The notes below the pieces were generated by a model. That model did not search any database. It was not told the origin of the DNA and saw nothing but the letters and a program-made list of their open reading frames with translations. The position numbers and the translations under genes were made by a program. A stretch of 64,000 nucleotides of DNA from an uncultured Algibacter sp. (lineage in GTDB: Bacteria; Bacteroidota; Bacteroidia; Flavobacteriales; Flavobacteriaceae), in contig NZ_CANLGU010000002.1 in NCBI RefSeq assembly GCF_947490405.1, forward strand, positions 682,001 through 746,000. The letters are read 5' to 3'. This document shows positions 1-64,000 of this stretch, one piece after another (position 1 is the first letter of the stretch; each line of letters starts with the position of its first letter).

Positions 1-1
1 A

Positions 2-355
2 ATTTCAAATTGGACAGAATTAGATGTTTGGTCTTATATAGAAAGAGAAAATATTGAAATTCCATCTATTTATTTTGCACACAAACGTAAGGTGTTCTTA
101 AGAGATGGTATGATATGGTCTGCCGAAGACGGTGTGGTTTACAGAGATGAGGATGAAGAAGTAATTGAAGAAATGGTTCGTTTTAGAACTGTTGGAGATA
201 TGAGTTGTACAGCAGCTGTATTATCTGATGCGGTGTCAATTGATAAAGTAGTAGAAGAAATTAGAGATTCTACAATTTCAGAGCGTGGTGCAAGGATTGA
301 TGATAAACGATCTGAAGCAGCCATGGAAAAACGTAAACAACAGGGGTATTTTTAA
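2..355 (+). CDS. cysD: Sulfate adenylyltransferase subunit 2 (CysD), C-terminal part
   Basis: The 5' end lies outside the window. The frame is open from base 2 and gives the CysD C-terminus: NWTELDVW, then IPSIYFAHKRKV, then RFRTVGDMSCTAAV. CysD is the catalytic subunit of ATP sulfurylase. It makes adenosine 5'-phosphosulfate from ATP and sulfate in the cytoplasm, the first step of sulfate assimilation. The GTPase partner CysN follows after a 139-base gap with no clear promoter or terminator, so the two are probably co-transcribed. The match to the conserved tail of the family is strong; only the N-terminal part is missing because of the window edge. Confidence 0.93.
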   Translation: MSNWTELDVWSYIERENIEIPSIYFAHKRKVFLRDGMIWSAEDGVVYRDEDEEVIEEMVRFRTVGDMSCTAAVLSDAVSIDKVVEEIRDSTISERGARIDDKRSEAAMEKRKQQGYF

Positions 356-494
356 AATGGTTAATAGTTGTTAGTTACTGGTTATTAGTAATTATCAGCA
401 TATAAATGTTCAAAAGAATAAAAAATAAGTTGTTGAATTTATAGGGAATGTGTGATAAATCAAAAACTAAAAACCAACAACCAATAACAAAAAC

Positions 495-1742
495 ATGGAA
501 GTATTAAAAATAGCAACAGCAGGAAGTGTAGATGATGGAAAAAGTACGTTGATTGGACGTATTCTTTACGATACAAAGTCATTAACTACAGATAAGTTAG
601 AAGCCATTGAGAAAACAAGTAAACAACGTGGATACGATTATTTAGATTTTTCTTTAGCTACGGATGGTTTAGTTGCAGAAAGGGAACAAGGTATTACTAT
701 TGATGTTGCGCATATTTATTTTTCAACAAAAAAGAAAAGTTACATTATTGCAGATACACCTGGGCATGTAGAGTATACTAGAAACATGGTAACTGGAGCT
801 TCAACTTCGCAAGCTTCTATCATTTTAATTGATGCTAGAAAAGGTGTGATTGAACAAACTAATCGTCATTTCTTCATCAATAATTTATTGAGAATTAAAG
901 ATGTGGTTGTTGCTATCAATAAAATGGATTTGGTAGATTACTCTGAAGAAGTTTACAATAAGATTAAAGCTGATTTTTCTGAATTGATGAGTAAAAGAGA
1001 TTATCAAGATCAAAAAATCACATTCATTCCTGTAAGTGCTTTAAAAGGTGATAATGTTGTAAATAAATCTGAAGCAATGCCTTGGTATGAAGGTGAAGCA
1101 TTATTGGAACATTTAGAGCAATTAGACAAAGCTGATATTTTCAATGCTGGTACACCACGTTTTCCTGTGCAATATGTAATTCGTCCAAAAACGGAAGATT
1201 TTCATGATTACAGAGGCTATGCTGGAAAGGTATATGGAGGTGATTTAAGTGTTGGTGATGATATTATTGTGTTACCATCTAAAACACGTTCAAAAATTAA
1301 AGATATTTATTTCTATGATGAAAAGTATGAAACGGCTTCAAGACGTTCTTCGGTAACCATTACTTTGGAAAATGATATCAATGTGAGCCGTGGTGATATG
1401 ATTGTAAAGGAGAATGATTTGCCAACTATTGATAAGCAATTTACTGCTAACGTGTGTTGGATGGATTCAGATCAATTAAACCCTGGAGGAAAGTATATTG
1501 TTCAACATGGTATTAATAAAGTATTAGCTAAAGTAGATAGAATCAATCATAAAATTAATCCTGACTATTCAGGTATTGAAAAGGATGTTACTGGTTTAGG
1601 TATTAATGATATTGCTTCAGTAACATTTAAATTGAATAAGCCTATTTTTTACGATCAGTTTAAAAATCATAGAACTAATGGATCTTTTATTTTAATTGAT
1701 CCACAGTCAAATAATACGGTTGGAGCCGGATTTATCCAATAA
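495..1742 (+). CDS. cysN: Sulfate adenylyltransferase subunit 1, GTPase (CysN)
   Basis: This 415-residue protein is a translational-GTPase relative that drives CysD by GTP hydrolysis. The P-loop GSVDDGKST is at residues 10-18, the G3 box DTPGH at 87-91 and the G4 box NKMD at 142-145. EF-Tu-like beta-barrel domains fill the second half. There is no C-terminal APS kinase (CysC) domain, unlike NodQ/CysNC fusions. That fits a route through APS reductase, whose gene would lie upstream outside the window. The ATG at 495 is the natural start because the P-loop is within 20 residues. The sulfite reductase gene follows 13 bases after the stop. Confidence 0.96.
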   Translation: MEVLKIATAGSVDDGKSTLIGRILYDTKSLTTDKLEAIEKTSKQRGYDYLDFSLATDGLVAEREQGITIDVAHIYFSTKKKSYIIADTPGHVEYTRNMVTGASTSQASIILIDARKGVIEQTNRHFFINNLLRIKDVVVAINKMDLVDYSEEVYNKIKADFSELMSKRDYQDQKITFIPVSALKGDNVVNKSEAMPWYEGEALLEHLEQLDKADIFNAGTPRFPVQYVIRPKTEDFHDYRGYAGKVYGGDLSVGDDIIVLPSKTRSKIKDIYFYDEKYETASRRSSVTITLENDINVSRGDMIVKENDLPTIDKQFTANVCWMDSDQLNPGGKYIVQHGINKVLAKVDRINHKINPDYSGIEKDVTGLGINDIASVTFKLNKPIFYDQFKNHRTNGSFILIDPQSNNTVGAGFIQ

Positions 1743-1755
1743 AAAGAAAAAGAAG

Positions 1756-3861
1756 ATGAGAAGTTTCGAAACAGAAATAGAAAATCCGATTGTCCAAAAA
1801 GACATTATCGAATTAGCTCAAAAAATTGAGTTATTCCATAACGGTAAAATCGACGAGGAAAAATTTAGAAGTCTGCGTTTAGCACGTGGTGTTTACGGTC
1901 AGCGTCAAGAAGGCGTACAAATGATTCGTATTAAAGTGCCTTACGGAAAGCTAAAGAGCAACCAATTACGCAGAATTGCTGCAGTATCAGATGAGTATTC
2001 TCGTGGGCGCTTGCATATTACTACGCGTCAAGATATTCAAATTCACTATGTGGATTTAAATAGAACGCCAGAGCTTTGGGCAGAGTTAGAAAAAGATGAA
2101 GTTACAGTTCGTGAGGCTTGTGGTAACGTGGTAAGAAACGTAACAGCTTCTGAAACTGCCGGTATTGATGTTAACGAACCTTTTGATGTATCGCCTTATG
2201 CAGATGCGTTGTATAAATTCTTTTTACGTAACGCTATCTGTCAAGAAATGGGACGTAAATTTAAAGTGTCTTTTTCTTCTACAGATGAAGATACAGGATT
2301 GTCTTATTTACATGACATCGGGTACATTGCGAAAATAAAAGACGGTGTGCGCGGATTTAAAGTGATGGTAGCTGGAGGATTAGGGTCTCAGCCACGTCAT
2401 GCAGATGTGTTGTTTGATTTTGTAGAGACAGATAAAATTATTCCAATAATGGAAGGGGTTTTACGTGTTTTCGACCGTTACGGTGAGCGTAAAAGTCGTG
2501 CCAAAGCGCGCATGAAATTCTTATTAAAAGATATAGGGTTAGAAGCGTTTAGAGATTTAATAGCTGAAGAGCAAAAAGCGATTGAATTTAAAAGTGTCGC
2601 TATTGATGCAGATGCTTATGTAGCGTCTACGCCAGTTGAAATTACTGATATTCCTGAAGTAACAATTAAAGATCAACAAGCTTTTGAAACTTGGAAATCT
2701 ACCAACCTAATTCCTCAAAAACAAGACGGTTATGTTGGTATTGGTATTAAAGTTTTATTAGGCGATTTTTATACTGATAAAGCACGTTTGTTAGCAGATT
2801 TAGTTGATACTTACGCTGCTGGAGAAGTGCGTTTAACATTACGCCAAAACATAGTAATTCCTTTTGTGAAAGAAGAATTAGTGCCATTTTTCTACGCTGA
2901 ATTAGAAAAATTAGGTTTTGTGGAGGCAGGTTATAATAAAGCAGTAGATATAACGGCATGTCCTGGTACAGATACGTGTAACTTAGGTATTGCTAGTAGT
3001 ACTGGTATTGCCGAAGAGTTAGAGCGTGTTATAAAAGCAGAATACCCTCAATATTTAAAAAATGAAGATCTTGTTATTAAGATTAGTGGTTGTATGAATG
3101 CATGTGGACAACACAATATGGCAAATATTGGTTTTCAAGGGATGACCGTTCGTACGCCAGATAAATTGGTAGCACCGGCACTACAAGTGTTGCTCGGTGG
3201 TGGTAACCAAGGTGATGGTAACGCAACATTTGCTGATAAAGTGGTAAAAGTACCAAGTAAAAGAGGTCCAGAAGCTTTACGTAGAATTTTAAATGATTTT
3301 GAGGCGAATGCTAACGGCAAGCAATTTGTAGAATACTACCAAGAAAAAGGTGAAAAGTATTTTTACGATTTCTTAAATGATTTACAAGATGCTACAAATT
3401 TAACGCAAGCCGATTTTATTGATTGGGGCGAAGAAGAAAAATACGTTAAAGAAATTGGAATTGGAGAATGTGCCGGTGTAGTTATCGATTTAATTGCAAC
3501 GTTATTTTTTGAAAGTGAAGAAAAAATTGATAATGCAAAGCAATCTTTTGAAAACGGTGTGTATTCTGGAGCTATTTACTTAGCATACCAATCTTTAGTG
3601 AATTCTGCAAAAGCATTATTACTAGCAGAAAACAAGAAGACCAATACACATGCAGGAATTATAAAAGACTTTGACGAGTTATTTATTACCAGCGGAAAAA
3701 TAGATTTAGGAACGTCTTTCTCAGAATTGATATATCAAATTAATAAATTTGCACCAACTGAGGATTTTGCTTCAAAATACATTGAAAACGCAAATCAGTT
3801 TTTAGCTAAAGTTAGAGCGTTTAGAGAAGCGCAACAAGAACTGGAACAAAAAGCGGTTTAA
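1756..3861 (+). CDS. Ferredoxin-type sulfite/nitrite reductase fused to a C-terminal HEPN domain
   Basis: This protein has 701 residues from the ATG at 1756; an in-frame start further upstream would overlap cysN and is not needed. Residues 1 to about 560 carry the two-fold siroheme/4Fe-4S reductase architecture. The cluster and siroheme cysteines are C402 and C408 (CPGTDTC) and C446 and C450 (SGCMNAC). It should reduce sulfite to sulfide with six electrons from ferredoxin. From about residue 571 the protein continues into a helical HEPN-like domain with the signatures AKALLL, THAGII and FITSGKI, as in HEPN partners of minimal nucleotidyltransferases. Neighbours are cysN and two siroheme genes, which favours sulfite over nitrite. 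The role of the HEPN tail is unknown to me. Confidence 0.93.
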   Translation: MRSFETEIENPIVQKDIIELAQKIELFHNGKIDEEKFRSLRLARGVYGQRQEGVQMIRIKVPYGKLKSNQLRRIAAVSDEYSRGRLHITTRQDIQIHYVDLNRTPELWAELEKDEVTVREACGNVVRNVTASETAGIDVNEPFDVSPYADALYKFFLRNAICQEMGRKFKVSFSSTDEDTGLSYLHDIGYIAKIKDGVRGFKVMVAGGLGSQPRHADVLFDFVETDKIIPIMEGVLRVFDRYGERKSRAKARMKFLLKDIGLEAFRDLIAEEQKAIEFKSVAIDADAYVASTPVEITDIPEVTIKDQQAFETWKSTNLIPQKQDGYVGIGIKVLLGDFYTDKARLLADLVDTYAAGEVRLTLRQNIVIPFVKEELVPFFYAELEKLGFVEAGYNKAVDITACPGTDTCNLGIASSTGIAEELERVIKAEYPQYLKNEDLVIKISGCMNACGQHNMANIGFQGMTVRTPDKLVAPALQVLLGGGNQGDGNATFADKVVKVPSKRGPEALRRILNDFEANANGKQFVEYYQEKGEKYFYDFLNDLQDATNLTQADFIDWGEEEKYVKEIGIGECAGVVIDLIATLFFESEEKIDNAKQSFENGVYSGAIYLAYQSLVNSAKALLLAENKKTNTHAGIIKDFDELFITSGKIDLGTSFSELIYQINKFAPTEDFASKYIENANQFLAKVRAFREAQQELEQKAV

Positions 3862-3869
3862 AAGATAAA

Positions 3870-4631
3870 ATGAGTACAGTAACCCCAAAATTAACGGTTG
3901 TAGGTGCAGGTCCTGGAGACGAAGATTTAATAACGCTTAAGGCAATTAAGGCTATTGAATCTGCTAATGTTATTCTGTATGATGCACTTATAAACGAATC
4001 TTTATTAAAATATGCTTCCGAAGATGCGGAACTTATTTTTGTGGGGAAACGCAGGGGATGTTATGCTTTTCAACAAGAACAGATTAATGATTTAATTGTT
4101 TCAAAAGCTAAAGAAAAAGGGCATGTAGTGCGATTAAAAGGTGGCGATCCATTTATTTTTGGTCGTGGTGCTGAGGAAATTGATTATGTACGACAGTTTG
4201 GTTTACAAACATTTATGGTGCCTGGTATTTCCTCGTCAATGGCAGTACCCGCATATCAAGGTATTCCGTTAACAAAACGTGGTGCATCAGAGAGTTTTTG
4301 GGTAATTACAGGTACAACTAAAAAGCATCAATTATCAGGAGATGTGGCTTTAGCTGCAAAATCTACAGCTACGGTTGTAATCTTAATGGGTATGAGTAAG
4401 CTGTCTGAAATTGTTGCTATTTTTTCAAAAGAAAATAAACAAGATACCGCAATAGCTGTTATTCAAAATGGTACAAGGGCTAATGAAAACGTAGGCATTG
4501 GAACCATTAATACAATTGAAAAGATAGTAGAAGCGCAGCAACTAGCAAACCCAGCAATTATAATTATTGGAGACGTTGTAAAAGAAAGAGCAACTTTAAG
4601 CGCAATTTATAATGAGGTAAATCAAGGATAA
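3870..4631 (+). CDS. cobA: Uroporphyrinogen-III C-methyltransferase
   Basis: This 253-residue SAM-dependent tetrapyrrole methylase converts uroporphyrinogen III to precorrin-2, the first committed step towards siroheme (and cobalamin). The N-terminal VGAGPGDEDLITLKA and the central RLKGGDPFIFGRG motif are diagnostic for the SUMT family. The gene starts 8 bases after the siroheme-dependent reductase and 3 bases before the precorrin-2 dehydrogenase gene. The cofactor is therefore made in the same operon as the enzyme that needs it. The length is normal for a stand-alone SUMT, not a CysG fusion. Confidence 0.94.
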   Translation: MSTVTPKLTVVGAGPGDEDLITLKAIKAIESANVILYDALINESLLKYASEDAELIFVGKRRGCYAFQQEQINDLIVSKAKEKGHVVRLKGGDPFIFGRGAEEIDYVRQFGLQTFMVPGISSSMAVPAYQGIPLTKRGASESFWVITGTTKKHQLSGDVALAAKSTATVVILMGMSKLSEIVAIFSKENKQDTAIAVIQNGTRANENVGIGTINTIEKIVEAQQLANPAIIIIGDVVKERATLSAIYNEVNQG

Positions 4632-4634
4632 ATT

Positions 4635-5213
4635 ATGGAACGTAATAATTTATATCCAATTTTTTTGAAAGCTAAAAGTTTAAATGTGTTAATTGTTGGT
4701 GGCGGTAATGTTGCAGAAGAAAAACTAACGTTCTTGTTAAAATCGAGTCCAGATGCGCATGTCACCATGGTGTCGCCTATGTTTCGTGAAGGAACAATAG
4801 CTTTAGCTAAAAAAGGTTGTGTAACGCTAGTTGATGATGTGTATCATAAAAAATATTTACAAGGAAAGCATATGGTTGTAGCTACGACAGATATACCCGA
4901 TGTAAATGTACAGGTTTGGAAAGATTGTCGTGCAGAAGCTAAATTAGTAAATGTTGCTGATAACCCACCATACTGCGATTTTTATATGGGTGGTATTGTA
5001 ACAAAAGGTAACGTAAAAGTAGCTATTAGTACCAACGGAAAATCGCCAACAACAGCAAAACGTTTGCGACAGTTTTTCGAGGATGTTATTCCAGAGAATG
5101 TAGACGATTTGGTAAAGAATTTAAACGAGTACAGAAAAACAATAAAAGGTGATTTTGAAGAAAAAGTGGAAACACTAAACGAATTCACAAAAGGATTAAT
5201 AGAGAAAAAGTAA
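4635..5213 (+). CDS. Precorrin-2 dehydrogenase / sirohydrochlorin ferrochelatase (Met8p/CysG-N type)
   Basis: This 192-residue protein has an N-terminal Rossmann fold with the motif VGGGNVAEEK near residues 21-30, then ISTNGKSPTTAKRLR in the middle, as in the CysG N-terminal module and yeast Met8p. It oxidises precorrin-2 with NAD+ and probably inserts Fe2+ to give siroheme. It sits 3 bases after the SUMT gene, so both halves of CysG are present as separate adjacent genes. Whether it carries both activities cannot be decided from sequence alone; SirC-type proteins of similar length perform only the dehydrogenation. Confidence 0.9.
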   Translation: MERNNLYPIFLKAKSLNVLIVGGGNVAEEKLTFLLKSSPDAHVTMVSPMFREGTIALAKKGCVTLVDDVYHKKYLQGKHMVVATTDIPDVNVQVWKDCRAEAKLVNVADNPPYCDFYMGGIVTKGNVKVAISTNGKSPTTAKRLRQFFEDVIPENVDDLVKNLNEYRKTIKGDFEEKVETLNEFTKGLIEKK

Positions 5214-5224
5214 AAATAGATTAA

Positions 5225-5257
5225 AGACCTAGCAGGTTTTCAAAACCTGTAAGGTCT
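5225..5257. repeat. Dispersed palindrome between siroheme and FNR genes
   Basis: The left arm AGACCTAGCAGGTTTT (5225-5240) faces CAAAACCTGTAAGGTCT (5241-5257), giving an almost perfect inverted repeat with a tiny loop. I recall very similar palindromes scattered between genes in many Bacteroidota genomes. It has no U-tract, so it is more likely a REP-like repeat than a terminator. The next gene starts 13 bases downstream, so read-through transcripts would carry this hairpin. Confidence 0.75.
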
Positions 5258-5270
5258 AAAAAATAAAAAA

Positions 5271-6326
5271 ATGATAAAGACAGATATAATCATTATCGGT
5301 GCAGGTCCAACAGGATTGTTTACAGTTTTTGAAGCAGGATTATTAAAATTAAAATGTCATTTAATTGACGCATTGCCACAACCAGGTGGACAATGTTCAG
5401 AATTATATCCCAAAAAACCTATTTACGATATTCCTGGTTTTCCAGAAATTTTAGCAGGCGATTTAACAGATAATTTATTGGAGCAAGGAAAGCAATTTGA
5501 GCCTGGGTTTACCCTTGGTGAACGTGCTGAAACTGTTGAAAAACAAGAGGATGGTACGTTTATAGTTACGACTAACAAAGGCACGCAACACCAAGCGCCA
5601 GTGGTAGCTATTGCTAGTGGTTTAGGGAGTTTTGAACCAAGAAAACCACAACTTGAAAACTTGGCTAAGTACGAGGATAAAGGTGTGGAATACATGATTA
5701 AAGAGCCAGAAATGTACCGCGATAAAGATGTGGTTATTGCTGGTGGCGGAGATTCTGCTTTAGATTGGAGTATCTTTTTAGCTGATGTTGCAAAAAGTGT
5801 AACATTAATACACAGACGTAATGAATTTAGAGGGCATTTAGATTCTGTAGAAAAAGTTCAAGAATTAAAAAATCAAGGTAAAATTACGTTGATAACCCCT
5901 GCTGAGGTTACTGATATTTTAGGTGATGGTAAGGTTGAAGCTATAGAGATTACCAAAAAGGATGAAGCACCAATGCAATTAAAAACCGATCATTTTATTC
6001 CATTATTTGGGCTGTCGCCTAAATTAGGACCGATTGCGAATTGGGGCTTAGAGATTGAAAAAAATGCGATAAAAGTAAATAATGCGTTAGATTATCAAAC
6101 TAATATCCCTGGTATTTTCGCCATTGGCGATGGTAACTATTACCCTGGAAAATTAAAATTGATATTGTGTGGCTTTCATGAAGCAACCATAATGTGTCAA
6201 GCGGCATATAAAATCATTAATCCAGGAAAGAAATTTGTGTTAAAGTACACAACGGTAAGTGGTGTTAATGGTTTTGATGGTACAAGAAAAGAAGCACCAA
6301 AAGCGGTTGTACAAGCTATAAATTAA
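5271..6326 (+). CDS. Ferredoxin--NADP+ reductase, thioredoxin-reductase-like type
   Basis: This 351-residue FAD/NADPH enzyme shows the FAD-binding IIGAGPTGLF at the N-terminus, the GGQCSELYPKKPIYDIPGFP signature of YumC-type reductases, a second nucleotide-binding motif GGGDSALDW, and a C-terminal FAIGDGNYYPG FAD segment. The redox-active CxxC of thioredoxin reductase is absent. It would move electrons from NADPH to ferredoxin in the cytoplasm. Its place directly after the ferredoxin-dependent sulfite reductase and siroheme genes suggests that it supplies that reductase. A hairpin follows the gene, so it may end the cys/siroheme transcript. Confidence 0.88.
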   Translation: MIKTDIIIIGAGPTGLFTVFEAGLLKLKCHLIDALPQPGGQCSELYPKKPIYDIPGFPEILAGDLTDNLLEQGKQFEPGFTLGERAETVEKQEDGTFIVTTNKGTQHQAPVVAIASGLGSFEPRKPQLENLAKYEDKGVEYMIKEPEMYRDKDVVIAGGGDSALDWSIFLADVAKSVTLIHRRNEFRGHLDSVEKVQELKNQGKITLITPAEVTDILGDGKVEAIEITKKDEAPMQLKTDHFIPLFGLSPKLGPIANWGLEIEKNAIKVNNALDYQTNIPGIFAIGDGNYYPGKLKLILCGFHEATIMCQAAYKIINPGKKFVLKYTTVSGVNGFDGTRKEAPKAVVQAIN

Positions 6327-6350
6327 AGTTTTGGCTTTTATTATAAAACT

Positions 6351-6382
6351 ATCCCGCGTGTTTCTTTTAAAAACCGCGGGAT
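6351..6382 (+). terminator. GC-rich hairpin after the FNR gene
   Basis: ATCCCGCG (6351-6358) pairs with CGCGGGAT (6375-6382), and GTTT/AAAC extends the stem inward past a one-base bulge. The 3' side runs into TTTATTATAT, not a pure T-run. It lies 24 bases after the stop codon and upstream of a promoter-like element, so a weak terminator is the best reading. Confidence 0.55.
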
Positions 6383-6475
6383 TTATTATATAGTAAAACC
6401 AAATTATTCAGGTATTAGTTTTATTTTTATCAACTTAAAATTGAAACGATAAAACCAACATATTCAAAATACTAA

Positions 6476-6502
6476 TTGTTCTAATAACTATAATTATTTT
6501 TG
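6476..6502 (+). promoter_or_regulatory. Bacteroidota-type promoter for epsC-cysM
   Basis: TTG at 6476-6478 and TATTTTTG at 6495-6502 match the -33/-7 pattern TTG...TAnnTTTG, with a 16-base spacer that is slightly short. Transcription would start near 6508. This rules out the TTG and ATG codons at 6500-6505 as translation starts and favours the ATG at 6548. Confidence 0.55.
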
Positions 6503-6547
6503 ATGTTGAAGGTGGCATACAACCATAACAGTGAATACATATTATCC

Positions 6548-7291
6548 ATGAAAAGCTATAATGTTTGCTTAAAAGATACGGTTAATACCTTTACCAAACG
6601 TCTCTTCTATTCGTTGTTCGATTGTGAACAAGAAAAAGAACACCAGGCGTATTTGGGTGACACGTTTTTAAAAATACTTTCTGCTTTAGAGATTGAAAAC
6701 GGAGAAGCAATTTGGAAAAGTTTTAAAGCAGAACTTCCAGAAATAAGAGAAAAATTAGATTTAGATGCTATTGCTTTTGAACAAAATGACCCAGCGTCAC
6801 ATTGTTTACAAGAAATTTATTTAGCATATCCTGGGTTTCATGCCATTTCTATTTACCGCTTAAGTCATGCGCTTTACAAAAGAGATGTTTATATTCTACC
6901 AAGGATGATGAGTGAATATATTCATGGTATTACGGGTATAGATATTCATCCAGGAGCCACTATTGGCGAGTCGTTTTATATCGATCATGGAACAGGGATT
7001 GTTGTAGGAGAAACAGCGATTATTGGTAAGGATGTAAAGATATATCAAGGGGTAACACTGGGAGGTGTTTCAATATCTAAGAGTTTAGCCAAAACAAAGC
7101 GTCACCCAACTATTGAAGATGGTGTATGCATTTATGCTAATGCTACAGTTTTAGGAGGCGATATTGTTATTGGTGCAAACAGTACTATTGGTGCCAATGT
7201 TTGGATTACAGAATCTGTTCCTGAAAACTCGTTAGTAACGTATCAAACAGAAATTAAAATAAGACCGAAAAAGAATGGCATACGAGAATAG
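6548..7291 (+). CDS. Serine O-acetyltransferase (EpsC/CysE type)
   Basis: The protein has 247 residues from the ATG at 6548. It acetylates serine to O-acetylserine, the carbon acceptor for sulfide. The second half is a left-handed beta-helix built of hexapeptide repeats, with GIDIHPGATIGE, the catalytic DHGTGIVVGE and YQGVTLGG. An in-frame extension to 6500 exists, but the promoter-like -7 box at 6495-6502 overlaps it, so I chose the internal start. The gene overlaps the next one (cysM) by 17 bases, pointing to translational coupling of the two last steps of cysteine synthesis. Confidence 0.93.
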   Translation: MKSYNVCLKDTVNTFTKRLFYSLFDCEQEKEHQAYLGDTFLKILSALEIENGEAIWKSFKAELPEIREKLDLDAIAFEQNDPASHCLQEIYLAYPGFHAISIYRLSHALYKRDVYILPRMMSEYIHGITGIDIHPGATIGESFYIDHGTGIVVGETAIIGKDVKIYQGVTLGGVSISKSLAKTKRHPTIEDGVCIYANATVLGGDIVIGANSTIGANVWITESVPENSLVTYQTEIKIRPKKNGIRE

Positions 7292-8165
7292 TATTATTGG
7301 CCAGATTGGAAATACACCTTTAGTGGAAGTAACGCACTTGCTTAATAAAGATGGTGTAAAACTGTTTTTAAAATTAGAAGGCAATAACCCTGGAGGAAGT
7401 GTAAAAGACAGACCTGCATTTAATATGATTAATGAAGCTTTAAAGCGCGGTGATATTAAAAAGGGAGGTACTCTTGTTGAAGCTACAAGCGGAAATACAG
7501 GTATTGCTTTGGCGTTTATTTCAAAGCTTTTAGGTTTGAATATGGTGTTGATTATGCCTGAGAATTCAACTGAGGAGCGTGTAAAAACCATGCGTGCTTA
7601 TGGTGCTGAGGTTATTTTAACACCTGCAGATGTTGGTATTGAAGGGTCTAGAGATTTAGCCTTTAAGTTAAGAGATGAAAAAGGTTATACACTTTTAAAT
7701 CAGTTTGAAAATGATGATAACTGGAAAGCGCATTATAAAACTACAGGTCCTGAGATTTGGAGAGATACCAAAGGTAAGATTACACATTTTGTAGCGACGA
7801 TGGGAACTACAGGAACGATTATGGGCACCTCTCGGTTTTTGAAAGAACAGAATCCAGATATTCAAATTGTGGGTGCACAACCTGCTGATGGAGCCAGAAT
7901 TCCAGGGATTAGAAAATGGTCACCAGATTATGTGCCTAAGTTTTTCGATCGCTCAAGAGTAGATACAGTAATAGATGTGTCAGAAGAAGATGCGAAATCA
8001 ACTACTATAAAATTAGCCAAAGAAGAGGGTGTTTTTGCAGGCATGAGTAGTGGTGGATCTATGTATTGTGCTTTAAAAACCGCAGAATCAATTAACGAAG
8101 GTGTAATCGTTGCAATTATTTGTGATAGAGGTGATCGTTATTTGTCATCGTCATTGTTTGAATAA
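7275..8165 (+). CDS. cysM: Cysteine synthase (CysM-like, O-acetylserine sulfhydrylase B)
   Basis: This 296-residue PLP enzyme of fold type II makes cysteine from O-acetylserine and sulfide (or thiosulfate). The PLP lysine is K44 in NPGGSVKDRP, and the phosphate and substrate loop TSGNTGIALAF follows. The GTTGTIMGTSRFLK glycine loop holds the PLP phosphate. The short length and C-terminus resemble CysM more than CysK, but substrate choice cannot be read from sequence. It overlaps the serine acetyltransferase gene by 17 bases and is the last gene before the SAM riboswitch. Confidence 0.93.
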   Translation: MAYENSIIGQIGNTPLVEVTHLLNKDGVKLFLKLEGNNPGGSVKDRPAFNMINEALKRGDIKKGGTLVEATSGNTGIALAFISKLLGLNMVLIMPENSTEERVKTMRAYGAEVILTPADVGIEGSRDLAFKLRDEKGYTLLNQFENDDNWKAHYKTTGPEIWRDTKGKITHFVATMGTTGTIMGTSRFLKEQNPDIQIVGAQPADGARIPGIRKWSPDYVPKFFDRSRVDTVIDVSEEDAKSTTIKLAKEEGVFAGMSSGGSMYCALKTAESINEGVIVAIICDRGDRYLSSSLFE

Positions 8166-8202
8166 AAAGATAAATTTTTAAGGATAAGAAAAATATAGTT
8201 GT

Positions 8203-8210
8203 TATTTTTG
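8203..8210 (+). promoter_or_regulatory. -7 element upstream of the SAM riboswitch
   Basis: TATTTTTG matches the TAnnTTTG -7 box and lies about 26 bases before the riboswitch P1 stem. No convincing TTG -33 box is seen at the usual distance, so this is a tentative promoter for the metH operon. Confidence 0.4.
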
Positions 8211-8235
8211 TCCTCAGTTCATAAACGTACTAAAA

Positions 8236-8400
8236 GTTATCAAGAAAGGTAGAGGGATTAGACCCGATGAAACCTTGGCAACCCTTTATCTTTTAAAGAA
8301 GGTGCTAAATTCTACTAATACAATTTGTATTGGAAAGATAACGAAAAGTGAATTCCATACTTTTCTTGATGACATTTTAGATAACAAATAAAAAATGTCA
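8236..8400 (+). promoter_or_regulatory. SAM-I (S-box) riboswitch with AUG-hiding expression platform
   Basis: The aptamer shows the S-box core: ATCAAGAAAGGTAGAGGGA, then GATGAAACCTTGGCAACC, then AAGGTGCTAAATTC and GGAAAGATAAC. P1 is GTTATC (8236-8241) with GATAAC (8337-8342). There is no U-tract terminator. Instead TGACATTTT (8370-8378) can pair with AAAATGTCA (8392-8400), which contains the metH start codon at 8395. A competing helix joins 8236-8247 to 8362-8373 (11 Watson-Crick pairs and one G-U). It would break both P1 and the start-codon hairpin. SAM binding should therefore hide the start codon and reduce methionine synthase production. Confidence 0.93.
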
Positions 8401-9402
8401 AACATACATAAAGCTTTACAAGCACGAATTTTAGTTTTAGACGGTGCCATGGGTACCATGCTACAAGCGTATAAATTTACTGAGGAAGATTTTAGAGGCG
8501 AACGCTTTAAAGATTATCCAACACCACTACAGGGTAATAACGATTTGTTGTCGCTCACCCAACCAGAAGCTATTAAAACCATTCATGGTAAGTATTTTGA
8601 GGTTGGCGCAGATATTGTGGAAACCAATACCTTTTCGGGAACTACCATTGCTATGGCCGATTACCAAATGGAAGATTTGGTATATGAGTTAAATTATGAG
8701 TCGGCTAAAATAGCTAGAGAAGTAGCTGATGAATTTACAGCTAAAGAGCCCCACAAACCGCGTTTTGTTGCAGGTTCTATTGGGCCAACAAACCGTACAG
8801 CAAGCATGTCGCCCGATGTAAACGATCCTGGATATCGTGCCGTAACTTTTGATGAATTACGTATTGCATACAAGCAGCAAATTGAAGCATTAGTAGATGG
8901 TGGTGTAGATTTATTACTAGTTGAAACCGTGTTTGATACGTTAAATGCTAAAGCCGCTTTGTTTGCTATTGAAGAGGTGAAGGCAGAGCGTAATATTGAT
9001 ATTCCAATCATGTTAAGTGGTACGATTACAGATGCTTCTGGAAGAACCTTATCTGGACAAACAGCCGAGGCTTTTTTAATTTCGGTATCGCATGTACCAT
9101 TGTTGTCTGTTGGGTTTAATTGTGCTTTAGGTGCAAATTTATTACAACCGCATTTAGAGGCGATTGCTAATAAAACAGACTTTGCTATTTCTGCACATCC
9201 AAACGCTGGTTTACCTAATGCTTTTGGAGAATACGATGAAACGCCAGAAGAAATGGGTGCACAAATTGAAGAATATTTAAAGAAAAATTTAATAAATATT
9301 ATTGGAGGTTGTTGTGGTACGAGTCCCGAACATATTAAGGTAATTGCAGATATTGCGGCTAAGTATAAACCGCGTCGTTATGCTGAAGTTGTTTCAGTAT
9401 GA
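8395..9402 (+). CDS. metH: Methionine synthase, homocysteine-binding half (split MetH N-terminal module)
   Basis: This 335-residue protein corresponds to the first module of cobalamin-dependent methionine synthase. It binds and activates homocysteine through zinc held by C243 (GFNCALG) and C306-C307 (GGCCGTS). The N-terminal [10 protein letters not shown] is typical. In E. coli this module is part of a single ~1200-residue MetH; here the remaining modules are encoded separately at 9940-12612, an arrangement common in Bacteroidota. The start codon at 8395 lies in a predicted riboswitch hairpin. A GNAT gene follows 6 bases after the stop and separates the two halves. Confidence 0.95.
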
Positions 9403-9408
9403 TATAAA

Positions 9409-9864
9409 ATGAATGAAACATATAAAATAATAATAAGAAAAACAGTTCCTAATAATCTTGATAAGATTGTAGATCTTGAAAAAAAGGATAGTCAGTATGT
9501 TCAAGAATATAGTAAAGCTGAGCATCAAAATATAATAGAAGAAGAACTCCATTTATCTATAATCGAAAAGAAAAGCGAAGCTTTAATTGGATATATAATA
9601 TTAGTAGGAACATTTAGTAAAAATAGAATTATTGAATTTAGAAGAATAGTTGTTGATAAAAAAGGTCTAGGCTATGGAAAGGATGCAATTAAGTTGATAA
9701 AACAAATTTGTTTTACTCAATTGAAAGCAAAACAAATTTGGCTAGATGTTTATGAAGACAATTTAAGAGCGATTAAGCTATATCAATCGTTAGGTTTTAA
9801 AAAAGATGAAGTTAAAACTGTTGCTGGCCGAAAGTTGTGGATCATGTCATCATATCAATTATGA
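9409..9864 (+). CDS. GNAT family N-acetyltransferase lying between the metH halves
   Basis: This 151-residue protein has the GNAT fold. The acetyl-CoA-binding region is VDKKGLGYGKDAIKLI (a relaxed Q/RxxGxG/A motif), followed by LDVYEDNLRAIKLYQSLGF, the typical C-terminal motif. The substrate cannot be inferred. It starts 6 bases after the homocysteine-binding half of metH and ends 75 bases before the second half, so it must be co-transcribed with them. Its sequence looks more AT-rich, with more ATA and AAA codons than its neighbours, which hints at later insertion. Confidence 0.88.
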   Translation: MNETYKIIIRKTVPNNLDKIVDLEKKDSQYVQEYSKAEHQNIIEEELHLSIIEKKSEALIGYIILVGTFSKNRIIEFRRIVVDKKGLGYGKDAIKLIKQICFTQLKAKQIWLDVYEDNLRAIKLYQSLGFKKDEVKTVAGRKLWIMSSYQL

Positions 9865-9939
9865 TTTTAAAAAGTAGCGCATAGTAAAATTGAAAAGAAT
9901 TTTTTTCAAACTGTTTATATTAGTTGAGCACTATAAATA

Positions 9940-12612
9940 ATGAAAGTAAAACAAACCAAATACATGAAATTGTCGGGGTTAGAACCACTAATCCTAAACG
10001 AAAACAGCAATTTTATAAATGTAGGAGAGCGTACTAATGTTGCGGGATCTCGAAAGTTTCTGCGTTTGATTAAAGAAGAAAAATTTGATGAGGCATTAGA
10101 CATCGCAAGGCATCAAGTAGATGGTGGCGCACAAATTGTCGACATTAATATGGACGATGGTTTGATAGATGGAAAAGAAGCCATGGTACGTTTTCTAAAC
10201 TTAATTGCTGCAGAGCCAGATATTTGTCGTGTTCCTATGATGATCGATTCCTCAAAATGGGAAATCATTGAAGCAGGTCTTCAAGTTGTGCAAGGAAAAT
10301 GCGTTGTAAATTCAATTTCACTTAAAGAAGGCGAAGAAAAATTCATTTGGGAAGCTACCCAAATTAAGCGCTATGGTGCTGCGGTAATTGTTATGGCATT
10401 TGATGAAGTTGGGCAAGCCGATAATTATGAGCGCCGTATAGAAATAGCAAAACGTTCGTATGATATTTTAGTGCATAAAGTTGGTTTTCCTTCAGAAGAT
10501 ATCATATTCGATTTAAATATTTTCCCTGTAGCAACAGGAATGGAAGAACACCGTAGAAACGCTATAGATTTTATTGAAGCCACACGATGGGTTCGTGAAA
10601 ACCTAGAAAATGTTTCGGTTAGTGGTGGTGTAAGCAACGTATCCTTTTCGTTTAGAGGAAACAATACCGTTCGCGAAGCTATGCACTCTGTGTTTTTGTA
10701 TTATGCCATTCAAAATGGTATGAATATGGGTATTGTAAATCCTGCCATGTTGGAGGTTTATGATGATATTCCAAAAGATTTATTAGAGCATGTTGAGGAT
10801 GTAATTTTAGACAGACGTGACGATGCAACCGAACGCCTACTAGATTTCGCCGAAACTGTTAAAGGTTCAGCAAAAGAACGTACAGTTGATTTATCGTGGC
10901 GCGAAAACCCGTTACAAGATAGAATTACACATGCTTTAGTAAAAGGACTTGATGCCTTTATTATTGAAGATATTGAAGAGGCACGAGTAGCTGCAAACAA
11001 ACCTATTGAAGTCATTGAAGGAAACTTAATGATAGGTATGAATGTGGTGGGCGATTTATTTGGCGCAGGCAAAATGTTTTTGCCCCAAGTGGTAAAATCT
11101 GCCCGTGTGATGAAAAAGGCAGTAGGGTATTTAAATCCGTTTATTGAAGCTGAAAAATCAGATAAGTCGGAGCCTGTTGGCAAAATACTTATGGCAACCG
11201 TAAAAGGCGATGTGCACGATATTGGTAAAAACATTGTAAGTGTTGTACTAGCTTGTAATAACTACGAAATCGTAGATTTAGGGGTTATGGTGCCGCCAGA
11301 AAAAATTATAGAAACCGCTATTGCAGAGCGTGTTGATGCTATTGGATTGTCTGGATTAATTACGCCATCGCTTGATGAAATGGTATATCTCGCCAAAGAG
11401 ATGCAAAACAAAAATTTAGAAGTACCACTATTAATTGGTGGTGCTACAACATCAAAAGCGCACACAGCAGTAAAGATTGATACGCAATATAAAAATGCGG
11501 TAGTACACGTTAATGATGCATCTAGAGCCGTAACGGTTGTGGGCGATTTGTTAAATAAGAAAACATCAAATGCTTATGTGGCAAAAATGAAAGCAGATTA
11601 TGATGAATTTCGAACCAAGTTTTTAAAACGCGGTAAAGAGAAATCTTATATCTCTATTGAAGAAGCGAGAAAAAGAAAATATAAAATTGATTGGAATACG
11701 TCTGAAATTGTAAAACCTAAAGAATTAGGCGTTCAGGTGTTAAAGCAACTGAGTTTAAAAGCATTGTTGCCGTTTATAGATTGGAGTCCGTTTTTTAGAA
11801 GTTGGGATTTACATGGTAAATATCCAGATATTTTAACTGATAAGGTGGTTGGAGAGCAGGCTACACAATTGTTTGAAGATGCTGAAGACATGATACGACA
11901 TATTATAGCAAAACAGCTATTAAAGCCTAAAGCGGTATTTGGGTTGTTTGAAGCGAATTCAATTAATGAAGATGATATTTCTGTTCAGAAAAAAGGTGAA
12001 GAAATTGCTGTTTTTAGAACATTGCGTCAGCAATTAAAAAAACGAGAAGGAATTCCAAATCATGCGTTAGCTGATTTTATTGCGCCAAAAGCGTCTGGAA
12101 AAACAGATTACATGGGTGCATTTTGTGTTGGGATTTTTGGAGCACAAGAATTAGCCGAAAGTTATAAAGCTAAAGATGACGATTACAATGCGATTATGGC
12201 ACAGGCTATAGCAGATCGTTTTGCTGAGGCTTTTGCAGAGTATTTACATAAGCAAATTAGAACCAAGCATTGGGGATATGCCGCTGATGAAGATTTAACA
12301 AATCAAGATTTAATTAAGGAGAGTTACAAAGGCATTCGTCCTGCACCAGGATACCCTGCGTGCCCTGATCATTTGGAAAAGGAAACGATTTGGGAGTTAT
12401 TGGAAGTTGAGAAATTAATAGGCGTTACGCTAACCGAAAGTTTAGCGATGTGGCCAGCAGCAGCTGTTTCGGGATATTATTTTGGTAATCCTGAGGCTAA
12501 ATATTTTGGGTTAGGTAAAATTACCGACGATCAATTAATGGATTATGCCGAAAGAAAAGGCATAACCAAAGAAAAAGCAAGAAAGTGGTTGCACCCTAAT
12601 TTGGCAGGATAG
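9940..12612 (+). CDS. metH: Methionine synthase, folate/cobalamin/activation half (split MetH)
   Basis: This 890-residue protein holds the remaining MetH modules in order. The pterin-binding domain begins with [17 protein letters not shown]. The cobalamin-binding domain has DVHDIGKN with the cobalt-ligand histidine H426. The C-terminal reactivation domain has [12 protein letters not shown], which binds SAM, followed by [16 protein letters not shown]. It transfers the methyl group of 5-methyl-THF through cobalamin to homocysteine bound by the partner at 8395-9402. I kept the ATG at 9940; the ATG at 9964 is equally possible. A dispersed repeat and then metF, the gene that supplies methyl-THF, follow. 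Confidence 0.96.
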
Positions 12613-12697
12613 CCCGCGTTAGGGATTGAACGGCATGTTTGAAATCCCCGACGTAGAAGGGATTGAGTAGTGAAAGCCCGACCCTTGAGGGGAACGC
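12613..12697 (+). repeat. Dispersed structured repeat, copy A
   Basis: It starts with CCCGCGTTAGGGATTGAA and ends with AAAGCCCGACCCTTGAGG followed by GGAACGC. The ends GCGTT and AACGC are complementary. Related copies are at 23564-23650 (same strand) and 35024-35117 (opposite strand). Copy A lacks the central AGCCCACAGC unit present in the other two. It lies directly after the metH stop codon. Confidence 0.8.
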
Positions 12698-12720
12698 AAA
12701 AAATAAAATAAGAGTATTAA

Positions 12721-12754
12721 TGAGATTCTCGTTTTTTATGGGAATGACAAAAGA
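12721..12754 (+). repeat. Degenerate hairpin repeat of the GAATGACA family
   Basis: TGAGATTCTCG, a T-rich loop, then GGGAATGACAAAA resembles the dispersed element at 46171-46197, whose reverse complement ends GGAATGACAAAA, and the one at 49211-49232. The stem here is decayed. It lies just before the metF start. Confidence 0.45.
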
Positions 12755-12759
12755 TAAAG

Positions 12760-13713
12760 ATGAAGGTAACAGACCACATAGATAAAGCTAACGGAAAAAC
12801 GTTGTTTTCGTTTGAAATTATACCACCGCAGAAAGGGAAAAATATTCAAGAGTTATATGATAATATTGATCCGTTAATGGAGTTTAATCCCCCGTTTATT
12901 GATGTTACTACCTCTCGTGAAGAGTATGTGTATATTGAAAAAGAGGGATTGTTTGATAAGAAGATTACTAGAATGCGACCTGGTACTTTAGGTATTTGCG
13001 CAGCTATTAAACATAAATACAATGTGGATACGGTACCTCATGTTTTATGTGGTGGTTTTACTAAAGAGGAAACGGAATATTTGCTAGTGGATTGCCATTA
13101 TTTGGGTATTAATAATGTTATGGCTTTGCGTGGTGATGCTATGAAGGGAGAACAATATTTTAAGGCTACAAGAGGAGGGCATTCTTATGCTACACAACTT
13201 GTAAATCAAATACAAAATTTAAACTCTGGAAAGTATTTACATGGTGTTATAGATGTTGATGATAAAGCTGATTTCTGTATAGGTGTTGCTGGGTATCCTG
13301 AAAAGCACTTAGAGGCTCCATCGTTACAAACGGATTTAAAACGATTAAAAGAGAAGGTGGATGCTGGTGCAGATTATGTGGTTACGCAGATGTTTTTTGA
13401 TAACCAGAAGTATTTTGAGTTTGTTGAAGCTGCGAAGAAAGCCGGTATTCATGTGCCTATTATTCCGGGGATTAAACCTATTGCTGTTAAAAGACATTTG
13501 CAATTATTACCTCAGGTTTTTAGAATAGATATTCCTGAAACTTTAATTTCTGAAGTTGAGAATTGTAAAACGAATAAAGAGGTACGTCAAGTAGGTATCG
13601 AGTTTGCTATCGAGCAATCTAAAGAGTTGTTGGACGCTGGTGTCCCCGTGTTGCATTACTACTCTATGGGGAAAAGTGATAATATTAAAGCGATTGCATC
13701 AGAGTTGTTTTAA
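12760..13713 (+). CDS. metF: 5,10-methylenetetrahydrofolate reductase
   Basis: This 317-residue flavoprotein of the MTHFR TIM-barrel family reduces 5,10-methylene-THF to 5-methyl-THF, the methyl donor for MetH. The N-terminal FSFEIIPPQKGK carries the catalytic glutamate of the family. The central NVMALRGD and DYVVTQMFFDN motifs (folate and FAD contacts) are present. It is separated from metH by 147 bases holding two repeat elements and no clear terminator, so it probably belongs to the SAM-riboswitch transcript. Confidence 0.96.
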   Translation: MKVTDHIDKANGKTLFSFEIIPPQKGKNIQELYDNIDPLMEFNPPFIDVTTSREEYVYIEKEGLFDKKITRMRPGTLGICAAIKHKYNVDTVPHVLCGGFTKEETEYLLVDCHYLGINNVMALRGDAMKGEQYFKATRGGHSYATQLVNQIQNLNSGKYLHGVIDVDDKADFCIGVAGYPEKHLEAPSLQTDLKRLKEKVDAGADYVVTQMFFDNQKYFEFVEAAKKAGIHVPIIPGIKPIAVKRHLQLLPQVFRIDIPETLISEVENCKTNKEVRQVGIEFAIEQSKELLDAGVPVLHYYSMGKSDNIKAIASELF

Positions 13714-13747
13714 TAATTACATTACTTTTACAGGGTAAAACCTATTT

Positions 13748-14848
13748 ATGCGCCAAATATTTTTATGTGTTTTTTGTTTAGCATTTAGCTTGTCTTTTGC
13801 TCAGGATAAGAACCACACATCGTATGTAGATGTTAATTATTTTCAGGGTAATATTGCACTACATAATAATGAAATACTACATTTAATTCAAGGACACCCT
13901 GACGGTGTTATTTTGAGTTGGAATAAAAAAACATACGGTTTTGAAGATTGGGAGCAGCGTTTTAATTATCCAGATTATGGTGTGTCTTTTGCTTATCAAG
14001 ATATGAAGAATCCTGTTTTAGGAGACAATTATTCACTTTACGCACATTATAATTTTTATTTTTTTAAGCGAAATTTAATGTTTAGAATTGGACAAGGGAT
14101 GTCTTACAATACCAACCCTTATAACCGAGAAACCAATTTTAAGAATGTAGCATTTGGTACTAAATTTGGAAGCAGTACTTATGTGATGCTTAATTATAAA
14201 AAAGAGCGAATAATTGATAGGTTTGGTTTGCAAGCGGGGTTTTCTTTAATTCATTATTCGAACGCTAATGTGAAATCACCTAATAACGGAACCAATTCAA
14301 TTACCTTTAATATTGGTGTAAATTATAATTTGCAAGATTCAGACTTGGAATACCAAAATACTTTAGATAAAAAAGCAGATCAGGAATTTTCAGAACCTAT
14401 TAAGTATAATTTAGCTTTTAGAGCAGGAATAAATGAAAGTGATGTGGTTGGTAGTGGGCAATATGCTATGTATGTGGTTTCTGCTTATGCGGATAAACGT
14501 ATTAATAAATCTAGTGCGTTACAGGTTGGTACCGATATATTCTTTTCTAATTTTTTAAAGGAACTTATTTATTACAGAAGTGTGGCGTTTCCTGATGCTG
14601 GTGTTACAGGAGATGAAGACCATAAGCGTGTAGGAGTTTTTGCCGGTCATGAACTATTTATAAATAAAACATCTTTATTAACCCAACTTGGGTATTATGT
14701 ATACTACCCTTTTGATTTTGAGGGTAGAACGTATTTTAGGATTGGTTTAAAACGTTATGTTTACAAAAAATGGTATGGAGCTTTAACACTTAAATCTCAT
14801 GGTGCCAAAGCTGAAGGTGTTGAATTTGGAATAGGCATTAGATTATAA
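13748..14848 (+). CDS. PagL-like acyloxyacyl hydrolase / outer-membrane beta-barrel protein
   Basis: The 366-residue precursor has a signal peptide (MRQIFLCVFCLAFSLSFAQ) and alternating beta-strand sequence ending in an aromatic-rich strand, as expected for an outer-membrane barrel. The segment LIHYSNANVKSPNNG matches the His-x-Ser-Asn motif around the catalytic His and Ser of lipid A 3-O-deacylase PagL. I cannot place the third catalytic residue (Glu) with confidence. The protein is more than twice the length of PagL because of an extra barrel-like C-terminal part. Lipid A trimming is plausible but unproven. It follows metF by 34 bases. Confidence 0.7.
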   Translation: MRQIFLCVFCLAFSLSFAQDKNHTSYVDVNYFQGNIALHNNEILHLIQGHPDGVILSWNKKTYGFEDWEQRFNYPDYGVSFAYQDMKNPVLGDNYSLYAHYNFYFFKRNLMFRIGQGMSYNTNPYNRETNFKNVAFGTKFGSSTYVMLNYKKERIIDRFGLQAGFSLIHYSNANVKSPNNGTNSITFNIGVNYNLQDSDLEYQNTLDKKADQEFSEPIKYNLAFRAGINESDVVGSGQYAMYVVSAYADKRINKSSALQVGTDIFFSNFLKELIYYRSVAFPDAGVTGDEDHKRVGVFAGHELFINKTSLLTQLGYYVYYPFDFEGRTYFRIGLKRYVYKKWYGALTLKSHGAKAEGVEFGIGIRL

Positions 14849-14857
14849 ATTAAAAGA

Positions 14858-15283
14858 ATGGAACAAAGATTAACCATTATTGGACTGGGAGTTGATGATT
14901 TGCAAATGGCTTCAGATTTTTATGAGCATAAATTTGGATGGAAGAAAACAAAGTCTAGTAATGAAAACATTGTTTTTTTTCAAATGAATGGGATGTTACT
15001 ATCGCTTTACCCTCGAGAGAAATTAGCTGAAGATGCTACTGTGAATCCTAAAGGTTCTGGTTTTAAGGGTTTTACTATGGCTTATAATACGAGAACAAAA
15101 GCAGAGGTTGATGCGTTAATTGAAACACTTGAAAATAAAGGTGTGAAAATTGTAAAACGACCAGAGGAAGTATTCTGGGGAGGTTATAGTAGTTATGTTG
15201 CAGATATGGATGAAAACCTATGGGAAATAGCTTATAATCCGTTTTTACATATAGATGAAAACGGAAATGCAGTTGATGAATAA
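14858..15283 (+). CDS. VOC family (glyoxalase/dioxygenase fold) protein
   Basis: This 141-residue protein is made of two beta-alpha-beta-beta-beta units of the vicinal-oxygen-chelate fold. It begins with LTIIGLGVDDLQMASDFYEHKFGWKK and ends with ADMDENLWEIAYNPF, a typical metal-binding edge strand (DxxxxxWE). Such proteins include glyoxalase I, bleomycin-resistance proteins and dioxygenases, so the substrate is open. It lies 9 bases after the barrel protein and 6 bases before the lipoprotein gene, suggesting one transcript. Confidence 0.85.
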   Translation: MEQRLTIIGLGVDDLQMASDFYEHKFGWKKTKSSNENIVFFQMNGMLLSLYPREKLAEDATVNPKGSGFKGFTMAYNTRTKAEVDALIETLENKGVKIVKRPEEVFWGGYSSYVADMDENLWEIAYNPFLHIDENGNAVDE

Positions 15284-15289
15284 CAAGAC

Positions 15290-16036
15290 ATGAAAACTTT
15301 AAAATACGTAGTACTTTTTATTTTTGTTTTTGCTTGTGATAGCGAAGATGCAGGGGATTGTTTTCAAAAAGCGGGAACTATTATTAAGGAAGAAGTAGTT
15401 GTTTCTAGTTTTGACAAAATTCTCGTAAATCGTGATGTGGAACTTATTTTGAAAGAAGATGTAAACCAAAGCGTCATCATTGAAACTGGAAAGAATTTAT
15501 GGAATGATGTTAGTGCTGAGGTTGTTGATGGTAGATTGATTTTAACAGATAATAATACTTGTAATTATGTAAGAGATTATGGTATTACAAAAATATATGT
15601 AACGGCTCCAAATATCACTGAGATTAGGAGTTCAACACAATATGATATTCGTTCGGATGGCGTGTTAACGTATCCTGATTTAACTGTTTTATCTGAGGAT
15701 TTTGGTGCTCAAGGAACCTTTAATGTAGGTGATTTTAGATTACAAATTGACAATATAAGTTTTAGATTGGTTTTTAATAATCTCTCTGTAGCTTATGTTT
15801 CTGGAGAAACGGAAAATTTGAGTGTAACCTTTGCTGCTGGGACTTCCAGATTTGAAGGGCGTAATTTAATAGCTGAGAATGTTAGTGTTTCTAACAGAGG
15901 ATCCAACGACATGATTGTAAATCCACAGCAAGAAATTAAAGGTATAATTTCAGGAATAGGCGATGTTATTTCTGTGAACCAACCTCCAATTGTTGATGTT
16001 GAAGAAGTTTACAGAGGACGATTAATTTTCGAATAA
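15290..16036 (+). CDS. DUF2807 (head GIN domain) lipoprotein
   Basis: The 248-residue precursor has a short signal peptide ending in the lipobox VFAC, with the lipid-anchored Cys at residue 16. The acidic residues right after it (DSEDAGD) resemble surface-export signals of Bacteroidota lipoproteins, so the protein may sit on the outer face of the outer membrane. The mature part is a DUF2807 auto-transporter-adhesin-like beta-helix domain (FDKILVNRDVELIL, then VTAPNITEIRSS). The function is unknown. The end overlaps the end of the convergent acetate kinase gene by 15 bases. Confidence 0.82.
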   Translation: MKTLKYVVLFIFVFACDSEDAGDCFQKAGTIIKEEVVVSSFDKILVNRDVELILKEDVNQSVIIETGKNLWNDVSAEVVDGRLILTDNNTCNYVRDYGITKIYVTAPNITEIRSSTQYDIRSDGVLTYPDLTVLSEDFGAQGTFNVGDFRLQIDNISFRLVFNNLSVAYVSGETENLSVTFAAGTSRFEGRNLIAENVSVSNRGSNDMIVNPQQEIKGIISGIGDVISVNQPPIVDVEEVYRGRLIFE

Positions 16037-17209
16037 CTTTACTGATTGTTTGGCTATTTCTAGTTCTTCATTTGTTGGGATTACTAATATTTTAACCTTG
16101 GAGTTTTCTTTGTTAATAACAGTTAATTTATCTGGTCTAACTTTGTTTTTTTCTATGTCAAGATTGATACCTAGATAGTCTAAATCTTCGCACACGCGTT
16201 GCCTCATATCAATAGAGTTTTCACCTATTCCAGCTGTAAAAACAATAGCATCTAACCCATTTAAAATCGCAGCATAACTTCCAATGTATTTTTTTATGCG
16301 ATAGGCATTCATTTGTAATGCTAATTGGCAAGATTTATTTCCTTTTTCGGCTTCAGCTTGAATATCTCTTAAATCGCTAAATCCTGTGAGCCCTAACATT
16401 CCACTTTTCTTTTGGAGTAGTGTATTGATTTCGCTAAGACTATAACCAAATTTATCAGCTAAATGAAATATAATAGACTGGTCTATGTCGCCTGAACGTG
16501 TTCCCATAATCAATCCATTTACAGGAGAAAATCCTAGAGAATGGTCGATACTTTTTCCATCTTTAATCGCAGTCATGCTACAACCATTTCCTAAGTGAAT
16601 AGTGATGATTTTTGAATGCCCTTTACCTAAAAACTCGATAGTTTTCTCAGAAACATATTTATGACTGGTGCCGTGGAATCCATATAACCGAATGTTGTGC
16701 TCATCTGAAAACTTATTTGGGATAGCATATTTATAAGCATATTCTGGAATAGATTGGTGGAATGCCGTATCAAAAACAGCAACTTGTTTAGCATTTGGAA
16801 AAATAGCTTCAGCTACTTCAATACCTTCCAAATTAGCAGGATTATGCAAAGGAGCTAAAGAGGATAATGTTTTAATTTTATCTTTTACAGTTGGTGTAAC
16901 CTCTGTAGTATCTGTAAAATGTTTTCCACCATGTACCACACGATGTCCAACAATATTTATGTCATCTGTGGATTTTATAATACCAGTTTCGTTATTCAAT
17001 AATTGTTTTGAAAGTATTTCTAAACCTATTTTATGATTTGGAATAGCTTGAACAACTTTAATAGAGTCTTTATCTGTTTTGAAGCTAAATATAGCATCAT
17101 CTAAACCAATACGCTCAATAATTCCAGAGCATAAAATAGTAGCTTCTGGCATATAGAATAATTGAAATTTTAAAGAAGAACTTCCTGAGTTTAAAACAAG
17201 TACTTGCAT
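16022..17209 (-). CDS. ackA: Acetate kinase
   Basis: This 395-residue ASKHA-fold kinase makes acetate and ATP from acetyl phosphate. The N-terminal NSGSSSLKF phosphate loop, VGHRVVHGGKHF and HLGNGCSMTAIKDGKS are the family signatures. It lies one base after pta on the same strand, forming the classical pta-ackA pair for acetyl-CoA to acetate conversion. The 3' end overlaps the DUF2807 gene on the opposite strand by 15 bases, leaving no room for a conventional terminator between them. Confidence 0.97.
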   Translation of the reverse strand: MQVLVLNSGSSSLKFQLFYMPEATILCSGIIERIGLDDAIFSFKTDKDSIKVVQAIPNHKIGLEILSKQLLNNETGIIKSTDDINIVGHRVVHGGKHFTDTTEVTPTVKDKIKTLSSLAPLHNPANLEGIEVAEAIFPNAKQVAVFDTAFHQSIPEYAYKYAIPNKFSDEHNIRLYGFHGTSHKYVSEKTIEFLGKGHSKIITIHLGNGCSMTAIKDGKSIDHSLGFSPVNGLIMGTRSGDIDQSIIFHLADKFGYSLSEINTLLQKKSGMLGLTGFSDLRDIQAEAEKGNKSCQLALQMNAYRIKKYIGSYAAILNGLDAIVFTAGIGENSIDMRQRVCEDLDYLGINLDIEKNKVRPDKLTVINKENSKVKILVIPTNEELEIAKQSVKLFEN

Positions 17210-17210
17210 A

Positions 17211-19301
17211 TTAAATATCTTGAGCTTGAATGGCGGTTATTATAACGGTACTGTAAATATCATCAGCAGTACAGCCTCTGCTTAAATCATTTACGGGTTT
17301 GTTTAGGCCTTGAAGCATAGGGCCAATTGCCAAGGCGCCAGTTTCACGTTGTACTGCTTTATAGGTATTGTTTCCTGTATTTAAATCAGGAAAAATTAAA
17401 ACACTTGCTTGTCCTGCAACTTCAGAATCGGGTAATTTGCTTTTCCCAATACGCATATCTACTGCAGCATCATATTGAATGGGGCCTTCAATTTTTAAAT
17501 TAGGTGCTTTTGCTTTTGCAATTTCGGTTGCTTTTCTAACGCGTTCTACATCTTCACCTTTTCCAGAAGCACCTGATGAGTAAGATAACATGGCTACTTT
17601 AGGCTCAACACCAAAATCTTCAGCAGATTTAGCAGATGATATTGCAATTTCAGCTAATTGTTCTGCATTTGGATTTGGGTTAATAGCGCAATCTCCAAAA
17701 ATGGATACGCGATCTTCTAAACACATAAAGAATACAGAAGACACAATATTTACACCAGGTTTTGTTTTTATAAATTGTAATGCTGGTCTAAGTGTGTGAG
17801 CTGTTGTATGTACTGCACCAGAAACCATGCCATCTGCATGCCCTTTATAAATCATCATGGTGGCAAAATAAGACACATCAGACATAGCATCTCTAGCCAT
17901 ATCCAAATTCACATTTTTATGTTTTCTTAATTCATAAAACGTTTCAACATAATCTTTAAAATGTGGAGATTTTTGTGGTGAAACAATACTAATATCATTT
18001 AAATTTAGTGGGATATCTAATTTTTCAACACGTTCTCTGATTTTATCCTCATCTCCAATTAAAGTTAAATCTACCACATGAGCATCAATCAATCTAGTAG
18101 AAGCTCGTAAAATTCGTTCGTCATAACCTTCAGGAAGCACAATGTGCTTTTTGTCTTTTAAAGCGCGCTGTAATAGATTGTATTGAAACATTCTTGGTGT
18201 AAAAATACCAGACTCAAATGTTATTAAATCATTAGAAAGTTTATCAGTATCTACATGTTTTTCAAATGTAGCGATTGAAGTTTCTATTTTTTCAGTGTTT
18301 TCGGCATAAATTCTAGAACGAATCTTTCCAATTTTATTAGTTACATGAAACGTTCCTTGATTAACACTAATAATTGGGACTACGCTAGAAAGCCCTTCTA
18401 TAAGTTTCATAATAGAATCTTCTGGAACTAATCCGCCTGTTAAAATAATACCCGAAATTTTAGGGTAGTTTTTAGAAATATTTGCTTGAAGTGCTCCTAA
18501 AATAATATCGGCTCTGTCGCCTGGAGTAATAACAAGTGCGTTTTCCTTTAGATGCGTTAAATAATTACGGAGTTGCATAGCACCAACACTAAAGTTTTCA
18601 GACTGATTGTTAATCATATCTTCACCAAATAAGAACCTGCCTTTTAGGTTTTTTACAATTTCTTTAATTGTTGGGCTTGCTAGACTTTTAATTTTGGGGA
18701 TAACCGTAATATCAGTTCCGCTATTAATACGTCCTTTTAAAAGGGACTTTAATTCAGAAACATTATCTGGGTTAATTTTGTTAGTCATTATGGAAAGCAC
18801 ATCAACTTCTTCTTTGAAGGTGTCATGAGCTAACTGAACATTGTCTACAATTTCATCAAGTGGTTTTCCATCTCCTTGAGAAACTATTATGGCAGGTAAT
18901 CCTAAGTTTTTAGAAATTAAAAGGTTGATATCTAATTCTAAACTGGAATTTTCATGAGAAAAATCGGTGCCTTCAACTAAAATAATATCAAAACGTTCTT
19001 CAAGGTATTTGTATTTCTTTATAATCTCATCTATAACATCACCAGATTTTCCTTTGTTATATAAATCTAATACTTGACTCCTTGTGAAGGCGTATGTTTT
19101 TTTATAGTTAATATCTATTTCAAAGTATGAGACTACCGTGTTTATGTGGTTATCCATTTCACCTGCTTTGGTGTCTTCAATTATAGGTCTGAAATAACCA
19201 ACTTTAGCAGTTTTTCCTAATAACATCCGCATTAATCCCAGTACGACAACAGATTTACCACTATTGGGTTCTATAGTTGCTACATAAATTCCTTTACTCA
19301 T
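17211..19301 (-). CDS. pta: Phosphate acetyltransferase, long form
   Basis: This 696-residue enzyme converts acetyl-CoA and phosphate to acetyl phosphate. The N-terminal third is a BioD-like P-loop domain (EPNSGKSVVVLGL), the middle a DRTGG domain, and the last 330 residues the catalytic PTA/PTB domain (LPEGYDERILRA, then GMVSGAVHTTAHTLRPALQ). The three-part form is the long bacterial type, as in E. coli Pta, in which the N-terminal domains affect regulation. It is transcribed ahead of ackA. A possible -7 element (TAATTTTG on the minus strand) lies at 19382-19389. Confidence 0.96.
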   Translation of the reverse strand: MSKGIYVATIEPNSGKSVVVLGLMRMLLGKTAKVGYFRPIIEDTKAGEMDNHINTVVSYFEIDINYKKTYAFTRSQVLDLYNKGKSGDVIDEIIKKYKYLEERFDIILVEGTDFSHENSSLELDINLLISKNLGLPAIIVSQGDGKPLDEIVDNVQLAHDTFKEEVDVLSIMTNKINPDNVSELKSLLKGRINSGTDITVIPKIKSLASPTIKEIVKNLKGRFLFGEDMINNQSENFSVGAMQLRNYLTHLKENALVITPGDRADIILGALQANISKNYPKISGIILTGGLVPEDSIMKLIEGLSSVVPIISVNQGTFHVTNKIGKIRSRIYAENTEKIETSIATFEKHVDTDKLSNDLITFESGIFTPRMFQYNLLQRALKDKKHIVLPEGYDERILRASTRLIDAHVVDLTLIGDEDKIRERVEKLDIPLNLNDISIVSPQKSPHFKDYVETFYELRKHKNVNLDMARDAMSDVSYFATMMIYKGHADGMVSGAVHTTAHTLRPALQFIKTKPGVNIVSSVFFMCLEDRVSIFGDCAINPNPNAEQLAEIAISSAKSAEDFGVEPKVAMLSYSSGASGKGEDVERVRKATEIAKAKAPNLKIEGPIQYDAAVDMRIGKSKLPDSEVAGQASVLIFPDLNTGNNTYKAVQRETGALAIGPMLQGLNKPVNDLSRGCTADDIYSTVIITAIQAQDI

Positions 19302-19475
19302 TTTTAATGTTTTGTAGGTTACAAAATAGTTTTACTAATATCTTTTAGCAAATTAACTATGCTTTTTACTAAATAACACAGCAAAATTAATATCTTCCAA
19401 ACCTTAGTAAGATGATATTTATCATACTTCAAAATAAAATCAAAAAATTAATAAAACGACAACGACATCGTTTTT

Positions 19476-20372
19476 TTATTTCGAAGTTAATTCACTAAAA
19501 AGTGTTTCTAGACTTGTGTTTTTTTGATTTAGTTGTAAAATTTTTAATTGATTGTCATGTGCAAAATCAAATACATAAGAGCGCATGTCTTCAGAGGTTT
19601 TAAACGTGATTTCATAAACAAAGTCATGAGTGTTTACCACTGTTGTAACTTTGGGTAGTTTAAGTAAAAAGGCGTCTTCAACTCTATAATCAAACTCAAC
19701 AATAACCACTTGTTCTTTCTCATCGCGTAAGTCTTTTAATTTTTTATCAGCAACAATTTTGCCTTTATTTATAATAATAACACGGTCGCACATAGCTTCC
19801 ACCTCTTGCATGATATGTGTAGATAGAAATACGGTTTTTGTTTTCCCGATGGTTTTAATTAAATTTCGAATATCAATCAATTGATTTGGGTCTAAACCCG
19901 TTGTAGGTTCATCTAAAATTAAAACCTCAGGATCATGTAAAAGGGCATTGGCTAAACCAACACGTTGGCGATAACCTTTTGATAGTTGTCCAATTTTTTT
20001 ATGCGATTCGGGTATGAGTCCAGTTAAATCAATTACTTCATTAATGCGTTGTTTGCTTACACCATATATATTGGCATTAAAGGTTAGATACTCTTTAACA
20101 TACTGATCTAAGTATAGTGGGTTGTGTTCTGGAAGATATCCAACACTTTGCTGCACCTCTTTGGCATTGGTGTTTACATCATAACCATTTACTTTAGTAG
20201 TACCGTTGCTGGCGGTTAAATAGGTCGTTAAAATTTTCATCATCGTAGATTTACCAGCACCGTTAGGTCCTAAAAAACCAACTACTTCTGGTTTATCAAC
20301 TTTAAAAGAGATGCTATTTAAAGCTTTTTGCTTACCATAAGCTTTTGAAACATCATGAACTTCAATAGACAT
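19476..20372 (-). CDS. gldA: Gliding motility ABC transporter ATP-binding protein
   Basis: This 298-residue ABC ATPase shows Walker A GPNGAGKST, the signature LSKGYRQRVGLANAL, Walker B VLILDEPTTGLDP and the H-loop STHIMQEVEAM. Length, closing sequence and family context match GldA, the ATPase of the GldA-GldF-GldG transporter linked to gliding in Flavobacterium. The permease genes are not next to it, which is usual for gldA. Another ABC-2 export ATPase cannot be fully excluded, but the overall match to GldA is good. Confidence 0.85.
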   Translation of the reverse strand: MSIEVHDVSKAYGKQKALNSISFKVDKPEVVGFLGPNGAGKSTMMKILTTYLTASNGTTKVNGYDVNTNAKEVQQSVGYLPEHNPLYLDQYVKEYLTFNANIYGVSKQRINEVIDLTGLIPESHKKIGQLSKGYRQRVGLANALLHDPEVLILDEPTTGLDPNQLIDIRNLIKTIGKTKTVFLSTHIMQEVEAMCDRVIIINKGKIVADKKLKDLRDEKEQVVIVEFDYRVEDAFLLKLPKVTTVVNTHDFVYEITFKTSEDMRSYVFDFAHDNQLKILQLNQKNTSLETLFSELTSK

Positions 20373-20389
20373 ATTTAAAATAATTTGCT

Positions 20390-20397
20390 CAAAAATA
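20390..20397 (-). promoter_or_regulatory. -7 element for gldA
   Basis: Read on the minus strand this is TATTTTTG, a full match to TAnnTTTG. It lies 17 bases upstream of the gldA start codon, so the leader would be very short. A -33 TTG box is not evident. Confidence 0.4.
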
Positions 20398-20479
20398 ATT
20401 GAATAACTAACGTAATGGTAGATTTACTATAAAATCTTTAAAATTTTTTAGAAAAATAAAAAAAAGGTTTTATAGTATT

Positions 20480-20508
20480 TTGATTTCTTAAAATAATAAT
20501 TACTTTAG
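20480..20508 (+). promoter_or_regulatory. Promoter of the Phe/Tyr biosynthesis operon
   Basis: TTG at 20480-20482 and TACTTTAG at 20501-20508 are separated by 18 bases and resemble the Bacteroidota -33/-7 pair with one mismatch in the -7 box. Transcription would start near 20514, only a few bases before the leader-peptide ATG at 20519. A 9-base inverted repeat (ACTATAAAA at 20426-20434, TTTTATAGT at 20468-20476) lies just upstream. Confidence 0.6.
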
Positions 20509-20518
20509 CCGTGTAATT

Positions 20519-20599
20519 ATGAGAACAACAGCATATTATACATATTTTAACTTTTTTTATTTCTTTTTTAGCAAAGAAATCGAGACGTTGTATGTATAG
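20519..20599 (+). CDS. Phe/Tyr-rich leader peptide of the pheA operon
   Basis: This is a 26-codon reading frame from the ATG at 20519 to TAG at 20597. Residues 6-17 read YYTYFNFFYFFF, so 10 of 12 are Tyr or Phe; in total there are six Phe and five Tyr codons. It starts just after a promoter-like element, lies 111 bases ahead of the pheA gene, and its 3' part contains one arm of a predicted antiterminator. It behaves like the leader peptides PheL and TrpL of enterobacteria. The peptide itself probably has no function; its translation measures the supply of charged tRNA-Phe and tRNA-Tyr. Confidence 0.88.
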   Translation: MRTTAYYTYFNFFYFFFSKEIETLYV

Positions 20600-20653
20600 T
20601 TGAAGAACAATATATTTTAATGCAAGTCTCGATGAAAATCGAGACTTTTTTTT
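20579..20653 (+). terminator. Transcription attenuator of the pheA operon (antiterminator/terminator pair)
   Basis: The terminator is AAGTCTCGAT (20624-20633), loop GAAA, ATCGAGACTT (20638-20647) and a run of eight Ts ending at 20653. The sequence ATCGAGAC also occurs at 20579-20586, inside the leader-peptide frame, and can pair with GTCTCGAT (20626-20633) instead. A ribosome stalled at the aromatic codons (20534-20569) would leave 20579-20586 free and allow read-through. A ribosome reaching the stop codon at 20597 would cover that arm and let the terminator form. Confidence 0.9.
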
Positions 20654-20710
20654 GTTTAACTATTGGTAAAGCAAATACGAAGTAAAGTAATTTGAATTAA
20701 TAACTGAATT

Positions 20711-21538
20711 TTGATAAAAACAGTAGCCATACAAGGTGTAAGAGGATCATTTCATCACATCGTATCTCAGGAGTTTTTTAACAAACCTGTAGATAGTATT
20801 GAGTGTATGACATTTGATAGGGTGGTAGATGCTTTAAGCAATAAAGAATGTGATGCTGCAATTATGGCTCTGGAGAATTCTATTGCGGGTTCAATAATTC
20901 CTAATTATGCATTAATTGACAAATATGGTTTGCATATTGTTGGTGAGCATTATTTAGATATTCAGCATAATTTAATGGCATTGCCAAATCAAAGTATTGA
21001 AGAGATTAAAGAGGTATACTCGCATCCTATGGCTTTGTTACAATGTAAAGAGTTTTTTAAAAAGCACCCTCATATTAAATTAGTTGAGGACAAGGATACT
21101 GCAGAGGTTGCTGAACGTATTTCTAAAAATCAAACAACAGGTGTTGCTGCTATTGCTAGTGTAACTGCTGCAGAAATTTTTGATTTGAATATTTTAGCAC
21201 ATAGCATCCAGACTATAAAACATAATGAAACGCGTTTTGTAATTGTTAAACGAACCAATTCTGAAGTCCCAGAACTAGAAATTAATAAAGCGTCAATAAA
21301 ATTTGAGGCTAACCACAAGCGTGGAAGTTTGGCTACGATATTAAATGTAATGAGCGATTGTAAATTAAATTTAACTAAAATTCAGTCATTACCAATTGTT
21401 GAAACACCATGGAAGTATGCTTTTTTTGTGGATGTTACGTTTGAAACTTATGACAGTTTTAAGAAGGCTAAATCTGTTATAGATATTATGGGAGAAGGGT
21501 TTAAAGTTTTAGGAGAATATAAAAATGCGAAGTTATGA
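20711..21538 (+). CDS. pheA: Prephenate dehydratase
   Basis: This 275-residue protein starts with TTG: an in-frame TGA at 20705 leaves no upstream ATG, and IKTVAIQGVRGSFH is the usual family N-terminus. It converts prephenate to phenylpyruvate. The catalytic TRF motif occurs in HNETRFVIV. The C-terminal ACT domain (FEANHKRGSLATILNVMSD) should bind Phe, but the positions of the GALV and ESRP motifs read GSLA and QSLP, so feedback inhibition may be weak. There is no chorismate mutase domain; that activity is in the fusion at 23728-24810. The stop overlaps the next gene by 4 bases. Confidence 0.94.
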   Translation: MIKTVAIQGVRGSFHHIVSQEFFNKPVDSIECMTFDRVVDALSNKECDAAIMALENSIAGSIIPNYALIDKYGLHIVGEHYLDIQHNLMALPNQSIEEIKEVYSHPMALLQCKEFFKKHPHIKLVEDKDTAEVAERISKNQTTGVAAIASVTAAEIFDLNILAHSIQTIKHNETRFVIVKRTNSEVPELEINKASIKFEANHKRGSLATILNVMSDCKLNLTKIQSLPIVETPWKYAFFVDVTFETYDSFKKAKSVIDIMGEGFKVLGEYKNAKL

Positions 21539-22680
21539 TTGAGGTTGCAAATAGATTGCAAACGGTTGAAGAATATTACTTTTCAAAAAAATTAAGAGAG
21601 GTTAATTTGCTGATTGCAAATGGTAAGCCTATCATTAATTTAGGTATAGGTAGTCCAGATTTACAGCCACCAAAAAAGGTGCTATCTGCAATTTCTGCGA
21701 GTTTTGAGAATCCTATTGCGCACAAATATCAAAGTTATCAAGGGCTTCCTGAACTTAGAGATGCAATTTCTAGATTTTATAAAGAACATTTTTCGGTAAA
21801 CTTAAGTTCGGGTACAGAAATTTTGCCTTTAATGGGAAGTAAGGAGGGTATTATGCATATTTCTATGACCTATTTAAATGCGGGTGATGAGGTGCTAATT
21901 CCTAACCCTGGATATCCAACATACCAATCAGTTACCAAATTGGTTGAAGCAAAAGGAGTTTTATATGAATTGGATGAGGCAAATAATTGGATGCCAGATT
22001 TTAAAGCTCTAGAAAATTTAGATTTAAGTAAAGTGAAATTGATGTGGGTAAACTACCCACACATGCCAACTGGAGCAAAACCAAGTAAAACAGTTTTTGA
22101 AGAGCTAGTAGCCTTTGGAAAGCGGAATAATATTTTAATAGTAAATGATAATCCATACAGTTTTATATTAAATGATAACCCAACAAGTATTTTAAGTGTT
22201 GAGGGCGCCAAAGAGGTGTGTTTAGAATTAAATTCTTTAAGCAAAACTTTTAATATGGCGGGTTGGCGTGTAGGTATGGTTATGGGAGCAAGCGAGCATA
22301 TTAGTAATATTTTGAAGGTAAAGAGCAATATGGATTCTGGTATGTTTTATGGCATACAAAAGGGTGCTATAGAGGCTTTAAAATGCTCGAATATGTGGTT
22401 TGCAACTTTAAATAATGTATATAAACAACGTAGGGATTTAGTATGGAAATTAGCTGATGCGCTTAATTGTACTTATGATAAAGAAGCGTCTGGACTTTTT
22501 GTTTGGGCTAAGTTACCTGCTTATTTAAAAGCTGAAGAGTTTATAGATTTAGTATTGAAGGAGAATCATATTTTTATTACACCAGGAACCATTTTTGGTA
22601 CTAAAGGTGAAGGTTATATTAGGTTTTCTTTGTGCGCATCAACTGAAGTTTTAGAAGAAGCCTTAGCAAGAGTAAAATAG
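21535..22680 (+). CDS. Class I/II aminotransferase of the aromatic operon
   Basis: This 381-residue PLP enzyme of fold type I has NPGYPTYQSV, the substrate-loop NDNPYSFI and the PLP lysine in NSLSKTFNMAGWRVGM. It starts within the ATGA overlap with pheA and is followed by tyrA one base later. It therefore most likely transaminates phenylpyruvate and hydroxyphenylpyruvate, or prephenate to arogenate. The sequence alone does not tell these apart. Related proteins also act as LL-diaminopimelate aminotransferase, but the operon argues for the aromatic role. Confidence 0.88.
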   Translation: MIEVANRLQTVEEYYFSKKLREVNLLIANGKPIINLGIGSPDLQPPKKVLSAISASFENPIAHKYQSYQGLPELRDAISRFYKEHFSVNLSSGTEILPLMGSKEGIMHISMTYLNAGDEVLIPNPGYPTYQSVTKLVEAKGVLYELDEANNWMPDFKALENLDLSKVKLMWVNYPHMPTGAKPSKTVFEELVAFGKRNNILIVNDNPYSFILNDNPTSILSVEGAKEVCLELNSLSKTFNMAGWRVGMVMGASEHISNILKVKSNMDSGMFYGIQKGAIEALKCSNMWFATLNNVYKQRRDLVWKLADALNCTYDKEASGLFVWAKLPAYLKAEEFIDLVLKENHIFITPGTIFGTKGEGYIRFSLCASTEVLEEALARVK

Positions 22681-22681
22681 T

Positions 22682-23533
22682 ATGAAAAATATATACGCCA
22701 TAGGAGTCGGTTTAATTGGAGGGAGTCTTGCTATTGATATCAAGAAGCAAAACCCAGATGTGGTTATTCATGGTATAAGTAGAAAAGATACTACGTTAAA
22801 TACCGCTTTAGAATTAGGCTTAATTGATAAAAAGGCAACTTTGGAGGATATTAAAGACGCTGATTTAGTAATTGTGTCTATCCCTGTTGATGCTACAGTG
22901 AAATTGTTGCCAACTATTTTAGATAAAATATCAGATACTGGTTTGGTAGTTGATGCAGGTTCTACAAAAGAAGCGATTTGTAAGGTTGTTGAGAATCATC
23001 CGAAGCGAAGAAACTTTTTAGCGATGCACCCCATTGCAGGTACTGAACATTCTGGGCCAACAGCAGCTATTGAAGGTTTGTTTAAAGGGAAAACGAATAT
23101 TGTTTGTGAGGTTGAAAAAACAACTTTTAAGTTGCAAGAAAAGGCTTTAAAGATGTTTACAGATATTGGAATGCGTATACGATATATGAATCCTGTGGAG
23201 CATGATAGACATATTGCATATGTATCGCACTTATCTCATATCAGTTCATTTATGTTGGGGAAAACAGTAATTGATAAAGAGAAAAATGAACGTGATATTT
23301 TTGATATGGCGGGTAGTGGATTTGCATCTACAGTACGTTTGGCTAAAAGTTCGCCAGAAATGTGGACGCCTATTTTTAAACAGAATAAAAGTAATGTTAT
23401 AGAAACCTTAGAGGAATATATTAATAACCTTACGCATTTTAAAGAGTTAATGGCTGCTGATAATTTTGAAGCCATTTTTGAGGAGATGAAAAGTACCAAT
23501 CATATAAAAGATATTTTGAATGGTATAATTTAG
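22682..23533 (+). CDS. tyrA: Prephenate dehydrogenase
   Basis: This 283-residue NAD(P)-dependent enzyme oxidatively decarboxylates prephenate to hydroxyphenylpyruvate. The N-terminal AIGVGLIGGSLA is the GxGxxG dinucleotide motif, followed by DAGSTKEAI and the active-site region AMHPIAGTEHSGP. HIAYVSHLSHISSF contains the histidines near the substrate. No chorismate mutase or ACT domain is attached. It lies one base after the aminotransferase gene. Its 3' end is followed by a dispersed repeat, then by the DAHP synthase fusion. Confidence 0.94.
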   Translation: MKNIYAIGVGLIGGSLAIDIKKQNPDVVIHGISRKDTTLNTALELGLIDKKATLEDIKDADLVIVSIPVDATVKLLPTILDKISDTGLVVDAGSTKEAICKVVENHPKRRNFLAMHPIAGTEHSGPTAAIEGLFKGKTNIVCEVEKTTFKLQEKALKMFTDIGMRIRYMNPVEHDRHIAYVSHLSHISSFMLGKTVIDKEKNERDIFDMAGSGFASTVRLAKSSPEMWTPIFKQNKSNVIETLEEYINNLTHFKELMAADNFEAIFEEMKSTNHIKDILNGII

Positions 23534-23563
23534 AAAGGTTTGAAAGCGGCCTTGGCAAGTAAA

Positions 23564-23650
23564 CCCGCGTTAGGGATTGCAGAGGAAAGCCCACAGCGGA
23601 GGCACGGAGCGAGGACTTGTAACGGAAAGCCCGACCCTTGTGGTAACGCC
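23564..23650 (+). repeat. Dispersed structured repeat, copy B (most complete)
   Basis: It starts CCCGCGTTAGGGATTG, contains two related units GGAAAGCCCACAGC and GGAAAGCCCGACCC with GCGAGGACTTGTAAC between them, and ends TGGTAACGCCC. The ends GCGTTA (23567-23572) and TAACGC (23644-23649) are complementary. It lies 30 bases after tyrA and inside the aromatic operon. Confidence 0.85.
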
Positions 23651-23727
23651 CAAATAAATTGAACATAGAACAACAAAAATTAAATAGTAAACATAAAATA
23701 GCTTAAGCAGCTAAATATTAAGTAAAA

Positions 23728-24810
23728 ATGGAAAACAATAAAGAAATGAGAACCTGGTTAGATGATTTAGGATTAGATCATCCGTTAGTAATAGCGGGTC
23801 CTTGTAGCGCAGAAACAGAAGAACAAGTTTTAAGAATAGCTCATGAGCTAAAAGACACAGATGTAAGCTATTTTAGAGCTGGTATTTGGAAACCAAGAAC
23901 ACGCCCAGGAAATTTTGAAGGTGTTGGTGCTTTAGGTTTAAAATGGTTGCAAAAAGTTAAGGAAGAAACTGGCATGAAGGTTTGTACTGAGGTGGCTAAT
24001 GCAGCGCATGTAAAATTAGCTTTAGAGCATGATGTTGATTTATTATGGATTGGAGCCCGATCTACAGTTTCTCCATTTATTATGCAAGAAATAGCGGATG
24101 CTTTGCAAGGTACAGATAAGCCAGTTTTAATTAAAAACCCAGTAAACCCTGATTTATCTTTGTGGTTAGGTGGTATAGAAAGAATATACAGTTCTGGTGT
24201 TAAAAATATTGGTGCAATTCATAGAGGGTTTTCTACATATCAAAAAACGAAATATAGAAACATTCCAGAATGGCAAATGGCTATTGAGTTTCAAAATAGA
24301 TTTCCAGATATTCCTTTAATTAACGATCCGTCTCATATTACAGGAAAGAGAGATATGGTTTTTGATGTGTCTCAAACGGCATTGGATTTAAATTTTGATG
24401 GGTTGATGATTGAAACGCATTACGATCCTGATAATGCTTGGAGTGATGCTGCACAACAGGTTACGCCTGCTACTTTGGTTCAAATCATGAAGGATTTGAA
24501 AATTAGAAAAGAGTCTAATCAAGAAGAAGAATATAATAGTGCACTTAATAATTTGAGAGCTCAGATTGATGTGGTTGATAACCAAATTATTGAATTGTTA
24601 GGGCAGCGTATGAAAGCCTCTGATGGTATTGGTGAGCTTAAAAAGAACAAAAATGTTGCTGTTTTACAGTCTAAACGCTGGAACGAGATTTTAGGCAAAA
24701 TGGTACTTGAAGGCGAGCAACACGGGTTGAGCGAAGAGTTTATCTTAAGGATGTTTAAAGCGGTTCATCAAGAATCGATTAACCATCAAGAGAAGATTAT
24801 TAATGGATAG
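23728..24810 (+). CDS. Bifunctional DAHP synthase / chorismate mutase
   Basis: This 360-residue fusion has an N-terminal 3-deoxy-7-phosphoheptulonate synthase domain of the KdsA-like type (VIAGPCSAET, then FRAGIWKPRTRPGNFEGVG, and NDPSHITGKRD). A C-terminal AroQ-type chorismate mutase domain follows from about residue 270 (LRAQIDVVDNQIIELLGQRMKASDGIGELKK). It therefore feeds erythrose-4-phosphate and PEP into the shikimate route and also makes prephenate from chorismate for the PheA and TyrA encoded upstream. In other bacteria such mutase domains confer Phe/Tyr or prephenate feedback on the synthase. It ends the operon before a strong terminator. Confidence 0.95.
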   Translation: MENNKEMRTWLDDLGLDHPLVIAGPCSAETEEQVLRIAHELKDTDVSYFRAGIWKPRTRPGNFEGVGALGLKWLQKVKEETGMKVCTEVANAAHVKLALEHDVDLLWIGARSTVSPFIMQEIADALQGTDKPVLIKNPVNPDLSLWLGGIERIYSSGVKNIGAIHRGFSTYQKTKYRNIPEWQMAIEFQNRFPDIPLINDPSHITGKRDMVFDVSQTALDLNFDGLMIETHYDPDNAWSDAAQQVTPATLVQIMKDLKIRKESNQEEEYNSALNNLRAQIDVVDNQIIELLGQRMKASDGIGELKKNKNVAVLQSKRWNEILGKMVLEGEQHGLSEEFILRMFKAVHQESINHQEKIING

Positions 24811-24826
24811 TAAGAGTATCTATTAT

Positions 24827-24859
24827 AAAAAAAGCCTCCATTTTTTGGAGGCTTTTTTT
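24827..24859. terminator. Bidirectional terminator between aroF-like fusion and the convergent gene
   Basis: GCCTCCA (24834-24840) pairs with TGGAGGC (24846-24852), flanked by A7 on the left and T7 on the right. It can stop transcription from both sides, which fits the convergent genes at 24810 and 24876. Confidence 0.9.
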
Positions 24860-24875
24860 GTGGCTTTTTTACAAT

Positions 24876-25325
24876 TTATTTATTCCTTTTAAAGATATAA
24901 CGAGTAATAAAAATACCTTGGTTGTCGCCTTTACCACCAGAGCTTTCAACACCACTAGTAACAAAAGCTAGTTCCCAGCCTTCTTCAATCATTGTATTGA
25001 TTTTAGATTCTATTATTGCATCATTGGCTGCAATATTTTGAAAACGAATACCACCAATGTTATAAAAGTTTAACAATTTAGTTTCGTCAAAACCTTTTAC
25101 TCTAATTTCTCCACGCTTGGATTTGTTACGTGTGTTATCTTCTTCGGTTTGAGTTGAAGTAAATTCTTTGTAATCTTTCGTTTCGTTAGCGCTAATAATT
25201 CTAGAACGCCCTAAACCATTAGGAACAATAGACTCTACACTTGTTACTACTTTGTACTCTACTTGTGCGTTTGTTTCAATAAAAGAAAATAAAGAAACAG
25301 CTAATACGATTAATAATTTTTTCAT
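24876..25325 (-). CDS. Secreted protein of unknown function
   Basis: This 149-residue precursor begins with a clear signal peptide, MKKLLIVLAVSLFSFIETNAQ, so the mature protein starts with VEYKVVTSVESIV and is likely periplasmic. The rest is polar. Features such as MIEEGWELAFVTSG and GIFITRYIFKR resemble the DUF4177-like pattern in which a short beta sheet ends with an aromatic strand, but I do not recognise a family with confidence. It stands alone, convergent with the aromatic operon and sharing its terminator. Confidence 0.75.
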   Translation of the reverse strand: MKKLLIVLAVSLFSFIETNAQVEYKVVTSVESIVPNGLGRSRIISANETKDYKEFTSTQTEEDNTRNKSKRGEIRVKGFDETKLLNFYNIGGIRFQNIAANDAIIESKINTMIEEGWELAFVTSGVESSGGKGDNQGIFITRYIFKRNK

Positions 25326-25512
25326 GTTGTTGAGGTTTTTAAAAATTTAAGGTTATTAACAGCTAATATAAAAATACTCTTACATAAAAGTGTAAATAGT
25401 ATAATATTTTTTTAAACCGCTTTACTAATTGAAAGTAAGCGTTTACTCATTTTTGCTTTTAATACTATTTGGTTTCATTTAGGTTTGAATTATTAACCAA
25501 AATTTTAAAATA

Positions 25513-26145
25513 ATGAAATTAAAAATTACACTTTTACTCTTATTCATTGCTATGGAAACATTTTCGCAAGCTATAATTACTGGGCATGTTTCAGGAGAAG
25601 CAGATCCTCTTGTTGGAGCAAACATTATTCTTAAGCACTCTAAAAAAGGAACAATTTCAGACTTTGATGGGAATTTCGAGATTAGGGTAGCTCCCAGAGA
25701 TACTTTGGTTATCTCTTATTTAGGTTTTACCCCTAAAGAAATTGTAATTGGTGATCAAAAGCATATAGATGTTTCTTTAGATGGCTATATAGCTTTAGAT
25801 GAGGTTGTTGTTATGGCTTATGCAAGTTACAGTTGTAGAACAATAATATGTTATGGTTTAATAGGTAGTAGCATGAGTTTTCAAAAAGAGAATGAAGTTT
25901 TAACAGAAAAATTATATCCAAATCCTTCAAAATCAGGGCGATTTCAGTTAAGATTAATAGGTGATTATAGAAAAGTTGATTTGTTAGTATATAATATTTC
26001 AGGGCAATTAGTAAAATCATTCTATGCCAGACCAAACAACAAGCTTCTATATATGGATTTAAGTGAGCTTGCCTCAGGTATGTACATCATAAATGTGAAT
26101 GCTGATGGAAAGCAAATAGCTACTAAAAAAGCAATTATAGATTGA
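25513..26145 (+). CDS. Small secreted protein: carboxypeptidase-regulatory-like domain plus T9SS type A sorting domain
   Basis: This 210-residue precursor has a signal peptide (KLKITLLLLFIAMETFSQA). A CarboxypepD_reg-like beta-sandwich follows at about 20-100 (ITGHVSGEADPLVGANI, then GTISDFDGNFEI and DTLVISYLGF), a domain normally found at the N-terminus of TonB-dependent transporters. The C-terminal 75 residues form a type IX secretion sorting domain (LYPNPSKSGRFQL ... GMYIINVNADGKQ). A short linker with two cysteines (SYSCRTIICYG) joins the two. It should be exported through the T9SS and displayed or released. The function is unknown. Confidence 0.85.
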   Translation: MKLKITLLLLFIAMETFSQAIITGHVSGEADPLVGANIILKHSKKGTISDFDGNFEIRVAPRDTLVISYLGFTPKEIVIGDQKHIDVSLDGYIALDEVVVMAYASYSCRTIICYGLIGSSMSFQKENEVLTEKLYPNPSKSGRFQLRLIGDYRKVDLLVYNISGQLVKSFYARPNNKLLYMDLSELASGMYIINVNADGKQIATKKAIID

Positions 26146-26189
26146 CGTATTCAATATAAAAATTGTTATTTTGTGTTACAATTTAATGC

Positions 26190-27140
26190 ATGACAGGACA
26201 CGTTTATAAATCTACAGGAAGTTGGTATACCGTTAAAACCAATTTGGGGCACACCTATGAGTGTCGTATAAAAGGTAAATTTCGTATTAAAGGCATTAAA
26301 AGTACCAATCCAATTGCTGTTGGTGATGTTGTAGATTTTGAACTAGAAACCTATAATAATGAGGAAACAGGTGTTATTTTTAAGATACATGATAGAGCCA
26401 ATTATATAGTTAGAAAATCTGTAAATTTATCTAAGCAAACGCATATTATAGCGGCTAATTTAGATCAAGTGTTTTTAATGATTACCATAGATAATCCACC
26501 AACATTTACCAGTTTTATTGATCGGTTTTTAGTTACTGCTGAAGCATATTCTATTAAAACTGTTTTACTGTTTAATAAGTTGGATACTTATGATGAAGAG
26601 ACACTTGATGAAGTGAGATATCTAGCGCATGTATACCGAAAAATTGGTTATGAATGTATAGGTGTTTCTGCTAAAACAGGAAAAAATATAGATAAAGTGA
26701 AGGCCCTTATGCATAATAAAACAAGTATGTTTTCTGGACATTCAGGTGTAGGCAAATCTACTTTGGTAAATGCTATAGAGCCTTTGTTAAATTTGAAGAC
26801 TAAGGAGATTTCAACGCAGCATATGCAAGGTCAACACACTACAACTTTTGCAGAAATGTACGATTTAAGTTTTGGTGCTAAAATTATTGATACACCTGGT
26901 ATTAAAGGGTTTGGTGTTGTGGATATGGACAAGGAAGAAGTTGGAGATTATTTTCCAGAAATTTTCAATTTGAAACAAGAGTGCAAATTCAATAATTGTT
27001 TGCATATCCAAGAACCTAAATGTGCAGTAAAAAAAGCTTTAGATAATGATGAAATAGCATACTCGCGTTACAGAAGTTATTTGCAGATTTTAGAAGGTGA
27101 AGATGAAAATTACAGAACAGATATTTGGGATAAGCCATGA
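26190..27140 (+). CDS. rsgA: Ribosome small subunit-dependent GTPase A
   Basis: This 316-residue circularly permuted GTPase assists late 30S subunit maturation. An N-terminal OB domain precedes the GTPase domain, in which NKLD (G4) comes before the P-loop GHSGVGKST and DTPGIKGFG (G3). The C-terminal zinc site is Cys-x5-Cys-x-His-x5-Cys (CKFNNCLHIQEPKC). All hallmarks are intact. It overlaps the dtd gene by 4 bases, so the two are translationally coupled. Confidence 0.96.
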   Translation: MTGHVYKSTGSWYTVKTNLGHTYECRIKGKFRIKGIKSTNPIAVGDVVDFELETYNNEETGVIFKIHDRANYIVRKSVNLSKQTHIIAANLDQVFLMITIDNPPTFTSFIDRFLVTAEAYSIKTVLLFNKLDTYDEETLDEVRYLAHVYRKIGYECIGVSAKTGKNIDKVKALMHNKTSMFSGHSGVGKSTLVNAIEPLLNLKTKEISTQHMQGQHTTTFAEMYDLSFGAKIIDTPGIKGFGVVDMDKEEVGDYFPEIFNLKQECKFNNCLHIQEPKCAVKKALDNDEIAYSRYRSYLQILEGEDENYRTDIWDKP

Positions 27141-27589
27141 AAGTAGTTATACAAAGAGTCACCCAAGCAAGTGTTACTGTTGAGAGTGAAAAAATAGCTT
27201 CAATACAATCTGGATTATTAATTTTATTAGGCATTGTGCATGAAGATACTGAAGATGATATTAAGTGGTTGTCAAATAAAGTTGTGAACCTTAGGGTTTT
27301 TGCAGATGAAAATGGGATCATGAATAAGTCATTGATTGATGTAAATGGTGATGTTATTGTGGTAAGTCAATTTACACTTCATGCATCAACTAAAAAAGGT
27401 AACCGCCCAAGCTACATCCAAGCGGCCAAACCAGATGTTGCAATTCCGTTGTACGAAAGCTTTGTAAAACAACTGGAAAATAACTTAGATAAACCTGTGC
27501 AAACCGGACGTTTTGGAGCCGATATGAAAGTAGATTTATTGAATGACGGACCTGTAACCATTATTATTGATACAAAAAACAAAGAGTAG
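27137..27589 (+). CDS. dtd: D-aminoacyl-tRNA deacylase
   Basis: This 150-residue protein hydrolyses D-aminoacyl-tRNAs (and mischarged glycyl-tRNA-Ala), preventing D-amino acids from entering proteins. It shows MKVVIQRVTQASVTV at the N-terminus, the SQFTLHASTKKGNRPSY active-site segment and the cross-subunit Gly-cisPro motif in NDGPVTIIID near the C-terminus. It lies between rsgA (4-base overlap) and a membrane hydrolase gene (1-base overlap), forming a tight translation-quality operon. Confidence 0.96.
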   Translation: MKVVIQRVTQASVTVESEKIASIQSGLLILLGIVHEDTEDDIKWLSNKVVNLRVFADENGIMNKSLIDVNGDVIVVSQFTLHASTKKGNRPSYIQAAKPDVAIPLYESFVKQLENNLDKPVQTGRFGADMKVDLLNDGPVTIIIDTKNKE

Positions 27590-28104
27590 TGGCGTCAATA
27601 TTTGGTCATGTTATAGCTGGTTTTACGATTTCAAAAGTCATTGATGCTAAAAATCTTAAATGGCTGCTTTTAGCAGCGATTTTTTCTACAATTTTGCCAG
27701 ACTTTGATGTTGTTGGTTTTAAATTTGGTATACACTATAACCACCCTTTAGGACATCGTGGATTTACGCATTCTATAAGTTTTGCTCTAATTTGGGCACT
27801 TATATTAATGTTTACCTTAGGCAGAAAATACAAGGCTATTTGGTTTGTAGTTGTCTTTTTTTCTACAATATCTCATGGTATTTTAGATGCGATGACTTCT
27901 GGAGGCGAAGGTGTTGGGTTTTTTATACCATTCAACAACGATAGATTTTTCTTTTCTTTTAGAGAAATATTGGTTTCACCTTTAGGAATTAAAAACTTTT
28001 TTTCCTCTTGGGGAATAAAAGTGCTTTTTAGCGAATTTAAATACATTTTATTACCATGTTTCTTTATATTTCTTGTACGATTTTTAATTAAAAAATTAAA
28101 TTAG
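27589..28104 (+). CDS. YdjM/DUF457-type membrane-bound metal-dependent hydrolase
   Basis: This 171-residue membrane protein starts with GTG overlapping the dtd stop (TAGTG). It contains several hydrophobic segments and histidine-rich conserved stretches: HPLGHRGFTHS near residue 50 and STISHGILDAMTSGGEGV near 90-105. These match the LexA-binding, inner-membrane-associated hydrolase family (YdjM/DUF457), thought to be metal-dependent. The substrate is unknown. It probably shares a transcript with rsgA and dtd, but nothing suggests a direct functional link. Confidence 0.85.
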   Translation: MASIFGHVIAGFTISKVIDAKNLKWLLLAAIFSTILPDFDVVGFKFGIHYNHPLGHRGFTHSISFALIWALILMFTLGRKYKAIWFVVVFFSTISHGILDAMTSGGEGVGFFIPFNNDRFFFSFREILVSPLGIKNFFSSWGIKVLFSEFKYILLPCFFIFLVRFLIKKLN

Positions 28105-28193
28105 CATTTTATTAAAGTATGATTTATCTCATAGAAACAAAAGTAGATTCCCTCTATTTTTAAGCTTTCTATTTGGTTTTTAAAGTCTCAAGA

Positions 28194-30110
28194 ATGAATT
28201 TAAAATACGTCGTTAGCATTGTATTGTTTCTTATAATAACAAATACGTTCTCTCAACAAGAATTTAAAACAAGTTTTACTATTCCTGCAAACTTAACTGC
28301 AAATGCAAATGCGGTAGTGCGATATAACCAAACCCATATTGCTCTAGAGTCTTATAGTGAAATGTATATCACGGAAAAAAGAATAATTACGGTACTCAAT
28401 AAATCGGGTGATGATGCTGTGAATGCTTATGTTTATTATGATAATAATGTGAAAATAAAAGAACTAGAAGCCATAGTTTATAATGCTGCTGGAGTTCAAA
28501 TTAAAAAAATAAAGAAAAATGATTTTAAGGACGTTAGCGCTGTAGATGGCGGTACACTATATTCTGATTCTAGAGTGAAATATTTGGAATATACACCAAT
28601 TGGATATCCTTATACTTTAGAGTTTACTTGTAAAACATCAAATAACAATACCGCATTTATTAGACCGTTTATGCCACTTAGTGAATATTTTGTGAGTGTT
28701 GAAAATAGTAGCTATCAAATCAGTTATCCTGATGATATTACTATTAGAACAAAAAATAAAAATCTTGAAGATTTTAAGATAGAAAAGGAAGAGATAGCTG
28801 GAGTGATTAAATACAAAGCGAAAAATATTTTAGCTATTAAACCAGAGAAATATGCACCTGCATTTTTTGATATAGCTCCAAAAGTTTTGTTGGCTTCTAA
28901 TGAGTTTGCTTTAGAAGGCGTGCATTCCGAAGTAACGAGTTGGAATGATTTTGGCAAATGGATGTACCATGATTTAATAAAACATACACATGACTTACCT
29001 ACTAGTACTACTAGTATGATTCAAGATTTGGTAAAGGATGAACCGAATGATATCGAGAAGGCTAAAAAAATATATCAATATGTTCAAGATAAAACACGCT
29101 ATATCAGTGTGCAAGTAGGTATTGGGGGTTGGAAGCCTTTTAATGCTTCAGAGGTTGATAGGTTGGGTTATGGAGATTGTAAAGGATTAACAAATTACAC
29201 TATGGCTTTATTGAAAGCTGCTGGTGTTAAATCCAACTATACAGTGGTTTATGCAGGCAAATCCCAAAGAAGTTTGGAAAAAGATTTTGCTGCAATGCAA
29301 GGAAATCATGTGATATTAAATATTCCTACAGAAGATGATAACATTTGGTTAGAATGTACGAGTCAAAAATTACCATTTGGTTTTATTGGAGATTTTACTG
29401 ATGATAGAGATGTTTTGGTAATTACTCCAGAAGGAGGTGAAATAAAACATACAAAAAAGTACCATGTAAACGAGAGCTCGCAAATAATATTAGGGAAATA
29501 TAAGGTGTCAAATGAAGGCGCAATTAATGCTGAAGTACAAGTGAATTCAGGAGGTATTCAATACGATGATAAATATTGGTTAGAAACTGAAGCCCAAAGA
29601 GACTTAGATAAGCATTATAAAAAGCGTTGGCGTTATATAAATGGCCTATCTATAAGTGGTATGGATATTGAAAATGATAAAACTAATATTGAATTTGTTG
29701 AGCGAGTTACATTTGAAGCACCCAATTACACAAAAATGGTTGGAGATAGAATGTTGCTTACAGTAAACGCATTTAATAGAAATACACATGTGCCCGATCG
29801 ATATAGGAACAGAAAATTTCCACTTAAAGTTAAGCGAGGCTTTAAAGATATAGACGAGGTTGAAATTGAAATTCCTTTAGATTATAAAGTAGAATCAATG
29901 CCCGATAATATTTTAATTGAAAACAAATTTGGACAATACAAAACAGAAGTTATTGTTAAAAGTGATAATGTGCTTGTATACAAAAGAGAGTTTGTAATAA
30001 ATGATGGGGAGTTTCCAAAGGAGGACTATCGCGCTTTTCGTGATTTTCATAAAGAAGTGTCAAAAAAAGATAACGCTAAAATCGCTTTAAAAAAAATAAA
30101 TAAATTATAA
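28194..30110 (+). CDS. DUF3857 / transglutaminase-fold protein with intact cysteine
   Basis: This protein has 638 residues from the ATG at 28194, which begins a good signal peptide (MNLKYVVSIVLFLIITNTFSQQ); the in-frame extension upstream lacks one. A DUF3857 beta domain is followed by a transglutaminase-like core: RLGYGDCKGLTNY with C329 in the nucleophile position, GNHVILNI with the histidine, and IWLECTSQ, where the usual Asp is Glu. The C-terminal third is a DUF2569-like beta domain. It is probably periplasmic or cell-surface. The next gene is a paralogue that overlaps by one base. The substrate is unknown. Confidence 0.85.
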   Translation: MNLKYVVSIVLFLIITNTFSQQEFKTSFTIPANLTANANAVVRYNQTHIALESYSEMYITEKRIITVLNKSGDDAVNAYVYYDNNVKIKELEAIVYNAAGVQIKKIKKNDFKDVSAVDGGTLYSDSRVKYLEYTPIGYPYTLEFTCKTSNNNTAFIRPFMPLSEYFVSVENSSYQISYPDDITIRTKNKNLEDFKIEKEEIAGVIKYKAKNILAIKPEKYAPAFFDIAPKVLLASNEFALEGVHSEVTSWNDFGKWMYHDLIKHTHDLPTSTTSMIQDLVKDEPNDIEKAKKIYQYVQDKTRYISVQVGIGGWKPFNASEVDRLGYGDCKGLTNYTMALLKAAGVKSNYTVVYAGKSQRSLEKDFAAMQGNHVILNIPTEDDNIWLECTSQKLPFGFIGDFTDDRDVLVITPEGGEIKHTKKYHVNESSQIILGKYKVSNEGAINAEVQVNSGGIQYDDKYWLETEAQRDLDKHYKKRWRYINGLSISGMDIENDKTNIEFVERVTFEAPNYTKMVGDRMLLTVNAFNRNTHVPDRYRNRKFPLKVKRGFKDIDEVEIEIPLDYKVESMPDNILIENKFGQYKTEVIVKSDNVLVYKREFVINDGEFPKEDYRAFRDFHKEVSKKDNAKIALKKINKL

Positions 30111-32125
30111 TGAGAGTACTGATAGTTGTTTTGGGTTTATGTTTTACTATACCCACCTTTTCACAGAATTATAATTTTGGTAAAGTTTCTATAGAAGAGG
30201 TCAAGGAAAAAACGTGTTCAATAGATTCAACAGCTAATGCAGCTTACCTATATAAATATAGAAAAACTTATTTTGAATATGAACGAGAGCAAGGTTTTGA
30301 GTTGAAAACTGAAGTACATGAGCGCATAAAAATTTATAATCAAGAAGGTCTTGATTATGCAACAAAAAAAATGAGACTTTATCAAGGTAGTAATGGTAAT
30401 AGAGAGGAAGTTTCTACAATAAAAGCCTATAGTTATAATTTAAAAGATGGAAAGCTTATTAAATTAAAATTAGATAAAAGTGGTATTTTTAAAACCAAAG
30501 CTAATAAGTATAATAATGAGGTTAAATTTACAATGCCAGATGTAAAACAAGGATCAGTTATTGAATATAAATACGAAATAACTTCTCCATTTTGGTCTAA
30601 TGTAGGTGAATTTATCTTCCAGCATGATATCCCTGTTAAAAAATTAGAATCTATTTTTGAAGTGCCAGAGTATTTTAGCTTTAAATCAAACACTAAGGGT
30701 TATTTCATGGTTAAGCCTGCCAAAGAATCAAAGCGAGCTAAACTTTTGTATAAGAATGAAATACCATTGTCTGAAAATGCACCAATGGATCCTACTATAC
30801 ATTATAGAACAGGAGAGGTTGAGTATAAAAACGAAGTTTTTAATTATAACTTAACTGATATAGGGGCACTTAAAGATGAGCCTTATGTGAATAATATTAA
30901 TAATTATAGGTCATCAGTTAAATACGAACTCTCTTATACCAAATTCCCAAACTCGACTGTAGAGTATTATTCAACAACTTGGGAAGATGTGGTTAAGACG
31001 ATTTATAGAAGTTCAAATTTTGGTGATGAATTAAATAAAACATCATATTTCAAGAAAGATATTGATAATATAGTTGGTAGTATTTCAGATCCTCAAAAGC
31101 GTACAGCTTTAATTTTTAATTATGTAAAAAGCCATATAAATTGGAATGGTTATTATGGATATTTCGTTGATGAAGGTGTGAAAAAAGCTTATAAGGAACA
31201 AACAGGAAATGTTGCTGATATTAATTTAATGCTAACAGCTATGTTGAATTATGCTGGTATCAATGCGTATCCTGTATTAGTTAGTACTCGAAGAAATGGT
31301 GTGCCATTATTCCCAACACGAGAAGGGTATAATTATGTAGTAACTTACGTTAAAATGCCAGAAATGACATTTCTTTTAGACGCTACTAGTAAATATAGTT
31401 ACCCAAATTTATTGCCTTTTAGAGCACTAAACTGGCAAGGAAGAATAATAGCAGAAAAAGGTAATTCTACTTTAATAGATTTATACCCAAACTCAATTTC
31501 TAAAGATATGGTTGGGATGATGGTAAATCTTGATGAGAACGGGACGATTAAAGGAAAGTGTAGAAACACAAAAACGAACCATAAAGCCTTATCATTTAGA
31601 AGAGATTTTAATAGAAAAGGTGAAGATGATTTTTTAGATGATTTAGAAAATAAATACGGCGGTATGGAGATATCAGAATTCATTGTAAAGAATAACGCTG
31701 ATTTAGCTAAACCTATCATTGAGTCTTTTACTTTTGAAAAAGAAAATCAAGCAGATATTATTGGAGATAAAATTTACTTTTCGCCTTTGTTTTATATGAG
31801 GATGAGTGAAAACCCTTTTAAAATAGAGAATCGAGAATTTCCTGTAGATTTTGGTTATCCTTACGAAACTAAATACCGTTTTACTATAAATTTACCTGAT
31901 GGTTATAAAGTTGAGAGTCTACCCAAGTCGGAAGCGTTTAAAATGGCAGATGATTTAGGGTTCTTCTCGTATAAAATTTCCAATGATAAGGAAAAGGTTC
32001 AAGTCATTGTTTCCTCAAAAATTAATAGTTCTATAATTGCACCTCAATATTATGAAGCTTTAAAATCTTATTTTAGCATGATAGTTAAAAAAGAAACAGA
32101 TCAAGTAGTACTAACACGAATATAA
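30110..32125 (+). CDS. DUF3857 / transglutaminase-fold paralogue with lost catalytic residues
   Basis: This 671-residue precursor has a signal peptide (MRVLIVVLGLCFTIPTFSQ) and the same architecture as the gene before it. At the nucleophile position the sequence is GNVADINLMLTAML, so Cys is replaced by Ile (I371). The histidine position reads YNYVVTYV (Tyr). Only the Asp remains, in LLDATSKY. It therefore looks catalytically dead and may act as a partner or binding protein for its active neighbour. The one-base overlap (TAATG) implies coupled translation in roughly equal amounts. Confidence 0.85.
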   Translation: MRVLIVVLGLCFTIPTFSQNYNFGKVSIEEVKEKTCSIDSTANAAYLYKYRKTYFEYEREQGFELKTEVHERIKIYNQEGLDYATKKMRLYQGSNGNREEVSTIKAYSYNLKDGKLIKLKLDKSGIFKTKANKYNNEVKFTMPDVKQGSVIEYKYEITSPFWSNVGEFIFQHDIPVKKLESIFEVPEYFSFKSNTKGYFMVKPAKESKRAKLLYKNEIPLSENAPMDPTIHYRTGEVEYKNEVFNYNLTDIGALKDEPYVNNINNYRSSVKYELSYTKFPNSTVEYYSTTWEDVVKTIYRSSNFGDELNKTSYFKKDIDNIVGSISDPQKRTALIFNYVKSHINWNGYYGYFVDEGVKKAYKEQTGNVADINLMLTAMLNYAGINAYPVLVSTRRNGVPLFPTREGYNYVVTYVKMPEMTFLLDATSKYSYPNLLPFRALNWQGRIIAEKGNSTLIDLYPNSISKDMVGMMVNLDENGTIKGKCRNTKTNHKALSFRRDFNRKGEDDFLDDLENKYGGMEISEFIVKNNADLAKPIIESFTFEKENQADIIGDKIYFSPLFYMRMSENPFKIENREFPVDFGYPYETKYRFTINLPDGYKVESLPKSEAFKMADDLGFFSYKISNDKEKVQVIVSSKINSSIIAPQYYEALKSYFSMIVKKETDQVVLTRI

Positions 32126-32452
32126 ATGAACATTCAAAACGCTCAAAAAGAAGTAGATAACTGGATAAATGAACACGGTGTTCGTTATTTTAACGAACTT
32201 ACTAACATGGCACAACTTACAGAAGAAGTAGGAGAGGTTGCCAGAATTATAGCCAGACGCTATGGCGAACAAAGCGAAAAAGAAAGCGACAAAAATAAAG
32301 ACTTAGGAGAAGAGTTAGCCGATGTCTTATTTGTAGTGCTATGTTTAGCAAACCAAACAGGCGTAGATTTACAAGAAGCTTTTGATAAAAGAATGGATAA
32401 GAAAGGAAAACGAGACCACGATAGGCACCATAATAACGAAAAATTAAAATAA
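32126..32452 (+). CDS. MazG-like nucleotide pyrophosphohydrolase
   Basis: This 108-residue all-alpha protein has the metal-binding EEVGEVAR segment, then the KDLGEELADVLFVVLCLAN segment, which match the ExxE...ExxD pattern of the MazG/all-alpha NTP pyrophosphatase fold. Single-domain members hydrolyse (d)NTPs, often house-cleaning damaged nucleotides. It starts directly after the DUF3857 gene stop and may share its transcript. The exact substrate is not predictable. Confidence 0.9.
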   Translation: MNIQNAQKEVDNWINEHGVRYFNELTNMAQLTEEVGEVARIIARRYGEQSEKESDKNKDLGEELADVLFVVLCLANQTGVDLQEAFDKRMDKKGKRDHDRHHNNEKLK

Positions 32453-32477
32453 CAATTTTTAGAATGGTATGTATCAG

Positions 32478-32511
32478 AATTTAGTCCAATCCCCAAAAAA
32501 AAGACTAAATT
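32478..32511. repeat. Inverted repeat upstream of aroA
   Basis: AATTTAGTC (32478-32486) and GACTAAATT (32503-32511) form a perfect 9-base inverted repeat around 16 bases containing an A-run. It has no T-tract afterwards. It could be a weak terminator of the preceding operon or an operator near the aroA promoter. Confidence 0.4.
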
Positions 32512-32537
32512 ACTTAGTATTAATCTCTATTATCAAG

Positions 32538-32545
32538 TAAATTTG
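32538..32545 (+). promoter_or_regulatory. -7 element for aroA
   Basis: TAAATTTG is a full TAnnTTTG match 29 bases before the aroA ATG. No clear TTG -33 box is seen at the usual spacing. Confidence 0.4.
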
Positions 32546-32574
32546 CAACTTCTTTAAATTCGAATTTTAAGAAC

Positions 32575-33798
32575 ATGCATGTTACTCTTCAAAAATCTGA
32601 AATTGCTAAACAATCATCTGTTAAAATAACAGGGTCAAAAAGTGAGTCAAACAGACTCTTATTACTCCAAGCATTGTATCCAGAGTTTAAACTTGAAAAT
32701 GTTTCCAATTCTGATGATAGTAACTTAATGACTAATGCACTAAGCTCAAATTCAGAAATAGTAGATATTCATCATGCAGGAACAGCAATGCGTTTTTTAA
32801 CAGCCTATTTTTCAATTCAAGAAGGCAGAGAAACAGTACTTACAGGCTCTAAACGAATGAAAGAGCGTCCAATCAAAATTTTAGTTGAAGCTTTACAAGA
32901 ATTAGGAGCGCAAATTACTTACACAGAAAACGAAGGTTTTCCACCAATAAAAATTACAGGAAAAAAGCTTAAAAAAAATAAAGTATCATTAAAGGCTAAT
33001 GTAAGTAGTCAATATATTTCTGCTTTATTACTTATCGGCTCAAAATTAGAAAATGGTATTGAACTATCTTTAGAAGGCGAAATCACATCCATTCCTTACA
33101 TCAAAATGACACTAAGCCTATTAGATGAAATAGGGGTAGAATCAATATTTCAAAACAATACTATAATCGTTAAGCCCAAAATCCAAAACTCAAAACCTAA
33201 AACTCTAACAGTAGAGTCAGATTGGTCTTCAGCATCCTATTATTTTAGTATTGCAGCGTTAAGTGAGGTTGGTACAGAAATTACCTTGTCGGCTTACAAA
33301 AAGAATTCACTTCAAGGGGATTCCGTATTAGTTGATATTTATAAACATTTTGGAGTGTCTACTGTGTTTAATAAAAACACAATCACCTTAAAAAAAGAAA
33401 AATTTAATTTAGAGACGCTTTCTCTAGATTTAAAAAATGCGCCAGATATAGCGCAAACTATAGCTGTAACTTGTTTTGCAATAGGTATACCATGTGATTT
33501 GATTGGTTTACATACTCTAAAAATTAAAGAGACAGATAGGTTAGTAGCTTTAAAAACAGAAATTGAAAAGTTAGGAGGTGATGTTAAAATTACAGACAAA
33601 TCTTTACATCTAGCAGCCTCTAAAGGTATAAAGCCTATGGTTTCAATTGCTACTTATAATGACCATAGAATGGCGATGGCATTTGCTCCATTAGCATTAA
33701 AAACTCCAATAGTTATAGAAGATGCTATGGTTGTTTCAAAATCTTACCCAACCTTTTGGGGCGATTTAGAGGCCATTGGGTTTAACATAGATAAATAA
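32575..33798 (+). CDS. aroA: 3-phosphoshikimate 1-carboxyvinyltransferase (EPSP synthase)
   Basis: This 407-residue enzyme joins shikimate-3-phosphate and PEP in the sixth shikimate step. It has the substrate-binding GSKSESNR (usual GSKSxSNR), HHAGTAMRFLTAYF (usual NAGTAxR), VSSQYISALLL and the C-terminal KETDR and YNDHRMAMAFA motifs. It supplies chorismate for the aromatic operon 8 kb away but is on its own transcript, between a MazG gene and queA. It is slightly shorter than the E. coli enzyme, as usual in Bacteroidota. Confidence 0.96.
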   Translation: MHVTLQKSEIAKQSSVKITGSKSESNRLLLLQALYPEFKLENVSNSDDSNLMTNALSSNSEIVDIHHAGTAMRFLTAYFSIQEGRETVLTGSKRMKERPIKILVEALQELGAQITYTENEGFPPIKITGKKLKKNKVSLKANVSSQYISALLLIGSKLENGIELSLEGEITSIPYIKMTLSLLDEIGVESIFQNNTIIVKPKIQNSKPKTLTVESDWSSASYYFSIAALSEVGTEITLSAYKKNSLQGDSVLVDIYKHFGVSTVFNKNTITLKKEKFNLETLSLDLKNAPDIAQTIAVTCFAIGIPCDLIGLHTLKIKETDRLVALKTEIEKLGGDVKITDKSLHLAASKGIKPMVSIATYNDHRMAMAFAPLALKTPIVIEDAMVVSKSYPTFWGDLEAIGFNIDK

Positions 33799-33801
33799 TA
33801 A

Positions 33802-33845
33802 TTGTCAATTTACTTGACAACCCCTATTCCTAGATTGTATATTTG
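33802..33845 (+). promoter_or_regulatory. queA promoter with a palindrome over the -33 box
   Basis: TTG (33814-33816) and TATATTTG (33838-33845) are 21 bases apart and match the Bacteroidota promoter pattern. The -33 box is inside the inverted repeat TTGTCAA (33802-33808), 5-base gap, TTGACAA (33814-33820), which would make a good operator. No regulator is identified. Confidence 0.65.
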
Positions 33846-33846
33846 C

Positions 33847-33882
33847 AATCGTTTGTAATTTTTAAACTAATTACAGGCGATT
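33847..33882 (+). promoter_or_regulatory. Long stem-loop in the queA leader
   Basis: AATCGTTTGTAATT (33847-33860) can pair with AATTACAGGCGATT (33869-33882) through 12 Watson-Crick and two G-U pairs, with the 8-base loop TTTAAACT. It lies right at the expected transcript start and 29 bases before the queA ATG. I could not match it to the known preQ1 riboswitch core. Confidence 0.55.
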
Positions 33883-33911
33883 ATAGAAATAATTTAATAA
33901 ACTCATTTTAA

Positions 33912-34961
33912 ATGAAATTATCACACTTCGGCTTCGAATTACCAGAAGAATTATTAGCAGAATATCCTGCTGAAAATAGAGATGAATCACGTTTAATGGT
34001 GCTTAATAGAAAAGAGCAAACCATTGAACACAAAATGTTCAAAGATGTAATCGACTATTTTGATGAGGATGATGTTTTAGTACTTAATAATACTAAAGTA
34101 TTTCCTGCAAGACTTTACGGTAACAAAGAAAAAACAGGAGCAAGAATAGAGGTTTTTTTATTAAGAGAATTAAATGAAGAGCAACGTTTATGGGATGTTT
34201 TGGTAGATCCTGCACGAAAAATACGTATCGGGAATAAATTATATTTCGGTGAAGACGAAACTTTAGTAGCAGAGGTTATCGATAATACCACATCAAGAGG
34301 GCGTACATTAAGATTTTTATATGATGGGTCTTACAGAGAATTTCGTATAAAGCTCAACGAATTAGGAGAAACACCACTCCCAAAATACATTAAAAGAGAC
34401 GTAGAGCCAGATGATGAGCAACGCTATCAAACCATTTACGCAAAAAATGAAGGAGCAGTAGCGGCTCCAACAGCTGGTCTTCACTTTTCAAGACATCTGC
34501 TAAAACGTTTAGAAATAAAAGGTGTTAATTTCGCCGAAGTTACCCTGCATGTAGGTTTAGGTACTTTTAACCCTGTAGAGGTAGAAGATTTATCTAAACA
34601 TAAAATGGATAGCGAAGAGTTAACTATTGATACAAAAGCAGTAGACACTGTAAACAAAGCACTAAAAGAAAAAAGACGTGTTTGTGCCGTAGGTACCACC
34701 GCAGTTCGTGCTGTAGAAAGTGCTGTGTCGTCAAGCGGTCAGTTAAATGAGTTTGAAGGATGGACCAATAAATTCATCTTTCCACCTTATGAGTTTAGTA
34801 TCCCAAACGCAATGATTACTAATTTTCATACACCAAAATCTACCCTATTAATGATGGTTTCAGCATTTGCAGGTCACGATTTTATCAAGCGCGCTTACGA
34901 AGAAGCTATTAAAGAAGGCTACAAATTCTATAGCTACGGCGATGCTATGTTAATCATATAA
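33912..34961 (+). CDS. queA: S-adenosylmethionine:tRNA ribosyltransferase-isomerase
   Basis: This 349-residue enzyme makes epoxyqueuosine in tRNA by moving the ribosyl part of SAM onto 7-aminomethyl-7-deazaguanine at the wobble position. It has [29 protein letters not shown] at the start, [19 protein letters not shown] and the C-terminal [18 protein letters not shown]. It is the only queuosine gene in the window. It has its own promoter, a palindrome and leader hairpin in front, and a good terminator behind, so it is a single-gene transcript. Confidence 0.96.
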
Positions 34962-34980
34962 TCCCAAGTATTTAAAATCA

Positions 34981-35007
34981 AGAGCCTCTTTTTAAGAGGC
35001 TTTTTTT
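34981..35007 (+). terminator. Rho-independent terminator after queA
   Basis: GCCTCTT (34984-34990), loop TTT, AAGAGGC (34994-35000) and seven Ts. It starts 20 bases after the queA stop. Confidence 0.92.
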
Positions 35008-35023
35008 ATTTCAATTATTTGGT

Positions 35024-35117
35024 GGGCATTACAACAAGGGTCGGGCTATCCACTACAAGTCCTCGCTTGTGCGCAAGGGCGCAAAAGCTGTGGGCTATCC
35101 GTTACTATCCCTAATGC
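35024..35117 (-). repeat. Dispersed structured repeat, copy C (inverted)
   Basis: Read on the minus strand it aligns with copy B along its length: GCATTAGGGATAG, GGATAGCCCACAGC, GCGAGGACTTGTAG, GGATAGCCCGACCC and TAATGCCC. The ends are GCATTA and TAATGC (plus-strand 35112-35117 and 35026-35031). Where copies A and B have G-C in this stem, copy C has A-T on both sides, a paired change. Confidence 0.85.
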
Positions 35118-35177
35118 AAAGGCTAACTCCAAATACAATTCATAATTGAAAACATCGTAATTCGTAATTCGATTCAC

Positions 35178-35185
35178 TATTTTTG
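35178..35185 (+). promoter_or_regulatory. -7 element for rlmN
   Basis: TATTTTTG is a full TAnnTTTG match 8 bases before the rlmN ATG, implying an almost leaderless transcript. A TTG at 35146-35148 is 29 bases away, too far for a standard -33 box. Confidence 0.4.
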
Positions 35186-35193
35186 CAAAACTT

Positions 35194-36234
35194 ATGGCGA
35201 CAAGTAAAAAAGATATACGCGCATTAACCAAAGAACAGCTTAGAGATTTCTTTGTAAAAGAAGGCGATAAAGCATTCAGAGGAAATCAAGTTTACGAATG
35301 GTTGTGGCAAAAATCTGCACATACTTTTGAAGATATGACTAATATCTCAAAAGAAACGCGCCAAATGTTGCAAGATCATTTTGTTATCAATCATATTAAG
35401 GTTGATCAAATGCAACGAAGTTCAGATGGCACCATAAAAAATGCAGTCCGTTTACATGATGATTTAATAGTAGAATCCGTTTTAATTCCAACAAAAACAA
35501 GAACTACAGCCTGTGTATCTAGTCAAGTAGGCTGTAGTTTAGATTGTAAGTTTTGTGCAACAGCTCGATTAAAACGCATGCGTAACCTTAATCCAGATGA
35601 AATTTACGACCAAGTTGTTGCCATAGATAACGAAAGTAGATTATATCACAACAGACCATTAAGTAACATAGTGTTCATGGGAATGGGAGAACCACTCATG
35701 AATTACAATAACGTAATAAAGGCCATTGATAAAATTACATCAGAAGAAGGTTTAGGAATGTCACCAAAACGTATTGTGGTTTCAACTTCAGGAGTACCTA
35801 AAATGATAAAAAAAATGGCAGATGACGAAGTTAAATTTAAATTAGCTGTGTCTTTACACTCGGCAATAGATGAGGTGAGAACATCTATTATGCCATTTAA
35901 CGCTACGTTTCCGCTTAACGATTTAAGAGAAGCACTTCAATATTGGTATGCCAAAACTAAAAACAGAATTACTTATGAGTATGTAGTTTGGGATGATATT
36001 AATGATAAGAAAAAAGATGTTGACGCACTAGTTGAGTTCTGCAAATTTGCGCCAAGTAAAGTCAATCTTATTGAATATAACCCTATTGATGATGGCGAGT
36101 TTCAGCAAGCGAGCTCAAAAGCATTAGATATGTATGTAAGAGTGCTAGAGGAAAATAATATTACAGTAACAGTAAGACGAAGCAGAGGTAAAGATATTGA
36201 TGCCGCATGCGGGCAATTAGCAAACAAAACCTAA
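35194..36234 (+). CDS. rlmN: 23S rRNA A2503 / tRNA A37 C2-methyltransferase
   Basis: This 346-residue radical-SAM enzyme has the cluster motif CSLDCKFC (CxxxCxxC) near residue 112-119. The mechanistic cysteines of the family are expected in CVSSQVG upstream and DAACGQLA near the C-terminus; a Cys is seen at both places. It also shows VFMGMGEPLMNY and VSTSGVPKMI. It methylates C2 of A2503 in 23S rRNA and of A37 in some tRNAs. It lies downstream of repeat copy C and is followed by the polyprenyl synthase gene with its own -7 element. Confidence 0.97.
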   Translation: MATSKKDIRALTKEQLRDFFVKEGDKAFRGNQVYEWLWQKSAHTFEDMTNISKETRQMLQDHFVINHIKVDQMQRSSDGTIKNAVRLHDDLIVESVLIPTKTRTTACVSSQVGCSLDCKFCATARLKRMRNLNPDEIYDQVVAIDNESRLYHNRPLSNIVFMGMGEPLMNYNNVIKAIDKITSEEGLGMSPKRIVVSTSGVPKMIKKMADDEVKFKLAVSLHSAIDEVRTSIMPFNATFPLNDLREALQYWYAKTKNRITYEYVVWDDINDKKKDVDALVEFCKFAPSKVNLIEYNPIDDGEFQQASSKALDMYVRVLEENNITVTVRRSRGKDIDAACGQLANKT

Positions 36235-36253
36235 AAAATTATATTCTAAAACT

Positions 36254-36261
36254 TATCTTTG
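36254..36261 (+). promoter_or_regulatory. -7 element for the polyprenyl synthase gene
   Basis: TATCTTTG matches TAnnTTTG and lies 20 bases before the chosen TTG start codon at 36282. This placement supports that start. Confidence 0.45.
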
Positions 36262-36281
36262 AAATTCCTTAAACCAATTAC

Positions 36282-37259
36282 TTGAAAGTAGTAGAACAAA
36301 TAAAGCAACCTATAGCCTTTGAAATGGATCTTTTCGAGCAAAAGTTCCAACTTTCCATGTCAAGTAAAGTAGCTTTATTAAATAGAATTACGCACTATAT
36401 CGTTAACCGAAAAGGTAAACAAATGCGACCTATGTTTGTGTTTTTGGTAGCAAAAATGGTCTCTAATGGAGAAGTAAATGAGCGTACCTACAGAGGCGCA
36501 TCAGTAATAGAATTAATACATACAGCAACTTTAGTCCATGACGATGTTGTGGATGATAGTAATCGTAGAAGAGGTTTTTTCTCAGTAAATGCACTTTGGA
36601 AAAATAAAATAGCAGTGTTAATTGGAGACTTTCTACTTTCAAAGGGTTTGTTGTTATCTATTGATAATAGCGATTTCGACTTGCTGAAAATTATTTCCAT
36701 TGCTGTTAGGGAAATGAGTGAGGGTGAACTCCTTCAAATTGAAAAAGCCCGAAAACTAGATATAACTGAAGATATTTACTACGAAATTATTAGGCAAAAA
36801 ACGGCAACATTAATTGCAGCTTGTTGTAGTTTGGGAGCAGCATCGGTAAAGCCAGAGTCACAGCACGTAGAAACCATGCGCAAATTTGGTGAACTTATTG
36901 GTATGGCATTTCAAATCAAAGATGATTTATTTGATTACGGAGACACTCAAATTGGTAAGCCAACAGGAATTGATATTAAAGAGCAAAAAATGACATTGCC
37001 TTTAATTTATGCGCTTAATAATGCTAATAAAAAGGATAAAAAGTGGCTTATCAATTCTGTTAAAAACCATAACAAAAATGCTAAACGCGTTAAAGAAGTT
37101 ATTGCTTTTGTTAAAGATAACGGTGGTTTAGATTACGCAATTTCAAAAATGAAAGTATTTCAAGCAGAAGCACTACAATTACTTGAAAACTACCCTGAAT
37201 CAGACTATAAAAATTCGCTAGAACTTATGGTGAATTATGTGATTGATAGAAAGAAATAG
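36282..37259 (+). CDS. Trans-polyprenyl diphosphate synthase (octaprenyl-type)
   Basis: This 325-residue all-alpha enzyme elongates farnesyl diphosphate to a long-chain prenyl diphosphate for menaquinone side chains. The first aspartate-rich motif is HDDVVDD, with the second in IKDDLFDYG. The start is TTG: the residues KVVEQIKQPIAFEMDLFE after it look like the conserved family N-terminus, and the next ATG would cut it off. No ATG is available further upstream. Chain length cannot be read from the sequence alone. The convergent transglutaminase gene ends at the next base. Confidence 0.92.
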   Translation: MKVVEQIKQPIAFEMDLFEQKFQLSMSSKVALLNRITHYIVNRKGKQMRPMFVFLVAKMVSNGEVNERTYRGASVIELIHTATLVHDDVVDDSNRRRGFFSVNALWKNKIAVLIGDFLLSKGLLLSIDNSDFDLLKIISIAVREMSEGELLQIEKARKLDITEDIYYEIIRQKTATLIAACCSLGAASVKPESQHVETMRKFGELIGMAFQIKDDLFDYGDTQIGKPTGIDIKEQKMTLPLIYALNNANKKDKKWLINSVKNHNKNAKRVKEVIAFVKDNGGLDYAISKMKVFQAEALQLLENYPESDYKNSLELMVNYVIDRKK

Positions 37260-38213
37260 TTATTGCTGTTGCTGCATTTGTTGTAGTAATTTTACGTTTT
37301 GAAGATAGCTGTTATTACTAACTTCAAGTTCTTCTTTTTTTAAGGAGATTTTAAGTTCCTCATTATTTTTAAAAGTGCTTACTTTTACTTTAACAAGTAA
37401 ATCACTTATTGCGTTACCTTTAAAAACACCCTTAACAGGAGCACAATCTTTATAATCTCTTCCAACAGCCAACCGCACATGGTACTCATTTGCAATCGCG
37501 TTATTAGTTGGATCTATACCTAGCCAACCATAAAAAGGGATGTAAACTTCTATCCATGCATGAGTAGCACCTTCACCTCTTGAACCAGATTCATTAGGGC
37601 AAATATAACCACTTACATAACGTGCAGGGATACCTAACATTCTAACCATTTGAAGTAAAATATTTGTAAAATCTTGACAAACACCAGCCTTTAAGCTCCA
37701 TACATGATCAAGTTTAGAATCTACATTGGTAATACCTTGTATATACTTAAAATTACTATAAATATATTCACATAGTTCAAGCACGATTTTAAAAGGCGAG
37801 AGTATATTTAAATCTTTTGTATTTAATAATTCTAAAATAGAATCTGTGCCATCAAATGTTTTGTACTTTAAGTAGTCAATAAAATCTGGTTTATGCTTTA
37901 TGTTTTTTAATTCCTCCCATTGTTCGTTAATAGGTTTTAAATCGTTAGGAAATATTTTTTCTTTTGTTTTTATTTCAATTTCAGAAATAACAGACAAGAA
38001 ATTATGAGGTTCTAAAATCATAAATGTACCTACTGTATTTCCAAAAAAATCGGTGTAGGTTTCTATTTTTGGATTCGTATTAATACTTAAAGTATGAGAA
38101 GATACACTCTGAAACTCATCCTGTATTGGGTGCAACATAATTTGGTTAGCACCATCTATAATCAAATTACTATAGCTATACTTAGTAAGATGTTTTATAA
38201 AAAATGTAGGCAT
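37260..38213 (-). CDS. Transglutaminase-like cysteine peptidase of the ATP-grasp/alpha-E operon
   Basis: This 317-residue protein has an N-terminal bacterial transglutaminase beta domain (YSYSNLIIDGANQIMLHPI) and a transglutaminase core. The core has the nucleophile in KAGVCQDFTNILLQMVR, the histidine in GATHAWIEVYIP and the aspartate in WLGIDPTNN, so it should be an active amidase, peptidase or ligase. No signal peptide is seen; the site is probably cytoplasmic. It is the third gene after the ATP-grasp and alpha-E genes, with an 8-base gap. The last residues are a Gln-rich tail. Confidence 0.9.
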   Translation of the reverse strand: MPTFFIKHLTKYSYSNLIIDGANQIMLHPIQDEFQSVSSHTLSINTNPKIETYTDFFGNTVGTFMILEPHNFLSVISEIEIKTKEKIFPNDLKPINEQWEELKNIKHKPDFIDYLKYKTFDGTDSILELLNTKDLNILSPFKIVLELCEYIYSNFKYIQGITNVDSKLDHVWSLKAGVCQDFTNILLQMVRMLGIPARYVSGYICPNESGSRGEGATHAWIEVYIPFYGWLGIDPTNNAIANEYHVRLAVGRDYKDCAPVKGVFKGNAISDLLVKVKVSTFKNNEELKISLKKEELEVSNNSYLQNVKLLQQMQQQQ

Positions 38214-38221
38214 GAGCTTAA

Positions 38222-39148
38222 TTAGTTAACATTTGAAAAGTAAACAGTATTAATACTAAAAGAAATATTTTTAATATCCTCTTTTATGCCTTTAATAAAA
38301 TTATCAAGGCCTTGATCATTTATACTCTCAATAGTAGTGTATTTTATTGTACTTTCAAGTTTTCCGAGTAAAAATTCTATATTATTTTTTTCAAGTTCAC
38401 CAGATTCAATTAATAAATTTACATGCCTGTTTAGTTTATTTATACAATAGTATACAGAGCGAGGAAATAATGTGTCTTGAAATATCATGGTAATAATATG
38501 GTCTTCCCTGAACGATGATTTATGTTTTTTTAGATATAGTTGATAGCCGCCAATGGAAAGTAATAAGTTTTTCCAATAAAAACTTTGTTCTAAACTATCG
38601 GATGTTTTAGCAATTTCAATAAGTTTCATCGCAGTAAAATCTGAAATTTGAATAACCCGTTCTAAATACTTACCAATGTTCATAAAGTAATACGCAGGAC
38701 CTCGTTCTAGAGTAATGTCCATATTACCATAAAATTTTAGATGAAATGCTAATAAGTTATCTAAAAAAACAATTGGGTCCTCTTCTTTAAGCTCTTCTCT
38801 AAGTGCTTTTTTAGTAAGGAATAAATAATAACTATTAATACATAACCATAATTCTTTAGAAATATGTTCTTGAACGCTTCTGGCATTTTCTCTAGCTCGT
38901 GTAACAATATTTAATATAGAGTTGGAATTTTCATGATTAAAAACCATGAAGTTTATGCATTCAATAGCATCTTCGGTATAAAATGTGTTGTCAGTACTTG
39001 TGTAGTTTTTAATTATTGGCGACCATGAGAATAATTCTGGAGAGTCCTGATTAGCATAAAAATTCACTTTGAGTAAACTTAAAATACCGTTCCCGCGTTC
39101 CATATATCTATCTAACCAAATTAGATTATTTGCAACTCTGCTTAGCAT
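38222..39148 (-). CDS. Alpha-E domain protein
   Basis: The protein has 308 residues from the ATG at 39148, whose product begins MLSRVANNLIWLDRYMERG, the typical start of alpha-E (DUF403) proteins. An earlier in-frame ATG at 39181 would overlap the ATP-grasp gene by 16 bases and add an unusual extension. The protein is all helical with no recognisable catalytic site. Alpha-E proteins almost always accompany circularly permuted ATP-grasp and transglutaminase-like genes. They are thought to be a structural partner, but the biochemistry is unproven. Confidence 0.9.
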   Translation of the reverse strand: MLSRVANNLIWLDRYMERGNGILSLLKVNFYANQDSPELFSWSPIIKNYTSTDNTFYTEDAIECINFMVFNHENSNSILNIVTRARENARSVQEHISKELWLCINSYYLFLTKKALREELKEEDPIVFLDNLLAFHLKFYGNMDITLERGPAYYFMNIGKYLERVIQISDFTAMKLIEIAKTSDSLEQSFYWKNLLLSIGGYQLYLKKHKSSFREDHIITMIFQDTLFPRSVYYCINKLNRHVNLLIESGELEKNNIEFLLGKLESTIKYTTIESINDQGLDNFIKGIKEDIKNISFSINTVYFSNVN

Positions 39149-39165
39149 GTTTTGTTTTTTTATTT

Positions 39166-40608
39166 TTATTGAGTCACCCAAGTATCTTTACTGCCACCCC
39201 CTTGCGAACTATTTACAACTAACGACCCCTTTTTTAAAGCTACTCTAGTAAGTCCACCAGGAGTTATATCTATTCCATCTTTACCTGAGAGCGCAAAAGG
39301 TCTTAAGTCTATACAACGGGGTGATAGTTTTCCATCAATACAGCATGGTGCCGTAGATAGTCTTAAAATGGGTTGTGCTATAAAATTATCAGGATTTTTT
39401 TTAACGTTTTCAAGATAGTCCTTAATTTCTTCATCAGTAGCTTCATGCCCCATGAGCATGCCGTAACCGCCACTTCCATCAGTTTTTTTAATTACCATAT
39501 CTTTTATATGGTTTGCTACATGCTTATACTCCTCTGGTTTTCCTAATTGATAGGTTTCAATATTCTTTAAAATAGGTTCTTCTTCTAAATAATACTTAAT
39601 CATATCAGGTACATAAATATAAATGGCTTTATCATCAGCAATTCCAGTTCCAGGTGCATTTACAATATTTACATTGCCTTTTCTATAAGCAGCCATAATA
39701 CCAGCAACCCCCAATGTGCTTGATTCATTAAATTCTAAAGGGTCTAAAAACTCATCGTCAACACGTCTGTAAATAACATCTACTCGTTTTAGACCATTAG
39801 TTGTTTTCATAAAAACAAAGTGGTCTTTAACTACTAAATCACTTCCTTCTACTAATTCAATACCCATGAGGCGTGCTAGTGTAGTGTGCTCGTAGTAAGC
39901 CGAATTATAAATACCCGGGGTTAGTAATACTACGTTAGGATCGTTCTGATCAGAGAGTTCTTTAAGTTTTTTATATAATAAATTAGGGTAACTATCTACA
40001 GGTCTTATTTGGTTTTTTGGAATAATCCCAGGAAATATACGTTTAGAAATTTCTCTATTTTCAAGCATATAGCTTACTCCAGAAGGCGTTCTTAAATTAT
40101 CCTCAAGTACATAAAACTCACCATCGTTATTTCTTATTAAGTCAACCCCAGCAATATGAACATAAATATCATGAGGGACTTTAACCCCTTTCATTTCTCT
40201 TAAAAAATTTGGACAAGAATAAATGAGTTCAGCAGGAATAATACCATCATTAATTATAAATTGGTCGTGATAAATATCTTTAATAAAAAGATTAAGTGCT
40301 TTGATACGTTGTTTAATTCCTTTATCAATTTTTTTCCATTCAAGGGCTGTAATTATTCTAGGAACAATATCAAATGGAAATATTTTTTCAATACCTTCAT
40401 TATCGTTGTAAACTGTAAAAGTGACCCCTTGACTCATAAATAACTGTTTGGATAATTCTTCTTTTTTAAAGAGAACCTCTGGAGATGTACTTTTAAGATA
40501 TTCATTAATTATATTGTACTGAGATCTAATGTTAGAATCACTACTGTACATTTCATCCCAGGTATTTGGAAGTAAGTCATATGATGAAAATAAGTTATCG
40601 TTGGTCAT
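39166..40608 (-). CDS. Circularly permuted type 2 ATP-grasp protein
   Basis: The protein has 480 residues from the ATG at 40608; a GTG three codons earlier is also in frame. The motifs of this ATP-grasp class are present: GVDLIRNNDGEFYVLEDNLRTPSGVSY, then LTPGIYNSAYYEH and VKKTDGSGGYGM-like sequence (VIKKTDGSGGYGMLMG). The C-terminus has RPFALSG and GGLTRVALKKGSLVVNSSQGGGSKDTWV, the hallmark end of the family. It likely forms an amide or peptide bond using ATP, on an unknown substrate. It heads the three-gene operon on the minus strand. Confidence 0.92.
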   Translation of the reverse strand: MTNDNLFSSYDLLPNTWDEMYSSDSNIRSQYNIINEYLKSTSPEVLFKKEELSKQLFMSQGVTFTVYNDNEGIEKIFPFDIVPRIITALEWKKIDKGIKQRIKALNLFIKDIYHDQFIINDGIIPAELIYSCPNFLREMKGVKVPHDIYVHIAGVDLIRNNDGEFYVLEDNLRTPSGVSYMLENREISKRIFPGIIPKNQIRPVDSYPNLLYKKLKELSDQNDPNVVLLTPGIYNSAYYEHTTLARLMGIELVEGSDLVVKDHFVFMKTTNGLKRVDVIYRRVDDEFLDPLEFNESSTLGVAGIMAAYRKGNVNIVNAPGTGIADDKAIYIYVPDMIKYYLEEEPILKNIETYQLGKPEEYKHVANHIKDMVIKKTDGSGGYGMLMGHEATDEEIKDYLENVKKNPDNFIAQPILRLSTAPCCIDGKLSPRCIDLRPFALSGKDGIDITPGGLTRVALKKGSLVVNSSQGGGSKDTWVTQ

Positions 40609-40920
40609 AAGCTTCACTTTCTTTAAAAATAAGTATATTTTAAGAAATATTCAGTGTATTAGTTGTTTTTAAAAAAATAAATTAAGGATTTTTGATTTTT
40701 ATTAAGAATAATATTAGCATTTATGAAAATAAATACAATAAATTACATTTTATTTATTCTAACGTGTCTTATAGTTTCTATATCAATTGAAAAATATTAA
40801 CCTTAAGGCAACCATTAACTTAAAATTTGCGTCTTTATAAGTAGAAGCACATCAGATAATGTATGATATCTTAAAAAGAGACAATTAAACGCATTATACT
40901 AAATTTATTTGGTGTTAAAA
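40609..40920. other. Intergenic region between divergent ATP-grasp and sigma-factor genes
   Basis: This 312-base AT-rich stretch must hold two divergent promoters, but I see no full TTG/TAnnTTTG pair. It contains a 25-codon frame (40723-40800, plus strand) for a short hydrophobic peptide (MKINTINYILFILTCLIVS and a few more residues). It has no promoter or conserved feature that I can point to, so I do not call it a gene. Confidence 0.5.
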
Positions 40921-41496
40921 ATGAATACATTTTTGAAAGTCATACAATTGCATAAAAACGAAAATGCTTTAATAAAAAAAGCGATTAAAAATAATCGTGA
41001 AGCGCAACATGTATTGTTTGAAATGCATTCGCCTAAAATGTTAAGTGTATGTAGATACTATATAAAAGATATTCAACAAGCCGAAGAAGCTATGTTGAAC
41101 GGTTTTTTTAAGGTGTTTAAAAACTTAAAATCCTATAAAGGAGATGGGAGTTTTGAGGGTTGGGTTAGACGCATCATGATTCGAGAATCTATTTCATATT
41201 TAAGGCAAAAAAAAAGGATTGATTTTTTGTCAGATGAAGATGTAAGTACTAATGCGTATAGTAATAGTATTCAAACCAATTTAGAAGTCAACGATATTCA
41301 AAAGTTAATAGATAATTTGCCCGAAGGGTACCGTATGGTATTTGTTATGTTCGCCATTGAAGGGTATAAGCATCATGAAATTTCAGAACTTTTAAATATT
41401 AGTCAAGGTACATCCAAATCGCAACTTTTTAAAGCACGTAAGATGCTTCAAGAACAAATAAAAAAAATTAATAAAACGAGCTATGGCACCCATTAA
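40921..41496 (+). CDS. ECF-type RNA polymerase sigma factor
   Basis: The protein has 191 residues from the ATG at 40921; the in-frame TTG four codons earlier is less likely. Region 2 is seen in LFEMHSPKMLSVCRYYIKDIQQAEEAMLNGFFKVFKNLKSYK (DNA melting and -10 binding). Region 4 is seen in LPEGYRMVFVMFAIEGYKHHEISELLNISQGTSKSQLFKARKML (-35-type recognition). No linker region 3 is present, as expected for group 4 sigma factors. The gene overlaps a single-span membrane protein gene by 14 bases, the usual position of its anti-sigma factor. Confidence 0.93.
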   Translation: MNTFLKVIQLHKNENALIKKAIKNNREAQHVLFEMHSPKMLSVCRYYIKDIQQAEEAMLNGFFKVFKNLKSYKGDGSFEGWVRRIMIRESISYLRQKKRIDFLSDEDVSTNAYSNSIQTNLEVNDIQKLIDNLPEGYRMVFVMFAIEGYKHHEISELLNISQGTSKSQLFKARKMLQEQIKKINKTSYGTH

Positions 41497-42247
41497 ATTT
41501 GAAGACGACTTTAAAGAAAAGCTGAATAAACGCGACATAGCACCATCAACAGAAGCTTGGATTAAGTTGTCAGAACGCTTAGATAATCAAGAAGAAAAAA
41601 GCAATAGAAAATCCTATTGGTGGTTTGGTGTAGCAGCCAGTATTATTGGTGTTTTATTTGTTGTCTCTCAGCTTTTAAATGATGATGTTAATTTAGACGA
41701 ACCTGCAGTAGTTGAAACTCCAGAGCAAACTACTAAAAGTGAAATCATAACTATTGCTGCTGATAATGATGAAGTTATAGAGATGGAAGAACAAAGTATC
41801 CTTCTCAATGAAAACAAAGACATTCAAAAAGAATTAGTAGAACAAAAACAATCAATTAAACAAGAAAATAAAAATGCGCCTATTGATTTAGCATACGAAA
41901 AGGAACTAGTTCAAGATAACGTTAAATCTAAAAAAGAAATAGATATAACTAGTAAGGAATTATCTTTTGAAGAGCAAAAAATACAAGATGTTGTCGCAAA
42001 GGTTCAACTCATGAAAGCAGAAAATAATATGGTTACAGATGCTGATATTGAAGCCTTATTGCTAGCTGCTCAAAAAGAAATTCAACTTAATAGACTTAAT
42101 AACGAAACAACTGGAGTGGTTGATGCTAATGCTTTACTTCAAGACGTTGAAGCGGAGTTGGATCAATCCTTCAGGACTAAGGTTTTCGATGCCTTAAAAT
42201 CAAGTTACAATTCGGTAAAAACTGCAGTTGCCCAACGTAATAATTAA
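41483..42247 (+). CDS. Single-span membrane protein, candidate anti-sigma factor
   Basis: This 254-residue protein has about 45 cytoplasmic residues (FKEKLNKRDIAPSTEAWIKLSERL, amphipathic), one membrane helix near 46-65 (WWFGVAASIIGVLFVVSQLL) and a long acidic, Glu/Gln/Lys-rich periplasmic part with helical character. It has no FecR or zinc-binding HxxxCxxC signature. Its start lies inside the sigma-factor gene, so the pair is co-translated. An anti-sigma role is inferred from topology and position only. Similar proteins in Flavobacteriaceae are usually annotated as hypothetical. Confidence 0.8.
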   Translation: MAPIKFEDDFKEKLNKRDIAPSTEAWIKLSERLDNQEEKSNRKSYWWFGVAASIIGVLFVVSQLLNDDVNLDEPAVVETPEQTTKSEIITIAADNDEVIEMEEQSILLNENKDIQKELVEQKQSIKQENKNAPIDLAYEKELVQDNVKSKKEIDITSKELSFEEQKIQDVVAKVQLMKAENNMVTDADIEALLLAAQKEIQLNRLNNETTGVVDANALLQDVEAELDQSFRTKVFDALKSSYNSVKTAVAQRNN

Positions 42248-42319
42248 ATTCAATCAAATAGTAAAATCATTAATCAAAAGATGCTGTAAATACATTCAGC
42301 ACACAAAAAACGAACAGTT

Positions 42320-43399
42320 ATGCAAACAATTACTAAGTATTTAGTGTTATTAATATTATGCTTAAATCTTCATTGTGTTTATGCTCAAGATACTATCGCT
42401 AATGTAAACAATAAACACAAAATAGAAGAGCTTAAAAAACTCCGTGACGATATTAAAAATCAAGAAAAGGAGTTTTTAAAAGCAGAAGTAGAAGCTATTA
42501 ATCGTCGTCTAGAAAATGCTGATATATCAAATGAAGAAGCCGAAAAATTGAAAAAGGATGCTGCTAAAAAGCGAGCGTTAAATATAGAGAATCGCATAGC
42601 AATAGTCAGTAATAAAATTTCACTTTTACAACGGAATGAAGAAGGTTATAATGCCAATGAAGATGAAGAATTATCAAAAATCGGCATCAGTATTGGTGGA
42701 GAAGAAGGGAGTTTTGCAGGGATTAATATCACTAATAAAAACAAACCTAAAAAATATGACTTAAGAACAACAAGTGATTTTGTAATAGCCTTTGGATTGA
42801 ATAATGCCATAATTGAAGGTGAAAATCTTGATGATTCACCATATAAATTTGGCGGTTCTCGTTTTTTTGAAATAGGTTGGGCGTGGAAAACGCGTGTATT
42901 TAAAAACTCAAACTTTTTAAGATTAAAATATGGGTACTCCTTTCAAATTAATGGCTTAAAGCCCAAGGATAATAATTATTTTGTACAGGATGGTAATCAA
43001 ACTATCTTAGAAGAATTTCCTGAAGACTTGAAAAAGTCAAAGCTATCTATTACCAATTTGGTATTCCCTGTTCATTTTGAGTTTGGACCTTCAAAAAAGA
43101 TTGACAAAGACACCTATTTTCGATATTCTACAGATAATCAATTTAAAATAGGAATTGGAGGTTATGCAGGTTTTAATATAGGCTCACGCCAAAAATTAAA
43201 ATATGAATTGGATGGGGAACGTACTAAAGACAAACAAAAAAAATCATTTAATACAACAAACTTAGTTTACGGTTTAAGTACTTATATAGCTTTTGATGAA
43301 GTTGCATTTTACGTGAAATATGACTTGTCACCAATTTTTAAAGATCAAACTACAGACCAGAATAATATATCAGTAGGAGTTAGGTTTGATATGGATTAG
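42320..43399 (+). CDS. Outer-membrane barrel-like protein with coiled-coil N-terminus
   Basis: This 359-residue precursor has a signal peptide (TITKYLVLLILCLNLHCVYAQ). It is followed by a charged, probably coiled-coil segment at about 30-105 (EELKKLRDDIKNQEKEFLKAEVEA ... ENADISNEEAEKLKKDAAKK). The second part has alternating beta-strand sequence and ends VSVGVRF-like (NNISVGVRFDMD), as in outer-membrane barrel proteins with a periplasmic domain. It is 72 bases after the putative anti-sigma gene and may be a target or part of the same envelope-stress unit. A strong terminator follows. Confidence 0.75.
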   Translation: MQTITKYLVLLILCLNLHCVYAQDTIANVNNKHKIEELKKLRDDIKNQEKEFLKAEVEAINRRLENADISNEEAEKLKKDAAKKRALNIENRIAIVSNKISLLQRNEEGYNANEDEELSKIGISIGGEEGSFAGINITNKNKPKKYDLRTTSDFVIAFGLNNAIIEGENLDDSPYKFGGSRFFEIGWAWKTRVFKNSNFLRLKYGYSFQINGLKPKDNNYFVQDGNQTILEEFPEDLKKSKLSITNLVFPVHFEFGPSKKIDKDTYFRYSTDNQFKIGIGGYAGFNIGSRQKLKYELDGERTKDKQKKSFNTTNLVYGLSTYIAFDEVAFYVKYDLSPIFKDQTTDQNNISVGVRFDMD

Positions 43400-43423
43400 A
43401 AATCAGTATTTGAAAAATAAAAT

Positions 43424-43457
43424 AAAAAACCGAAACTTATAAAAGTTTCGGTTTTTT
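43424..43457. terminator. Bidirectional terminator after the sigma-factor cluster
   Basis: AACCGAAACTT (43428-43438), loop ATAA, AAGTTTCGGTT (43443-43453), flanked by A and T runs. It lies between convergent genes ending at 43399 and 43502. Confidence 0.92.
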
Positions 43458-43501
43458 AAGTTTTAAAAGGAGCAAGCCAACTCAAATTAGTTTAATGGGC
43501 T

Positions 43502-45757
43502 TTAATAATTTTTGATTATCTGTTTGAGTTCAGCAACTACACGTTCAGCATTTTCTTTGCTAAAACACAAAGGAGGTTTTGTTTTGATAACATTGTTATG
43601 TGGCCCGTCTGTACTCACTAAAATATGTTTATTTCTTAATTCATTTTTAATGTAGTTAGCCAATTCTGTATCGGGTATTTTTGTATTAGCTTTCACGATT
43701 TCAAAACCAATAAATAATCCTGAACCCCTTACATCTCCAATACAAGGATGGTTTATCATTAAGCTTTTTAAAAGCGACATGTAAAAATCTCCAACAATTC
43801 TAGCATTTTCTTGTAGTTTTTCTTCTTCAATAACATCCAATACAGCAGAGGCTACAGCACAAGAAACAGGGTTCCCGCCAAAAGAACTAAAAAACTCGAC
43901 ACCTTTTTCAAATGAAGCTGCAATTTCTTCGGTACAGACTACTGCGCCCATAGGATGCCCATTTGCAATAGGTTTGCCTAAAATAACCATATCTGGTTTT
44001 ACATCATGAGCTTCAAAACCCCAAAAGTGATGTCCTAATCGCCCAAAACCTGTTTGTACTTCATCACTTATACATATTCCGCCTTGAGCTCTTATTACTG
44101 GATATACGTACTTTAAATAGTCTTTTGCTAATGGTACTTGACCCGCACAACCCACAATAGGTTCGCTTATAAAAACTGAAATAGGGGGTGTGCTATTTTT
44201 TATTTGCTCTATGGCGTCTTTTGAGTAAAATTTGCCAGCATCTCTTCCAGTGTACTTCCCATTGTAAGTATTTGGTAACGGTGTTTTTATAATGTGGTTT
44301 TTTTGTCCCTCTCCTTTTGAGTTATTGAATTTGTAGTCACTAATATCTATAGAGGTTTGGGTGTTTCCATGATATCCAGATTCCATAACCATGGTGTGTT
44401 TTAATCCGGTATGTTTGTGGGCCATTCGCATAGCTAAATCACTTGCAGCACTTCCAGAATTAACAAAAAAGACTTTGTTTAAATGTGGAGGAAAATAGCG
44501 TAATAGTTTTTCTGCATAGTCCGCTAATTCATTATAAAGATATCTAGTATTGGTATTTAGTTTAGCTATTTGTTTCTGACCTGCAGCAACCACTTTAGGA
44601 TGAGAATGGCCAACGTGTGGAATATTATTATAAGCATCCAAAAATGTATTTCCTGATGCATCGTACATAAACTGAAACGCAGATTTAACCATGTTTATAG
44701 GTTTATTGTAACTTAATGATAAAGTATGGCTTATATGTTTGTGACGTCTTGCTACAATACTATCAATATTTGTAGTATTTAATTCAGGCAAATCAATAGC
44801 TTTTCTAAATTTATTTTCAGCATGTATAGGATTTATAGTCAACCATTGGTAAAGCATATCCCAAGCATTTTTTTCGCTTACAGAAGCATAAATGTTATCT
44901 GGATTTGTTTTTTTAGCGTGGGCAGAATTACAAACACTAGTGCAGAGTCTAGCTGCTATTAAATAGTATAAAATTCGAATTTCTTTTTCTTCTAATGGGA
45001 GTTTTTTATGATAAGATTCTACAATTATAACTGCCCACTCTATAGGGTTTTCTTTATCGTAGCAGGCGTATGTAATGGCTATGGCTAGCTCATTAATTAA
45101 AAATGAATGTGCAAGATCCCCAAAGTCTATAATTCCAGATATTTCTTCTTCTTGTACTAAAACGTTCCATTCATTAGCATCATTGTGAATAATTTGTTTT
45201 CTTAGTTCAGGTATTACGGGCCTTATAATTTCTTCAAATTCATTAAAGAAATATTTAACTATGTTTCTATTTTTTGCATTATCAATATCACAGATGTATT
45301 TTTTATTTAAATCAAAATATTGAAGATCCCATTCCCATTGTCTTGCTTGAATTGTATAATTTTTTAGCGTCTTAAGTTTTGTGTCCAATTCAGCTAAAAA
45401 TAAACCGAAAGACTGAAATAGCTTTTTAGTATGTTTGGTATCACCGAAAAACACACCAGGTAAAAAAGACAACATACGGGAAATTTCAGTCTTGTTGTCA
45501 ACGTTTAGTGTTTTAACATAAGAATTGTTTTTAAAAGGAATTGGTTTTGGAACTTTGGTTTTAAAAACGTCTTGCAAAAATAGAAGTGTTTCATTTTCGG
45601 CTTTCAAAATATCATAGAGACCTTCAGAATATTTATAAGTTTTATATATATAATTATTCTGTTGCGTTGAAACAAGGTAATTAGCATTGTCGTAACCGTT
45701 GAGTTTCTCAGTTTTAATTATGCTAAGTCCAAATTCTTTTTCTAGAAAACGATTCAT
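43502..45757 (-). CDS. Fusion of an APH-type small-molecule kinase with a class III aminotransferase-fold lyase
   Basis: In this 751-residue protein, residues 1 to about 330 form an aminoglycoside-phosphotransferase-like kinase with the catalytic loop HNDANEWN and the metal site DFGD. Residues 350-751 form a class III PLP enzyme with the lysine in [28 protein letters not shown] and [13 protein letters not shown]. Human HYKK and PHYKPL carry out these two steps on hydroxylysine (phosphorylation, then ammoniophospholysis), and AGXT2L1 acts on phosphoethanolamine. The fusion suggests phosphorylation and then elimination of an amino alcohol such as hydroxylysine or ethanolamine. The substrate is not fixed by the sequence. 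Confidence 0.9.
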
Positions 45758-45788
45758 TTAGTTAAAGATGATTTTTAGTTTTTTAATA

Positions 45789-46154
45789 CTATTTATCTTC
45801 CTTGGGTTCATGATCATCTTTTACAGCTTCGTCTCGGTATTTGCAACACGCATGAACTTGAGCATAAGCTTCATCTGTAGCTTTTTCATCTTTCACATCA
45901 TGTCCGGCACCTAAAATTTGCTTTTTTATAATTTCAGTATTTGTTTTTCGCTCGTCAAAAATTAATTTTAGTTCGTGAGTTTCAACACTCCAGGTGGCAA
46001 ATTTTACACCTTTAGTGTTTAAACATGCTTTTTCTATACGCGCTTTACACATCCCGCAAACTCCATCTACGTCCATAGAGGCTTTAGCATTTTTGTTTTG
46101 TGCAAATGTTGTTGTTCCTAGTAGTAATAGTATGATAATTATTAAGTTTTTCAT
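45789..46154 (-). CDS. Periplasmic heavy-metal-associated (HMA) domain protein
   Basis: The protein has 121 residues from the ATG at 46154, which starts a signal peptide (KNLIIIILLLLGTTTFAQ); an in-frame start seven codons earlier is less likely. The mature part is an HMA domain with the metal-binding CGMC in DVDGVCGMCKARIEK, followed by a tail with HACCKYRDEA and many acidic residues. It probably binds Cu+ or another soft metal in the periplasm. It lies downstream of the TonB receptor and HMA-MauE genes, with a palindromic repeat between, so it is likely part of the same metal cluster. Confidence 0.85.
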   Translation of the reverse strand: MKNLIIIILLLLGTTTFAQNKNAKASMDVDGVCGMCKARIEKACLNTKGVKFATWSVETHELKLIFDERKTNTEIIKKQILGAGHDVKDEKATDEAYAQVHACCKYRDEAVKDDHEPKEDK

Positions 46155-46170
46155 ATGTTTTGTTGTTTTT

Positions 46171-46197
46171 GTCATTCCTGCGAAGGCAGGGATCTAG
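46171..46197 (-). repeat. Dispersed hairpin repeat between the TonB receptor and HMA genes
   Basis: On the minus strand this reads CTAGATCCCTGC, CTTC, GCAGGAATGAC, with the stem CCTGC/GCAGG. Very similar elements are widely scattered in bacterial genomes. Translated, it gives the recurrent false peptide DPCLRRND, which explains a spurious frame here. Confidence 0.75.
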
Positions 46198-46201
46198 TTT
46201 T

Positions 46202-48439
46202 TTATTTAATTCTATATCGTAATCCAGCATAATACAGATTTCCAAAAATGGGTCCATATACAAATGTGGAATCAAAATTCGCACCAAAGGGATCATTAGC
46301 CCCTAAAATTGGATTAGACTGCCTTAGATTGGTGATGTTTTCACCTCCTAAATATACTTCAAATTTAGAAGAAAATACTTTTGTGATTTGAGTGTTTAAT
46401 GTCGCCACAGTTGGTGTGCGTTCTGATAATTGATATTCAGAGGGGTTGTTTGTTGTTGATGCGTAACGTTGGCTGCTTAACCAATTAAAGGTGGTGTCAA
46501 ACTTCCAACGTGCTCCACTTTCTTTTACTTGCGTTTCATAACCAAGATTTGCAAACAATCGGTGTTTAGGTGTTAAGGGTCTTTCAAATCTTCCTGAATT
46601 ATAATCGGTTTTCACATCGTAAAATTTATAAGCTGTTCTTAAATCAAAACCTTCAAAAGGATTATAATTTAATTCAACTTGAAAGCTGTTCGCAAAACTT
46701 TTTCCATCAAGGTTATAAAAATTAATTTCTTGTGAATTTTCCCAATCTACAACTACTTTATTGGTGAAATCAGTTTTATAATAATCAAAAGTGATATCCG
46801 CCTTTCTTCCAAATAGATTAAATCCTTGCAAATATGAAAAACCATAATTCCATGCAATTTCTGGATCTAATCCATAAATGTTTCCGCCAGAATTCAGAAT
46901 GTTAATTTGTCGTGATGTTGAGAATAATTGTTGATTTTCAGTAAAAATATTTGCACTTCGTTTTCCTCGCCCAAAAGATGCCCTAAAAGCAGATTTACTC
47001 CAAGGTGAATATCTTGCGTGCACTCTAGGTGTTATAAATGTTCCTAATAGATTATGATGATCTAATCGAACACCCGCCGTAAGATTAAACAATTCTAAGT
47101 TATTAAAACTATACTCAAAAAAAGCGCCTACAGAATTTTCGGTTCTTTCAAAATTGGTTGTATTCACTAATTCATCATAATGGTCATAAGTATAGCTTAA
47201 GCCTGTTTTTATTTTGTGACGAGAATCACTTATAATCGAGTTGTAAATGGCATTTGCATATAAACTATTGTGTTTGATGTCATACACATTCAAACCAAAA
47301 TAAGAGTCTTGTTTATGGCTACTAAATGCTGTTTGCACACCTATACTTTGCCATGGTATTTCTGGGTTAACATATCCAAACTTAGTTGAAATCTCATACC
47401 GCTGAGTGTCAATTTCACTTCCCCAATTATTGGTAGTTAACTTATCAGTGTCTGAATTAAAACCTAACTCGCCTGTTTGTTTTTCATCATTTAAGAATTT
47501 GAAATTAATAAAACTCACAAAACCTTTCTCGGTATCAGTATACTGCCAACGATTCATCACGTTTATTTGATTAAATAGCGGCATATCTAAAAAGCCATCA
47601 TCATTTACATCATGTTTTTTATTATGCATGTTCCCATGAATGTATAGACCTGTATGCCATTTATTATTTACTTTGGTATTAATATGAGTGTTTAACTCCA
47701 ATCGTTCACTTGATGCGCCGTAAAGGTTAACGAATAATTTGTCATCCGTTGAAGGTTTTACAAGCTCTGTATTTATTTGTCCTGCAATACTTTCAAAACC
47801 ATTTACTACACTGCCTGCGCCTTTTGTAATCTGAATACTTTCTACCCAAGTTCCAGGAATAAAACTTAACCCATAGGCTTGTGATGCACCTCGTATTGAC
47901 GGAATATTTTCAGTAGCAATTAAAATATAAGGACTTGTTAATCCCAACATTTTTATTTGGCGTGTTCCTGTAATGGCATCTGCAAAATTAACATCAATGG
48001 ATGGGTTAGTTTCAAAACTTTCTGAGAGGTTACAACAAGCCGCTTTTAGTAACTCTTCACTAGTTACGTTAATTACATTAGTGGCTTTAAAATACGATTT
48101 AACTGTTGTTTGCTTTCTTGATTTTACAGTTACAGCATCTAAATTATCTGTTGATTGTAACCAATGTTTTATTTTTTTAGGAGTGTTTATTGTTAATGTA
48201 TCTGTTTTAAAACCAACGTAGCTAATTACTAATTTTTTATATTCAGCCTTATATGATAGTGTAAAATTACCATCAATATCAGTTACTGTACCCACTTCGG
48301 TATTTAACCAATAAACGTTTGCTCCTACTAAACCAATATTTTGGTTTTGTTCATTGGCTTCAAAAACTATTCCTGAAATAGAATTTTGAGAAAAAGCTAT
48401 AATTGGAAACAGCAACAGTATGTATATTCTCTGTTTCAT
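46202..48439 (-). CDS. TonB-dependent outer-membrane receptor of the metal cluster
   Basis: This 745-residue precursor has a signal peptide (KQRIYILLLFPIIAFSQ) and an N-terminal carboxypeptidase-regulatory-like domain (NSISGIVFEANEQNQNIGLVGANVYW). A plug domain follows, then a 22-strand-type barrel ending in YAGLRYRI. The plug contains a Cys-Cys pair, C135-C136 in KAACCNLSESFETN, unusual for such receptors and suited to soft-metal binding. It starts one base after the HMA-MauE gene and shares its operon. Copper (or another soft metal) uptake is inferred from the context; siderophore transport cannot be excluded. Confidence 0.92.
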   Translation of the reverse strand: MKQRIYILLLFPIIAFSQNSISGIVFEANEQNQNIGLVGANVYWLNTEVGTVTDIDGNFTLSYKAEYKKLVISYVGFKTDTLTINTPKKIKHWLQSTDNLDAVTVKSRKQTTVKSYFKATNVINVTSEELLKAACCNLSESFETNPSIDVNFADAITGTRQIKMLGLTSPYILIATENIPSIRGASQAYGLSFIPGTWVESIQITKGAGSVVNGFESIAGQINTELVKPSTDDKLFVNLYGASSERLELNTHINTKVNNKWHTGLYIHGNMHNKKHDVNDDGFLDMPLFNQINVMNRWQYTDTEKGFVSFINFKFLNDEKQTGELGFNSDTDKLTTNNWGSEIDTQRYEISTKFGYVNPEIPWQSIGVQTAFSSHKQDSYFGLNVYDIKHNSLYANAIYNSIISDSRHKIKTGLSYTYDHYDELVNTTNFERTENSVGAFFEYSFNNLELFNLTAGVRLDHHNLLGTFITPRVHARYSPWSKSAFRASFGRGKRSANIFTENQQLFSTSRQINILNSGGNIYGLDPEIAWNYGFSYLQGFNLFGRKADITFDYYKTDFTNKVVVDWENSQEINFYNLDGKSFANSFQVELNYNPFEGFDLRTAYKFYDVKTDYNSGRFERPLTPKHRLFANLGYETQVKESGARWKFDTTFNWLSSQRYASTTNNPSEYQLSERTPTVATLNTQITKVFSSKFEVYLGGENITNLRQSNPILGANDPFGANFDSTFVYGPIFGNLYYAGLRYRIK

Positions 48440-49162
48440 TTAATTATAGGTTTTAATAAGCATTATAATAGCCATAACAATCATAATACTATTTTCAATA
48501 AATGTGGCTTTGGTCATGGGGAGTTTTAAGGCAGTACCAAGGCAAACACATTGAATAGTTTTTTTATTCAATAAAGTTTTTGTGACACCAATTGTTGTAA
48601 TTCCTAAGATAATTAGTGTTGTAATTAATGCGATTGGAATTTCAATTCGCATTAAAAATAGCATTCCAAGAGCTACTTCGATAAAAGGATAGACCCAACC
48701 ATAAGTAGGAAATACTTTGGCTAAAGGGTCGTATATTTTGAATGATTCTGGAAAACCTTTCAAGTCCAGCAGCTTAAAAAAGCTAAAAACAATATAAAAA
48801 AGTCCCATAAAATCGAGCATAAAACTTGCGCCATCCCATGGATTATTATTGAGTAAAATTGAAGCTATAATGATGTAACTAAATATTAAAAAAAGTGGAA
48901 ATAGTTGCTGTAAATCACTTTTATCTTCAGCTTTAATACCTGAAGATGTATTAAAAATATTTTTTTCTGATATACTGTATTTGTCAGAAAGTGCGTTTTG
49001 TAATTTTTCAGTTGAAATATGACTTGACATTTCAATAATAACTTCAGATTTCTCTAAATTCACTGATGCAATTGTTACTTCTGGAATTGTGTTTAGTGTC
49101 TTTTCCACTGAAGCTTTACAGCCATTACAGGTCATTCCTGTAATTGTATATGTATGTTTCAT
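48440..49162 (-). CDS. HMA domain fused to a MauE-type membrane domain
   Basis: In this 240-residue protein, residues 1 to about 70 form an HMA domain with CNGC (C12, C15). The rest has four membrane helices of the MauE/DoxX-like family and ends with CVCLGTALKLPMTKATFIENSIM, the MauE signature. MauE proteins take part in disulfide formation or redox support of periplasmic enzymes. The fusion suggests delivery or reduction of a metal at the membrane. It lies between the HYC_CC_PP protein and the TonB receptor, so it is the inner-membrane part of the cluster. Confidence 0.88.
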   Translation of the reverse strand: MKHTYTITGMTCNGCKASVEKTLNTIPEVTIASVNLEKSEVIIEMSSHISTEKLQNALSDKYSISEKNIFNTSSGIKAEDKSDLQQLFPLFLIFSYIIIASILLNNNPWDGASFMLDFMGLFYIVFSFFKLLDLKGFPESFKIYDPLAKVFPTYGWVYPFIEVALGMLFLMRIEIPIALITTLIILGITTIGVTKTLLNKKTIQCVCLGTALKLPMTKATFIENSIMIVMAIIMLIKTYN

Positions 49163-49210
49163 GATATTTTATTTATTATTTTTTGAATGAATTCCTTAAA
49201 CGGAAATAGT

Positions 49211-49232
49211 TTCTGAAGCTGGTTCAGAATGA
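49211..49232. repeat. Hairpin repeat TTCTGAA-loop-TTCAGAA with GAATGA tail
   Basis: TTCTGAA (49211-49217), loop GCTGG, TTCAGAA (49223-49229) and then TGATAAAA. The tail resembles the GAATGACAAAA end of the elements at 12721 and 46171, so it probably belongs to the same loose family. Confidence 0.55.
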
Positions 49233-49247
49233 TAAAAAAATAAAAAA

Positions 49248-49649
49248 TCAAATGATGAAAACTTGGTCTAAAACCTGAATATCGGCGACCAAATTAGGGG
49301 GAGAGTAATCTTTATGAGGAATGGTCTGTTTTGGTAAACTTTCAAAACCATTTATGTAAGAATAAATAAATGCAGATAAGAACTGTTGCTTTTCAAATTC
49401 TAAGTCTTCAAAAGAAGATATTTTTAATTCATCTTGTCCTTCAACAATATCAATTTCATCTTTACAACAAGACTTTTTTTGAGCTAGTTCTATCGCTTCC
49501 ATTCCGCATTTTTCTGCTTCATAAAAAACAGAAACGTCAACTAAAACATCACCACAATAGTGTTTTTCAATAGTAAAAGATACCGTTGAAAACAATACAA
49601 TTAGCGCAAGACTTATTGAAAACCCTTTATGTAGTAGTTGTTTTAACAC
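49248..49649 (-). CDS. HYC_CC_PP family protein
   Basis: This 133-residue protein has an N-terminal hydrophobic segment (ISLALIVLFSTVSF) that acts as a signal or anchor, then HYC at residues 30-32, Cys-Cys at 61-62 (KSCCKDE) and a Pro-Pro near the end (YSPPNLV). These three features give the family its name. The Cys and His residues make metal binding likely. It is the first gene of the metal cluster on the minus strand and ends 86 bases before the HMA-MauE gene. The function has not been established as far as I know. Confidence 0.88.
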   Translation of the reverse strand: MLKQLLHKGFSISLALIVLFSTVSFTIEKHYCGDVLVDVSVFYEAEKCGMEAIELAQKKSCCKDEIDIVEGQDELKISSFEDLEFEKQQFLSAFIYSYINGFESLPKQTIPHKDYSPPNLVADIQVLDQVFII

Positions 49650-49706
49650 GTTGTAAAAATAAGAAAATTTGAAATTAACTTCTCAATTTTACAAAATGAT
49701 TAACAC

Positions 49707-50135
49707 CTAGTTTTTGAGTTTGTGGTAGTAAAACGCAGGTAATAGTAGTATTAAAAATATAGGCTGAATAAGGAACCGACGAATATTAAAAAACAAATAA
49801 TAATCTTCTTGTCTTGGATTGATTACAAAATATAAGTAGAATAGCATCAGTACAAAAAACGCAATTCCATAAATTAATACTGAGAATTTGATAATACTTT
49901 TATCTTTAAAAACAAGAAATAAAATGGCCAATGAAATGATTGTATTCATAACATAACGCAGGGTAGTGAAACCAACTAATTTTGCAACTTCTCGCCTTGG
50001 ACTATCAATGTATAAATAATCGTTTTCAAAAAAGGTTAAATAAGGATCATAAAAGAGTAAGTCTTCATAAAACCGAATTAGAATCAGAAGAAATACTAAA
50101 CCTGAAAGCAATATGTATATTACGCTTTTATGCAT
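49707..50135 (-). CDS. Exosortase F system-associated membrane protein
   Basis: This 142-residue protein has about four membrane helices. YEDLLFYDPYLTFFENDYL near the start and INPRQEDYYLFFNIRRFLIQP near the end are the conserved segments of the protein that accompanies XrtF in Flavobacteria. It overlaps the exosortase gene by 8 bases and follows it, so the two are made together. Its role (chaperone or co-factor of the peptidase) is unknown. Confidence 0.88.
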   Translation of the reverse strand: MHKSVIYILLSGLVFLLILIRFYEDLLFYDPYLTFFENDYLYIDSPRREVAKLVGFTTLRYVMNTIISLAILFLVFKDKSIIKFSVLIYGIAFFVLMLFYLYFVINPRQEDYYLFFNIRRFLIQPIFLILLLPAFYYHKLKN

Positions 50136-50679
50136 TGTTTTTCTTTAATTTAGAAAACCGATTCACCCAAAAAATCCATAATAAGAATACCATGCCGTAG
50201 ATTATTCCTGGGAAAATAACGGTATGTAATACTTCTCCATACTTAGGGTATAAATGCAATCCTACGGCTAAAACAACAATTCGTATAAGATTCACCACGT
50301 AGATTAAAACGCTTCCTGAAATAATGTAAAAGAAAGTTGTTTTTAGTTTGCCTGAAAAAGCAACTATAAACGATAGAAATAAAATAATAACACTTATTGA
50401 GTTACAGCCTTCAATGATTCTTCCAATAAATTTGCCATTTAAAATTAGTTTCATTGAAGGTTCATATGGGTGCGGTAAAACTTTTGTGTTATAGCCAAAA
50501 ACATTGAGTAAGTCTTCGCTTTGTAATGCTACTAAATGCGTAACGCAATCTGGGTAAAACTTAGAACCGTCAGAATATTGTAAATATAATTTATAAACTA
50601 CAGACAATAAAACGTAAACTGCCAAAAACGTAAGGATAAATTTTATTACCGACTTGTATTTTATGAATAGGGATTTCAA
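50128..50679 (-). CDS. xrtF: Exosortase family protein XrtF
   Basis: This 183-residue multi-helix membrane protein has the exosortase catalytic residues in order: Cys92 in IEGCNSISV, Arg133 in NLIRIVV and His152 in EVLHTVIFPG. It should cut and sort exported proteins with a matching C-terminal tripartite signal at the inner membrane. I found no obvious substrate in the window; the two T9SS proteins here carry the type A sorting domain instead. It is co-translated with the associated protein downstream. Confidence 0.9.
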   Translation of the reverse strand: MKSLFIKYKSVIKFILTFLAVYVLLSVVYKLYLQYSDGSKFYPDCVTHLVALQSEDLLNVFGYNTKVLPHPYEPSMKLILNGKFIGRIIEGCNSISVIILFLSFIVAFSGKLKTTFFYIISGSVLIYVVNLIRIVVLAVGLHLYPKYGEVLHTVIFPGIIYGMVFLLWIFWVNRFSKLKKNNA

Positions 50680-50756
50680 TTATAGAAATAATTTTATTTA
50701 ATCTGAATATCGAATTTACACCTTTTTAAATACTTTTACCAAAACTTTTCGACGTT

Positions 50757-51215
50757 ATGATTTTTGAACAGTTAAAACCACAAATAGAGAATATTGTTTC
50801 TAACTCAAATAAAACAGTTGATGAGCGTCTTTTTGATATTTGTGAATTACTGGAGTCTCATATTGATTATTACAATTGGGTAGGGTTTTATTTTGCAAAT
50901 AGTGATAAAAAAGAGCTGCATTTAGGGCCTTATGTTGGTGAGCCAACAGACCACACTGTTATACCTTTTGGGAAAGGGATTTGTGGGCAAGTTGCCATAA
51001 GTAACGAAAACTTTGTAGTTCCAGATGTAGCTGCACAAGATAATTACATAGCTTGTAGTATTACCGTTAAGGCAGAAATTGTTGTGCCTATTTTTGTAAA
51101 TGACGAAAATATAGGACAAATAGATATTGACTCGAACACTGCTAACCCTTTTACGGAAGCTGATGAACGATTTTTGGAGTTTGTTTGCGCTAAGGTGGCA
51201 AAACTACTTTTATAA
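50757..51215 (+). CDS. GAF domain protein, probable free methionine-(R)-sulfoxide reductase
   Basis: This 152-residue single GAF domain has FGKGICGQVAIS, VPDVAAQDNYIACSITVKAEIVVPIF and GQIDIDSNTANPFTEADE, which follow the fRMsr family pattern. The two Cys expected at the active site (in GKGICG and NYIACS) are present, while a third Cys of the E. coli enzyme is not seen. It would reduce free methionine-R-sulfoxide with thioredoxin. A plain ligand-sensing GAF protein is the alternative. It is a single gene divergent from xrtF and upstream of purH. Confidence 0.85.
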   Translation: MIFEQLKPQIENIVSNSNKTVDERLFDICELLESHIDYYNWVGFYFANSDKKELHLGPYVGEPTDHTVIPFGKGICGQVAISNENFVVPDVAAQDNYIACSITVKAEIVVPIFVNDENIGQIDIDSNTANPFTEADERFLEFVCAKVAKLLL

Positions 51216-51278
51216 TATTTCATGTTAATAACTTCTAGTTTTCGTTAAAAAAACAGTGTCTTTTGGATGGTTTCCAAG

Positions 51279-51308
51279 TTGAAATTCTAAAGTAAATAAC
51301 TACTTTTG
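51279..51308 (+). promoter_or_regulatory. purH promoter
   Basis: TTG (51279-51281), 19 bases, TACTTTTG (51301-51308) is a full match to the Bacteroidota promoter pattern. It gives a leader of about 85 bases before the purH ATG, in which I found no riboswitch core. Confidence 0.7.
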
Positions 51309-51398
51309 CGTTTTACTAAAAAAAGTATCAATTTTTAACTTAAAACTAATCTTGAATTTTCAAAGAACTAAACTTGAAAATTTCATAACACAACAACA

Positions 51399-52931
51399 AT
51401 GAGCAACGAAAAAACCATCAAATCAGCGTTAATTTCTGTATTTAGTAAAGAAGGTTTAGAACCTATTGTAAAAGAATTAGACAAACAAGGTGTTACCATA
51501 TACTCAACTGGTGGTACAGAAAAGTTCATCAACGATTTAGGTGTTAATGTTGTTCCTGTAGAGGATGTAACATCATACCCTTCAATTTTAGGCGGACGTG
51601 TAAAAACTTTACATCCTAAAGTGTTTGGAGGTATTTTAAACAGGCAAAATCACGATGGTGATGTGGCTGAATTACTAGAGTTCGATATTCCGCAAATTGA
51701 TGTTGTGATTGTTGATTTATATCCATTTGAAAAAACAGTAGCTTCTGGAGCAAGCAATCAAGATATTATTGAAAAAATTGATATTGGTGGTATTTCTTTA
51801 ATTAGAGCAGCTGCTAAAAATTATGCAGATGTTATCTGTGTGTCTTCTGTTGATGATTATGCTGAGTTTTTAGAATTGATTTCAGAAAATAACGGTACTA
51901 TTTCTGAAGAAAATAGAAAACGTTTTGCTGGAAAAGCTTTTAACGTATCGTCGCACTATGATACAGCAATTTTTAACTATTTTAATCAGAATAATGATGA
52001 AACAGTTTTAAAGCTTAGTGAAACTAATGGGAAAACATTACGCTACGGTGAAAATCCACACCAAAAAGGGTTTTTCTTTGGGAATTTTGATGAGTTGTTT
52101 ACTAAGCTTCACGGTAAAGAATTAAGTTATAACAATCTATTAGATGTTGATGCTGCAGTAAACTTAATGTTAGAATTTAAGAATGATGCACCAACATTTG
52201 CAGTTTTAAAACATAATAACGCCTGTGGTTTAGCACAACGCGACACACTACATCAAGCCTATATCGATGCTTTAGCAGGCGATCCAGTTTCGGCTTTTGG
52301 TGGAGTTTTAATTAGTAATACAGAAATTGATTTAGCTACAGCTGAAGAGATTCATAAATTATTCTGCGAAGTGGTTATAGCACCTTCTTTTTCAGATGAA
52401 GCTTTGGAGGTTTTAAAAGGCAAAAAGAATAGAATTTTATTAGTAATTCATGATATAGATATGCCAAAAACAAATGTAAGAAGTTGTTTAAATGGTGTTT
52501 TGGTTCAAGATAGAAATGATATTACTGATAAAGCTGAAGATTTAAAGAATGTAACTAACATAGCACCTACGCAAGCTCAAATTGATGATTTAATTTTTGC
52601 TTCTAAAATTTGCAAGCATACAAAATCCAATACGATTGTTCTAGCAAAAAACAAGCAATTATGTGCTAGTGGTACAGGACAAACCAGTCGTGTTGATGCT
52701 TTAGAACAAGCTATTCACAAAGCAGGAACCTTTAAATTTGATTTAAATGGTGCAGTTATGGCGAGTGATGCATTTTTTCCGTTTCCTGACTGTGTAGAGA
52801 TTGCTAACAATGCTGGTATAGCCGCAGTGATTCAACCAGGAGGTTCTATAAAAGATCAATTAAGTATTGATTATTGTAATGATAATGATGTTGCGATGGT
52901 AATGACTGGTACGCGTCATTTTAAGCACTAA
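51399..52931 (+). CDS. purH: Bifunctional AICAR formyltransferase / IMP cyclohydrolase
   Basis: This 510-residue enzyme catalyses the last two steps of IMP synthesis. The N-terminal IMP cyclohydrolase domain shows ALISVFSKEGLEPIVKEL and GGRVKTLHPKVFGGIL. The C-terminal AICAR transformylase domain shows LRYGENPHQKGFF, LKHNNACGLA and the final NNAGIAAVIQPGGSIKD. Length and motifs are normal. It has its own promoter (51279-51308) and a terminator 24 bases after the stop, so it is a single-gene transcript. Confidence 0.97.
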   Translation: MSNEKTIKSALISVFSKEGLEPIVKELDKQGVTIYSTGGTEKFINDLGVNVVPVEDVTSYPSILGGRVKTLHPKVFGGILNRQNHDGDVAELLEFDIPQIDVVIVDLYPFEKTVASGASNQDIIEKIDIGGISLIRAAAKNYADVICVSSVDDYAEFLELISENNGTISEENRKRFAGKAFNVSSHYDTAIFNYFNQNNDETVLKLSETNGKTLRYGENPHQKGFFFGNFDELFTKLHGKELSYNNLLDVDAAVNLMLEFKNDAPTFAVLKHNNACGLAQRDTLHQAYIDALAGDPVSAFGGVLISNTEIDLATAEEIHKLFCEVVIAPSFSDEALEVLKGKKNRILLVIHDIDMPKTNVRSCLNGVLVQDRNDITDKAEDLKNVTNIAPTQAQIDDLIFASKICKHTKSNTIVLAKNKQLCASGTGQTSRVDALEQAIHKAGTFKFDLNGAVMASDAFFPFPDCVEIANNAGIAAVIQPGGSIKDQLSIDYCNDNDVAMVMTGTRHFKH

Positions 52932-52955
52932 ACGATACTTACATATTATAAAAAT

Positions 52956-52988
52956 AAAAGAGCACTAATAAATAGTGCTCTTTTTTTT
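52956..52988 (+). terminator. Rho-independent terminator after purH
   Basis: AAGAGCACTA (52958-52967), loop ATAAA, TAGTGCTCTT (52973-52982) followed by further Ts. It starts 24 bases after the purH stop. Confidence 0.92.
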
Positions 52989-53123
52989 GGAAAGGTTCAT
53001 TAATCCCAAAACTAACAATCTTCCCTCATCTCAACTGAATTCTATGTTTGGTAATTTAGCAGACAATCCAAAAAATTAAATTACAAATCCCTTAATTGTG
53101 TAATTCAATTTTATATATAGAAA

Positions 53124-53288
53124 TTATAATTGAGCCAAACGGTATACAAGTAATCCTAATTGAATGACTACTGCTATAACTAGTATGAATATGAAATAAT
53201 CTGATACTTTTTTTCGAGTACTTTCTAAATTCATTTTTGAATCATTTTTTGAATTAGTTTTATTTGTGTCTTTTTCTTCAGAATGCAT
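53124..53288 (-). CDS. Candidate small membrane protein, 54 residues
   Basis: This frame lies in a 754-base gap between purH and the response regulator. It starts with ATG at 53288 and ends with TAA. The first 29 residues are polar (MHSEEKDTNKTNSKNDSKMN, then LESTRKKV). They are followed by one hydrophobic helix (YFIFILVIAVVIQLGLLVY) and a short RLAQL tail. The pattern of basic residues just before the helix fits a single-span inner-membrane protein with its N-terminus inside. No family is recognised and no good promoter was found, so it remains a candidate. The rest of the gap holds the purH terminator and an inverted repeat. Confidence 0.45.
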   Translation of the reverse strand: MHSEEKDTNKTNSKNDSKMNLESTRKKVSDYFIFILVIAVVIQLGLLVYRLAQL

Positions 53289-53540
53289 ACTTTTTATGTT
53301 GAAGCGTTCTTTATTTTAATATAAAACTATACCTAAATACATGGCTTTTTTAAGAAATAGGCACGAAACAGGAATTTTTAGGTATGAAAGACGAAAAAGC
53401 ATACATAAGCTTTTCTTTCAATAATGATTTTATCATTTTGAATAATAAATGAAACTATGATTTTAAATGAATTAATTTTGAGTTTGATATAACAAATATT
53501 TAAAATCTCTGATTTCAATATAGTTAAATGTATTGTTAGA

Positions 53541-53601
53541 TTGAGCGCAGTCGAAACCTTTTTAAAACAAATAATTTTCATGACCTTTCGACTGCGCTCA
53601 A
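53541..53601. repeat. Inverted repeat TTGAGCGCAGTCGAAA
   Basis: TTGAGCGCAGTCGAAA (53541-53556) and its exact complement TTTCGACTGCGCTCAA (53586-53601) are separated by 29 AT-rich bases. The GC-rich arms stand out from the surrounding AT-rich DNA. Similar arms recur between genes in Bacteroidota genomes, to my knowledge. No T-run follows, so it is not a typical terminator. Confidence 0.75.
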
Positions 53602-53685
53602 GGTGATAAATATCTTTCTTATTAAACTTTTGATGAATTACAAATGAGCTACTTCGAACTTGTTGAGTAAGTAAATTAATAGAAA

Positions 53686-54432
53686 TTATTTAAGTGTACG
53701 TACATTTTTTAAGATGTCTTTGTAAGTATCACTTAATGTAGCCTTATGATTTCCTGATAACAGTATTAAGTTATCTGAAGGAATAATTTCTGTTATTTTT
53801 TCAGTATTTACAATAAAGTTTCTGTGTGTTCTACTAAACATTGAATCGTCTAGTAATTTGGATATTTTTGTTAGAGATATAAGGATAACGAATTTTTCTT
53901 TTTCAGTAATGATATTACAGTATTTCTCTTCAACTTCAATATAGATAATGTCTGTAAGCAATACTTTTTTTAAAGACTTGCCTTTTTTTATAAATAAGTA
54001 TTCTGAACTTATAATGGTATCTTCATCATCACCTAAAAAGACATCGGGTTGCGCATAAAATTTTTCAACAGCCATTTCTAAAGCGTAAAGAATTTCGAGC
54101 TCATTAAAAGGCTTCATTAAATAGCTAAAAGGTTGTGTGAGTTTAGCGCGCTCAAAAATTTTACGATCTGTAGAACTGGTTAAAAACACAAAAGGTTTTG
54201 AGGCGTTTGGAGTAACACTTATTGTTTCAGCAAAGGCAATACCATCTGGATTTCCGTTTAAAAAAATATCTAAAACAACAATGTCAATTGCTTTGTTGTA
54301 AAAAATGTCTAGTGCAGATTTAAAAGTAGTTGCAACACCTATAATATTATAATTATTTGCTTCTAGTACTTTTATTAAAGCATTACTTTCCTCTGGTGTA
54401 TCTTCAACTACAAGTACATTTACGTTTTCCAT
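53686..54432 (-). CDS. LytTR-family response regulator
   Basis: This 248-residue protein has an N-terminal receiver domain with the phospho-acceptor aspartate in DIVVLDIFLNG, the acidic pair in VVEDTPEE and the conserved lysine in YLMKPFNE. A C-terminal LytTR DNA-binding domain follows from about residue 145 (EYLFIKKGKSLKKVLLTDIIYIEVEEKYC, then FSRTHRNFIVN). It is encoded one base after the histidine kinase gene. LytTR regulators bind short direct repeats; none was assigned here. The target genes are unknown. Confidence 0.95.
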   Translation of the reverse strand: MENVNVLVVEDTPEESNALIKVLEANNYNIIGVATTFKSALDIFYNKAIDIVVLDIFLNGNPDGIAFAETISVTPNASKPFVFLTSSTDRKIFERAKLTQPFSYLMKPFNELEILYALEMAVEKFYAQPDVFLGDDEDTIISSEYLFIKKGKSLKKVLLTDIIYIEVEEKYCNIITEKEKFVILISLTKISKLLDDSMFSRTHRNFIVNTEKITEIIPSDNLILLSGNHKATLSDTYKDILKNVRTLK

Positions 54433-54433
54433 T

Positions 54434-56182
54434 TTATGCTTTTAAAGGTAAAGATACAATCATTTTTGTACCCTTTCCTAATTCACTTTCAATATCAAGT
54501 TTGCCTTTATTTTTTTTAATCATGGATTTGCATAACTGCAAACCTAATCCTGTTCCAATACTATTTTTGTTTTCTTTCTTAGCGAGTGAAATGGTGTCTT
54601 CTATAAGTGCCAATCGTGTGCTTTCTTGCATTCCAATACCAGAATCTTCAATGATTAAATCGCAATATTTTTCATTTGTAGATTGTGTATAAACTTTTAT
54701 GGTGCCGTTAGGCTTAGAAAACTTTATGGCATTGTCTAGCAAATTTCTTAAAATGATTTTTAGAGATTCTTGGTCAGCAAAAATTGAATCACTTTTTAAA
54801 ACATCATTTTTAAAATCTATATTGTTTTCCAGCATCAAAGGTTTGTAATTATAAGCTGTTTGCTCTACTATAGAAAACAAACGAATGGGAGCAATCTCAA
54901 AATAGGATTGGTTGGTTTGCAATAAAGCCCAGTGCAATAAATTATCTAATAAATTATAGGCACCATTTACAATAGCGCTATTATTCTGTAACTGCTCATC
55001 TAGAGCATCTAGATTTTTTGCTTCTAGATTATCTAATAATTTATTATTACTAGTTTTTAATGCGTTTACAGAAGAACGCAAATCATGACTTACAATAGAA
55101 AAAAGTTTGTCTTTAGTAGCGTTTAGGGCATCTAAATCTTCTTTTTGAGCCACTATGATTTTATTAGCTTTACTTTTTTCTTTATAATAATACAAAGCAA
55201 CTCCAAGCAAAATAAGAAGTGTTAATGCAGAATATAATAAGCCATTACGTTCTCTAATTTTTGATTTGTTCTCTGCTTCAAGCAGATTAACTTCTTGTTG
55301 TTTTTGTTTTACTGCAAATGCTTTTTCTATTTGTGCTACTTCGTAAATTTTATTTTGGTCGTTCAGAGAGTCTTTCCACTTTTCATATTCTTTTCTGTAT
55401 TCTAGTGCTTTTCTTAAGTCTTTACGATTTTCTTCTACAACAGCCATATTAAGCGTTGCGATCCTTTTTGTTTCGAAATTGTCTATGTTTTTTGAAAGTT
55501 CATATGCTTCTTTAAAATAAGGAATTGCTAAATCATCTTTGTATTGATTGTAGTATAAAGCAGCAATATTGCCATAAGCACTAATAATTTTAAGAGTGTC
55601 TTTTCGTTCTTTGCTTAATTTAGTGCTTTCGGATAAATAAGATTCCGCTTTATCAAATTCATTAAGATGAATGTAGCAAATGCCTAAATTTTGAAAAACT
55701 TCAGTTTTTTTAAAATATTTATAATGCTCTTCTGGTAATTTTGTTAACGGTATCAAATAAGAAATCGCTTTTTCGAATTCATCTTTTTCTAAAGCTATTT
55801 CAGCTAAACGTTTTTTAACGATAAAATTGAACTTGAATTCTGAGGATACTAGATCGAATTCCTTTTGAGCTTCTTGGTATAACTTTTTTTCATTCAAGCT
55901 GTAGCCTCTAAAATAATGGGAGTAATTAGCTAATTCAATATTTTGCTTGGTGGTATTAAGATGACGCATTGAATATACCAAAGTAGAGTCCCAATTGTTC
56001 TCAATAAAAAACATACCAGCCTTGTAGAAATAGGAGTATGATTTGTATTGCTCTATTTTTTTCTTGACTTCTAAATCAAACGAATCCGTTTTATGTTCTT
56101 CTTGAGAAGAAAGAAAATAACCAGAAAACATTACCACCAAGAATGAAACATTTACAATACCTTTAAACAAAGATGGATACAT
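54434..56182 (-). CDS. Sensor histidine kinase with TPR sensor domain
   Basis: The protein has 582 residues from the ATG at 56182, which opens a signal or anchor segment (YPSLFKGIVNVSFLVVMFSG). The periplasmic part is made of TPR repeats (AEIALEKDEFEKAISYL, NLGICYIHLNEFDKAESYL, AALYYNQYKDDLAIPYFKEAY). One membrane helix is near 320-340 (LLYSALTLLILLGVALYYY). The kinase core has the H-box FSIVSHDLRSSVNAL, the N-box NLLDNAIKFSKP, DSGIGMQ and GTGLGLQLCKSM. It is paired with the LytTR regulator one base downstream. The signal is unknown. Confidence 0.93.
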   Translation of the reverse strand: MYPSLFKGIVNVSFLVVMFSGYFLSSQEEHKTDSFDLEVKKKIEQYKSYSYFYKAGMFFIENNWDSTLVYSMRHLNTTKQNIELANYSHYFRGYSLNEKKLYQEAQKEFDLVSSEFKFNFIVKKRLAEIALEKDEFEKAISYLIPLTKLPEEHYKYFKKTEVFQNLGICYIHLNEFDKAESYLSESTKLSKERKDTLKIISAYGNIAALYYNQYKDDLAIPYFKEAYELSKNIDNFETKRIATLNMAVVEENRKDLRKALEYRKEYEKWKDSLNDQNKIYEVAQIEKAFAVKQKQQEVNLLEAENKSKIRERNGLLYSALTLLILLGVALYYYKEKSKANKIIVAQKEDLDALNATKDKLFSIVSHDLRSSVNALKTSNNKLLDNLEAKNLDALDEQLQNNSAIVNGAYNLLDNLLHWALLQTNQSYFEIAPIRLFSIVEQTAYNYKPLMLENNIDFKNDVLKSDSIFADQESLKIILRNLLDNAIKFSKPNGTIKVYTQSTNEKYCDLIIEDSGIGMQESTRLALIEDTISLAKKENKNSIGTGLGLQLCKSMIKKNKGKLDIESELGKGTKMIVSLPLKA

Positions 56183-56260
56183 GAAAACAAATATATCCAA
56201 AAAAATAACCATCAGTTATAGCCAATGGTTATTTTATTTTTATTAGGATGTAAATAAAAA

Positions 56261-56707
56261 TTAATCCCCCCCACCATTAACAGTAGTTACTACTCCTCTT
56301 GAAGTTTTTGGATCACTATCCCATAAAAAGGTTTCAATTTGAACTAAATCTGCAGGTGGATTTTCAACTATAAAATCAACACGATAAGCATTAAAAGTTT
56401 GATGACTCTGCTCTGGTGCATCATAAATAATAAAAAAGTCTAATTGAGTTTCTCCAGAATCTGAAATAACGGATTCTTGGTTTACAGCGGATAAGTTTGG
56501 CGTTTCAGAAGAAGCAACAAACACTACAGCGCTAACTTGTAGATTCCCTTCTGGGCTAAAACTCACTTGTACAAGTGGTGTTAATGGTTTTAAGCTTGTA
56601 GAATTGTAATCAAATTCAATTTGAGAATTTAAATTAGTTATTTTTATTAAATTTCGGTTAATAGGTTGTCCTGGTGGAATGGTTACACTTAAGGTAGTTG
56701 TACTCAT
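56261..56707 (-). CDS. Hypothetical protein, 148 residues, beta-rich
   Basis: I do not recognise this protein. It has no signal peptide, no cysteine and no membrane segment. It is rich in Ser, Thr, Val, Asn and Asp with alternating hydrophobic residues (TLSVTIPPGQPINRNLIKITN, then QVSAVVFVASSETPNLS), which suggests a beta-sandwich. Phrases such as FFIIYDAPEQSHQTFNAYRVDF point to a globular core. It sits between the histidine kinase and the T9SS cargo gene on the same strand. It could belong with either of these. Confidence 0.65.
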   Translation of the reverse strand: MSTTTLSVTIPPGQPINRNLIKITNLNSQIEFDYNSTSLKPLTPLVQVSFSPEGNLQVSAVVFVASSETPNLSAVNQESVISDSGETQLDFFIIYDAPEQSHQTFNAYRVDFIVENPPADLVQIETFLWDSDPKTSRGVVTTVNGGGD

Positions 56708-56911
56708 AATTAAGAGATTTAAGGTTAATAAATTTGGGTAAAATAATAAGTCTAAATACCTTTTTTAGAGGTAAATAGATGTTCAATAATATGAAATTAA
56801 TCGATTAAAAGCAAATTAATCGGATTAAATGATATATTTATTTGAGCAATTTTTTATAGTTTGATGTAAAAATTTAAATTGTATAATTCGATTTTCATAT
56901 TCATTAAAATT

Positions 56912-56940
56912 AAAAGAGCACTTTTAAAAGTGCTCTTTTT
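56912..56940. terminator. Palindromic terminator after the T9SS cargo gene
   Basis: AAAAGAGCACTTTT runs straight into AAAAGTGCTCTTTTT, a near-perfect palindrome with A and T flanks that works on both strands. It lies 26 bases past the end of the minus-strand gene at 56966. Confidence 0.88.
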
Positions 56941-56965
56941 GAAAATTATAAGATGCAATAGTTAA

Positions 56966-58795
56966 TTAGTTTTTAACTACTCTTTTTACAATTGAACTTC
57001 CTGAATTTTTATCCCTAATATTTAAGAAGTATGTTCCAGAATTTAATCCTCTCATATCTAAAACTGTATTAGCTTTATTTGAGAAGTCAACATCATTTAT
57101 TAATTGTTTTCCTAACATATTTATAACTTGAACTTCTAAGTTTAAATTTTGAGAACCTGCATATTTAATTGATAATTCATCTTGAACAGGATTTGGATAC
57201 ACTGAAAAATTAAAATCTGCTTCAAAATCGTCAACACTTAAAGCACTACAATCTGTACCTGTTAGTCTTGTAATTGAGATTGGATTAGATAAATCAAAAC
57301 ATCCAGCTAAGCCTGCAACATTTTGTCCCATTGTAAGTCCTGTTAAACCATCTTCATATCTCAAATACCAAATATCACAGATTCCTGCAGGTGCGCCTTC
57401 TAAATTGAAAGGACCAGCAGCTGGAGTTCCTAATATTTGACCAGTTGCTTGATCAGTAATAACATAAATTCCATTTGTGCCACTTGTAGTTGAACTTGCA
57501 GTAAATTCCACATCAATTAAATCGTCTGCACCTTCACCAACACAAATTTCGGCAGTGGTGTCAGTAGTACCAGCTATTTGAATTTCGCCACCATTTACAG
57601 CGTTTCTAGTTACAGAGATTGGGTTAGATAAATCGAAACAACCAGATAGTTGAGATACGTTAGTAGCAGTATCAAAACCAATATCACCGTTGTAACGTAA
57701 ATACCAAATATCGCAAATACCTGTTGGAGCACCTTCTAAACTGAATCCGCCAGCAGGAACACTTGCAGGTTTACCTAAAATGTCACCAGTAGCTTGGTCA
57801 GTAATGACCCATGAGAAGCTATCACCAGATCGTACATTAGGGTCTACAAACTCCACATCTATTAAATCATCTATACCTTCACCAACACAAATTTCGGCAG
57901 TGGTGTCAGTAGTACCAGCTATTTGAATTTCGCCACCATTTACAGCGTTTCTAGTTACAGAGATTGGGTTAGATAAATCGAAACAACCAGATAGTTGAGA
58001 TACATTAGTAGCAGTATCAAAACCAATATCACCGTTGTAACGTAAATACCAAATATCGCAAATACCTGTTGGAGCACCTTCTAAACTGAATCCGCCAGCA
58101 GGAACACTTGCAGGTTTACCTAAAATGTCACCAGTAGCTTGGTCAGTAATGACCCATGAGAAGCTATCACCAGATCGTACATTAGGGTCTACAAACTCCA
58201 CATCTATTAAATCATCTATACCTTCACCAACACAAATTTCGGCGGTGGTGTCAGTAGTGGCAGCTATTTGGATTTGACCTCCGTTAGCATCACATGCTTC
58301 AAACCATACCGCTGCAGAACCTCCCTCGGTTGTAGAATACGGAGGTGTGCCAGACACGAAATTAGAAGCATTATCCCAACGACCTGCAGTAACTGCTTGA
58401 CCAACACGTAACTGATTTGCAGCACCCCATTGTACGTATGCAATTAAATCAGCAGGATTACTAGAGCCAAAATTAGTGTTACTAAACAAGCTTAGTCCAC
58501 CGCTAGCTTCATTAACGTTATATGATATTATAACATCGGAGCTGGGAGGTATAATTACGTTGCCACCAGTTGTGGCTCCAACTCTTACATACGTTCCTGG
58601 GCCCAAACAAAGCTGATAGTTGGTTATGTTTGCTTCCATTGTCCCGAAATTTGATATTGTAATTTCGTCTTCTACGGTATCCACTTTTGTTAACCTTACA
58701 TCTTCTTGGGCTTGTAAAAGTGCTACATTTGCTAAAAACAAGAGTGTATAAACACTCCAATGTTTAATTTTCTTTAAAAGTAATTCTGTTTTCAT
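56966..58795 (-). CDS. T9SS type A sorting domain protein with tandem repeats
   Basis: This 609-residue precursor begins with a signal peptide (WSVYTLLFLANVALLQAQ). Next comes a lamin-tail-like beta domain (DEITISNFGTMEANITNYQLCLGPGTYV). Three copies of a roughly 115-residue unit follow (TAEICVGEGIDDLIDVEF ... GICDIWYLRY ... GCFDLSNPIS); the first two are nearly identical and the third has diverged. A T9SS type A sorting domain ends the protein (FSVYPNPVQDELSIKY ... GTYFLNIRDKNSGSS). Paired cysteines in each unit could form disulfides. It is a secreted or surface protein, perhaps an adhesin. Confidence 0.93.
   Translation of the reverse strand: MKTELLLKKIKHWSVYTLLFLANVALLQAQEDVRLTKVDTVEDEITISNFGTMEANITNYQLCLGPGTYVRVGATTGGNVIIPPSSDVIISYNVNEASGGLSLFSNTNFGSSNPADLIAYVQWGAANQLRVGQAVTAGRWDNASNFVSGTPPYSTTEGGSAAVWFEACDANGGQIQIAATTDTTAEICVGEGIDDLIDVEFVDPNVRSGDSFSWVITDQATGDILGKPASVPAGGFSLEGAPTGICDIWYLRYNGDIGFDTATNVSQLSGCFDLSNPISVTRNAVNGGEIQIAGTTDTTAEICVGEGIDDLIDVEFVDPNVRSGDSFSWVITDQATGDILGKPASVPAGGFSLEGAPTGICDIWYLRYNGDIGFDTATNVSQLSGCFDLSNPISVTRNAVNGGEIQIAGTTDTTAEICVGEGADDLIDVEFTASSTTSGTNGIYVITDQATGQILGTPAAGPFNLEGAPAGICDIWYLRYEDGLTGLTMGQNVAGLAGCFDLSNPISITRLTGTDCSALSVDDFEADFNFSVYPNPVQDELSIKYAGSQNLNLEVQVINMLGKQLINDVDFSNKANTVLDMRGLNSGTYFLNIRDKNSGSSIVKRVVKN
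57541..58230 (-). repeat. Two tandem 345-bp units inside the T9SS cargo gene
   Basis: 57541-57885 and 57886-58230 are almost identical in DNA; I found one difference (G at 57657 against A at 58002). The period of 345 bases is exactly 115 codons. Further units on either side are diverged, so this pair is a recent duplication. Confidence 0.9.
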
Positions 58796-58849
58796 TGCTT
58801 TTGTTTTTTTATTGAATTTTTGATAAAATTAAAGTGATTTAATAATTAT

Positions 58850-58888
58850 AAATGTTAGCTATCTAACATTTGACTAAAACAAATGTTA
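58850..58888. promoter_or_regulatory. Cluster of AAATGTTA half-sites in a divergent promoter region
   Basis: AAATGTTAG (58850-58858), gap CTAT, CTAACATTT (58863-58871) is a perfect 9-base palindrome. Another AAATGTTA lies at 58881-58888. It is located between the T9SS cargo gene (start at 58795) and mreB (59060) and may bind a regulator of either gene. Confidence 0.5.
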
Positions 58889-59059
58889 AAATTCAATATT
58901 TTCATTACTACTGTTAGCTATATTGTCTCGATAAAAAGATAGAATAGTTTGAGTATTTTAATTTTAGAAGATTTTGAATACTATTAAATTCAAATATTTA
59001 TTTATCTTTTATTACATTTACGGGATTCGATTTTAAACCACTTAAAATTTTAATAAAAC

Positions 59060-60088
59060 ATGGGATTTTTTGATTTCTTAACAGAAGAAATTGCAATAGA
59101 TTTAGGTACTGCAAATACACTCATTATTCATAACGATAAAGTTGTTGTGGATGCGCCTTCTATAGTAGCTCGAGACAGAATTTCTGGTAAAATAATTGCT
59201 GTTGGTCAGGAAGCTAGTCTAATGCAAGGAAAAACTCATGAAAATATTAAAACCATCCGACCTCTCAAAGATGGTGTTATTGCAGATTTTGATGCTTCGG
59301 AACAAATGATAAGTATGTTTATTAAAAACATACCAGCTTTAAAAAAGAAGTTTTTTACGCCTGCGCTTCGAATGGTAATATGTATTCCTTCAGGAATTAC
59401 TGAAGTGGAGATGCGTGCGGTTAAAGAGAGTGCAGAACGTGTTAATGGAAAAGAAGTGTATTTAATACACGAACCTATGGCTGCGGCTATTGGTATTGGT
59501 GTAGATATTATGCAACCCAAAGGAAATATGGTGGTTGATATAGGTGGTGGTACTACAGAAATTGCAGTAATAGCTTTAGGTGGTATAGTTTGTGATAAAT
59601 CTGTAAAAATTGCAGGTGATGTGTTTACTAACGATATTGTATATTACATGCGTACCCAACACAACCTTTATGTCGGGGAACGTACAGCTGAAAAAATAAA
59701 AATACAAATAGGCGCAGCTACTGAAGATTTGGAGTTACCACCAGAAGATATGAGTGTTCAAGGACGTGATTTATTGACAGGTAAGCCAAAGCAAGTATCT
59801 ATCTCATACCGTGAAATAGCTAAAGCATTAGATAAATCGATTTTGAGAATTGAAGATGCTGTAATGGAAACACTAGGACAAACACCTCCAGAATTAGCAG
59901 CGGATATTTATAACACGGGTATTTATTTAGCAGGAGGTGGATCTATGTTGCGTGGTTTAGATAAACGTTTGTCTCAAAAAACAGACTTACCTGTATATAT
60001 AGCTGAAGATCCTTTACGTGCCGTAGTTAGAGGCACTGGTATTACACTTAAAAATTTACCTAAATACAAAAGTGTATTGATAAAATAG
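59060..60088 (+). CDS. mreB: Rod shape-determining protein MreB
   Basis: This 342-residue actin-like ATPase has IDLGTANTLI (phosphate 1), VVDIGGGTTEIAVI (phosphate 2) and GIYLAGGGSMLRGL (adenosine), with EPMAAAIGIGVD as the connecting motif. It polymerises at the inner membrane and steers the cell-wall elongation machine. It is the first gene of mreBCD-pbp2-rodA, all on the same strand with overlaps or small gaps. The ATG at 59060 gives the usual short amphipathic N-terminus (GFFDFLTEEIAIDLG). Confidence 0.97.
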   Translation: MGFFDFLTEEIAIDLGTANTLIIHNDKVVVDAPSIVARDRISGKIIAVGQEASLMQGKTHENIKTIRPLKDGVIADFDASEQMISMFIKNIPALKKKFFTPALRMVICIPSGITEVEMRAVKESAERVNGKEVYLIHEPMAAAIGIGVDIMQPKGNMVVDIGGGTTEIAVIALGGIVCDKSVKIAGDVFTNDIVYYMRTQHNLYVGERTAEKIKIQIGAATEDLELPPEDMSVQGRDLLTGKPKQVSISYREIAKALDKSILRIEDAVMETLGQTPPELAADIYNTGIYLAGGGSMLRGLDKRLSQKTDLPVYIAEDPLRAVVRGTGITLKNLPKYKSVLIK

Positions 60089-60099
60089 GCAAATAGCTC

Positions 60100-60915
60100 A
60101 TGCAACAGATTATTAATTTTATAATAAGGAACAAAAACTTTTTGTTGTTCTTGTTGCTGTTTGGATTTTCGCTTTTATTTACTATTCAATCACATTCTTA
60201 TCATCGTAGTAAGTTTATAAATTCAGCTAATTTTTTAACTGGTGGAGTTTATAATTCCCTAAATAACATTAGTAGTTATTTTGATTTAAAATCTCAAAAC
60301 CAATTACTTTCAGAAGAAAATAAAAGGTTACGGAGTTTATTACAAAACAATGGAGTAGCATTAGATTCTGTTTTTATTGATAGCTTAATGTTTGATGAAT
60401 CGTATCGTTTTTATACTTCCAATATCATAAAAAACAGTTATTCGTTGAATAATAATATTCTAACATTGAATAAAGGGAAGAATGATAGTGTAGAACAGGA
60501 TTTAGGCGTTATATCTTCAAAGGGAATAATAGGTATTATTGATAAGACAAGTAGCAATTATGCTACAGTAATTTCAATTTTAAATACAACAAGTAGAATT
60601 AGTGCACAGTTAAAAAAGACAAACCATTTTGGAACTTTAACTTGGAATGGGGAGACGCCCGAATTCAATCAACTTATAGATATACCCAAAATTGCACCTG
60701 TTGCAAAAGGTGATACCATTATTACCTCTGGGCGTTCTTCAATTTTCCCTAAAGGTGTGCCTATTGGTATTGTTGAAGATTTTCAATTAGATCAAGCTGA
60801 AAATTATTATGAAATTAATGTGAAACTGTTTAATGATATGACAAGTGTTGAACATGTTTATATTATTGAAAACACTAATAAAGAAGAAATAACAACTTTG
60901 TTAAGCAATAACTAA
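60100..60915 (+). CDS. mreC: Rod shape-determining protein MreC
   Basis: This 271-residue protein has an N-terminal membrane helix (FLLFLLLFGFSLLFTIQ), then a coiled coil (LLSEENKRLRSLLQ) and a two-lobed beta-barrel periplasmic domain (GIIGIIDKTSSNYATVISILN, then GDTIITSGRSSIFPKGVPIG). It links MreB in the cytoplasm to PBP2 and RodA in the periplasm. It starts 11 bases after mreB and abuts mreD. Confidence 0.93.
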   Translation: MQQIINFIIRNKNFLLFLLLFGFSLLFTIQSHSYHRSKFINSANFLTGGVYNSLNNISSYFDLKSQNQLLSEENKRLRSLLQNNGVALDSVFIDSLMFDESYRFYTSNIIKNSYSLNNNILTLNKGKNDSVEQDLGVISSKGIIGIIDKTSSNYATVISILNTTSRISAQLKKTNHFGTLTWNGETPEFNQLIDIPKIAPVAKGDTIITSGRSSIFPKGVPIGIVEDFQLDQAENYYEINVKLFNDMTSVEHVYIIENTNKEEITTLLSNN

Positions 60916-61422
60916 ATGAATAGTGTTTTTTCGATACATACCATCCGATTTGTTGCCTTAGTGTTTGTGCAGATTTTAATATTAAACCACATCAATTTTT
61001 TAGGTTATATAAATCCGTATGTATACATACTTTTTATCGCTTTATTTCCAGTGAAAAATAATCGAGCGATTCTTATTTTACTAGCTTTTCTTCTTGGAAT
61101 TACCATAGATATGTTTTTAGATACAGGTGGTATTCATGCTGGTGCATCAGTGTTTGTAGCTTATGTACGGCCGTTAGTATTAAAAACATCTTTTGGGATG
61201 ATTTATGAGCATCAAACCATAAAATTTAATACCGTAGATTTTGGGTCTAAGCTTACCTATTTTACACTACTTACAATATTGCATCATATTGTTTTATTTT
61301 CTTTAGAGATTTTTAGTATTTCCAAAATACTTTTAATCTTCCAAAAAACGTTATTCTCAAGTATATTCACTATTTTATTGAGTGTAGTCATAACTATAAT
61401 TTTTAGTAGAACATCTAAATGA
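60916..61422 (+). CDS. mreD: Rod shape-determining protein MreD
   Basis: This 168-residue protein is mostly membrane helices (five to six segments), with the family feature of a polar residue in the helices and the loop NNRAILILLAFLLGITIDMFLDTGG. It starts right at the end of mreC and overlaps the PBP2 gene by 4 bases (ATGA). Family assignment relies on gene order and topology, because MreD is weakly conserved in sequence. Confidence 0.9.
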   Translation: MNSVFSIHTIRFVALVFVQILILNHINFLGYINPYVYILFIALFPVKNNRAILILLAFLLGITIDMFLDTGGIHAGASVFVAYVRPLVLKTSFGMIYEHQTIKFNTVDFGSKLTYFTLLTILHHIVLFSLEIFSISKILLIFQKTLFSSIFTILLSVVITIIFSRTSK

Positions 61423-63356
61423 GACAATTTTTACTTTTCATATCTATAATTGCTGTAGGTATCTTGTTTCTTTCAAGGCTTTTTTATTTGCAAATTTATG
61501 ATGCAAATAATTATAGTTTGTTTGAAGATAACGCCATTAGAAAAGTATACGATTATCCTAAACGAGGTTTTGTTTATGATAGAAATGGGAAATTGTTGGT
61601 AGCTAACCAACCATCATATGATGTTATGGTTATTCCCAGAGAAGTAGAACCTTTAGATACGTTGGAATTTTGTTCGTTATTAAAAATTGATAAAGCACAA
61701 TTCATTAAGAAATTCAATAAAGCTAGACGCTACTCCCCAAGATTACCATCTGTATTTGTATCACATTTATCCAAAGAAGATTATGCGGTTTTACAAGAAA
61801 AGATGCGAAAATTTGATGGGTTTTACATTCAAAAACGTTCCCTTAGAAGTTATGAAACTACTATTGGAGCAAATGTTTTGGGAGATATTGGAGAGGTAAA
61901 CAATAGAGACATAAAAAAAGAACCCTACTACAAAATGGGTGATTTAATAGGTAGACAAGGTGTTGAAGCATCTTATGAAAAAACACTTAGAGGTGTTAAA
62001 GGTATCAAGTTTATTCAAAAAGATAGATTTAATAGAAATATTGGTCCATACAAAGGCGGTAAATTTGATACCATTCCTGAACAAGGAAAGGACATTACTA
62101 TAACTATTGATGCCCAACTTCAAGCGTATGGTGAATTATTAATGCAAAATAAACGTGGTGGTGTTATAGCCATTGAACCTGCCTCGGGAGAAATACTGGC
62201 TATGGTTGCTGCACCAACTTATGACCCTAATATATTAGTTGGTAGAAATCGTTCGGAAGGGTTTAGACAATTAAAAAAAGACTCGTTGGCTAATCCTCTT
62301 TTTAATAGAAGTTTACAAGGTGTTTACGAACCTGGTTCGCCATTTAAATTAATGAATGCTTTAATAGCGCTTCAAGAAAATGTTTTAACTCCTGAAGAAA
62401 CCGTCACTTGTTATGCTGGTTATAAATACGGTAACAGATTTATGAAATGCCATTGTAATAGGGGTACAAAGAATAATATGACTGGCGGTATTCAACGTTC
62501 ATGCAACGCTTATTTTGCTACTACTTACAGAAAAATTTTAGACAAAAGCGGTAGTGCTTCTGAAGGTATTGATACTTGGAGTAAGCATGCCAAAAGTTTT
62601 GGATTAGGTAATTTTTTAGGTTACGATTTAAAGGTGGGACAAAAAGGAAGGATTCCAGATAGAGCCTATTACAAGCGTATTTATCCAAAAACTTTTTATT
62701 CTACATATACCATATCGAATGCCATTGGTCAAGGTGAAGTCGCTACTACTCCAATACAATTGGCCAATATGGTTGCGGCTATAGCGAATAGAGGATATTA
62801 TTTTACGCCGCATATTATCAAAAATATTAAGGGTGAAGGTTTGCATGAAAATTATACAAAACCAAAATATACAACTATTGATAAAGAGCATTTTGAGCCA
62901 GTAATTGAAGGGATGCATCAAGTTTATAAAAAGGGAACAGCTTCAAGTTTACAAGTGAAAGATATTGAGATATGTGGAAAAACAGGAACTGTTGAAAACT
63001 TTGCCATTATTGATAGTTTAAAAACGCAACTAACCGATCATTCAATTTTTGTAGCATTTGCTCCTAAAGACAACCCTAAAATTGCCATAGCTGTATTTGT
63101 TGAAAATGGTTATTGGGGAAGCAGGTTTGCAGGTAAAGTAGCAAGTTTAATGATTGAGAGGCACATAAAAGGATACATTACAAGAAAAGATTTAGAAGAG
63201 TGGCTTTTAAAACATACGCTAGAAGATGAGTATGCTAAACCGTATTCTGGAGAGCCATTCAAAATTAATGGATATACTACACTCCAAATTGTAGAGGCGC
63301 AAGAATACTACCGATTAAAAAAAGAGCTAAATCGAATTAATAACTCGAAAAATTGA
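61419..63356 (+). CDS. mrdA: Penicillin-binding protein 2 (peptidoglycan transpeptidase)
   Basis: This 645-residue protein has one N-terminal membrane helix (QFLLFISIIAVGILFLSRLFY), a PBP dimerisation domain (YPKRGFVYDRNGKLLVANQPSYDV) and a transpeptidase domain. The active-site motifs are all present: SPFK (SxxK) in YEPGSPFKLMN, SCN in QRSCNAYFAT and KTG in CGKTGTVEN. It cross-links new wall during elongation together with RodA. It overlaps mreD by 4 bases and the next gene, rodA, by one base. Confidence 0.96.
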   Translation: MRQFLLFISIIAVGILFLSRLFYLQIYDANNYSLFEDNAIRKVYDYPKRGFVYDRNGKLLVANQPSYDVMVIPREVEPLDTLEFCSLLKIDKAQFIKKFNKARRYSPRLPSVFVSHLSKEDYAVLQEKMRKFDGFYIQKRSLRSYETTIGANVLGDIGEVNNRDIKKEPYYKMGDLIGRQGVEASYEKTLRGVKGIKFIQKDRFNRNIGPYKGGKFDTIPEQGKDITITIDAQLQAYGELLMQNKRGGVIAIEPASGEILAMVAAPTYDPNILVGRNRSEGFRQLKKDSLANPLFNRSLQGVYEPGSPFKLMNALIALQENVLTPEETVTCYAGYKYGNRFMKCHCNRGTKNNMTGGIQRSCNAYFATTYRKILDKSGSASEGIDTWSKHAKSFGLGNFLGYDLKVGQKGRIPDRAYYKRIYPKTFYSTYTISNAIGQGEVATTPIQLANMVAAIANRGYYFTPHIIKNIKGEGLHENYTKPKYTTIDKEHFEPVIEGMHQVYKKGTASSLQVKDIEICGKTGTVENFAIIDSLKTQLTDHSIFVAFAPKDNPKIAIAVFVENGYWGSRFAGKVASLMIERHIKGYITRKDLEEWLLKHTLEDEYAKPYSGEPFKINGYTTLQIVEAQEYYRLKKELNRINNSKN

Positions 63357-64000
63357 TGGTTAGGGAGAGCAATAGACATTTTAAATTTGATTGGATCACT
63401 ATTATCCTTTTCTTTTTATTGGTTGGCTTTGGTTGGTTAAATATTATGTCGGCTTCTCATACCGGAACTGATTTTAGTTATTTTGATTTTTCGCAACCGT
63501 TCGGAAAACAGCTTGTTTTTATCATCTTAACGTTTATTTTAATCATACTATTGCTGGCTATTGATGCTAAGTTTTATGAGCGTTTTTCAAGTATCATATA
63601 CATTATTTCTATGTTGTCTCTTGTGGGGCTCTTTATCTTTGGGAAAAATGTTAATGGAGCCACCTCATGGTATGCTATTGGAAGTTTTACCATTCAACCT
63701 AGTGAGTTTGCAAAAACTGCTACAGCACTAGCTGTGGCTAAATATGTGAGCGATTTAAATACGAATATCAATACGTTTAAAGATCAGATACGAACGTTTG
63801 TAATTATTATGATTCCAGCGCTTTTAGTATTGCTTCAGAATGATACAGGAAGTACTATTGTTTACGGGGCTTTCTTTTTTGTTTTATATCGGGAAGGTTT
63901 GCCAAAATATTATTTAACCATTGGAGTTGCTATTATTTTATTATCTGTTTTGTCACTAAAGTTTGGTGCTATTTTAGCCAGTGTAATAGCTTTCTTGTTT
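63356..64000 (+). CDS. rodA: Rod shape-determining protein RodA, N-terminal part
   Basis: The gene runs off the end of the window after about 215 codons. The ATG at 63356 overlaps the PBP2 stop (TGATG). The product begins MVRESNRHFKFDWITIILFF and shows the SEDS family pattern of membrane helices and NGATSWYAIGSFTIQPSEFAKTATALA. RodA is the glycan-strand polymerase that works with PBP2. Only the first several helices are visible; nothing abnormal is seen. Confidence 0.95.
   Translation, partial: MVRESNRHFKFDWITIILFFLLVGFGWLNIMSASHTGTDFSYFDFSQPFGKQLVFIILTFILIILLLAIDAKFYERFSSIIYIISMLSLVGLFIFGKNVNGATSWYAIGSFTIQPSEFAKTATALAVAKYVSDLNTNINTFKDQIRTFVIIMIPALLVLLQNDTGSTIVYGAFFFVLYREGLPKYYLTIGVAIILLSVLSLKFGAILASVIAFLF

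Follow-up and report, generated by a model that had tools for sequence, protein, structure and literature searches.

Control of amino acid synthesis has been little studied in the Bacteroidota, whose translation start signals are unlike those of E. coli and which form, to our knowledge, a phylum without Shine-Dalgarno sites. In the enterobacterial pheA leader (RF01859, Phe_leader) an ORF rich in codons for the end product is combined with mutually exclusive stems and an intrinsic terminator, with pheA lying downstream. The element described here is alike in all of these features.

In 2010 leader-peptide systems were stated to be known only in Proteobacteria and Actinobacteria, besides the authors' own case in the Firmicutes (PMC2965389). 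A Phe-Tyr-Phe leader precedes the DAHP synthase gene aroF of C. glutamicum (PMC4046766), and in Acholeplasma uORFC-13-1, located before aroF, is described with a Phe-coding U-run and a terminator (PMC8632094). Bacteroid-trp is listed in PMC2864571, a paper whose 'pheA' motif belongs to Actinobacteria. In B. thetaiotaomicron, 5' UTRs contain short ORFs reminiscent of leader peptides (PMC7366714). Closest to the present locus are the flavobacteria, for which conserved 5' elements without an Rfam family were reported at pheA and hisG, together with signs of leader peptides before amino acid operons (Guerin et al. 2021, PMC9723704).

The aromatic amino acid operon and its leader region

The DNA analyzed, referred to here as the window, is a stretch of 64,000 nucleotides (contig C2, 682001-746000) from the 3.69-Mb assembly of an Algibacter-like Flavobacteriaceae genome. 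The window's pheA product shares 97% identity with the one from an uncultured Algibacter (L152). The operon has the order pheA-aminotransferase-tyrA-DAHP synthase/chorismate mutase, and the gene calls are backed by Pfam matches. The genes are as follows.

19476-20372, minus strand: divergent ABC-transporter gene, the 5' neighbor of the leader region; the short intergenic region reaches to pheA at 20711
20711-21538, plus strand: pheA, prephenate dehydratase (PF00800, 197.9 bits), with a TTG start as called
21535-22680, plus strand: class I/II aminotransferase (PF00155)
22682-23533, plus strand: tyrA, prephenate dehydrogenase (PF02153, PF20463)
23728-24810, plus strand: DAHP synthase fused to chorismate mutase (PF00793, PF01817)

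The C-terminal ACT match of pheA scores under its cut-off. The same operon is complete in 29 of the 37 family loci for which 3 kb of downstream sequence is available. Since the upstream gene is divergent, a terminator in the leader region serves no transcript arriving from upstream. Several short, overlapping ORFs lie on both strands in the ∼194 nt that separate tyrA from the DAHP synthase gene (23534-23727). Elsewhere in the window, a SAM riboswitch (RF00162, 89.6 bits) is found at 8234-8344.

The region between the transporter gene and pheA contains the following elements, all on the plus strand.

20479-20482: TTTG, candidate −33 element, separated by 18 nt from the −7 box of what would be a sigma-A promoter of the Bacteroidetes type (consensus given in PMC6847099)
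20501-20508: −7 element TACTTTAG, with one mismatch to TAnnTTTG; predicted transcription start at about 20513
20519-20599: leader ORF of 26 codons, MRTTAYYTYFNFFYFFFSKEIETLYV, with the stop codon TAG at 20597-20599; found upstream of pheA in relatives
20534-20569: aromatic control codons, YYTYFNFFYFFF, with the U-rich arm 1 (20559-20566) inside
20573-20586: arm 2, of which 20573-20580 is predicted to pair with arm 1 and 20579-20586 with arm 3 (antiterminator)
20624-20633: arm 3, common to the antiterminator (20626-20633) and the terminator
20638-20653: arm 4 and T-run of the intrinsic terminator (stem 20624-20633/20638-20647, T-run to 20653)

A reading made earlier from the window's letters alone (the sequence-only reading) had placed here a 26-codon aromatic ORF before the pheA operon, a terminator at 20624-20653, an 8-base antiterminator arm at 20579-20586, and a promoter-like pair. 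Every coordinate of the ORF was reproduced, as were those of the terminator and the arm, and the promoter-like pair fits the Bacteroidetes sigma-A pattern. The arm 2 stretch ATCGAGAC (20579-20586) is fully complementary to 20626-20633. The terminator is the sole terminator-like site in 20380-20750, where shuffled sequences gave an expectation of 0.0, and 20500-20660 folds better than 200 of 200 shuffles (z = −3.0).

Taken together, the locus has a run of end-product codons, an intrinsic terminator, a covarying antiterminator that shares an arm with it (below), and the spacing expected of a classical attenuator. We put at about 0.9 the probability that the element controls the aromatic amino acid operon by ribosome-mediated transcription attenuation. 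Sequence comparison is what supports this reading, through the ORF, the stems, their covariation, the spacing, and the conservation.

Conservation in the Flavobacteriaceae

The family sample comprised pheA loci from 100 genomes, including the window's own. Hardly any genus is represented more than once, and 83 of 99 genera gave a match; PF00800 was present in 84 of the genomes. A leader precedes pheA in 82 of these 84 PDT-bearing genomes, which bears out the expectation of the sequence-only reading that relatives would keep the leader frame. The script listed 79 of them, and three (L029, L039, and L069), on which it failed owing to a contig edge or a leader lying farther upstream, were found by reading. 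No leader was found before pheA in the remaining two, L021 and L035. At L010 the script did not find a terminator.

A covariance model, R1, was built from 78 family loci. It matches 79 of the 100 family genomes, 75 of which supplied rows and four of which did not (G013, G048, G065, and G080); it misses three row genomes (G064, G087, and G092) and matches none of the 16 genomes without PDT. A comparison of coordinates placed the best match directly upstream of pheA in all 79 matched genomes. R1 gives the window's leader 97.9 bits, and no other site in the window exceeds 34.9 bits. The 34.9-bit site (24826-24915, minus strand) is apparently unrelated to the leader and yet reaches an E value of 0.0072, so the weak second matches in G008, G047, G056, and G083 (E 0.004-0.008) are at about chance level. 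A fifth genome, G048, has a second match on another contig with a score equal to the first.

Both stems were assessed in a MAFFT alignment of the 78 family loci. For the terminator, 94.1% of cells are paired and eight of 10 pairs show changes on both sides; there are 59 double-change cells, against 8.5 in shuffles, and the covariation score of 0.329 (0.213 in shuffles) was reached by none of 500 shuffles. For the antiterminator, 72.6% of cells are paired, with changes on both sides in seven of eight pairs, and 49 double-change cells against 25.5 in shuffles; its covariation score of 0.286 (0.201 in shuffles) was likewise reached by 0 of 500. Pair 37-104 is an example, with AU in 44 rows, GC in 30, GU in three, and another combination in one. 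Two of the five antiterminator measures did not go beyond the shuffles, namely the number of pairs changed on both sides (equaled in 62 of 500) and the further pair types (122 of 500). In some of the rows MAFFT sets arm 2 one column off, and the antiterminator count is lowered because of this misplacement.

A swap test that is free of register and alignment was therefore informative, in which the pairing of each locus's own arm 2 and arm 3 was compared with the mean obtained with partners from other loci. The own pairing was better at 190 of 195 loci in all sets, at 73 of 78 in the family, and at 38 of 39 in a mixed set (loci from the order and the class plus additional ones from the family). 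The leader sequences are related, and nominal P values therefore overstate the evidence. The paired changes that the sequence-only reading had proposed to look for in the stems were thus seen in both helices, terminator and antiterminator.

Codon content of the leader

Among ATG ORFs of 9-45 amino acids on either strand of the 64-kb window, the leader alone has at least seven aromatic residues per 10, and five mononucleotide shuffles of the window yielded no ORF at this threshold. At a lax threshold of five aromatics 14 ORFs per strand pass; three others among these have a nearby terminator-like hairpin, with scores of 20-21 each against 31 at the leader. In relatives the leaders were picked by a script that selects ORFs by aromatic richness, so that richness alone is no evidence, and what counts is their position, the terminator, and the arms.

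Codons for both Phe and Tyr are present in all 79 script-listed family leaders, and Trp codons occur as well in 52. The proposal that one peptide carries Phe and Tyr codons thus holds throughout this group; as an account of the make-up it was incomplete, the Trp codons having been left out. In the named set Phe and Tyr occur together in 78 of 78 leaders and Trp in 44; in the mixed set the figures are 38 and 14 of 39. The window's own leader has no Trp codon. Alignment columns 4-6 contain both TGG (Trp) and TTT (Phe), as well as AAC and other codons. It is likely, judging from this codon content, that a single peptide senses Phe and Tyr together.

Promoter and transcript start

Of 196 leaders, 176 have a box of the form TAnnTT[TAC]G no more than 60 nt ahead of the start codon, compared with 12% of shuffled upstream regions, and 167 have one no more than 25 nt ahead; TACTTTAG itself is present in 98. 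The window's box ends 10 nt short of the ATG. A sigma-70 promoter was also considered; a scan for it gave four sites against 2.6 in shuffles and is uninformative. In F. johnsoniae the −7 box is separated from the transcription start by 4-5 nt, and A at −3 is a favorable base (PMC6847099); A is found at −3 in 57 of 79 family leaders. Because the F. johnsoniae distance was applied here, the transcript is predicted to start at about 20513 with a 5' UTR of about 6 nt, compared with a median 5' UTR of 24 in F. psychrophilum (PMC9723704). The description of the ORF as almost leaderless is fair as a prediction, the 5' UTR being short, though strictly leaderless it is not.

Ribosome geometry and proposed mechanism

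At family loci arm 2 starts 8-14 nt (median 11) after the last aromatic codon. It lies under the ribosome when this is at the stop codon, and arm 3 begins 21-46 nt past the first base of that codon. Three geometric conditions were scored, with an assumed size for the footprint of the ribosome: a gap of at least 7 nt, coverage of arm 2 at the stop codon, and a free arm 3. All three hold at 75 of the 77 family loci with an arm, in agreement with the earlier proposal that the arm is freed by a stall and covered once the ribosome arrives at the stop codon, and at 29 of 37 in the mixed set. In some loci (e.g. L007, L018, L026, and L034) the leader ORF ends ahead of arm 2, which is still near the aromatic run.

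This arrangement leads us to the following scheme, in which the promoter and start site, the translation of the leader, the stalling and termination steps, and the response to Phe and Tyr are all inferred. Transcription would begin about 6 nt before the leader ATG, with the ribosome trailing RNA polymerase. When charged tRNA-Phe or tRNA-Tyr is scarce, the ribosome would stall within 20534-20569 with its leading edge short of arm 2, allowing 20579-20586 to pair with 20626-20633 and the operon to be transcribed. When both charged tRNAs are ample, the ribosome would reach the stop codon at 20597 and cover arm 2; 20624-20633 would then pair with 20638-20647, and transcription would stop near 20650.

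Folding of the window RNA was modeled in each state. For nascent RNA extending up to arm 3, the probability of pairing between arms 2 and 3 depends on the ribosome: 0.96 when it is stalled, 0.00 when it sits at the stop codon, and 0.56 when it is absent; the last value suggests that ribosome-free (uncoupled) transcripts may be partly read through. Once arm 4 has been made, the terminator is favored in every ribosome state (0.93-0.97). In the finished RNA with a stalled ribosome the probability of pairing between arms 3 and 4 is 0.93 for the window, and the median is 0.92 in 77 family loci. Because stalling does not move the equilibrium away from the terminator, the switch can only be a kinetic one.

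Alternative explanations

That an ordinary constitutive terminator should stand beside a T-rich chance ORF is scarcely credible. The genome is A+T-rich, and T-rich DNA yields Phe codons, yet the conservation and covariation, the scarcity of such ORFs, and the divergent upstream gene all contradict it. Control of the terminator by an RNA-binding protein or a ligand aptamer, with the ORF incidental, is very improbable. Protein- or ligand-controlled attenuators occur in other phyla. Against such control at this site, no Rfam family exceeds its threshold at the window locus, and among 20 chosen loci (L085 being the window's own) no Rfam match falls at the leader, the matches found, Flavo-1 in L108 and tRNA in L309, both lying away from it. 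The RNAalifold consensus structure consists of the terminator stem only. Aromatic codons are also concentrated in one frame, making up 40% there, compared with 14% and 17% in the two alternative frames of 196 leaders, a set selected for aromatic richness.

Two further alternatives retain the ORF as sensor. TnaC is a precedent for sensing by nascent-peptide arrest in the ribosome tunnel, and an aromatic peptide might there detect a free amino acid or another ligand, its sequence driving the stall. The leader peptide is hydrophobic and is conserved in the neighborhood of Algibacter. An arrest peptide is expected to keep fixed residues at constant distances from the P site, whereas the order and number of F, Y, and W differ between genera and the C-terminal part changes with arm 2 and the position of the stop codon; we regard arrest as most unlikely, if a shade less so than protein or ligand control. 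Less remote, though still improbable, is that the ORF senses Phe alone, as a pheA-type leader, with the Tyr codons neutral. Phe codons do outnumber Tyr codons in the family leaders (means of 5.2 and 3.6), and the last codons ahead of arm 2 are mostly Phe. The presence of both residues in every script-listed family leader, the occurrence of tyrA and DAHP synthase in the same operon, and the equal prominence of Tyr in the class relatives L308 and L231 argue instead for attenuation that responds to Tyr as well as Phe.

Spread beyond the family and probable doubled attenuators

Loci outside the family were searched with a script requiring an ATG ORF with at least five aromatics in 10 and a terminator within about 110 nt. 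The order's other families supplied 38 loci (41 genomes with PDT, of which two were not fetched and one had too short a contig), and the class's other orders supplied 54 (55 genomes, one partial match not being fetched). The element precedes pheA at 12 of the 38 order loci and at 36 of the 54 class loci. In other classes of the phylum it was found at none of 29 loci, a biased sample made up of the best-scoring 29 of 127. With the threshold raised to six aromatics the counts are nine, 33, and 0, respectively.

The element is missing at 18 of the 54 class loci and at 26 of the 38 order loci, the latter including all 13 from family f5 and all 11 from family f16, which come from 0.6-Mb genomes. 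The f5 loci (L086-L094, L099, L101, L109, and L239) carry pheA relatives with only ∼29-34% identity to that of the window, and none showed an aromatic leader; leader-type control may have been lost or replaced there.

At five loci from four families, pheA is preceded by a tandem pair of aromatic leader ORFs, with a hairpin and a T-run after each. The ORF pairs with their hairpins are located as follows.

L308 (f23): 1173-1462
L312 (f23): 1183-1458
L309 (f19): 1147-1412
L249 (f13): 1271-1532
L352 (f86): 1275-1494

The spread script lists four of the five; the first hairpin of L312 is imperfect and was read by eye. Complementarity of arms 2 and 3 is strong in L308b, L309a, L309b, L249b, L352a, and L352b, where 0-10 of 500 shuffles matched it. 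L308a is borderline (31 of 500), and for L312a (73), L312b (118), and L249a (139) the complementarity is weak. The simplest effect of two units with like codons would be a steeper response with lower leak. Tandem attenuators are described at mgtCBR of Salmonella (PMC3641672).

Other candidate leaders in the same genome

Upstream of trpE a Bacteroid-trp RNA (RF01692, 59.7 bits) was detected at L264 2402-2529 on the minus strand, reading MKFILNNTWWWCFRN, with a terminator-like hairpin read by eye. An ORF that may encode a protein resembling GIY-YIG proteins separates this leader from trpE. The view from 420 nt upstream had suggested a trpE without a leader, and was dropped since the Rfam match lies farther upstream. 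A His leader, MTFIQTHHHFHICSQAK, followed by a terminator-like hairpin, is seen ∼162 nt upstream of hisG (L273, C3 102300-104500), and thrA has, ∼194 nt ahead of it, an ORF rich in Thr and Ile, MNHFNQNTLTIVSFLSKGTTSTFGTTTNITTLWGY, that may be a thr leader (L270, C3 36300-39800). No leader was found in the 420 nt upstream of ilvD; the other strand of the stretch upstream of ilvD carries a SAM-II riboswitch (RF01726, 52.3 bits, L274 2132-2213, minus strand). With his, thr, and trp leader candidates in the same genome, the pheA element is one of a set.

A conserved attenuator would require tight coupling of the ribosome to RNA polymerase in a phylum that, as far as we know, does without Shine-Dalgarno sites, and such coupling can be tested.

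Comparison with known systems

RF01859 gives a best match of 20.9 bits (E 0.48) against a threshold of 55 bits. The element differs from the enterobacterial Phe_leader in having Tyr codons beside Phe, often with Trp in relatives, in the presence of tyrA and DAHP synthase in the operon, and in its Bacteroidetes-type promoter and very short predicted 5' UTR. For T-box RNAs, Rfam yields nothing at the gathering score anywhere in the window, and within 20300-20800 nothing even at E values as high as 10. Bacteroid-trp is likewise a leader-peptide RNA of the same phylum, differing in that it serves the Trp operon, and it has no match in the window. A single Rfam-type family could be defined for the pheA element across the class, and Rfam release 15 contains no match to it.

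Compared with the window's leader, that of C. glutamicum aroF belongs to another phylum and has a far shorter aromatic stretch (PMC4046766), and Acholeplasma uORFC-13-1 is again from another phylum, with Phe the only amino acid named in that account (PMC8632094). The structured 5' element upstream of pheA in F. psychrophilum concerns the same gene in the same family and is probably the same element as the window's; the passages on pheA there give neither a leader sequence nor stems or amino acids (PMC9723704). Among the matches listed from an open-access library, no title or displayed abstract described the leader's sequence or its Phe/Tyr/Trp make-up. The earlier remark that such a leader had not been seen described was too strong, being preceded by the F. 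psychrophilum pheA element (PMC9723704) and the Phe-Tyr-Phe leader of C. glutamicum (PMC4046766).

The novelty of the pheA leader as such is modest. What seems new is its class-wide spread, the frequent Trp codon, and the series-doubled attenuators of some relatives. A broader picture, which we offer tentatively and at somewhat less than even odds, is of a Bacteroidia-wide attenuator in which one peptide watches the three aromatic amino acids, Phe and Tyr nearly always and Trp in roughly one half to two thirds of the leaders of Flavobacteriaceae. This would suit an operon whose DAHP synthase also supplies the common pathway. It would work with a very short 5' UTR lacking a Shine-Dalgarno site, and its doubling in series in four sampled families would multiply termination and steepen the response.
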